NCBI GenBank assembly: GCA_963681505.1
Contig: OY811992.1
Coordinates: forward strand, 4,380,889-4,444,888
Source of the DNA: Eunapius fragilis
Taxonomy: Eukaryota > Porifera > Demospongiae > Spongillida > Spongillidae
Reading direction: 5' to 3'
DNA length: 64,000 nt
The notes under the pieces: generated by a model
Told to the model about the DNA's origin: nothing
Databases searched by the model: none
What the model saw: only the letters and a program-made list of their open reading frames with translations
Made by a program: the position numbers and the translations under genes
Part shown: positions 1 to 64,000 of the stretch, piece after piece
How the letters are laid out: each line of letters opens with the position of its first letter
How positions within the stretch are numbered: position 1 is the stretch's first letter

Positions 1-2530
1 GTAAGGACAGCAAAGAACCAGAATTTTGTTAGGAGGGCTACCATATAATGATACTGATAGAGCAGGGACAGTGCAATTTAGGGATCACAAAGTTTTGGCA
101 GCAAGCTCTGCAAATGACCATCCTTGCTTCATTTTTCCTGGATGAACTTTTGGGCTCCCTAATCTGGGCACCTAAGGTATCAGTGCTTTTTTTTAAGTGG
201 TGGTGTAAAATAAACTAGAGTGTGCAACTGATTTTCAGGTTTTAAGGTTATTGGACTATTGGTGAGTCAAATAAGAATATAGTGGTATTCGTAGTTTTCA
301 GAAGTTCCTTTAGTCGAAATAACTATAAATTTCTTTGTCACAATTAGTCAGCATTCGCTTCTACATAAGGCCAGAAAATGGTAATATTGATGCTACTACT
401 GCCCAGTCTTGGGTTTACTGATGGATAATTTTATTAAACAATACAGGTGACCTTATTACATATGACTCCCACAGAAAGGTTTGGGGATGAATATAAGTCT
501 CATACCATGCAGTACCACATGTAAGCCACACTGCTCTGCCCTCCCTTGCGCAATTAAAACAAGCTCATGTTTTATGTGTATCATTAATATTAAAACATGA
601 GCCATTAATTTTTTACTATTGTGGGAGGAGCTTATACGTCTTTGCAATCAAACAGAAATGAACCATCAACATTAGTTATGTCAACATTTGAAAACCACAC
701 AATGATAACTGCGTTAGTGGGATTACTACCTTATAGAGTTGTATGTATGAATGGGCGCAGAAAATACCTTCACTGCGTTTGACAAAATATCAATTAAACA
801 GCTTTTCTATGTACAATTGGTTAGGTCAGTTGGTCCCCCTCACTTATTATGAGCCTCCATGAACGTTATAGTATTGGTTGATATATTTACAATGCAATGA
901 TTTATATTGTTTAAGGGATCATCAAAATTTCTGTTACACTGTCCTTTGGACCTAAGAAATCCTGTTTATCTTGAAACTTTTATATTGTTAAGTCACAATG
1001 CTTCACCACATGAAGTATAAATCCTCAACATTGAGGATGATTGCAAGATATTCTTTTGTTAATGAAGGTTCAATTCTTCCTTGATGTTCTCGATATCAAA
1101 ATTGATATCCAGTGGAAAAAGAAAAGGTCTGAAATCATTGCTGCAATTGGTATAGCTACATAATTAGTGAAAAGGAAGCAATTGATTAAACATCGTCACT
1201 GAGCCAATTGAGGGGATTCCAAAGGCAATATTGGACTCAGGTTCAATGGCAGTGTTGTGTGGTCACCAAGTGTTCCCTGACGACATGGTTGGATGGTCCC
1301 TTTAAAAATCCTGGATATGGGCCTGCACACACACACAAGCACACATAACAAATGCATCGCTCCCATCAACAAAGCGCTTTATAACTTTCCCTATAAGGTT
1401 GAGGCGGCGTATACCGTGCGTGCGAGTTGACTATATTATGGCGTCACGTCTACCGTAGACATCCACGTACGCCCCGAACACGATATCAATTGTTAGCTTA
1501 CCTACACAAGGGCGTCGGAAGGTAAAATACATTGGTCCAGCAAATAAATAAACAATGAGGTGGGTGGACTCGGAGAGGCCCGCCCACAGCAACGGAATGG
1601 GGAGCGCTGCAGATGCTTTCCGATCTGGGTCTGGGGTTTCGCCCCAGCAGTTATGCCAGTTGTGCATTATTAATGCAAGAAATTTCACTAAAATGACTAG
1701 CACGCACGCGGCGTTAAGTGCTCGAACTCGGGGTAATGATCACGTGAGAGGTGTTCCAATCCATATCATCGGTCTCTAGTCTTTAACTCTTTGGACGCCA
1801 AGTGTGTATTCATGCGTACACACACACCGTTATAATACCATTCATGTATAATTAGATCTTACATGGGAATTACAAAAAAAAAAATGTGTTGATCATTCAC
1901 AATTCCATGATGCATGCAAATGCTTGCTGCACTTATACCCTTATAGGTACATGTACAAGGTAACTATGCTCCTCCTTACACCTACTAATGAACACCATTA
2001 TTCAGTTGACTGCATTTTATTTCTTCCCTATTAACAGCTAGGAATGTGTGACTAATTGACCATCACTAGTGCTTAAATTGCCAGTTCACTTCCTCTTTTG
2101 CCTGGTTCATATCATGGGTAGTAGCAACAGTAGGTGCCAGTAGGTTGTAATGGACAAACAAAATGTACTTACACTGAGACCACAAAGGCTCAAACATTTT
2201 TATGATTATGAGGTTACATGCATGCATGCAAGCCAGTATTGTGTGTATGGACAATGGTAATCAAAGTGATTCTATAGTCACAACACAACACAGCAATGCA
2301 TGGTTGTGTGAACATGAATGTATATATGCAATTGGCGTTCAACAGTTAAAGTAAATTCGATGCTTGCCCCAAACAATTTAATTGTAGTGAAATACGCACC
2401 AAAAATGGCAAATAAAAACAATTGCTGTGACGTTTTGAATATTTATCGATACCCATGCCCTTATTACTTACCTATGCCCTTATTCATATTATTTATTTTC
2501 CTGCCGGACCGGTTCCGACGCCGATGACTA
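1..2530. other. Intergenic stretch, no gene seen
   Basis: Only short open frames without recognisable motifs or splice-compatible neighbours occur here on either strand. The DNA is AT-rich with a short CA run near 1327. I see nothing I can name in it. The last 60 bases before 2598 probably contain the promoter and 5' leader of the Ig-receptor gene, but no clear core element can be singled out. Confidence 0.5.
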
Positions 2531-2597
2531 TATATCGATATAAGCTCAATTAGTGAAGGTCAGTCACGTGCGTTATTTCTGCAAGAGCGCTCGCAAG

Positions 2598-5500
2598 ATG
2601 ATGGTTCTCCACTTGGTGGTGGTGGTGATACAATTATTACTCACCATGTGCAGTTCAAGTAGTAAGCAGACGAATACCATATGTTTGTACATACGTTCGT
2701 GAGCTACGGTGTGCGCGTACAGGACTCCAGTGTTGGGATCCTGTTAGGCGTTTGATTTCTGAACCGTGCTCACACGAGTGCGTGTATACATGTGTAGCCA
2801 TTAGGGTACATTGTACGAATGCATGTTTATGAACTTACATTGCTACAAGTATATGTAAATGTGTATGCGGCGGGTAGGTTTATTCCGGTTCTATAAAAGC
2901 AGCTCTGAATACTGTGCGCCTGAGGGGACCTCAGTATTTTGATGAAATCAGCGATAACTCGAACAGTGTGATAGTAGCGGGATCAGTCATCCAGCTCTTC
3001 TGTTCAGCCAATGGGCAGTTCACTGCTTCCCACATACAGTGGACCAGGAACAATATCACCATTCCAGATACTGCACAGTTGCCTCATCTGATGGTAAAGA
3101 GTAGGACAGAGAACTCTTCAGTCCTCACTATCTATGGTTTCTCATCAAGTGATAATGGAAGCTATCAGTGTTGTGCTTCAGACGTCAATAGCAGTACTTT
3201 GAGTAAACCATTACTGCTAACAGGTTAGTGCCACATCAGATCATTTACTTAATTCAATCACCCATATCATCCTTTACTCCAAAGCTATCAATGGCTCCAA
3301 CGTATTGTATATTACACGAGAACTTAGTATCACCACATCAGACAGAACATCTGTTCCTCTTGGAAGTTCAAATATTTCAACCAATGGAAACTTTCTGAGA
3401 TGTTCAGCTACACAGCCTTCTTCATCCTCTCTTGCTGCACCCAGTGTAATATGGTTGAAGGATGGGACACAGCTATCTGGTGATGGGGTTAGGGTTGTTG
3501 TGACAACTACCAATACCACTATCATGGGATCAAACAGGACTGTAAGCTTTGTCCGTATCTTCAACTTCAGTCAGACTGATGCTGGAGTGTACCAGTGTGT
3601 GTTCTATGACACACCATCCCAGGGAGGAGAGGTCATCACCACTAGACCATACAAAGTGGACACAGGTATGGACAGCCACTTTTCATGTGCTGGAATGAAT
3701 GTGTTTTATCTTTATTTGTTAGGTCCAGTCTTCATTACTGCTGCTTCCCCTTTATCAGTCACCCTCTGTCCCCCTGAGCCTCTGGTCCTCCAAGTGGAGG
3801 CAGGAGGAGAGTATGCTGGTATTCAGTGGAGCAGGACACCAATAGCTCTGAATGTCAGCAGTGATGAACTGGTGGACTTCCAGCAGACATTTGTGAGGAC
3901 TATGACATCAGAGCAGGACTGGGGACTATACTTGGCGTCCATTATCTTGCCCAATAATTCATCTTCCAACATCGCAATCAGCATATCTTGTAACACCACT
4001 GTGCCCAGTAAGTCAATAGACAAGACTGCGGAATAATAGTACTGGAATGTTTATTGATAGAAAAAATATAAAACTAAAAATGGATGGACGCTATTATTGT
4101 TTAGAACCCTTTAAGCAGTTGTCTGGGAATCATAACCCCTCCCTTTTTTCATCTGTGGCAGAGGCCACATGCACCCCAACACAGAGTCACCTTACCAGGT
4201 TGGAACCATCTTGGGTCATTCCATAACCTGTTGGATGCTATACTTTAGATTTAGTGCAAATATTCATATTTGTCTGACCTAATATGAAGGTTAGTTTGAT
4301 CCAAATAAAGTTTAGTAACGTGAATTGTTTCCGAAATACACCATCATGAATAATTTAATTTTTTTCTTACTGAAAATTATGACTTTGGAATGTCATAACT
4401 CACAAACTTTGGCATCACATCGATGCTCTCTTAGTGTAGAACCCAGCAATAATATGTGTTTATGGGGCGGTGAAAGGGTTGAACAATAAATGTGTATGTA
4501 GCATGGTTTTCAATATTTAGCAGAAATAATATATATTTTACTGAATGGAAGCCATTCGTTGTCTTCATGTATGAGTATGAGCTAGTTCTGGGAACCACAG
4601 AGAATTTAACAGTAAGACACCTTTTTTTTTTTTCTTCATGGTTGTTTATAGTACTAATTAAAAGTAAGTGTTGTTTACATATGTCTCAGGTGATGTTATA
4701 CAATAGATACCCAACCTAAGTAAACTGTGGTTTATGGTATGGAACATGACTCAGCATATGTTGTACTCATCCGTCACGTCCTAATAACGCTGACTTGTGC
4801 ACTCAGTTGTTTTGTTCAAGCGGTGGTTTGTAAAGCGGTGTCAAAAAACCCGCTGTGACCCATTCAAAACTTATCAGTATTGTGTATACTACATCTACGG
4901 AAAGGCTACTGTGCCCCGCCCTCCTCCCCTGCCACTTATTTGGGGGTTATACTAGGCTACAGCTAGTCTGGGGACCCGACTGATGGTTGCACGAATTCGT
5001 GTAGCATGAATATCTGAGTTGAAGCTCCATATATGAGCATGTATAAGCCATAAGGTTATGAAAAATATAAATCTAAACAATGTGTATTCAGTGGCGGATA
5101 CAGGGGGGGGGAAACTGGGTTTTGCCCCCCCCCCCCCCCCCCCCCGCCAAGTTAGAAATTAAATATTCATAGCTACAAGGGGCGGTGTCTTACGTCGCCC
5201 TGATGATACAAATACAACGAAAACGCGCCGAAGTAACATGGTAACAGTAAAAAGCGGCTGGGGCGAAGCCCCAGACCCCGGGTACATCTTCCTCTCTAAC
5301 GCGCAATATTTCGTAGCCACGCCCAAACCATGATTATTAACGCCCCTCCCCTTTGCCCCCCCTCGCAAAAAAAATCTGGATCCGCCACTGGTATTTGTAA
5401 TGGCCGATTTACTTTGATGCTATCCGTTACGCTGCGGAAATACTTAGGGTTTACCGAGTTAAAGACCCCCAGCATAGGCGGCCCCTGGAGGGGGCCGCCA

Positions 5501-8500
5501 GTGTTCATAGCGGTTGCTATGAACACTGATGGTTTCTTTAGTTACCAATGTATACGCTTTATTTTCTCTATGAATCGAGCTCCGAATTTCGTCTATATGA
5601 CCGAGCTGGTACTGTACGTATAGTGCACAAAACTTGATGCGATCATGTCTCCAGACTGAGAGTTATAGTAGTACAACCATCAGTCGTGTCCCCAGACTAC
5701 CCTACAGCGTCGTGGGAAAGGCTATTAGGGCCTGCAGCTTCGTGTGAAAGGCTGTTAGGGCTTTCGTTAACTATTTCTGGATCGCGCTCACGAATTTTCC
5801 TCAGGAATGTTAAATCTCCGATGCGCGCGAATATAGAGAGATGGATATTTGGCGATTATTGTTGCTGGTACAACATGAAGATACAAGTACATGTATACAC
5901 GACGTCGCTCAGTGTGAAGAGTTTTTAATGGATCAGAACAGAAATCTTGATGTTTTTTTGACATCGCATTACAAAACTGCTGCTTGAAAAAAAGAAGTGC
6001 ACAATGATGAGTTGCACGTAAGGTACAAAGAATTTAATCATCCTTAATTACATCCCGATTGCTATTGTTTGAACGGAGCTCAACGTGTAATACCGCCATG
6101 CTTGGGAATAAACAGCTGCTATGCCTGGCACATGGTGCCGAGTGTGTGACAACAGCAAGTCCGGCGATCTAAATGCCTCCTTTCGTGATTCTCTACTAAC
6201 ATAGAAAGGCTGCTACCTGCATGGCTAGCTTGTTTAACTTACAGCCAGGGGATAAAAAGCATCATCATCGCGTGCTCCCATAGATATAACAAGTAGATAA
6301 AAAATTTCTCTTTGAGAAATAGAGTGGGATGTAGGATTGGGATTGGTGGTGTAAAAAGCAAGGAAACAAGACACATGGATTGGTACCAGAATACAACAAG
6401 ACGGGTCCTACATTTAGCCAAGAACCATGCATTTTGAATTTCAATTAGCTAAATGTAGGACCGTCTTGTTGTATTCTGGTACCAATCCATGTGTCTTGTT
6501 TCCTTGCTTTTTACACCACCAATCCCAATCCTACATCCCACTCTATTTCTCAAAGAGAAATTTTTTATCTACTTGTTTCCTTGCTTTTTTTTCCTACCAT
6601 GCAGAGGGATTGGTTTGTTGTCTTGAAGCCAATAACGTAATATAATTGTTCCAATTAAGTTAGCACTATCGGTAATTAAGATTTCATCGGCATTAAATAA
6701 TGTTACACAATTGTGGTTCCCAATGAGCATTGGAGATGTGCTGCTGTACCACCAGGTCTGATTGCTTATGCGAGGTTTGTTCGTGGTATATGTGGTGGTG
6801 GTATATGTGGTGACTATGCGCGTGCGTATAATGCTTTTTCAAATTAGCATGTACAATTCTTGAACGAGAACCTGCCTCGCCTTGTACGTCCCAGTCGTCC
6901 CCTCCTGTAGGGATAAATAATGCAAAAGTTAGCTACACATAACAACACCCAATTAGATCCTGTACCATATGCATAGCATACATGATTAAGTTTGACATAA
7001 CATTTCATATGCTACCATCGCTAATTCAACTCAAGTACCCCATCTCTTGACAATCAATCAGCATATGGACACACTAATTTTAATTTTTACATGTTATATA
7101 TTGGTTGTGGAAGGTTTATGCACATATACGCCAGCATCGCTACGCCCCAAGCAAGCTGACATGCTAATTATATGTATACTAAGCATTACACATTTGCACA
7201 TATAACCTTTTCGCACATAACCTTCCCTTAAAAAATCATGAACACATTTATGTTTGGAATTACAGTGCTATGCCATCTTATTCCGCTACCTTGTAGCATG
7301 TCATGAAGTGTGACATACATTGTCAGAAGCCAGCTAGAGCTGAAGTGTTGTGTCAACAGTTACAGGTGTTAATGTAACATCTAGGAGCAAAGCATCAGCA
7401 TGCTGAGGCAGGCATGAAGTGCTAATCCCTAGCCTGCATGACATGTGATACCAGGAGCAGGACTCAAAGTTTAGATCCAGTATTCCTCATCCCCTTATTA
7501 AAAACCCCTGCTCACCCTTACCATTGTTATACTGCTATTGTGTGGTATTATATTGAGGGGTGTTCATACACAATTCTCATCACAAATGTCTGCACTTCAG
7601 GTCACGATCAATGTGGCAACAATTACCAAGGTCACCTAGAGCTACTCTAATGTCCACTACAGGCTTTGTGAAAAGTAACTTTGTTTTTATAATTATATTT
7701 ACCTCTTCATCACTCAAGCGTCTACACTGACTGGTGCAAAGCCACTTTTTGGGACGGTCATTACTTTCACCCTTACTTTTATCCTTTATTTCACTAGCCA
7801 CAACACGCCAGCCATTAGTGTCAACAGGGATTGCTAACATTGTAGTGCGTACTTTGGTCAACCAACCATTCATGTGGTTCTTTAAAATCTTCAACAACCT
7901 TTTCTTGTACGTTTTATTGCTATTTAGTGCCTTTTCAAGCAACATACACCCTGCCTTTTATCATCTCTTTGTGAGACAAAACCTAAACATTAGATTTATA
8001 CACCCTGCCTTTTACATCTCTTGGTTCAAAGAGATAAAACCTGAGTAAAAATTAACCTAACTTTTCATTACATTAAAGTTACACATCAGAATGCTCAGTA
8101 ATCACCACAGTACTTGTTACAGTATACACATAAACTCACCGTTTAATCTTGACTTCTTATTGTCCAGCACTTGGGAGGCAGTGTTATGATCAGACCCAGA
8201 CTATTTAGCCTTTTAAACTGCTCTTCTTGTTTCAGCATGATCAAGGTAGCGTTTGTACTCACCAACCCGCTTGGATTCAGGGCCTTTTCGGCACCACCAG
8301 GTTCTTTCTGCGTCTCGCTTCGATCTGCGTCTCGCTTCGATCTGCGTCGTCTTTTCTTGCTCGCTTCGTCTCAGGGTCTTTTTCGTACCGCGCCCGTCCA
8401 GCGTCTCGCATGGGTCATCATCAGAGATACAGTTTGAAGATACAAATTAAAATAGGATGACGAGGGTCTGTACCTTGCCCTTTTCCTGACACGATTCACT

Positions 8501-10702
8501 CAAGATCCCGTTGTCGTTCGTCGGCTCGCTTCTGCTCAGAGTTCGCCTGGTAATGTTCTCCGGCTTTTGCTTTGTGTGCCACCGAACTAGGTTCATGCTT
8601 TGCTCTCATTGTACCGATCTCTTTTGACGCGAAGGCATGTTTCAACCAGAACATAAAAACGAACACGTGCAAGGTCACGTGCTTAGTAAACGGGTTCTTA
8701 TGGTCTTAGGCAATTTATCAAAGTTCCAATAGCAATTTGTATAGACGAAAGCCCGACAACATACGGGTCCAAGCATTTAGTTACGATCCTTATCCAACTG
8801 TCCATCCGCAAGTATACTTCATTTTTTATAAATCGGCAAAAATACACCCACGCACACTCTTTATTAATTTATATCGAAACTGATATAAACGATATAGTTT
8901 CAATATTCATACAGGATGAAACTTCGCATCAAGTGCTACATTTTGGTGCAAATATCATTTTTTCCCGCTTTTCCTAACTAGAGTTATGTTTGACGAAAGG
9001 AAGGAGAAGGAGAAGAAGAAGGAGAAGAAGGAGAAAAAAATAGGCGGATTCGAGGGATCGACTATACCGTCTGGAGACAACGGCAGGGTTGCGAACATCG
9101 CGCGTTGGACTATAGATGCAGCGTGTTTTGGGCAGATTTTATAGCGACTGGCAAGTGGCTACGAAGCGTATATTCTGTTTTCTAACGCTCGATCGAAAAC
9201 CACGCCTACGGAGCCAATCCTACATAGGACCTACTATCGTAGGTCCTGATTGAGTAGCTCCCCATATAGAATATCTAGAAACTCAAAATACTTCCAGAAA
9301 CGAATATGCATCTACAAAGATTATCTTCAGGATCGAACACGTGATTGCCTAGTTAGAGTCTATACTGGGTTCATGTATTTTTTGGCCTTCTGCAACTTCC
9401 TTGGTCTGCAGTACTGAAAGTCAAAGGAAGGCGCTGGAATTGAAAAACGAAAACTAGATCCAGAAAATCAACTGTTTATGGCGTTGGTGAAGGTAAGGCT
9501 AAATCTCATGACTAAACGTTACCGTCGACAACTTTAAGACATCAGTCCGGACGTGACGTCACGTTCAATCAAATGTTTAATCAACATTCCATCGCTTACG
9601 TGCAACTGGTCGATTGAACGTTTTCGTGACGGAGTGTCCGCTGAGTCATGTTTCCATACCATACACCACAGTTTACTTAGGTACGGGTAATTGTTACGGT
9701 CATCAGCACTTTCACAGCCGAAGCTACTTTCTCATACAATGATTTCACTGCGCGTAAAGGCCTGCATACACTGGTCGACTTCCTGCCGATTTATCGCCTG
9801 CAACTCAAATGAATATGCGTAAAAACTCCGTAAAACTTTAGTTTACTGAATTTTTACCCGTATTCATTTGAGTTGCACGCGATAAATCGGCAGGAAGTCG
9901 ACCCGTGTATGTCGGCCTTTAACGGTAGATCGGATAGAATTGGACACAACAATTTCTACAAGTGAATGTATGTATTTTGTGTTGATCTGCGAATTGTGAA
10001 AGTGCCGCTATTGTATGTAATATCCGCATATGTAAATAACACTTACTTTTAACTCTAAAAACAATCATGAAGAAAATAATATGGCGTCTTGCTGTTTAAC
10101 CTTCTGTCGTTCCCAGAGCTGTAGCTCATACTCAGTGGTGTCCCTAGGTGTTTCAAAAGGGGGGGGGCCTTGGGGGAGTGGCTCTGACTAGGCATACAAA
10201 ATAAATTTTAATCACAGTATGATTAGGTTGTGAAATTATCCCTACTCCATAAGCAAATTTTTTCTTCTTGGGTGCATCTTGAGAAAGAACTCCACCGCTG
10301 TGTCGTAGTTTACTGATGTGCGTAATGAATATTCATAAGTACTAGCGAAGAAAGCCGTCTACAGGTCATAGAGGACCTTAGCCAGTTTCTCAGATGGCGT
10401 AAGGTAGAAAAGCTTCTCTCGCAGCTGCAACTAGTAATTGGTTGCGTGCAACCAATTTTTATCAAGCGGAAAATATTAGGAAAACGCTCCATCATAACTG
10501 ATTAGTGCCGACGCGCGCTTGAATATAGTTGACGTTGCAACTTAGATTTTCGATTCTCAGCCCCGCTTAGCTTTCGCTTTGTGTTCGACATATGCATTGT
10601 ATTCGAAACCAACGGTATATTTTTTGAATGATGTAATACGGGCGGTAACTTCACACAGCCCAGACAGAGGCGCTTAATTAATCGACGAGGATTGTGTGCG
10701 TG

Positions 10703-10747
<45 letters not shown>

Positions 10748-13144
10748 AGGGGGCGCCATAAAGCGGGGAGGGGGGCGCCATAAAGCGGGGAGGGGGGCAT
10801 CTGCCCCAAATGCCCCCCCCCCCCCCCCCCCCCCCCCACCTCCTCCACATGCGGACGCCACTCTGACTTCTGATTTTGTAAATTCATGAAGACAATGAAT
10901 GGCTTCCATTCAGAAATATATATATTAGGGTACCATTCTGCAAAAGACCTAAATATTGAAAACCGTGCCGTGCTATGTACAAATAACCCTTTCGCCTCCC
11001 CCATAAACACATATTATTGTTGGGTTGTACACTAAGAGAGCATCGATGTGATGCCAAATATAGCCATACACGCTTTGTGAGAAGGGAGTTATGACTCTCC
11101 AACTGAGTGGAAATTAATTAATTATTCATGACAGTGTATTTTGTAAACCATTCACGTTATGAAACTTTTTGGGGACCAAACTAACCGTACCTTCATATTA
11201 GGTCAGACAAATATGAGTATTTGCACCAAAATCTAAAATATAGCATCCAATTTGAGTCCCACAAGATATGGAATGAACCTCTTGGCTTGTTTGTTTTAGA
11301 GGGGAGTGGGTAGGCTGCTGCCTTTTTGGTTCTCCTGGAGGTATAAGAAATCCACTTCCCTACTGCTAAGGTGTGTGGCAGTTTGTTGTGGGTTGTGTGA
11401 TTTACCTTTTTGGTTACCCTAGGTTGCAGGTGATGCTAAATTTTTCCTGTAACTGAATGCTGGTGGATCTGTTTGGGGCTGGGTGGGGATGTCTCCACCT
11501 GCCCACCTGATTGGTGTGGTTTCATAGCTTTGTGGTCTGGGGTGCTGTCAAATCAATGCACTACACATCCTGTTACCACTGGAACCCCAAATCCTACTCC
11601 TCCTTTTACTCCAAATGACTTGATGACATATATACATGAAGGAGTAGTCCCCTTCCCCCTCCACACTATCCACTTTGACTGCTGGTATGTGGCCTTCTCC
11701 TGTAGATAGTTCCCCAAGTGGCATTCACACTCACCACCACGCTGCCATAGTGATACTTAAGGTGATGGTACAAGCCATAAAGATTGTTTATTATAGGCGA
11801 TGTGGTGATGTTATTCTGTGCTAATTGTTGGCCGTGATGTGAAAGAAAAACTTCTACACTGTTTTACATGGTTCTTGTGCGGAACAGATGTGTATGTGTA
11901 ACGGGTACCTGGGTCAAAAGATTGTTATGATCTGATGCTCCTTGGTTTGCAGTAGTTTTAAGAATTTTGAGGTGGAGGTGTGGAGGTGTACCAGGGATGT
12001 GTGCAGGTGTACCAGGGGTGTGCTCAGGTGTACCAGGAATGTGTGGAGGTGTAAGAGGGATGTGTGCAGGTGTACCAGGGATGTGTGGAGGTGTACCAGG
12101 GATGTGTGGAGGTGTACCAGGGATGTGTGCAGGTGTACCAGGGATGTGTGGATGTGGACCAGGGATGTGTGCAGGTGGACCAGGGATGTGTGAAGGTAGT
12201 ATTATACTTTTATTTTTATCATTCCAACCACCAGATGGGCCTGCCTCATTCCACGGTTCACCATCCATTTCCATCTCCACCCCTGTCTCCACCCCCTACT
12301 TTGCCACCACCCCCCAACCAACCAGAGCAGTCCCCCTGGTTCATGGAGCTGCTGTCACACTACTGGTAGCAACAACAGTGGGTGTTGTGGGCGGAGTCAT
12401 CATTGTTATAGTGGTCATTGTGGTCTGCATAGTGGTAGGCGTGGCTCATGCAAGGAGGTCTGGAAACAATAGCAGGTATGGCAGAAACTGTATAGGATTT
12501 GTGTTGCATCCAAGTCTAACTACATTCCACACATTAGAGGATGAGGGTCGGTGTTTCTAGACTAGGAAACAAGAAAATAAAAAGTGTCACGTTTGCTGAC
12601 CCCTATTAAGGCATATGGTAAAAGAAGATTTGCTCCCAAAACACAATCCAATTTCTCTTTAACCACCACTGCAATATAAGATGATACTGATCATTAGTAG
12701 CTGTTCTGTAATATGAATCAACTTGCATGAGACTGTATACATGGTGCAAACGTCAGCCATTGGTAACATTCCAGAGAAGGGCTGCATACAAATATCTTAG
12801 TGGCATGCAAATTCACATGCAAGCTTCAGCACTTTCTAATACCAACCAGATCAGTGACATCTTTGATCATATGCAAACAGTTGCCATACATAAAATATCG
12901 ATGATCCTTTTACTGAACTGTCAAACGTATGAAGTGTGGATTTACATGGATAACATATAGACAGTTGAGTGCCGCTACATAACACTACACCAGTACTTGA
13001 GGATCAAAACATTTAGCACAGAGAACTAAACTGTAGTCTTTGGATTTGGGGCAAATGCAGTCTGGGCCAACAGAAATAGTCTCCAGGGGTAACAGAAATG
13101 ACTGATCTCCTCCATGTCCATACTTTGTCATGCCAATTATTGGC

Positions 13145-13202
<58 letters not shown>

Positions 13203-13716
13203 CATGCACACACAAACACACACAAACACACACAAATACACACAAACACACACATGCATGCACACACAAACATACACAAACACACACACACATGCATGCA
13301 CACACAAACACACACAAACACACACAAACACACACAAATACACACAAACACACACATGCATGCACACACAAACATACACAAACACACACACACATGCATG
13401 CACACACAAACACACACAAACACACACACAAACACACACAAACACAAACACACACACAAGTGCCACAGAGGCGGTGCAGATGTATGAGACTATCCAGGAG
13501 GTTAACCACACGCTATATCAGAAGAATGAAGAGCTACCTCCCAATCATATCTCCAAGGACTATGAGGAGGCTCTCATTGACATGACACTAAATGATGCAT
13601 ATGGACCACATCAGGGCAATGAAGGACAAGCTTCCCCTCAAATGTCCAAGGGCTGTGACATGACACTGAATGATGCATATGACTATGCAAGCACACAAGT
13701 CACCTCAAAGGACTAG
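2598..13716 (+). CDS. Type I membrane Ig-domain receptor with tyrosine-rich tail
   Basis: Six exons join in consistent phase: 2598-2661, 2903-3223, 3285-3665, 3723-4007, 12235-12475, 13461-13716 (1548 nt, 515 aa). Exon 1 encodes a hydrophobic signal peptide (MMVLHLVVVVVIQLLL). Exons 2 and 3 are canonical Ig domains, each with the first Cys, the core Trp (IQWTRN; VIWLKDG) and the DxGxYxC motif (DNGSYQC; DAGVYQC). Exon 4 is a third Ig-like domain that keeps the Trp but has no YxC. The phase-1 borders around these domains are typical of Ig exons. Exon 5 encodes a Pro/Ser/Thr stalk and a helix of about 30 hydrophobic residues followed by HARR. Exon 6 is a cytoplasmic tail with six tyrosines, including YETI and two copies of DMTLNDAY, and ends at TAG. 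A surface adhesion or recognition receptor is inferred; the ligand is unknown. Weak point: the exon 4 to 5 junction spans 8.2 kb, so an extra exon could be missed. Confidence 0.72.
4212..4571 (+). repeat. Left arm of a dispersed inverted repeat
   Basis: About 360 bp that reappears, reverse-complemented and diverged, at 10886-11270. Shared landmarks are the stretch around the sequence for ttgtctgacctaatatgaag, the block with gcatcacatcgatgctctc, and the end with actgaatggaagccattc. It lies in the long intron of the Ig receptor. No coding content is recognised. Confidence 0.75.
5089..5390. mobile_element. Short inverted-terminal-repeat element (MITE-like)
   Basis: It begins cagtggcggatacag and ends with the near inverse ctggatccgccactg. 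The interior holds a C-run (about 5116-5144) and GC-rich filler without a gene. A short direct repeat gtatt flanks both sides. Ends of this CAGTGGCGG type are common on hAT-like non-autonomous elements, so that affiliation is an inference. Confidence 0.7.
5480..5527. repeat. Two adjacent perfect hairpins
   Basis: The first is ggcggcccc / ggggccgcc with a 5-nt loop. It is followed at once by agtgttcatagc / gctatgaacact with a 4-nt loop. Both stems are perfect. Function unknown; possibly the end of an element that starts near 5400. Confidence 0.6.
6289..6576. mobile_element. Fold-back element with ~130-bp arms
   Basis: Left arm 6289-6418 and right arm 6448-6576 are almost perfect reverse complements, separated by a 29-bp spacer. 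Near identity of the arms points to recent origin or gene-conversion between arms. There is no coding capacity; open frames crossing it are palindrome artefacts. It lies in the long Ig-receptor intron. Confidence 0.85.
6577..9753. other. Intron interior without supported gene
   Basis: Part of the long Ig-receptor intron. It contains a minus-strand open frame (7580-7945) and another at 8496-8678, neither with a family signature. It also has a short tandem duplication of a cgcttcgatctgcgtct unit near 8310-8346, a paired acaccctgccttttatc motif at about 7948 and 8000, and a purine tract gaaggagaagaagaagg near 9003-9038. These may be pieces of decayed mobile elements; I cannot classify them. Confidence 0.4.
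9754..9922. mobile_element. Fold-back MITE-like element (~170 bp)
   Basis: The ends read gtaaaggcc and ggcctttaac. The arms share the block gtcgacttcctgccgattta and, further in, a stretch around caactcaaatgaat, in inverted orientation. The arms meet with almost no spacer near 9840. No coding content. Confidence 0.8.
10133..10863 (-). mobile_element. Decayed hAT-type DNA transposon remnant
   Basis: The left end cagtggtgtccctagg and the right end ggacgccactctg are imperfect inverted ends of hAT style. Between them lies a minus-strand fragment of a hAT transposase C-terminus (separate entry), then a GT microsatellite (about 10706-10746) and a C-run (about 10817-10848). The body is mostly deleted. 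No clean 8-bp target duplication could be made out, so the exact borders are uncertain. Confidence 0.6.
10310..10495 (-). pseudogene. hAT transposase C-terminal dimerisation fragment
   Basis: The 61-residue frame contains SCSCERSFSTLRHLRNWLRS followed by SMTCRRLSSLVLMNIH. This is the hallmark CERxFSxLRxLKxxLRSxMxxxRLxxLxLLxIH pattern of the hAT C-terminal (hATC) dimerisation domain. Full hAT transposases are some 600 residues or more. Only the last part survives and no BED finger or catalytic core is visible upstream, so this is a dead fragment. Confidence 0.75.
10886..11270 (-). repeat. Right arm of the dispersed inverted repeat
   Basis: Diverged reverse complement of 4212-4571. Differences are scattered substitutions and small indels, including a 3-nt insertion (acg) near 11189. 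The two arms are 6.3 kb apart and bracket most of the other elements in the Ig-receptor intron. Confidence 0.75.
11970..12195 (+). repeat. 21-bp minisatellite
   Basis: About ten copies of a unit like aggtgtaccagggatgtgtg, with a few substituted copies. A 21-bp period keeps a frame open (VPGMCGG-type heptads), and this frame runs on into the transmembrane exon at 12235. That exon has its own acceptor (accaccag) in the phase left by exon 4, so I read the minisatellite as intronic. Confidence 0.8.
13147..13458 (+). repeat. CA-rich microsatellite/minisatellite abutting a splice acceptor
   Basis: A pure (CA)n run of about 50 bp passes into a compound repeat of cacacaaacacacacaaa and acatgcatgcacac blocks, with a duplicated segment about 120 bp long. 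It runs directly into the acceptor cacacacaag of the last exon of the Ig receptor, so this intron has no ordinary polypyrimidine tract. Confidence 0.85.
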
Positions 13717-13799
13717 CAGATGTGATGCAAAACAAATTAAAACAAAGCCAGATTACAGACTTTAAAAAAAAAATTCTGACTTTTAATTTTTTCTTTCTA

Positions 13800-14410
13800 T
13801 ATTTAATTGTGTTTGAACAGAGGTACGCACACTACACGTACAAACAGCTACACATAACGTTCATCCGCTTGCTGCACAGAATGAGGGCACGAGTGAGGGA
13901 GGATGGCATGAGCATTACCTCTAATAAAGGAGTGACTGAGCTGACCATAAAGATCACCCAACACCAGGCAAGAATTGCCAAGTGTGTGGCTACTTGTGAA
14001 AAGGCCTTGAGAGCCACTACTGGACTCCAGGCTCCATGACCCTATACCCACCAATGGGATACACTTCAAGCCCAATACTTTGCATTTCGTGTCATTTTCA
14101 GAGTGTTTTCTGAACTCGGCTGTTCTTGCAGCAACACCTGAGTACATGCCCACTTCTATAATAACAGTAGAATTGAGTGGGGATGTGACAGAGCTGACGG
14201 TAGTTATCAGTCTGCACACATCCTGGAATGCACTACAACCCCCAATACCCTTCACGTTAGCCAATCCGATACGTTTATCTCGAATCAAAATGGGCATAAC
14301 CCCCAATAATCCCACACGAATTACATTTATACCTATATCTCTATCAATGCACATGCTCAAAGATGTAATTGTTATTCGAGAGCGCAGGCTGTAGGTCTGG
14401 TCGCTCACAG
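13800..14410. other. Open region of unknown nature, both strands
   Basis: A minus-strand frame of 186 residues (13848-14408) overlaps two plus-strand frames. The plus frames contain related segments, GVTELTIKIT near 13930 and DVTELTVVIS near 14187, suggesting an internal duplication about 265 bp apart. I recognise no family, signal peptide or convincing splice partners. It could be a decayed element or an unassigned exon. Confidence 0.25.
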
Positions 14411-15000
14411 GGGGTGTAACAGTGATATCGATGGTAAATAGCTATCTTAGTGAGTTTTTTTTCATGTTAGATTTTTTTTTTAATTTACTGAATATGCTTT
14501 TGAAATGCATGCGGTCATCTTCTTGTCCAGTATGGAAAGTGAGAAACTACTTCAAGCTTGTTTGTGGATGGAATTATGGAAACTGATGGTAAGAAACAAA
14601 TTCTTGAATAATTACATAGTACTTGAGTTAACAGTTGTACTGATAGCTAGCCTCCAGCTCTGGCAGTCTTAGTTGATAAAGTCTTGCAACAGTGTGGGGA
14701 AGTCCATTAATGATGTCAAAGGGGCTGCACATATACTTCATGCCTACGCCTGCCATGTGAAACTATTATGGTTGTCTATGTTTATTCAAATCTCCTACTA
14801 CATCAAATTCATACTCAGTCTCATGTTATTCGCAGCTGTGGGATGGTTGTGAGTTACGCTCTATAGATCACTGTAACATCGTGACACGTAAGAATGCAGT
14901 ACTAATATAGCGTCCTAACGGCTACCCGTGTCCAGAAATTGTGGACATCAGTGCATAACTCCTCTTAAAATTGTGCTACAAAAATTCACCGAGAGTTATC
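14411..15000. other. Non-coding interval between convergent genes
   Basis: Nothing recognisable apart from T-rich runs near 14455-14485. It lies between the end of the Ig receptor and the inverted-repeat elements. Confidence 0.4.
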
Positions 15001-15232
15001 AGGCAGCGAAAAGGGACCTAGTGCATATTTTTTCAATTTTTCAAATTATTTCATATTCAAATAGACACCTATGCATGACAATAATGTCCTCTACAACTTC
15101 TTTCTTACGCACTGGAAATTATAGCCTGTCCATCCTGGAGTTATAGGGTCCTGAATTTTTATTGCAAGCGTGGACTTTGATGCTCCTTCCTGGAAATTTT
15201 TATAATGTGTGCTTGGTCCCTTTTCGCTGCCT
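15001..15232. mobile_element. Small MITE-like element with 18-bp inverted ends
   Basis: It begins aggcagcgaaaagggacc (15001-15018) and ends ggtcccttttcgctgcct (15215-15232), an exact inverse. Weaker similarity continues inward. At 232 bp it has no coding capacity. It abuts the larger element at 15239, whose target duplication overlaps the last bases of this one. Confidence 0.75.
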
Positions 15233-15238
15233 CAACCC

Positions 15239-15975
15239 TGGCCTCGTTCCCAGGCCGTCAATTAAAGGTTAGGGCCTAGTACCTATTGCCACTATGTTAG
15301 TGCGCATGCGCTGGCCAATACCAAAAAATCTGGTATTCGTATACTTAGTTCGTAACCCGTTCCGTAAATTAAGTCATATCCGGTCTGCGTCGAAGCAATG
15401 GCAGAATTTCATGAAGCATTGGCCTATTCTCTTTTGTGTGTGAACCAACAGAACCTTGTACTGAAAGCAAAGCAGGAGGAAGCACTTTTTCATTTGTACA
15501 ACGGTCGAGATGTGTTCGCTTGGTTTCCTACAGGTTTTACGGGAAGTCGATTTGTTTCCAAATTTTGTTTGGTTCCGAGTCTACAAACCGAACATCACAT
15601 ATGAGGCGGTTCGGAAGAATACCATCAAGGAGGACTTCCGCTCTGTCGTCAGGGTCTGGCTGAACGCAACATCAAGGCTCGAAAGGTTGTGTCTATTGCC
15701 AATCCCTGGATATGTGTGCATCCCTTTACGCACACATACGCGTAGCCGTGTATGAAATTATGAATTTTTGGCACGTATGCATATGCGATGTTTTTCAGTT
15801 TATTAATAAATAAAAACCTTTAACGACGCAGACCGGATATGAGTTAATTTACGGAACGACTTACGAACTCAGTATACGAATACCAGATTTTTGGTATTGG
15901 CCAGCGCATGCGCACTAACATAGTGGCAATAGGTACCAGGCCGTCTACTTTAATTGACGGCCTGGGACGAGGCTA
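15239..15975 (+). mobile_element. Non-autonomous DNA element with long TIRs and 9-bp TSD
   Basis: The terminal inverted repeats are about 155 bp (15239-15393 and 15824-15975), starting tggcctcgttcccaggcc on the left and, read inward, tagcctcgtcccaggcc on the right. The direct repeat cctcaaccc occurs at 15230-15238 and 15976-15984, giving a 9-bp target-site duplication. Long TIRs with a 9-bp duplication resemble Mutator-like elements; that assignment is an inference because no transposase is present. The 430-bp interior is a fragment of RecQ-helicase-like coding sequence (separate entry). Confidence 0.85.
15398..15755 (+). pseudogene. Captured, broken RecQ-like helicase fragment
   Basis: The frame starts with ATG just inside the left TIR. 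The segment LKAKQEEALFHLYNGRDVFA followed by WFPTG matches the start of RecQ-family helicases: the Q-motif KxxQxxAL, then GRDVFxxxPTG, where an intact enzyme continues GxGKS. Here the Walker A lysine region is replaced (TGFTGSRF) and the frame ends at 15604. An overlapping frame (to 15755) carries more coding-like sequence (YEAVRKNTIKEDFRSVVRVW), suggesting internal deletion and frameshift. It is not functional as a helicase. Confidence 0.6.
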
Positions 15976-16267
15976 CCTCAACCCCGTATTATTATTTTTG
16001 CCTGATTATAATTTAATTGTAATTCTTCATGGCAAGGAAGTACATAAAAGCGTGCCAAACTTATCGTTTATTTCAGTGATGTAACGTTAGATTGTAACTC
16101 GCTTTATCATTCACGTGATCCTAAATCATGACAATAATAACATACTTCATATCACAAATGTTTGAAGTGTGTCTAAGCCTGTTGTTATTTCCTTTTCTTA
16201 TTAAGATGTGCAGTTTGCAATTTTCTTCTGTTTCCTGTGGTGTGCGTTGTGTAAGGAAAATGATTAA

Positions 16268-19200
16268 TTAAGTTCGTTTTCGATGGACTATACCTCTCTT
16301 CTCCCTCTGTGGTTGTGAATCGAAGAGGTACTGTTTACTGAAATTTGAGGCACTTTGGCCCACAAAAAAATAGTGTGTGGTGTAAAATTCATTGCCAAAA
16401 AAAAAAAAAACTATACAACGAACATACCTTTCCTTAGCAATACCAAGTATTGCCTCAGCTGATCCTTGATTTTTCAACTCCATCAGTACATCATGAAGCT
16501 TTTTATAAGTAGCTCCACTTCCATCTCTGGCAATCCATTTTCTCAGAAATGCTTTTGCTTGATTTATCTCTCTGTTTTTATCTTCAATCTTCTGAATGAC
16601 TACTGGTCCAAACCGTAGCTTTTTTGCAACCGCTTGCCAGTCTGTCAGATTCTCTGCTATACTTTGTATATCTATATCATCTATTTTATTGTCTGCAAAC
16701 AAATAATAATAATAATTTATTTATTTATTTTATTTTTCATATCATGCTATTTTAGCATATGTACATTATTATTATAAGACTGCTTAGATGAATACACATC
16801 ACATAACCACAGTAAAATTAAGTTTTGCTCTATGCTGGTGGTGCTACCCTTGAAAGTATAGCTGTGGCATTGGCATGACCAGGTGAACATTCAACCGGCC
16901 ATAAATGACATGAGCACCACTGACTTTGGCTTGCACGTGGAGGTGGCACAAGTCTCGAGGTAATAGAAGATATGATGGCAGAGGCTTTTTAACTCCAAGC
17001 TGCTCCATATGATTGAGCCCCCATGGGGGTATGTATAATAAAAGCAGCATCATGGCTATCTGTCACTCCTTCAGAGGGTCTCGGTCTCCATTTTGATCCT
17101 TCCCAATTCCAGGTTGCAATGAAGAGCTAGCTTAGCCTGGGCGTTTCCTATGGTTCTTGCTGCCCTCTGTGTCCTGTACCTTCACTACCACTTTTGTTAA
17201 TCCATCTCCTCACAAATGATATTGCTTGCTTTCTAACTGTTTTGTTCTCTCTTCAATCTCCTCAATGACTACCTTCCAAAGCCCAACTTTTCTGCCACCT
17301 GTAAGGCTATGTGCTATCTTTGGTATGGCTGCATACCAATTTTGCCTGTCAATAACAATTAAGATTAAAATTCCTACTCCTTTCCCTACACATTTAGACA
17401 TATTCTCATTCACCTGTGTGCAATGATTTCACTAAAACATCCAGGAAACATTGTGTAGAAGTTGACCAAATTTTAAAAAGAATCATTTCACCACCACTAA
17501 CTTGTGTCAATCTATTCTATTGGTAGGTTCTATACAGTCCTTACTAATACAATCGTCATCTATAAGGCAAACTTAAATGCATTATCATATAGATATACAC
17601 CTTGCCATTTAAGCCATATAATTGAGCCATGGAAATAGAAAATACAGGTATTAGGTAAGTATAAAACGCTCATGTTATTTACAGTATCAGAACAAAATAC
17701 CTAGATAACTTCAGGGCTTACCAAAGATACTGGAGCAAGATGTGGAAACTGCTGAATGAGAAGACTGGTTGAAGGACATTTTTCGAGTTTCATCTTTACA
17801 GCATGTTGCCCAGGTGCCACTCTCTGTTACAATGATATCAGCATGGTGTCTTGCCTCTCCTCCACAGTCACCATGCCTGCAGTATGTAGCATCTATGATG
17901 TCTTCCTCTGCACACTGGTAGCCAAGGTGTGTACATGCACTCATGATCCCTCTGTGGACATCTGATAGCACAGAGGTGTGTGGAGATGGAAAATCAAGAC
18001 TCAGCACAAGGTGAACTGCGAGATACAAAAGGTTATCAATGACGGTAACTGTTGCTGGGAAACCTGAAGTTGAAAAGGCAGCTGAATTGCTATACAGACA
18101 TTTGGGCTTCCCCTCTTTTGTGCACACAGTCCATTTTGCATCATTGAGGAGGAAGGACACAAGGAAGCAAAAAACTCCATTGGGAAAACATCCTCCCTTG
18201 TACCGTAACAGGAAGGGTTCACCTGACAGCAGGGGCCCTAGGTGATTGCCTGATGGGAGGGGATCACCTGACATAAGGATAGACTGACAGCCTCTGAGGC
18301 ATAGCTCAGGAAGAAGGGCAGGCATCAGGTATTCTCCATTGCCCACTGGAGCCATTATTGAGTGACTGGTGAACAGCTTGATGAGGTCAGTGGATGAGAA
18401 CACTCCATCATAGTAGTGTCCAGGAAATTCATCTAGTAACTTCAGGGTTATATATGCATATTCTTTGAACCTTTTCCAATCACCACTAGTTGATTTGGTT
18501 GGATCTGGCTGCTCCAGTAATTTATAACGATGCTGAACCAGCTCTGTAATGATGCTAAGAAGAACTTGGGGGTTACTGAATACCACACCTGGAATGGTAT
18601 CCTTATAATACAGAAGGATATTGCACTCAGCAAGATGATTGAGAGCAGCAGTGAATGCTTCATCCTTCAGTTGAACACGCTCAGCTGCTTGCTTGCATTC
18701 CAAAACACTAAGTACTTCTCTCTTCTTTTTCTGAGCTAAGTCATGTAGAATCACCTCTAATCCAAACCAGGCAATGGGCATCTTCTTGGGTTTTGGATTT
18801 AGTTTGGATATCTCTCTGCGTAAATCTTTAGCAACCTTATTGTCTTTCATACCAGGTGTTTTGCAGTTGACACCAAAGATCACCTCTGTCATGTCTTCCC
18901 CCACATATAATGGTGTGCATCTTTTATTTAATTTTAGACTTTCATTAACTTTTTTGTTCTTATCTTTTCTTGTTTCAACACTAGCATCTTCCCAGTCCTC
19001 ATGAGTGCCTATCACTATAACTAGTGGACCATTATTTGGTTCACATGGGCCATCTTTACCAGCTGGACTGGACTGGAATGCCTTCAATGAACACTCCATT
19101 ACTTCTTTGTGTGAATAACATGTTTCACTGGTACTACCTATAATATTTCCATCACTTCCATAACACTCTATTTCTCGTGGCTGTTCAAATCTTTCTGACA

Positions 19201-22200
19201 GCTTGAGGACAAACAGCACTGCAGACAGGTTACCAACAAAGAATGGAAGGAGATGATGAAACTGTGGCTGACCACCACTGTCTATCAACTGGATCCACTT
19301 CATGCTTAGGTGTTCTTTATTACCTACAGACAGGAAATGATATAGTAATTCTCAGCAATTCAATAAACAAGAACAGCACAATAGTCACTACACAATAAAA
19401 ATTATCCACAAGTACAGAACCATAATTAAAGTTCTTGGCCTGTTACTACATTTTACCTGTAAGTTGGTTAATAATATTAATAAAGCTCTCTTCTACAGAC
19501 AGTTGACCTGAGGTATTCTCTAGTTGAATGAGATCAGGAGTAGAAGGAGCATGAACTAGTGGGTGGATGTCGTTTGTGTGCAAATGATGTTCATCTGGTG
19601 GTACTACCACATCATGTGCATGACTGCTGGGGACTGAAGTAAATAACACATTGTCATCCTTCCCATATCCACTTTCTGAGGGTCCTGGGTTACTTGAATG
19701 GCTAGCAGCAGGCTGTACCACAGATGAGTTATCCCTCTTGGGAAGAGGTACCACATATCCTTTGATCATCTGGCCCACTGTACGCATGAGGTCATAGTCT
19801 CCATCAAGGACATGCCAGTCATCCTCGTCTTGCTTTGACACACCCACTGCAGACACGGTCACAGCACGAACCAGGTTATCAGCGATCCCTGTGCTGGTCC
19901 TAAGCTCAGGAGGAGGCATTTTGAGGAGAAGATGTTTCAGATGTGTTTTTCCCACCCCAGCTGATCCATGGATAAGACATCTGATGATTGAACATTCAGC
20001 ATACCCCTTTGTCATGGCCTCATCATACAGCCTCTTGGCCTCATCATACAGCCTCTTGGCCTGCACTTTCTGTTCTTCAGATGGCACTAGTATGATAATG
20101 AATAATATGAAAATGCAATTGATAGCTGTAAACAGATTTGGCAGGTGGACTGCTATTGTATTGAGACTACACATGCAGCCTTTGTCAAAACATTTCATCT
20201 GATGATACCAAAATGAAATGCAAAGTTATACATGTATAGTAGAAAATTAAGTCTCTAAGCCACATATTAACATAACACTTGTTTTTTAGACACTCACCAG
20301 GTACAACAGCCTGAGATTGTTTCTTAATAATTCTGCTGACTATGGATGAGTTGTCTCCCCACAAACCAGTAAGGAGGCAGTCCACCAGTCCTTGCCATGA
20401 AGGTGTAACCTTATCACACCTCAGCCACAGAAAAACCACCTTAGTCAGACAGTCTTTGGGGGTGGTGCCAGATATCTCCTTCACCACTGATGGGTCCAGC
20501 TTCAGAGCCAGGCCAACGGCCTGCCATTGGTCCTTCAGCTCTGATATGGTATCAACCACCTCAAGGAGTGAGTTCTCATCTGTTAGAGAAATACATTAAC
20601 TGATCCAAATCAATCTCAATAACTGACTCACCAAGTTTTTCAGTGCTCAAAGAATGTCCTGCAATATCAATATATCATACAAAGCACATTGGTAAAGACA
20701 TGACTGCCAGTAACTGCATGTATGCATAGTTTAATGGTATTTCTCACAACACTTCATGGATCATGACATACTAAACCATGGCATTTAATACAATCGATGA
20801 AAGGCATCTTAGGTACAAGGGGTTGATATGCTGGGATGGAAAAACACCGGAGGTCATATCAACAGTTCACAGCAAATGTTATCGTTATGTGCTTTACTGT
20901 ATTGGAGGCCGGGGCCGATTATTATCACACAGGTTGGTTGTCAAATTGTTTATATATTAGCAACAATAGTGATAAAAGATGAATCACATCCATGTGTAAT
21001 GATATACTGTGCTCATATTGCAAAATCATCACAAAGTGTATCACTGAGCTACAATTCTAACTGTTGTGTTTTTGTTTTTAACCCAAGTCAAGTTCTGCAG
21101 TTTTTAATCATTATGTAGCATAAGCTCGAGCTGATACAATGAGCAACGCATGGGCTTGCTGTACAATGCATTAAAAACCCAAATATCAATTCGCCTGTGC
21201 AACAAATTACAGTGTCGTGACAGGAAGGCCTATCACTATAGAGCACCCAAGGACCAGATGTCTATCTATTTATGAATTTTCACTTATCTATATTCTAGAA
21301 AAAAACACAGATTCTAATCTACATGTGCGCCGGTTGTGTCAAACAATTGGCCTACATGTGTAACATGCCACTTGCATTGATCATTGTCGTCATTCTTGGT
21401 ATTTTGAAGCTAAAATTTAATGGCATTGAGACAATGATATTTTTAAAAGAGCATTCAAATATCTATGTAGAAGTTAATTAATAAATTAAGTTCCATTGTG
21501 TGACAACCAACTGCCATGGGGCTGGTTACCCCTTTATTTTATTAATGAGGCTGCTTTTAAAATAGCTAAAGTGTGCTTTGTTTAGATGATGCCCTTTTAT
21601 TGTGAAAAATGCTATTTTAAAGGCACTTTCAAAAAGGGTGATGTAACATGACATATAATATGTGACAACTGGGCCTACTCTTATATTACTGCAATACTGT
21701 CTCACACATATTGATTCATCATACACAACACTAGGATGCTCCCTACCACTCGTATTGTGTCTTGGCACAGGATGGGACTGCTGCAATGCTTTGGCCACTC
21801 CCTCCATATTGATCTGTGCAATGGCTTTGATCAGGTGACTCCAGGTGGGGAGACTGCTCAAACTGGAGTTCAGCTTCAACCACTCCACTACAACTTTGTT
21901 CAAACATGATGCAGCAGGAGTGTTATGGGATTTCATACAATCCAGAGTATATCTGTCAATACTTAGCTGAGCCCCAAGATTGTACCATTTCTTATAAATA
22001 CGTTTTAGTTCTTTACAGACTCTACGGGAGTGTTGTCTTCCTATGAATATTTACATAACAATCAATCATCACTAAGTGTATTCATTACATCGTACAAGTG
22101 TAACATCACAATTGTTCAAATAGTAATTACCCTTAGAGCACCACTGCATTACCATTAACATTTGTCTGTCTATATACTCTTCAGTGAAGTAATAAAGACA

Positions 22201-25200
22201 CCATTTGTGCCTCGTACAAACTTGTGAAGCCAGTGGTACCCCCTCTTGCCTCCCCTCAAGCTAATTTAGATTAATGCTCCACAACAAGAAATAAAACATA
22301 CCAATGAATCTTGCATCTGCAGGAGCTAGGTGAGATAATGCAGTTTCTTCAGCCAGAGAAACATTGTTCCCTCCAGCAGGATGGGCAATGGCCTTCACCA
22401 ATGTTTGCCAACATGGCTCCATGCAGCAGTCAAACATGTGCCTATCCCCATCTAACCACCACCTCATGATCCTGCTCATCTGACCTGAAGGCAGACCCTT
22501 CAGGTCCTCCAGGAGGAACATCTTCACCCCAAGGTAAAATCCAACATCATACCATGGTTCAATGTGGGGAATGCTGTCAGCTCTCAGTCCTGAAGCACCC
22601 AAAATTAGACTAAAAGCAAGCCAACAGCACCTAAATAAAACATACCAACTTTGGTCATGTCCACCAACTGAAGATACTTCATTCCTATTGTAAAAGAATG
22701 ATTTGCATTTTCTCATCTACAAGACTAATAGAAGGACAATTGCTGGAACTACATAACTTGAGTTAATAATTTGATTGCTGAATAAAATACAAAAGTAATT
22801 AACAGAGGTATAAATTTATCCAATTGCTGGATTTATGCAAGGTAATCATATGATCATTTTCCTTTTGCTTACAAAAGGATGGAGTATTAATATTTTGTTC
22901 TTATACATTTAATTTAATACCTTGCACAAATACCAGATTGTGACAAAGAATAGCCAAGAATCTTTACGAGTGCAAGACTGAATATTTTGTCAAATTTGTT
23001 GTATGAATGTCACATTATGATGATACCTAAATATCAAGTTACTTGATACAAAATGTGAAGACCATGTAACATAATTGGAGATGGAGTAAAGATGAAATTC
23101 CCCTTATAATGAGAGTACAACTATACGTTGATAAAGTACATATTTAAATCAACCTGTGGAATAAAATGGTCATAAATTACTTGCTTCAAACATGGCATAC
23201 CTGTCCAATTCTTCAGGAAGTTTTCTATCATTCTACTGTGTATTGGAACTGGATAATGCAGTTTACTGCAGTCACAGCCATATTTAAATACCAATGCTCG
23301 TAACAGAGCAACGTTGCCCATACTAAAAGCGATTTGAAGGATGGTCCTACCACCAGCACCTTTGGTGTTGATGTCACAGTGAAAAACATTGATTAACATC
23401 TCCACACACTCCACACTGCCACCTAAACCAGCATGCATGAATGGAGTATGACCATCAACATCTTGAGCACTGAGGTCACAGCCGTAACTCATAACCAGCA
23501 GTCTCACCAGGGAGGTGTGGCCTTTGTTACATGCTTTATGAATAATAGCCCTACCCTTATAGTCCTTGGTGTTGATGTCACAGTTAAAATCATTGATCAG
23601 TAGCTTTACACACTCCACACTGCCACCTACACCAGCACATGTGAATGGTGTATCACCATCTGCATCTCGAGCATTGAGGTCACAGCCATACTTGGTAACC
23701 AGCCATCTCACCAGGGAGGTGTGGCCCTTGACACAAGCATTATGAAGGATGGTTCTTCCATTGGTGTTGATGTTACAGTGAAAATCATTGATCAGTAGCT
23801 CCACACACTCCACACTACCACCTAAACCAGCACATGTTAATGGCATATCACCATCTGCATCTCGTGCGTTGAGGTCACATTTATACTTGCGAACCAGCAA
23901 TCTTACAAGGGAGGTATGGCCTTTAAAACATGCATTATGAAGGATAGTTCTGCTATGAAACCCTACGGTGTTGACGACACAGTGGAAATCATTGATCAGT
24001 AGCTCCACACACTCCTCACTACCACCTAAACCAGCACATGTTAATGGTGTATCACCATCTGCATCTCGTGCGTTGAGGTCACATTTATACTTGTGAACCA
24101 GCAATCTTACAAGGGACGTGTGGCCTTTAACACATGCATTATGAAGGATAGTTCTGCCATGAAACCCTTTGGTATTGATGTCACAGCTAAATTCGTTGAT
24201 CAATAATTCCACACACTCCACACTGCCACTGAATCCAGCACATGTGAATGGTGTATCACCATCTGCATCTCGAGCATTGAGGTCACAGCCATAACTCATA
24301 ACCAGCAGTCTCACCAGGGAGGTGTGGCCTTTGTTACAAGCTTTATGAAGGATAGTCCCACCTTTAGAGTCGATTGTGTTGATGTCACAGTGAAAATCAT
24401 TGATCAATAGCTCCACACACTCCACACTGCCACTGAAACCAGTACACGCAAATGGTGTATCACCATGTACATCTCGAGCATTCAGGTCACAGCCATGCTT
24501 GGTAACCAGCAATCGCACCAGGGAGGTGTGACCTTTGACACATGCATTATGAAGGATAGTCCTACCATGAAATCCCTTGGTGTTGATGTCACAGTGAAAA
24601 TCATTGATCAATAGCTCCACACACTCCAGACTGCCACCTAAACCAGCATGTGTGAATGGTGGATCACCATTAGCTTGTTGAGCATTGATGTCACAGCCAT
24701 ATGTGGTTACCAGCAGTCTCACTAGAGATGTGTGGCCATTAGCACATGCTTTATGAAGGATAGTCCTACCCTTGAAGTCCTTAGTGCTGATGTCAGAGTG
24801 AAAATCATTGATCAACATCGCCACACACTCCACACTGCCACCTAAACCAGCATGCATGAATGGTGTATGACCATCAGCATCTCTAGCATTGAGATCACAA
24901 TCATAATTGGTAACTAGTAGTCGCACTAGAGAGGTTAGGCCTTTGTTACATGCTTTATGAAGGATAGTCTTACCATTAGAGTCCTTGGCATTGATGTCAT
25001 AGAAGAAATCCTTTATCAGTAGTTCCACACACTTCATACTACTACCTAAACAAGCATGTGTGAATGGTGTATCACCATTTACATCTTGAGCCTTGAGGTC
25101 ACAGCCATACTTGGTGACCAGTTGTCTCACCAGGGATGTGTGGCCGCTGACACATGCATTATGAAGGATAGTTCTACCATGAATACCCTTGCTGTTGACA

Positions 25201-26513
25201 TCATAGTGAAAATCATTGACCAGTAGCTCTACACACTCCATACTGCCACTTAAACCAGTGAGTGTTAAGGGTGTATCACCATTTTCATCTGTAACATTGA
25301 GGTCACAGCCATACTTGTTAATCAGAAGTCTCACCAGTGAGGTGTGACCCTTGTTACATGCATTGTGAAGGATAGTTCTACCATTTGCTCCCTTGCTTTT
25401 TATGTCACAGCTAAATTCGTTGATCAATAGCTCCACACACTCCACACTGCCACTCAATCCAGCACATATGAATGGTGTATCGCCATCTGCATCTCGAGCA
25501 TTAAGGTCACAGCCATACTTGTTAATCAGAAGTCTCACCAGGGAGGTGTGGCCTTTGACACAAGCATTATGAAGGATAGTTCTACCATGAAATCCCTTGG
25601 TGTTGATGGTACAGTGAAAAACATTGATCATTACCTCCACACACTCCACACTGCCTCCTAAACCAGCACATGTAAATGGTGTATCACCACCTGCATCTCT
25701 AGCATTGAGGTCACAGTCATACTTGGTAACCAGCAGACCCACCATAGTGGTTTGGCCATTGACACATGCATTATGAAGGATAGTTCTACCATGAAATCCC
25801 TTGGTGTTGATGGCACAGTGAAAAACATTGATCAGTAGCTCCACACACTCCACACTGCCTCCTAAACCAGCACACGTAAATGGTGTATCACCACCTGCAT
25901 CTCTAGCATTGATGTCACAGTCATACTTGGTAACCAACAGTCTCACCAGGGAAGTGTGTCTTTTGACACATGCAATATGAAGGATAGTTCTACCATTAGC
26001 ATCCTTCGTGTTGATGTCAAATTGAAAATCATTAGTCAGTAGCTCCACACACTGAACGCTGCCTCCTAAACCAGCACATGTGAATGGTGTATTTCCATCT
26101 GCATCTCGAGCGTTGAGGTCACAGCCATACTCGGTAACCAGCAATCTCACCAGGGAGGTGTGGCCTTTGACACATGCATTATGAAGGATAGTTCTACCAT
26201 GAAATCCCTTGGTGTTGATATCACAGTGAAAATGATTTAGTAGCAGCTCCGCACATTCAATACTGCCTCCTAAACCAGCACACGTGAATGGTGTATTGTC
26301 ATCTGCATCTCGAGCATTGAGGTCACAGCCGTACGTGGTAACCAGCAGTCTCACCAGGGAGGCGTGACCTCCAATACATGCAGCGTGAAGCGCCTCTGTT
26401 CCGCGGCATATGTCGTTGTGGGACTCTATCAATGTCTTCACTTCTTCTGCATTCCCTTTCAAAGCTGCCGCCTTAATACGATCTTCGATCATTGTGACAA
26501 TCGACGGATCCAT
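16268..26513 (-). CDS. ANK-DEATH-ROC/COR-DEATH multidomain protein (~2256 aa)
   Basis: Nine exons on the minus strand: 26513-23201, 22589-22302, 22040-21747, 20658-20632 (27-nt microexon), 20579-20298, 20086-19457, 19323-17722, 16692-16428, 16337-16268. Phases match at every junction (all phase 1 except the last, phase 2); 6771 nt. Residues 1-1104 are N-terminal helices plus about 31 ankyrin repeats. Three DEATH-like domains follow at about 1110-1190, 1210-1290 and 1310-1395. A nucleotide-binding domain has a P-loop GSAGVGKT (about 1440), a long insert, DSGGQ (about 1626, G3-like) and GTHED (about 1715, G4-like). Next comes a COR-like region to about 2145, then a C-terminal DEATH domain (LTDWQAVAKKLRFG, about 2150-2230). 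ROCO proteins such as DAPK1 also combine ANK, ROC-COR and DEATH, but no kinase is seen here. Inferred role: a cytosolic scaffold or switch in apoptosis-like or innate-immune signalling. The microexon and the exon 3 donor are the least certain parts; two adjacent genes (ANK-DEATH and DEATH-ROCO) remain possible. Confidence 0.75.
17150..17350 (-). pseudogene. Relic DEATH-domain exon in an intron
   Basis: On the minus strand the frame WYAAIPKIAHSL...VVIEEIEERTKQLES, followed after a frame change by VRRWINKSGSEGTG, aligns by eye with WQAVAKKLRFG...VVIQKIEDKNREINQ and LRKWIARDGSGAT of the functional C-terminal DEATH exon at 16692-16428. The frame is broken and no usable splice frame remains. It looks like a tandem exon duplicate that has decayed, lying in the intron just upstream of its intact paralogue. 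Confidence 0.6.
20659..21746 (-). other. Long intron of the ANK-ROCO gene
   Basis: About 1.1 kb between the exon ending 21747 and the microexon at 20658-20632. Plus-strand open frames here (20778-21118) have no recognised motif. No repeat structure stands out. Confidence 0.45.
23300..26400 (-). repeat. Tandem 204-bp double-ankyrin repeat units in coding DNA
   Basis: Fifteen full 68-residue units plus one partial unit, each consisting of two ankyrin repeats: one beginning GRTILHNACVKGHTSLVRLL and one beginning GDTPFTCAGLGGSVECVELL. One unit (near 23760) is about three residues short. Identity between units is high at the nucleotide level, which implies recent expansion or homogenisation. The final unit degenerates (GRTILQIAF, then ALLRALVFKYGCD) before the first intron donor. 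Confidence 0.92.
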
Positions 26514-27039
26514 CGATTCGGTTAGGTAATCGATTCAGCTGAAGAGAGATTTTATTTCGGCGTGAGTGATTGTGCGATCACAGCTACAGGCGCTGATTGT
26601 GCATTATAAAATAGCCATGGCACGCACTCCATAAAATTATTTTATCTCGTTATTCACAGCATCAATACATAATCGGGACCTATGGTCCTATATACGGGCC
26701 GGAGTGGGAATGATGCGGATAATGAATGTCATTAAAAACTCTTAAGTGCCTTTAGGGGTGATTCTAAGTACCCGGGGGCACTTTTGACCAACTAGAGGCC
26801 GTTACATGCACTTTTAATAATTATAGTGATTGAGTATTACCATTAATGCACATACAATCAATGTGGTTACACAACATGCCGCAGAGAGAAAAATGTGTGA
26901 ACGTAAGCCTGTCACTGTCTGGGCATTGTAGAAAGGAATCGAGTAGGCCTTTTTTTTTTTTTCGATAACGGCCTAGCCAAATGCTCAAGAAACTAACACA
27001 CAGTACAGATGGATCCGGATAGACAGACTATCCGCCTTT
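26514..27039. other. 5' flank of the ANK-ROCO gene
   Basis: Probable promoter region of the minus-strand gene. No gene, repeat or clear core promoter motif is distinguishable. A T-run occurs near 26950-26962. Confidence 0.4.
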
Positions 27040-27569
27040 GGGGGCAGTGCAAGAGAAAACTGGGCTTATGCGATTTTTAACATTTCTTCAATTCATTTTG
27101 CAGTATCGTTGCTACCTTTAAAACTCTGTCCTTCCAACTTACTACGTATATTACCGGACCATTTTACTACTGCATTTTTTTGTCGAATGTTTTTTATTTA
27201 CTCCCTGGGGAGTCCTCATGATTAAACAACCAGAACAGTTAGATTTCAATGGATCTCGATGAAAGAATGCCTTTTTGCGTTCAAATTTGCAGGACATTTA
27301 CATCACTACACCCGCTATTTTTTCCGCCTTTTCGTTTGAGATGTGATGAGCGGTTACAAAACCGCGGCGTTTGAAAGTTGTCGTTCATTTCTCTTCCGAT
27401 TTGTGCCGTCATTGCTATTTTAACCCCGTGACTGCGAGACACTGCCATCAAGTGCCCCACCCCCCCTCGAATCGATAGCCCAGGCCATCCGGGGGTGGAC
27501 CTGATATTTTGCAAGTTGCTTGTCACGTGAGCATCACTAGGTTACACCATAGATAATAGAGTCGCTCGT

Positions 27570-28520
27570 GTATTTGAGCATAGATTATTTAGACAGGGAT
27601 TGGAAACGGATCACGTGCACGCCAATTAACAGCTCCATCTGTGTTATAGCGGAAGATAGGTTATTGTAGTAGTTATTAAGTCTGGAATGGCAAAATGAGT
27701 AGCAAGAAACCAACCTTCAAACCCCGTTAATACTATTTACAAAAGTAGCCACAGGCCCAGAAAGGACAGCAGTCTTACTCTATTCGTGCCGTGTCCCAAA
27801 TGATTGACGCGATGTAAAGCCAACTTTTTAAAACCTCATACCAACACTCCCTGGCCTATATGCAAAAGTATCTATACGCCCAGAACTGCCAGTACGGCCT
27901 AGTCTATTCGTGCCGTGTCCCTAATGATTGACGCGATAGTCGATGTAAAGCGAACTTTTTATAACGTCATACCAACACTGCCTGGCTTAGTCCATAGCCC
28001 AGTTCTATCGCAAAATGAGTGCACTAGAGGATGAAACCTTCAAACCACGTTTACACTGTTTACAAAAGTAGTTATACGCACAGAACTGCCTGTATGTCTA
28101 AAACGCTGTTTCGTGCCACTTTATGTTTTCAAAGCTAGGGAAAAGGGCAAAACCTATCCAGTTCTATTCAGATTGCTACGAAGAGCTTATTTACATAAAA
28201 TCAAGGTCAAAAAACGTACAGAACAGTTTTTGCAAGCCCAGAAAGGATTCACATAGCATCATTTCTCATTTTTTATTAAAAGCTCCGGCTCGAAGATTCG
28301 TTCACTAACACGTTTCTAGACAAACCCAAACCTTACCTTTCATGAATTGGGTGGAATACATTCGAGACTCTACATGATACGGATTTCACCAAAACCAGCA
28401 AAAGACATTTTCCCGCCAAACTCAAAAGGTGCTAACCATTATAATGTTGACGGCGCATAGCCTTCTAAATGTATGGCTCACGTGACCCGTTTCCAATCCC
28501 TGTCTAAATGATCTATGATT
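27570..28520. mobile_element. Nested inverted-repeat element
   Basis: The stretch atttagacagggattggaaa at about 27588-27607 recurs inverted at about 28486-28505, with similarity extending to about 50 bp per arm. It sits inside the larger inverted repeat and may be a separate insertion. Confidence 0.65.
27736..28115 (+). repeat. Tandem repeat of ~130-150 bp, about 2.5 copies
   Basis: Copies share ctattcgtgccgtgtccc, atgattgacgcgat, cataccaacactgcctgg and acaaaagta blocks. They differ by small indels; the second copy has an extra agtcgatg. A third, partial copy starts near 28060. Confidence 0.7.
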
Positions 28521-28889
28521 TGAGATATAATCGCTACACGTCATCCTACTTAAACTCGACCGGCGCAGCGTTTGTGTTTACTGCAAGGTATACATGAAGA
28601 TGATTTGGAATGGTACGTTACCCTAGTAGTTTGCACCCATGCCACTTTAAAATCCGGTATTATGGAGACTGTTGCCTGTGAGCAGCAAAGCGATGACCAA
28701 TCAGTTTACACCACTGATAGCATAACATACACTATGCCAGAATTATATGGCCACAATGGTGCTGTTGACAATTCTCAGACCCCCGAAAATTTATGCCTTC
28801 AACAAATTGGAAATCTTGTACACACAATTGTTTGTATGATGTGTACATTGACAACGTAGTCCCTCACTTACAAGTCGCACACAAAATAG

Positions 28890-29172
28890 CTGGGGGGGGG
28901 GGGGGGGGGGGGGTTGGGGGTTGCAACCCCTCCTTTCATATAAGGTACCTCCCCCTCTTCTGCTAAGCAGCCTCCCTCCCTCCTATTTTGTATCGGGCCT
29001 GAAGCACCGGACAGCACCCCATCCGCTTTTCGTATCGGGCCTGAAGCGGACAGCACCCCCCACCCGCTTTTCGTATCGGGCCTGAAGCGGACAGCACCCC
29101 CCCCCCCCCCCCCCACTCCTCCCGCATTTGGTCTCAACCCCCCCATTTGGGAAATCCTGTATCCGCCCCTGG
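28890..29172 (-). mobile_element. Fragment of a GGGGCGGAT-ended repeat with internal tandem copies
   Basis: Read on the minus strand it starts atccaggggcggatacagga, an end typical of short non-autonomous elements, and continues into a G-rich body. The unit cgtatcgggcctgaagcgg with its flanks is repeated three times (about 28988-29096, about 53-bp period). Long G and C runs occur at 28893-28912 and 29098-29114. The opposite end is not found, so it is truncated. Confidence 0.55.
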
Positions 29173-29821
29173 ATTGCAACAGGGTTTGAGCTTATGCACG
29201 TTATCTTAGCCTTTGGATCACGTAGGCTCAATCAATTCGACGTTTTCATGTCGCCACGCGCCAACCGTAAACTCCAAACTCGTTTACGCAACCTAGAGAT
29301 GCTCACGTGACAAGCAACTTGCAAAATGTCAGGTCCACCTCCGGATGTCGATTCGAGGGAGGGTGGGGCACTTGATGGGCAGTGTTCTCGCAGTCACGGG
29401 GTTAAAATAGCAATGACGGCACAGTGGCGGAGCAATCGGAAGACAAATGAACGACAACTTTCAAACGCCGCGGTTTTGTAACCGCTCATCACATCTCAAA
29501 CGAAAAGGCGGAAAAAATAGCGGGTGCAGTAATGTAAATGTGCTGCAAATTTGAACGCGAAAAGACATTCTTTCATCGAGATCCATTGAAATGACCTGTT
29601 CTGGTTGTTTAATCATGAGAACCCCCCAGGGAGCAAATAAAAAACACTCGACAACAAAATGCAGTAGTAAAATGGTCCGGTAATATATGTGGTAAGTTTG
29701 AAGGACAGAGCTTTAAAGGTCGCAACGATACTGCAAAATGAATTGAAAAATGTTAAAAATCACATAAGCCCAGTTTTCTCTTGCACTGCCCCATTTATAT
29801 TTTTAAAAATATATTGCAAAT

Positions 29822-29928
29822 CTTTTACCGTTAGTGCCTATGTGTATCCGTGTGAACACCTGTGCACACTGTACGCACAGTGTGTACAGGTGTTCACACG
29901 GATATACACATAGACCTAACGGTAAAAA
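29822..29928. repeat. Near-perfect palindrome, ~51-bp stem
   Basis: The left stem (29822-29872) and right stem (29877-29928) pair almost perfectly around a 4-nt loop acgc. The tip stem includes gtgtgaacacctgtgcacac and its inverse. It borders the right arm of the large inverted repeat. It could be an independent fold-back element or an element end. Confidence 0.85.
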
Positions 29929-30920
29929 ATTCGCCACAGCACGCAAGTAACCTATGAGAAAGTTGGTGGCATATAGGATTGAAAAGGAAACAAGCCAGGA
30001 TCAAATAATAAGGGGGAAATCCTCACTCAGCCAGCTGTCTTCGATGCATTTCCTTAAACCATGCCCAATTTTTTCTGCCCCCGCTGACTTACCAAATTGC
30101 AGCGGTTGGAAAAAAAAAAATCAGAGTTTTGTACTTCAGGATGCAGCGTGTAGTATTGTGACTGTAAATTTATATTTAACCCCTCTAACAGATCTAGGAG
30201 TTTCTGCTTGAGTAGTACTTAAGCTCCTGCTCGACATTGAATGGCAATCAAGAGTATTTGGAGGCTGGCATACCCGGCTGAAGACGTGGGCACGGGACTG
30301 ACATTATTTGTCGTGTCTGTGATTCGTATATCGTTGTGTATACTCATATTGCTTTGATCCTTATACAACCAGCTAACATGGAAGTTACGCGCATGGGTAT
30401 TCCAGAACTTCACACAGCATCGGTCAAACGTTGGGCAGAAAGTCCTCAATATGCATGGGCATCTTCTTTCATGTGCATGGACATCTTCTTTAATGGAGTT
30501 GTTACTGATTGCCCAGAGATCATTGTTCATCCACATACTGCAAAGAGATACATAGCTCTAGGTGAGATACACTGAGATGCAAGGATGGGTGGACGCACTT
30601 AGGGAGCTAGCATAAACAGTTTCAACCAGTATTACAAAGGATTAAACCTCTCAAAGCTGATGACAAAGCTCTTGCGAATGCTCCTCGTCTGGCATTGGCA
30701 AGAACAAAGCGCAGAGTAGGAATATTCAACTCACAAACCTGTTCATATCCTGATTAGTTATGGTTACAGGGTAGCAAGGCATAATTAATATTCACATGTG
30801 TTGCCCCCTGTTTATTGTTTTAAAACTGACCATTGTGTTTGTTCCAAACAAGAAAACAGGGGGGAGGGGCAGTGGGAGGATGGCATCCGTGCTCCTAGAT
30901 AAGTGAAGCAAGGGTATGAG
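29929..30920 (+). other. Possible gene fragment of unknown type
   Basis: Two coding-like plus-strand blocks occur. One is at about 30375-30562 (MGIPELHTASVKRWAESPQY, then CMDIFFNGVVTDCPEIIVHP) and ends at a plausible donor TCTAG|GTGAGA. The other is at about 30628-30760 (QRIKPLKADDKALANAPRLA, then RTKRRVG). I do not recognise the family and no start or flanking exons are evident. It may be an exon remnant or part of a mobile element. Confidence 0.25.
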
Positions 30921-30929
30921 TATGATTAG

Positions 30930-31500
30930 GTGGATAAGTAGTTAGGTAAGTAGAGGAGTAAGGTAACAGGGTGGAGTAGAGGAGTAAGGTAACAGGGTGG
31001 AGTAGAGGAGTTAGGTAAGGGGGTGGGGTAGAGGAGTTAGGTAAGGGGGTGGGGTAGAGGAGTTAGGTAAGGGGGTGGGGTAGAGGAGTTAGGTAAGAGG
31101 GTGGGGTAGAGGAGTTAGGTAAGGGGGTGGGGTAGAGGAGTTAGGTAAGAGGGTGGGGTAGAGGAGTTAGGTAAGGGGGTGGGGTAGAGGAGTTAGGTAA
31201 GGGGGTGGGGTAGAGAAGTTAGGTAAGGGGGTGGGGTAGAGGAGTTAGGTAAGGGGGTGGGGTAGAGGAGTTAGGTAAGGGGTGGGGTAGAGGAGTTAGG
31301 TATTGGGGTGGGGTAGGGGAGTTAGGTAAGGGGGTGGGGTAGAGGAGTTAGGTAAGGGGTGGGGTAGAGGAGTTAGGTAAGGGGGTGGGGTAGAGGAGTT
31401 AGGTAAGGGGGTGGGGTAGGGGAGTTAGGTAAGGGGGTGGGGTAGGGGAGTTAGGTAAGGGGTGGGGTAGAGGGGTTAGGTAAGGGGGTGGGGCAATTAG
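30930..31500 (+). repeat. 26-bp G-rich minisatellite
   Basis: About 21 copies of a unit like taagggggtggggtagagg plus agttagg, with copy-to-copy variation in the G-run length. The G runs could form quadruplexes on the plus strand. The array runs directly into the inverted ZnT5 exon copy. Confidence 0.9.
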
Positions 31501-31502
31501 GT

Positions 31503-31665
31503 GAGGGGATGGTAGAGGAGTTGGGTGGTGTGGTACTCCGCCTCTGGACTGCCCCTGTACTCGTCCCTGGAGACTCCGCCCACCATTGTCCACTGGGCGT
31601 CGAGCGTGGTGCATAAGATACTGGAGAATCCTGACTCCAGACGGATATTCTACTTAAACTTTAAG
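31503..31665 (+). pseudogene. Inverted partial copy of a ZnT5 exon
   Basis: On the plus strand the translation YSASGLPLYSSLETPPTIVH, continuing WASSVVHKILENPDSRRIFY, is nearly identical to the end of the sixth SLC30A5 exon at 34253-34400 (minus strand). The copy lies 3' of the gene, in opposite orientation, without the rest of the exon. Its similarity stops soon after RRIFY. It is a non-functional segmental duplicate. Confidence 0.85.
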
Positions 31666-31934
31666 CGGATATATACAGTGGTGGGGCTAAACCTCCTTAA
31701 CATTTATTTTCACTTCCAATTCGACTCAACCAGGTACATATTCTTATGAGTGGGTTAAACAGAAATTTATAAAACTTCCCCCCCACCTCTGGTTGAAGAT
31801 AACATATTGACACAATCCATTGCTGTGGGTGGTGCCCAGTTCTGCTGTCACACCAGAGATAGAAAAGTGAAAGACAGCAGAGAGGAAGAGGAGAGGCACA
31901 CGGAGGGTAGAGACAGAAAGTAAGAGGGAGATGT

Positions 31935-36308
<4,374 letters not shown>

Positions 36309-36362
36309 GTTACTAATTGGAGCCCATTCGAGCCCGCAGACCACGCCCAATTTGTTAACCAC
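36309..36362. promoter_or_regulatory. Bidirectional promoter / shared 5' leader, SLC30A5-MSTO1
   Basis: Only 54 bp separate the ATG of SLC30A5 (minus, 36308) from the ATG of MSTO1 (plus, 36363). The segment has a CCAAT on the minus strand (attgg at 36315-36319 on plus) and ccacgccc near 36342. Transcription starts must lie within the opposite gene's first exon or leader unless upstream non-coding exons exist. Confidence 0.7.
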
Positions 36363-37211
36363 ATGGCGAGCGAGATTTTAAGCATACAGTGTGGGCACTT
36401 TTCCAACCTGATTGGCGCGCATTGGTGGAATATTCAGGTAACGCAAACGTGCGCTAGCTACATAGATGCAAACTGAAACGTCTCCCCTCAACCCCTCGGT
36501 TTTTTTTTTGTTCGTTTTTTTTTTTTTTTTTTTGCAGCAGGCGGAGGCCCGTGCGGACGAGATCCGGCATGCTTGCATGTTCAGGGAAGAAGTGAACGCA
36601 GCCACAGTAATAGCCGCACACACTGCGTTGTGAGCAAAGGTTATAAACGGCTTCGCACTTCTCAGGGCTCCCGTAGGTACACTCCGAGGCTGCTGCTGAT
36701 AGATTCTTCTGGTAATAAGCGCGCGCGGATAGCCCGCGTATTTTATGTATTTATTTTCGCCCGCTCCCTTTATACGGTTTACCCCTGGCGGGTCTGCAGG
36801 TCAGAGCGATGGAGACGGTAGCGATGGAGATGCAACACCCGCTTGGTGAGCGGCGCACTTCTCACAGATTCCGTAAAATGTCGTAATTTGCAGGGACGGA
36901 CAGGTGGAAAAGCATCTCCAACAACCGGACAAGGTACGCGCATTCGACTGGGAAGGGGAAGGGGGGGGGGGGGGTTGCGTTGAGTGGAGAGGGTAAGACT
37001 AGTGAGGGTAACCTCGTCACAGGGGGCCAAGAAATGTAAGTTGGACAGCGAGGCCGATGTAGGTGCTTGGTCCAGCGTTCTGCGCGTACCCCTGAGCAGT
37101 AGGTCTCGCCTAATCGTTCCCGAGAATTCCACCAGGTGAGAAAAGCCAGCTGGGGGGGTGCTGCAGCTCTGGCGATCAATAACCTTCCCGCATTGTTTTC
37201 CCGGCCATTCC

Positions 37212-37275
<64 letters not shown>

Positions 37276-39572
37276 ACACACATCAGCGCTGCTGTTGACT
37301 CCTACGAATTTGGTCTGCAGGCGTGGGAAGAAAAAATGGTAAATTCCTTTTAAAAAGGACGAGAGAGGAGGGGGCTTGGAGGGGACGTGTGTGTGTATGT
37401 GTGTGTGCAGCTGGTATGAATGTGGGTGCCCAGTTCCAAACAGAGGTGGAGGACACATTGCGCTATTTTGCTGAAGAGTGCGACAGTATCCAAGGCTTCC
37501 ACCTCCTGACTGACTGGGGTACAGGGTTTGGAGCACTTGGGACCTGCATAGCTGGGCTCATTGCCGATGAGTATGCCTCCAAGCCAGTTGTGTCCTTCCC
37601 CGTGCTGGCGTCAGATTGCATCAAGGGTGTAAGTCATGTCCACACCCTCTTTCTATCTCTGTCGCGTTATACTCTTCCCCAGACCCAAAATGGGGGAGAT
37701 AATGACCAACAGCTGTTCATTTGGGTCTGGGGGGGGGGGGGGAGGATGATTTAGCTCTGTTGCTATGTGTTTATGAGTGTGTATTTTTGTGTGGGTGTGG
37801 GTGACAGTTTACAGCTATCAATGCCTGCCTCACGTTAAATGCGATGGTTGCTGATACCTCGCTTGTCTGTCCCCTGTCTTTGGATACTGCTGCTGTACAT
37901 CCCTGGTACTCCATTGCAGGGGAAAACCCACACATCCAGGTTTGTCCCTCTCACCCTCATTCTCCTCTCCCTTTCTGTTATTTCCCTTTCACTTTCAATG
38001 TTACTCCTAGTCCTACGAAGCCTCTGTTGTCATGGCAGCCGGGACTCTGGACACCATCACCTTGTTCTACCGTAGTATGGCCTCTTCTTCATGTGCAGCG
38101 TTGTGTGCGGGGGTGGCCACCTATGGCAGGAAGGTGACCTGGGGAGGAGGATGGGAGGGGACACTTCTCTTCACCATCGTTTACGTTGCTTTCCCCACCA
38201 CCCCATCACATATCATATCCTCCATCACATACCCTCTATCACCTCCCTCCATCACATACCCTCATCACATACCCTCCATCACATCCCCTCCCTCCATCAC
38301 ATACCCTCCATCACATCCCCTCCATCACATACCCTCCATCACATCCCCTCCCTCCATCACATACCCTCCATCACATCCCCTCCATCACATATCCTCCATC
38401 ACATACCCTCATCACATACCCTCCATCACATCCCCTCCCTCCATCACATACCCTCCATCACATCCTCCATCACATCCCCTCCATCACATCCCCTCCATCA
38501 CATACCCTCCATCACATACCCTCATCACATACCCTCCATCACATCCCCTCCACATATCCTCCATTACATTCCCTCCCTCCATCACATACCCTCCATCACA
38601 TATCCTCCATCACATCCCTCCATCACATACCCTCCATCACATCCCCTCCACATATCCTCCATTACATTCCCTCCCTCCATCACATACCCTCCATCACATA
38701 CCCTCCATCACATACCCAAGGATTCCCTCATACCTTTGTTCATTGTACCCTCACTCACATCCTTCCCCTCTATAAATACCCTAACCATGCCTTCCCCTCC
38801 TCCATATAACTGCCATGTCTTCTTCCATTTCTCTTCCACAGCTTGCTGTGTTGAGTGCCTCTCTGCCTTTTCCCGTTCTACCGAAGACTCCACTGTCCTC
38901 CACATTGCAAAAATATGGCGGCCTTCACGCCCTACTGCGTCCCTTAACCCCTTTCTTCCCACATGGGGAGGAGGATGTCCTCTGGAACGAGGCGCTTGCC
39001 TTGAGGGGTGTGGCTTCCAACCACCCTCTCTGGCCTTCCTCAGATCAACGCTCTACATTTCATTCCAGTATGGTTGACCTGTTGGCAGAACAGTTATGTG
39101 CTGGTCCCCAGTCCCAGCATCACTACCAATGGTGGGCATGCCCTACTAGTGACAATGATGATGTAATGATGACATAATGTTCCTCCGATCCTCCCTAGGA
39201 GCACATCGGTAGTGGGACTGCCCCTCCCCCTGTATCCACCTTCCACTGAGCCTGCCCCCCCTGTCAACGTTTGTACCCCTCAACAGCGGCTCTTGCAGGG
39301 TGAGTGCTGTTGACAGCCTGAGTGAGGGGACCTATCTCATGTGTGGGTGTGTGGGTGTGTGTGTAGTGCCTGTGTGTGCATCTCTGCAGAGTCGTTCGGG
39401 GGCGGGCCTGGTGGTGGCACACCTTATGGACCAGATTACACATTTTAAGGCCCAGACGGTACCTTTGTTCAGAGCGTCGCATCACCTCGAGGAAGACGCC
39501 TTTATGGAGATGTCGCACAGCCTGTGTGCCCTGCATGAGTGTTACGGAACTTCCAGCTGTCCGGAAGACTAA
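36363..39572 (+). CDS. MSTO1: Misato homologue (tubulin-like DML1 family)
   Basis: Eleven exons in consistent phase: 36363-36437, 36585-36711, 36800-36845, 36894-36933, 37023-37135, 37358-37628, 37808-37939, 38011-38133, 38842-39131, 39199-39299, 39367-39572; 1524 nt, 507 aa (human MSTO1 is 570). The N-terminal Misato segment is clear: SIQCGHFSNLIGAHWWNIQ, then RRYTPRLLLID. The tubulin-like part follows: YFAEECDSIQGFHLLTDWGT, then GFGALG, equivalent to the glycine-rich tubulin/FtsZ region, and SLVCPLSL. Family knowledge: Misato/DML1 proteins act in mitochondrial distribution and morphology. The least certain borders are the acceptors at 36585, 37358 and 39367, chosen because they alone keep the frame. 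The intron after 38133 holds a large minisatellite. Confidence 0.92.
37215..37283 (+). repeat. (CA)n microsatellite in an MSTO1 intron
   Basis: About 27 CA copies with one interruption (cacatacaca near 37270), in the intron between 37135 and 37358. Confidence 0.95.
38205..38720 (+). repeat. Pyrimidine-rich 15/18-bp minisatellite in an MSTO1 intron
   Basis: Interleaved units cctccatcacatacc and ccctccatcacatcc, with higher-order patterns such as a block including cacatatcctccattacat repeated near 38540 and 38650. It fills most of the intron 38134-38841. Frames across it (SPSITYPPSH-type) are spurious. Confidence 0.9.
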
Positions 39573-39583
39573 TGTGTGTGCCC

Positions 39584-39660
39584 CATTCCAGCCATATGTT
39601 GTGTCCCCATTCCAGCCATATGCTGTGCCCCCATTCCAGCCATATGTTGTGTTCCAATAC
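39584..39660 (+). repeat. 27-bp direct repeat, three copies, after the MSTO1 stop
   Basis: Three copies of ccattccagccatatgttg plus about 8 bases, directly downstream of the MSTO1 stop, probably within its 3' untranslated region. Confidence 0.8.
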
Positions 39661-40410
39661 TCTGAAGCCTACCGTTTCGAGGTAATGTAGTATTGTTTGT
39701 GTAAATAGGAATTGACCCATATCGCATGAATGGCCAGCTGATAATTCATAGTTGTCTGTCACTATGACTTCTAAGCGTACCGTACCTCCTCATCCTCTTC
39801 TGCTTCAAGTCCACCTTTGTGTGCAATTTTAAAATTATTGCCAATATAGAGTGAGTAGTGTGTGATTATTGGTCATTTTCTAGTATGCACCAATCTCTAT
39901 ACATATTTACCTTTATACAGTGTAGCATATTTATCCAACACTTATCGCTCCCTAGCAACGCTTGTCACTGCCTAGCAATGCTATGTTTTTGGTTGTAGTG
40001 TTAGAGGTACCCTCCTGATAAAATAGTCTAGTGCCCAGGCCCACCCGAATGAATTACATCACCGCTACCCGAGAAACAAGTAGCGGTATCCATCTGCAGC
40101 TGCTAGTGTGGGTCTGGGTACTAGACTGTGTAGTAGTAACACCTCTCAGCTGCGTATGTGATGCTGGGTCATTGGTTTGACGTATTAAAGGAGACCAGTG
40201 TGACGTTTGTAATTTGGTCAACAGGTATGGTTGATAGCGTGGCCCATAGAAGATTATGCCCCTCTAACATAAGTGATATAATCACCGAATGGAAGCTAGC
40301 CCCACATTCCTCAGCCCCACATTCCTTGCGGTTTAACACTTGCATACTGAACATCGGCGCGCGCGATCTAAGCTATATAGCTATATGTAGCGAACAAGGG
40401 AGATTCTAAC
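39661..40410. other. Intergenic interval MSTO1-HERC1
   Basis: No gene recognised. A small duplication agccccacattcct occurs near 40300-40327. The region presumably includes the promoter for the exon starting at 40411. Confidence 0.4.
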
Positions 40411-40560
40411 ATGGCTTCGGTACTTACTGCCAGCGATTTGAGTGCAAAGAAGGCTACGTTTGCGCAGCAGCTGAATACGTCCCTTCAAAGAACAAGCTAT
40501 AACGAGAGATCGAAGCGGCACCGATGTGGCGCGCCAATACCAGTGACTCGCAGAGATAGT
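40411..40560 (+). CDS. Candidate first exon of the HERC1-region transcript
   Basis: ATG at 40411 opens 50 codons (MASVLTASDLSAKKATFAQQ, then a basic stretch SYNERSKRHR) and ends in phase 0 at a good donor AGT|GTAAGC. I do not recognise the peptide. It lies upstream of HERC1 on the same strand with nothing else between but the 163-bp array. It may be the 5' end of HERC1 or of a separate short transcript. Its donor region is the seed of the tandem array. Confidence 0.4.
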
Positions 40561-43500
40561 GTAAGCACTCCAGAGTTATAGCCTCACATTGCTATGCATG
40601 TTGTCTGCCAATACAGGCATATAGATGAGAGCTTACAATAAATGGAACATAGATGGCGAATATCTTCATCCAGGAAGGGGTGTGGTCAAACTCAGTGATC
40701 CACAGAGACAGAGTGAGCGCTCCAGAGTACTGCTGGTATATAGCCTCACATTTCTATGCATGTTGTCTGCCAATACAGGCATATAGATGAGAGCTTACAA
40801 TACATGGAACCAAGATGGCCGAATATCTTCATCCAGGAAGGGGTGTGGTCAAACCCAGTGATCCACAGAGATAGTGTGAGCACTCCAGAGTACTGCTGGT
40901 GTATAGCCTCACATTGCTATGCATGTTGTCTGCCAATACAGGCATGTACAAGTGAGCCTTCATTTCATGGAGCCAAGATGGCCAAATATCTTCATCCAGG
41001 AAGGGGTGTGGTCAAACCCAGTGATCCACAGAGATAGTGTGAGTACTCCAGAGTACTGCTGGTGTATAGCCTCACATTGCTATGCATGTTGTCTGTCAAT
41101 ACAGGCATGTACAAGTGAGCCTTCATTTCATGGAGCCAAGATGGCCGAATATCTTCATCCAGGAAGGGGTGTGGTCAAACCCAGTGATCCACTAAGACAG
41201 TGTGAGCACTCCAGAGTACTGCTAGTGTATAGCCTCACATTGCTATGCATGTTGTCTGTCAATACAGGCATGTACAAGTGAGCCTTCATTTCATGGAGCC
41301 AAGATGGCCGAATATCTTCATCCAGGAAGGGGTGTGGTCAAACCCAGTGATCCACTAAGACAGTGTGAGCACTCCAGAGTACTGCTGGTGTATAGCCTCA
41401 CATTGCTATGCATGTTGTCTGCCAATACAGGCATGTACAAGTGAGCCTTCATTTCATGGAGCCAAGATGGCCGAATATCGTCATCCAGGAAGGGGTGTGG
41501 TCAAACCCAGTGATCCACTAAGACAGTGTAACCACTCCAGAGTACTGCTGGTGTATAGCCTCACATTGCTATGCATGTTGTCTGCCAATACAGGCAGGTA
41601 CAAGTGAGCCTTCATTTCATGGAGCCAAGATGGCCGAATATCTTCATCCAGGAAGGGGTGTGGTCAAACTCAGTGATCCACAGAGACAGAGTGAGCACTC
41701 CAGAGTACTGCTGGTCTATAGCCTCACATTGCTATGCATGTTGTCTGCCAAAATAGGCATGTACAAGTGAGCCTTCATTTCATGGAGCCAAGATGGCCGA
41801 ATATCTTCATCCAGGAAGGGGTGTGGTCAAACCCAGTGATCCACAGAGATAGTGTGAGCACTCCAGAGTACTGCTGGTGTATAGCCTCACATTGCTATGC
41901 ATGTTGTCTGCCAATACAGGCATGTACAAGTGAGCCTTCATTTCATGGAGCCAAGATGGCCGAATATCTTCATCCAGGAAGGGGTGTGGTCAAACCCAGT
42001 GATCCACAGAGATAGTGTGAGTACTCCAGAGTACTGCTGGTGTATAGCCTCACATTGCTATGCATGTTGTCTGTCAATACAGGCATGTACAAGTGAGCCT
42101 TCATTTCATGGAGCCAAGATGGCCGAATATCTTCATCCAGGAAGGGGTGTGGTCAAACCCAGTGATCCACTAAGACAGTGTGAGCACTCCAGAGTACTGC
42201 TAGTGTATAGCCTCACATTGCTATGCATGTTGTCTGTCAATACAGGCATGTACAAGTGAGCCTTCATTTCATGGAGCCAAGATGGCCGAATATCTTCATC
42301 CAGGAAGGGGTGTGGTCAAACCCAGTGATCCACTAAGACAGTGTGAGCACTCCAGAGTACTGCTAGTGTATAGCCTCACATTGCTATGCATGTTGTCTGT
42401 CAATACAGGCATGTACAAGTGAGCCTTCATTTCATGGAGCCAAGATGGCCGAATATCTTCATCCAGGAAGGGGTGTGGTCAAACCCAGTGATCCACTAAG
42501 ACAGTGTGAGCACTCCAGAGTACTGCTGGTGTATAGCCTCACATTGCTATGCATGTTGTCTGCCAATACAGGCATGTACAAGTGAGCCTTCATTTCATGG
42601 AGCCAAGATGGCCGAATATCGTCATCCAGGAAGGGGTGTGGTCAAACCCAGTGATCCACTAAGACAGTGTAACCACTCCAGAGTACTGCTGGTGTATAGC
42701 CTCACATTGCTATGCATGTTGTCTGCCAATACAGGCAGGTACAAGTGAGCCTTCATTTCATGGAGCCAAGATGGCCGAATATCTTCATCCAGGAAGGGGT
42801 GTGGTCAAACTCAGTGATCCACAGAGACAGAGTGAGCACTCCAGAGTACTGCTGGTCTATAGCCTCACATTGCTATGCATGTTGTCTGCCAAAATAGGCA
42901 TGTACAAGTGAGCCTTCATTTCATGGAGCCAAGATGGCCAAATATCTTCATCCAGGAAGGGGTGTGGTCAAACCCAGTGATCCACAGAGATAGTGTGAGC
43001 ACTCCAGAGTACTGCTGGTGTATAGCCTCACATTGCTATGCATGTTGTCTGCCAATACAGGCATGTACAAGTGAGCCATCATTTCATGGAGCCAAGATGG
43101 CCGAATATCTTCATCCAGGAAGGGGTGTGGTCAAACCCAGTGATCCACAGAGATAGTGTGAGTACTCCAGAGTACTGCTGGTGTATAGCCTCACATTGCT
43201 ATGCATGTTGTCTGTCAATACAGGCATGTACAAGTGAGCCTTCATTTCATGGAGCCAAGATGGCCGAATATCTTCATCCAGGAAGGGGTGTGGTCAAACC
43301 CAGTGATCCACTAAGACAGTGTGAGCACTCCAGAGTACTGCAGGTGTATAGCCTCACATTGCTATGCATGTTGTCTGCCAATACAGGCATGTACAAGTGA
43401 GCCTTCATTTCATGGAGCCAAGATGGCCGAATATCTTCATCCAGGAAGGGGTGTGGTCAAACCCAGTGATCCACAGAGACAGAGTGAGCACTCCAGAGTA

Positions 43501-46500
43501 CTGCTGGTGTATAGCCTCACATTGCTATGCATGTTGTCTGCCAATACAGGCATGTACAAGTGAGCCTTCATTTCATGGAGCCAAGATGGCCGAATATCTT
43601 CATCCAGGAAGGGGTGTGGTCAAACCCAGTGATCCACTAAGACAGTGTGAGCACTCCAGAGTACTGCTGGTGTATAGCCTCACATTGCTATGCATGTTGT
43701 CTGCCAATACAGGCATATACAAGTGAGCCTTCATTTCATGGAGCCAAGATGGCCAAATATCTTCATCCAGGAAGGGGTGTGGTCAAACCCAGTGATCCAC
43801 AGAGACAGAGTGAGCACTCCAGAGTACTGCTGGTGTATAGCCTCACATTGCTATGCATGTTGTCTGCCAATACAGGCATGTACAAGTGAGCCTTCATTTC
43901 ATGGAGCCAAGATGGCCGAATATCGTCATCCAGGAAGGGGTGTGGTCAAACCCAGTGATCCACTAAGACAGTGTGACCACTCCAGAGTACTGCTGGTGTA
44001 TAGCCTCACATTGCTATGCATGTTGTCTGTCAATACAGGCATGTACAAGTGAGCCTTCATTTCATGGAGCCAAGATGGCCGAATATCTTCATCCAGGAAG
44101 GGGTGTGGTCAAACCCAGTGATCCACTAAGACAGTGTGAGCACTCCAGAGTACTGCTAGTGTATAGCCTCACATTGCTATGCATGTTGTCTGTCAATACA
44201 GGCATGTACAAGTGAGCCTTCATTTCATGGAGCCAAGATGGCCGAATATCTTCATCCAGGAAGGGGTGTGGTCAAACCCAGTGATCCACTAAGACAGTGT
44301 GAGCACTCCAGAGTACTGCTGGTGTATAGCCTCACATTGCTATGCATGTTGTCTGCCAATACAGGCATGTACAAGTGAGCCTTCATTTCATGGAGCCAAG
44401 ATGGCCGAATATCGTCATCCAGGAAGGGGTGTGGTCAAACCCAGTGATCCACTAAGACAGTGTGAGCACTCCAGAGTACTGCTGGTGTATAGCCTCACAT
44501 TGCTATGCATGTTGTCTGCCAATACAGGCATGTACAAGTGAGCCTTCATTTCATGGAGCCAAGATGGCCGAATATCTTCATCCAGGAAGGGGTGTGGTCA
44601 AACTCAGTGATCCACAGAGACAGAGTGAGCACTCCAGAGTACTGCTGGTCTATAGCCTCACATTGCTATGCATGTTGTCTGCCAAAATAGGCATGTACAA
44701 GTGAGCCTTCATTTCATGGAGCCAAGATGGCCGAATATCTTCATCCAGGAAGGGGTGTGGTCAAACCCAGTGATCCACAGAGATAGTGTGAGCACTCCAG
44801 AGTACTGCTGGTGTATAGCCTCACATTGCTATGCATGTTGTCTGCCAATACAGGCATGTACAAGTGAGCCATCATTTCATGGAGCCAAGATGGCTGAATA
44901 TCGTCATCCAGGAAGGGGTGTGGTCAAACCCAGTGATCCACTAAGACAGTGTAACCACTCCAGAGTACTGCTGGTGTATAGCCTCACATTGCTATGCATG
45001 TTGTCTGCCAATACAGGCATGTACAAGTGAGCCTTCATTTCATGGAGCCAAGATGGCCGAATATCTTCATCCAGGAAGGGGTGTGGTCAAACTCAGTGAT
45101 CCACAGAGATAGTGTGAGTACTCCAGAGTACTGCTGGTGTATAGCCTCACATTGCTATGCATGTTGTCTGTCAATACAGGCATGTACAAGTGAGCCTTCA
45201 TTTCATGGAGCCAAGATGGCCGAATATCTTCATCCAGGAAGGGGTGTGGTCAAACCCAGTGATCCACTAAGACAGTGTGAGCACTCCAGAGTACTGCAGG
45301 TGTATAGCCTCACATTGCTATGCATGTTGTCTGCCAATACAGGCATGTACAAGTGAGCCTTCATTTCATGGAGCCAAGATGGCCGAATATCTTCATCCAG
45401 GAAGGGGTGTGGTCAAACCCAGTGATCCACAGAGACAGAGTGAGCACTCCAGAGTACTGCTGGTGTATAGCCTCACATTGCTATGCATGTTGTCTGTCAA
45501 TACAGGCATGTACAAGTGAGCCTTCATTTCATGGAGCCAAGATGGCCGAATATCTTCATCCAGGAAGGGGTGTGGTCAAACCCAGTGATCCACTAAGACA
45601 GTGTGAGCACTCCAGAGTACTGCTAGTGTATAGCCTCACATTGCTATGCATGTTGTCTGTCAATACAGGCATGTACAAGTGAGCCTTCATTTCATGGAGC
45701 CAAGATGGCCGAATATCTTCATCCAGGAAGGGGTGTGGTCAAACCCAGTGATCCACTAAGACAGTGTGAGCACTCCAGAGTACTGCTGGTGTATAGCCTC
45801 ACATTGCTATGCATGTTGTCTGCCAATACAGGCATGTACAAGTGAGCCTTCATTTCATGGAGCCAAGATGGCCGAATATCGTCATCCAGGAAGGGGTGTG
45901 GTCAAACCCAGTGATCCACTAAGACAGTGTAACCACTCCAGAGTACTGCTGGTGTATAGCCTCACATTGCTATGCATGTTGTCTGCCAATACAGGCATGT
46001 ACAAGTGAGCCTTCATTTCATGGAGCCAAGATGGCCGAATATCTTCATCCAGGAAGGGGTGTGGTCAAACTCAGTGATCCACAGAGACAGAGTGAGCACT
46101 CCAGAGTACTGCTGGTCTATAGCCTCACATTGCTATGCATGTTGTCTGCCAATACAGGCATGTACAAGTGAGCCTTCATTTCATGGAGCCAAGATGGCCG
46201 AATATCTTCATCCAGGAAGGGGTGTGGTCAAACCCAGTGATCCACAGAGATAGTGTGAGCACTCCAGAGTACTGCTGGTGTATAGCCTCACATTGCTATG
46301 CATGTTGTCTGCCAATACAGGCATGTACAAGTGAGCCATCATTTCATGGAGCCAAGATGGCCGAATATCTTCATCCAGGAAGGGGTGTGGTCAAACCCAG
46401 TGATCCACAGAGATAGTGTGAGTACTCCAGAGTACTGCTGGTGTATAGCCTCACATTGCTATGCATGTTGTCTGTCAATACAGGCATGTACAAGTGAGCC

Positions 46501-46658
46501 TTCATTTCATGGAGCCAAGATGGCCAAATATCTTCATCCAGGAAGGGGTGTGGTCAAACCCAGTGATCCACTAAGACAGTGTGAGCACTCCAGAGTACTG
46601 CAGGTGTATAGCCTCACATTGCTATGCATGTTGTCTGCCAATACAGGCATGTACAAGT
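40551..46658 (+). repeat. 163-bp tandem array, ~37 copies
   Basis: Units of 163 bp run head to tail until the assembly gap. The first few units (to about 40860) are the most diverged; the rest are nearly identical. A higher-order period of 1141 bp (7 units) is visible, for example 41365-42015 recurs at 42506-43156. Each unit contains gatagtgtgagcac or gacagtgtgagcac, a copy of the 5' splice-site region at 40551-40566, and 66 nt later the acceptor-like ttgtctgccaatacag. Open frames of 80-120 residues across it arise because 163 is not a multiple of 3, so all frames cycle; they are not genes. Confidence 0.95.
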
Positions 46659-46858
46659 NNNNNNNNNNNNNNNNNNNNNNNNNNNNNNNNNNNNNNNNNN
46701 NNNNNNNNNNNNNNNNNNNNNNNNNNNNNNNNNNNNNNNNNNNNNNNNNNNNNNNNNNNNNNNNNNNNNNNNNNNNNNNNNNNNNNNNNNNNNNNNNNNN
46801 NNNNNNNNNNNNNNNNNNNNNNNNNNNNNNNNNNNNNNNNNNNNNNNNNNNNNNNNNN
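46659..46858. other. Assembly gap (200 N)
   Basis: A run of exactly 200 Ns, the usual size for a gap of unknown length. The array enters it on the left and unique HERC1 coding sequence leaves on the right, so the array end and possibly upstream HERC1 exons are missing. Confidence 0.98.
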
Positions 46859-60437
<13,579 letters not shown>

Positions 60438-61348
60438 TTTGTACCACACTTATGATGTCCTGTAAAGTTCTGGTCAGTTTTATTTATTATCCTAAACTTT
60501 GCTATTGGCATGAGCTACAAAGAGAAACGTTTTCAGCATTTGGTGTGATTGCTAATACAGTGAGAAACATCAACCATTATTTAGTCATTTTAACAACATG
60601 TCTATTGCTTATTGATAAAACATGGGTAAACAAATGTGGTCATGGTTGATCACTTTGGTGTATAAGTCACTGCAATTAAATCATATTCCCTAGTAAGGTC
60701 AGGCACATGCACAGGTATAGATAGACTATAGCACCATAGAAATGCATTGATTTTATATGGTACAAACGTATGGGATCTTGCAGCAAAAGGAGACCCGCTA
60801 TAGCGCGGTATTATTATTATTTTAAATTCCCAGGAAGGAGTCGCGCGTGCAATTGAAATGTACGCATTCAAGCAATTTTGGTGGACCAGTTTCCAGTGCT
60901 TGTAGAGGACCTAGTAATATTACATAATAATTCGCGGCAATGGCACATCTCAGCCATATATTGAATTTCAACTAGAAGGACGAAAGTGCGTTCATTCATT
61001 TAAATGCTTCACCCTCAGACTGCAAATGTGGCCGTACATTTGTATGTACATAACAATATCAATTGTCATTAGAATTTTAACTTCTATAGCATTAGGTGAA
61101 GGGAATTTATGCATGGTCTTTGCCAGAATTGGCCAGTGTCACAGTTTAATTTTAGGAGTAGGTGCCATGCGCTATCGTATTACTATGCAGCCTTCTCCCC
61201 CCTCCCCCCACTCTCTCTCTCTTCCTTGTCCTTTTTTCTATGCGCACTTTTTCTTTAAAACGTTATAATTTGTATATATAAATAATGGCTGTGACATACA
61301 TATATGCACACTGACACAAGGTGGGGGTTGAGGGTCTCGATCAGTCTA
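60438..61348. other. 3' region between convergent HERC1 and the cystine-knot gene
   Basis: Holds the 3' untranslated regions of both genes. No further gene is recognised. A pyrimidine-rich run occurs at 61190-61235. Confidence 0.5.
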
Positions 61349-61801
61349 TTAACTACATGCAGTGCACCCGCACTCTATGACCGCTGCAATGTTGTACGAC
61401 ACCGTTTCGTTCGTTTTTCCGCACTGGAAGCTAACAGTTCGTTTAGAATGGCGGTATGTAGCTGCGCCGCAACAAGTGCACCGTGTTACCTTATAAGGGA
61501 AAGTGCGTTGGTAGGTGGCGTAAGATTTGCAAGTTCCTGAGCAGATGGGTACGCCCTTCATAACTCCAGGCGAGCAATCCGTACGAGGAGGGGCGAGTGG
61601 TATATCTACCAGCAATTTCTGACAATCATTCCGTGATTCGGTAGCACCACCGTTGTTCCCGCTGTCTGAGGAATTAGTTGCCGCTGTTCCTCCAACTGCG
61701 CTGCTGCGTATCCGTACTCTCTGTACTCTCTGCGTTCCGTTGGAATTACAGAGCTGGAGAGCAACGGTCAGAAATAGTGTAGTTATCGTCAACGCGTTCA
61801 T
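61349..61801 (-). CDS. Secreted C-terminal cystine-knot-like protein (150 aa)
   Basis: The start at 61801 opens with a signal peptide (MNALTITTLFLTVALQLC). An acceptor ttattttcag lies 11 nt upstream of the ATG, suggesting a 5' untranslated exon further up. After a Ser/Thr/Asn-rich stretch with possible N-glycosylation (NSS) there is a cysteine-rich domain: DCQ, TDC, then CSGTC (the CxGxC of cystine knots), RCTCC, QCGK, and the end ECGCTACS with the closing CxC pair. The spacing resembles CTCK domains of the DAN/gremlin/bursicon/norrin type, secreted ligands or antagonists of BMP/Wnt-type signalling in other animals. Which subfamily, and whether it dimerises, cannot be told. The single exon ends at the stop near 61349. 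Confidence 0.7.
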   Translation of the reverse strand: MNALTITTLFLTVALQLCNSNGTQRVQRVRIRSSAVGGTAATNSSDSGNNGGATESRNDCQKLLVDIPLAPPRTDCSPGVMKGVPICSGTCKSYATYQRTFPYKVTRCTCCGAATYRHSKRTVSFQCGKTNETVSYNIAAVIECGCTACS

Positions 61802-63495
61802 GTTGATCTGCCTGAAAATAAGAACACGAGCAGTTTCATTATTCAGCTGCATGCGTGCATGGTCATGTCACAGTCGAGCACTTTCGATATGCTTATATAT
61901 TACTCCCCGATCCCGGCTATACTGAAGCGTAAGATCACTTTCCCTTCCACTAAGTTGCCGAGGAAATAGGAGGTGTGCACGGTGTTCTCCATGCATATTT
62001 ATATATGGACCAACTGTCGCTGCATGGCTGATAATAAAATACTGCATGTAGCTCTTGGGGGGATAAAGTATTTGCCCTTGCATGCACAGTACATTGAACC
62101 GTTATATATGAAGCCCGGGCCATACATATATATATATAGTCACGATTATAAAGTGTCATCAGTGCAGGTAGCCTAGCCCTATCAATTTCATTCTTCTTTC
62201 TCTCTCATTTCCCCCCTTGCATGCATGCATGCAAGCTTTAAAGCGTGCACCATATAAATATAACGAAACGTCAGTTCTACTGACGCTCACTTTATTTCTG
62301 GCCGACCCTGCCGCATACCTATGCCTATCATATATGCATTCCCGGACCTGTGCTCCTTCGTCCCGCCACACTTACCTGTATGTTTTTCTCGTCTCGTGGG
62401 GGTGCTTATCGCGTAGCCTGTCTGATTATCGCAACCTGGAGTTCCACTTTTTATTCGATGTATAAATATTGCATCAGTATTGGCTGCTGTATTATGTAAT
62501 CTTGACGTAAACATTCTCTCGCAGGCTGGTATTTCACACGTCTGATACCACCAATAGGCCACCGTGTCGCCTGTTATGGCTATATCGGGTTACATCAGTC
62601 TGTTATACTTCCACGGAATTAAAATATAACATATACATCCGCGTTCGCTTGTCTCTTTTATATCATACATGCATATACAGTTGCATCTCGGCGTTCCAGA
62701 AATCATATGTAAGTATTCCTGCGAAGCGAGTTAAATATAAAAAATGAGTCAGCTGCAATTATGTACACGTTTTAGGTTGCATGCACTATCCGCCGCACTA
62801 GGTATATCGACACTCGCGGTCTGAATATGGCCTGTATGCATTACCATGCATTCTTGTTATGCTTATCGAATCCATGCATAAAACGTTGTAGCAGTATCTT
62901 ATCTCTGATATAGCGGTGTGCTAATTGAGACTCATCAGTGCTCGGATATACATATATCCGGCAGTACAAAAGAAGCGCTTGGTTCAAGCACTGCAGCAAT
63001 CGATGTACCATCTATTATTGACTGATCTATAGCGCTCGCGAGCCAGCATAGACTCCTCGTACCCACGCAACTTTGTCGCCTTGTGAGTAACTCCATTAAA
63101 CCAGAGATAATACTGTAGTAGTACGCTGTGGGTTGCCTAGCTTTGATCATGCAGCATGCGCCGCTGGTGACGACATCTTGCATACCGTGTAAAGATATAA
63201 GCCCACTATAGAATTACCTATAGCACTGAGGTAGAGAGCCGGGATGTATCCACATTAGCCATAAAACGGCAAAGCCAAAGAAATGAATTGAATGACGTTA
63301 TGGATTCAATGATTCCCCAGCGGGAGTAGCAAAATGTTCAAGCTATGTCAGAAATGACAGCGGTAAGTGTGAAGTCTCTACATGCATCCGTCGTAACTTT
63401 GAACCGTGCATAAGATACAATTGCGGTGTTATGATAACCGCTGTACTAATTACACCGGAATAATAATGGGTCAATTACAACATGCACAGCCGGCG
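61802..63495. other. Upstream region of the cystine-knot gene
   Basis: The sequence is rich in atgcatgc and tatata motifs. It presumably contains the promoter and a non-coding first exon of the minus-strand gene. Open frames (for example 62935-63183) carry no recognisable domain. Confidence 0.4.
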
Positions 63496-63633
63496 AAAAA
63501 ACGCGTCAAATCAATTATTGATTCATGATAGTAAAATCAAGCGCAAATCAAACGCACTTGATTTTACTGTCAAATCATGCCAATTGATTAAAAATCCGTT
63601 GTAAAATCAATAATTGATTTGACGCGTTTTTTT
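63496..63633. mobile_element. MITE-like element with ~27-bp inverted ends
   Basis: The left end aaaacgcgtcaaatcaatta and its exact inverse at 63608-63630 frame a 140-bp AT-rich segment. An inner inverted pair (agtaaaatcaagcgc / gcacttgattttact) is also present. No coding content. Confidence 0.75.
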
Positions 63634-64000
63634 TTTTTTGCTGTGGATCAGCTCCGGCATTATTTCTCAATGCGCAGCTGTCTATCGTTAACCATTTGGG
63701 CTACTGAACTGTTGGCCTTCTAGCCAGCCCGTCAGCCCTAGGGTATCAAACTTTAGTGATTTTAACCGAACAGCAAAGAGTTATTATTGTAATAGGCTAT
63801 CAAAATATATACACCATATACACTGACAATCAGTGCATGTAGGACATGTTAATCTGATAACGGGGAAGGGAATAGACACGGGCGACATCTGTGCATTACT
63901 TCTACAATTAAATATGCGGTGGGACTGGTATCCTGTACTGAACATTCAATATGTATTGGCTTTAATTAATCAGACTTCGATTATTCTTGAATGACGAGGC
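63634..64000. other. Terminal stretch, nothing recognised
   Basis: AT-rich sequence without a supported gene or repeat up to the window edge. Confidence 0.4.

Follow-up and report, generated by a model that had tools for sequence, protein, structure and literature searches.

Does the sponge Eunapius fragilis possess a single gene in which an ankyrin array, a stack of death domains and a ROC-COR GTPase are read in one frame, or has a chance neighbourhood of exons been joined on paper? The question is raised by a locus on the minus strand of contig OY811992.1, at 16268..26513 of the window (the whole 64,000-nucleotide stretch that was analysed). An earlier note had described it as a nine-exon gene encoding about 31 ankyrin repeats, three DEATH domains, a ROC/COR GTPase and a last DEATH domain, and had considered this architecture novel and perhaps typical of sponges. 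We consider it highly probable that one gene encodes one protein of the order ANK(31)-DD-DD-DD-ROC-COR-DD.

Gene structure and the missing exon

The nine-exon join was reproduced exactly (eight GT-AG introns, the same phases and coordinates, 2256 aa), but that model is rejected in its original form, since a conserved coding exon of 39 nt was overlooked. This exon (22646..22684, phase 1-1) encodes G-MKYLQLVDMTKV-G, and its addition gives ten exons and 2269 aa, with exons 2-8 forming seven consecutive symmetric phase 1-1 exons. Exon 1 (23201..26513) holds the start codon and the ankyrin array (Pfam Ank_2, 1.4e-194), arranged in 68-aa double units; the 31 helix-2 signatures counted in it, spaced by 32-35 residues, agree with the repeat number first proposed. 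Its DNA is built from a 204-nt tandem unit in 14.8 copies, and it ends at the phase-1 donor CAG|GTATGC. An Rfam scan at the gathering threshold gave no match. At the other end, exon 10 (16268..16337) supplies a short basic tail and the stop codon; the last intron (16427-16338) is 90 nt long, and because the frame stays open when it is retained, this last splice is unproven.

The 39-nt exon is identical at 10 of 13 residues to the N-terminus of P0003 (Em0003g1430a), one of three Ephydatia muelleri homologues considered here, the others being P0002 (Em0002g1924a) and P0004 (Em0002g1911a); the best match among 20,000 Markov copies of the same intron was 7. Its acceptor AG scores highest of the 27 AGs in the stretch by a splice-site matrix built from seven introns only, and its donor is GTATGT. 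The exon recurs in three of four close sister copies (C22b, C22a and C8) and in a tandem copy without ROC (L038). The nearest AG precedes its ATG by 2, 2, 2 and 5 nt in the window gene and the three sisters, and with L038 included the distance is 2 mod 3 in 5/5 copies having the exon, so that the codon joining the ankyrin and 39-nt exons stays in frame.

An alternative is that two adjacent genes are present, of which the first, with ankyrin, would end near 23121 and the second, DD-DD-DD-ROC-COR-DD of 1164 aa, would start at the ATG at 22682. Consistent with this, the Ephydatia models P0002-P0004 lack ankyrin repeats and begin with short leaders (that of P0003 being the one that matches the 39-nt exon), the ankyrin donor can be paired with an acceptor 47 nt downstream to give an immediate stop, and five DD1 loci elsewhere in the genome show no convincing 39-nt-like exon. 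Those models, however, are AUGUSTUS predictions, and the available text of PMC7385117 has its authors mentioning incomplete models. Same-genome copies also argue against separate genes: in the window gene and three of the four close sisters a sense ankyrin frame is followed by a phase-1 donor and then by the 39-nt exon, the ankyrin tail and donor being recognisably common to the window gene, C22a and C8 (the C22b tail has diverged), whereas the first stop codon past the chosen donor lies at unrelated distances (77 nt in the window gene, 134 in C22b, 23 in C22a and 53 in C8). At six further DD1 loci (the five elsewhere and the tandem copy) ankyrin lies upstream in every case, which makes 10/10 DD1-keeping loci read, and five of the six have a similar ankyrin tail with a similar phase-1 G|GTA donor. 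The regularity of the AG-to-ATG distance in all five copies tells against two genes as well, as does the composition of the 436 nt between them (GC 0.29, CpG observed/expected 0.11), which is nearer to the introns of this gene (0.32-0.38 and 0-0.43) than to its flanks (0.38-0.43 and 0.89-1.18). The two-gene reading is accordingly rejected as very improbable, given the upstream ankyrin, phase-1 donor and 39-nt exon shared among copies. By genomic comparison, the joining of the ankyrin exon to the death exons in one predicted gene is supported, and the domain order proposed in the earlier note is borne out.

Several observations on this region carry little or no weight. Ungapped nucleotide identity on the two sides of the ankyrin donor (31/60 before it, 26/60 after it) does not discriminate, and the poly(A)-like hexamers of intron 1 lie in an AT-rich stretch. 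A sigma-70 promoter scan was set aside as evidence, the gene being animal. An ankyrin-only protein, P0053, shows a similar tail and then G-K, which is how the donor would be translated; the likeness is weak, being in protein letters only.

Death domains

The four death domains are encoded by exon 3 (DD1, 22302..22589), exon 4 (DD2, 21747..22040), exon 6 (DD3, 20298..20579) and exon 9 (DD4, 16428..16692), and the first three of these exons are of phase 1-1. Between DD2 and DD3 lies a 27-nt linker, exon 5 (20632..20658, phase 1-1), with counterparts in P0002 and P0003, each alignment having a one-residue gap near a border. Pfam Death matches DD4 (42.8 bits, E 5.7e-11; cut-off 22.6) and the trimmed exon of DD2 (25.0 bits, E 2.2e-5; same cut-off), the longer open frame of DD2 scoring 22.5 bits; the DD1 and DD3 exons gave no match above the cut-off. 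By hhalign, DD3 scores 95.4% with DD4 and 91.5% with DD2, and five of the six pairs among DD1-DD4 reach 64.7-95.4%, whereas none of 56 control pairs exceeds 1.5%. Profile-profile comparison places both DD1 and DD3 in the death fold, and a separate fold comparison supports DD1 weakly. A PDB search with the DD1 profile found no death domain, its matches being designed armadillo repeats (0.0046-0.028), and one with the DD3 profile gave a single unrelated match at 0.35. The claim of three upstream DEATH domains stands on Pfam for DD2 and on profile-profile comparison for DD1 and DD3, with the weak fold support added for DD1; the earlier note had named a failure of profile searches to find a DEATH fold as evidence against itself, and this half occurred, two of the three upstream exons lacking a Pfam match.

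The ROC-COR GTPase

Exon 7 (19457..20086, phase 1-1) encodes the first part of ROC, with the P-loop (G1, GSAGVGKT, 19944..19967) and most of a long insert between G1 and G3, and exon 8 (17722..19323, phase 1-1) encodes the remaining ROC and COR, including G3 (DSGGQ, 19282-19268) and G4 (GTHED, 19009-18995). The G1 pattern is found in 52/52 relatives, and G1 and G3 of the window protein are 176 residues apart. Pfam Roc reached 0.025 on the window protein, below the cut-off, and matched 19 of 22 relatives at E <= 0.1 (best 1.9e-4). With Foldseek and VIA, residues ~336-1026 of the homologue P0002 align with RocCOR structures, which supports a ROC-COR fold with COR directly after ROC, as tested on P0002 and not on the window protein; the ROC/COR assignment of the earlier note is upheld at that level. 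A PDB search with exon 8 gave one match, at 1.6; with the ROC-COR profile as query, the matches were Rab6 (0.0077) and LRRK2 (0.026).

A Pfam scan of seven exon frames found no kinase and no LRR match. NACHT or NB-ARC was likewise without match in the exon scan, the only rows being AAA_16 at 0.15 and an iSTAND row, both below the cut-off, the latter falling inside the ankyrin array (0 stretches); the 22 relatives scanned yielded one NACHT at 0.044 and one nSTAND3 at 0.065.

Paralogues and homologues

At least 81 ROC-COR matches were found in the Eunapius fragilis genome. The exon regions compared among copies contain no stops and have dN/dS of 0.29-0.87, and among the sister copies the C-terminal death domain is of two kinds. 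The Ephydatia proteins P0002-P0004 share the order DD-DD-DD-ROC-COR with the window gene (65.6% identity over aligned residues for P0002, 71.8% for P0003), but in P0003 the C-terminal death domain is of the other kind, and P0004 stops short of that domain. Together with the sister copies, these homologues support the idea of a sponge family. The same ROC-COR family includes the Kelch-ROC-COR proteins found in Ephydatia and those ROC-COR loci of the Eunapius fragilis genome that have Kelch as a neighbour, most of which retain DSGGQ and the long insert; they differ in that Kelch replaces the ankyrin array and the three death domains, at ~32-38% identity. The ENA assembly proteins P0054, P0055 and P0068 also have ankyrin followed by ROC in one frame, but without a Death match at E <= 0.01; in the five motif hits measured, two of which are P0055 and P0068, G3 is DFAG[NQ] and G1-G3 spans 46-55 residues. 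Protein- and alignment-query scans of genome contigs and viral contigs gave no prokaryotic or viral relatives, and no sponge DEATH-ROC-COR family was recognisable from titles and abstract starts in the open literature, subscription papers being mostly outside that scope.

Because exons 2-8 are symmetric, skipping could give in-frame alternative products, and one locus might, through skipping or alternative promoters, yield ankyrin-DD proteins without the GTPase and DD-ROC-COR proteins without ankyrin. The run of seven phase 1-1 exons, the tandem copy whose DD3 donor fits the phase of its DD4 acceptor with no ROC-COR between them, and the ankyrin-free Ephydatia models are compatible with such products; the symmetry may, however, simply record exon shuffling, and we regard this reading of the exon pattern as unlikely. 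The exon borders permit module exchange, and the sister genes suggest that domains have been swapped like building blocks, perhaps for immune or cell-death switches.

Relation to known ROCO proteins and NLRs

DAPK1, of ROCO group 3, has the order ankyrin, ROC, COR and death domain according to the available text of PMC6320773, and the window gene likewise places ankyrin before ROC and a death domain after COR. It differs in having no kinase match in the exons scanned and in the three additional death domains that follow ankyrin and precede ROC; its own G1-G3 spacing is 176 residues, with DSGGQ at G3. With LRRK1, LRRK2 and the C. tepidum Roco it shares the ROC-COR fold (on P0002), and with the aligned LRRK2 chain the G4 form GTHxD, but unlike LRRK1, LRRK2 and bacterial Roco it has death domains, and its scanned exons matched neither LRR nor kinase; it likewise differs from MASL1, since none of the seven exon frames matched an LRR. 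The combination of death-fold domains with an NTPase or ankyrin repeats is shared with sponge NLRs and with Amphimedon Death/TRADD-N proteins (PMC12909245, PMC8195603, in the text available), whereas the GTPase here is of ROCO type and NACHT/NB-ARC had no match in the exons scanned. Since the ANK-ROC-COR-DEATH order is already found in DAPK1, the novelty claimed earlier does not extend to it. What is new lies in the three extra DEATH domains upstream of ROC, the lack of a kinase in the exons, the long insert within ROC and an expansion by exon modules. The gene suggests a ROCO protein of DAPK1-like layout that stands apart from any kinase and bears a death-domain stack before the GTPase.

Proposed function

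The computation supports the gene anatomy, the domain folds, the GTPase motifs, the paralogues, the in-frame exon modularity and the two C-terminal death-domain kinds. ROCO proteins behave in a nucleotide-dependent manner in the available portions of PMC6320773 and PMC6337361, and we tentatively propose, at somewhat less than an even chance, that the window protein works as a switch: the ankyrin array would bind a ligand or partner, binding would shift the nucleotide or dimer state of ROC-COR, this change would expose or align the death domains, and these would draw in death-fold adaptors and nucleate a signalling assembly leading to cell death or inflammatory signalling, with the C-terminal death domain selecting the partner. 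Taken as a whole, the reading of one gene and one intracellular ROCO protein with this ankyrin-sensor, ROC-COR and death-domain working seems to us slightly favoured.

An immune or cell-death role of the family is presumed, as is the NLR- or apoptosome-like working suggested in the earlier note, and the protein might instead be a ROCO regulator of stress, the cytoskeleton or self-recognition, whose death domains serve as plain protein contacts, as in ankyrins. The closest solved relatives of DD4 are indeed ankyrin-3 and ankyrin-1, and the roles of human ROCO proteins vary (PMC6320773, available text); but RIPK1 comes next among the DD4 relatives, and a large paralogous family would be typical of immune or recognition genes, so that we hold this non-immune role to be rather improbable, though not negligible. 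Returning to the switch, a broader and more doubtful extension is that sponges built a receptor toolkit on ROCO GTPases instead of NACHT ATPases, in which phase-1 exons for ankyrin or Kelch sensors, stacked death domains, the ROC-COR switch and exchangeable death domains at the C-terminus might yield dozens of receptors, some GTPase-less, forming GTP-gated death-fold assemblies parallel to NLR inflammasomes. If the switch idea is true, sponges would possess an NLR-like branch of the animal ROCO proteins, and the death domains could serve as a read-out for how ROC-COR relays its nucleotide state to the domains beside it. Homologues occur in Ephydatia muelleri, a species that is easy to culture in the laboratory according to the available text of PMC7385117.

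Exon structure and an overlooked 39-nt exon

The earlier note had proposed a minus-strand gene of nine exons at 26513-16268 encoding about 2256 aa; when recomputed, the join is exact and gives one open frame of 2256 aa, with GT-AG at all eight introns, phase 1 at seven of the eight junctions and phase 2 at the last, and one exon had been overlooked. The ankyrin exon carries 31 helix-2 signatures spaced by 32-35 residues, and is built on a tandem unit of 204 nt (14.8 copies). The overlooked coding stretch, MKYLQLVDMTKVG, is located downstream of the ankyrin donor and ahead of DEATH exon 1; its addition extends the model to 2269 aa, in which every exon from 2 to 8 (39, 288, 294, 27, 282, 630 and 1602 nt) is symmetric, phase 1-1. 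Ten of its 13 residues are identical to the N-terminus of the Ephydatia muelleri protein P0003 (Em0003g1430a), as against a maximum of 7/13 in 20,000 Markov copies of the same intron and at most 6 at all other ATGs of the window, on both strands. The AG preceding it scores highest among the 27 AGs of that stretch, with a matrix built from seven introns only.

Probably one gene from the ankyrin array to the last death domain

Searched with the C-terminal 1152 aa as protein query, the gene has 52 relatives; among the closest are P0003 and two further E. muelleri proteins, P0002 (Em0002g1924a) and P0004 (Em0002g1911a), all with the order DD-DD-DD-ROC-COR, beginning just before the first death domain (DD1) with short leaders and without ankyrin. 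The full-length query gave one match among 3014 candidates, a Kelch protein. Protein identity suggests that the source is a sponge related to Ephydatia. On the basis of the ankyrin-less Ephydatia models, a reading as two genes was favoured initially; it was overturned by the presence of ankyrin upstream in sister copies from the same genome. The donor at 23201 is also compatible with an acceptor 47 nt downstream, a join that leads to an immediate stop. The 436-nt stretch that separates the ankyrin stop from the 39-nt exon (GC 0.29, CpG observed/expected 0.11) is in both respects nearer to the introns of the gene (GC 0.32-0.38, CpG 0-0.43) than to the flanks (GC 0.38-0.43, CpG 0.89-1.18).

In the genome (218.9 Mb, 24 contigs; the window is C22:4380889-4444888) at least 81 ROC-COR matches were scored, of which five are close: the window gene and four sisters at 78-84% (C22a, C22b, C8 and C4). 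Within the 17.8-17.9 kb inspected around each sister, a sense ankyrin array lies upstream of DD1 in C22b, C22a and C8, and the same three have the 39-nt exon; C4 retains DD2, DD3, ROC, COR and the C-terminal DD4, and the stretch inspected there holds no ankyrin, no 39-nt exon and just 11 DD1-like residues. In the window, C22a and C8 the ends of the ankyrin array can be aligned as far as a phase-1 donor (WT|G GTATGC, WR|G GTATGT and GK|G GTATGC, respectively); the tail of C22b has diverged, and its donor (TE|G GTGAGA) was chosen among four phase-1 GTs, with five such GTs listed for the window, eight for C22a and four for C8. A stop codon follows the chosen donor after 77 nt (window), 134 nt (C22b), 23 nt (C22a) and 53 nt (C8). 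The AG nearest the ATG of the 39-nt exon is 2 nt away in the window, C22b and C22a and 5 nt away in C8, in every case 2 mod 3, as required if the exon is coding, internal and spliced to a donor in phase 1.

A search of the genome with DD1 gave 36 matches, among them DD1-like domains at many other loci (C5 0.23-0.68 Mb, C19, C10 and C1). Beyond the sisters we inspected five loci elsewhere (L033-L037) and a tandem copy at C22:1855023. All six have ankyrin matches upstream of DD1, and in five a similar ankyrin tail (for example KKSWN or KEHWK) carries a G|GTA donor in phase 1, the exception being L036, where the ankyrin frame is interrupted; ankyrin thus lies upstream in all 10 inspected loci that retain DD1, counting the window gene and three sisters. 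A convincing counterpart of the 39-nt exon (9/13, AG 2 nt before the ATG) is present in the tandem copy alone; of L033-L037, four have no candidate for it and one has a 5-of-13 candidate. L033-L037, with ankyrin upstream, have no match to the ROC-COR of the window gene within the 9.9 kb inspected.

The order put forward in the earlier note, in which a single gene encodes ankyrin repeats, then three DEATH-like domains, then ROC/COR with one more DEATH domain after it, is thus favoured by the sister-copy comparison, and on sequence grounds the ankyrin array through DD4 very probably forms one gene. The Ephydatia models may be incomplete at the 5' end, or ankyrin may be absent in Ephydatia; the former is possible because these models are AUGUSTUS predictions, among which their authors mention incomplete ones (PMC7385117).

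Possible module exchange and probable family expansion

A death domain lies downstream of COR in all five close copies and is of two kinds, one shared by the window, C22a and C4, the other, which resembles the end of P0003, by C22b and C8 (Pfam Death 7.8e-5 in C8). The tandem copy (C22:1855301-1851767), just upstream of C22a, comprises ankyrin, the 39-nt exon, DD1-DD3 and DD4; its DD3 donor is in phase with the DD4 acceptor, and the 1525 nt from DD3 to DD4 have no ROC-COR match, so that by its sequence it is a predicted GTPase-less relative. In P0017, another Ephydatia relative, a SMP-30/gluconolactonase-type match follows the ROC-COR region, perhaps another C-terminal swap.

Of the 81 ROC-COR matches, 24 have Kelch motifs on the sense strand in the 10 kb upstream of them, and one has Kelch motifs downstream, on any strand, in a count using 53 hand-picked Kelch matches of 138, the remainder being far from ROC-COR or on contigs without a ROC-COR match. 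Large clusters of ROC-COR on C2 (41 of 81), C1 (16) and C7 (7), partly with Kelch upstream, look like a lineage-specific expansion. The exon regions compared among copies are stop-free, with dN/dS of 0.29-0.87 over all regions, the values for the 39-nt exon being drawn from 12 codons, and 0.34-0.39 in the ROC/COR exon. Among the window gene and its sisters, dS is lower in DD1 and DD3 (0.09-0.21) than in the ROC/COR exon (0.23-0.37), which could reflect exon-level gene conversion.

A possible switch and its known relatives

The Roco protein of C. tepidum changes between monomer and dimer with the bound nucleotide (PMC6337361), GTP binding to ROC lowers the kinase activity of DAPK1 (PMC6320773), and a published account treats AP-GTPases, with DAPK as the animal example, as switches in conflict systems of bacteria and animals (PMC8195603). 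By analogy we infer, for every step, a mechanism in which the ankyrin array would act as sensor and ROC-COR as gate, while adaptors would join the death domains in an assembly; as a whole it is tentative, its chances slightly short of even. The order ANK-ROC-COR-DEATH is already known from DAPK1, and Amphimedon TRADD-N proteins have units of one to three death-like domains, some followed by ankyrins (PMC8195603); our literature search, which covered titles and opening lines of abstracts in an open library, found no account of three death domains before ROC, of the long insert within ROC (between G1 and G3) or of the family expansion.

Other features of the window

A cation efflux exon of the zinc transporter type lies at 33272-33922 on the minus strand (Pfam 7.6e-25). 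RCC1-like (53799-54230) and HECT (58157-58519) exons, both on the plus strand, perhaps belong to one large HERC-type ubiquitin ligase gene. A tandem array at 40900-46600 on the plus strand is made up of nearly identical units, in which a 124-aa frame recurs, and extends up to a stretch of Ns near 46.6 kb.
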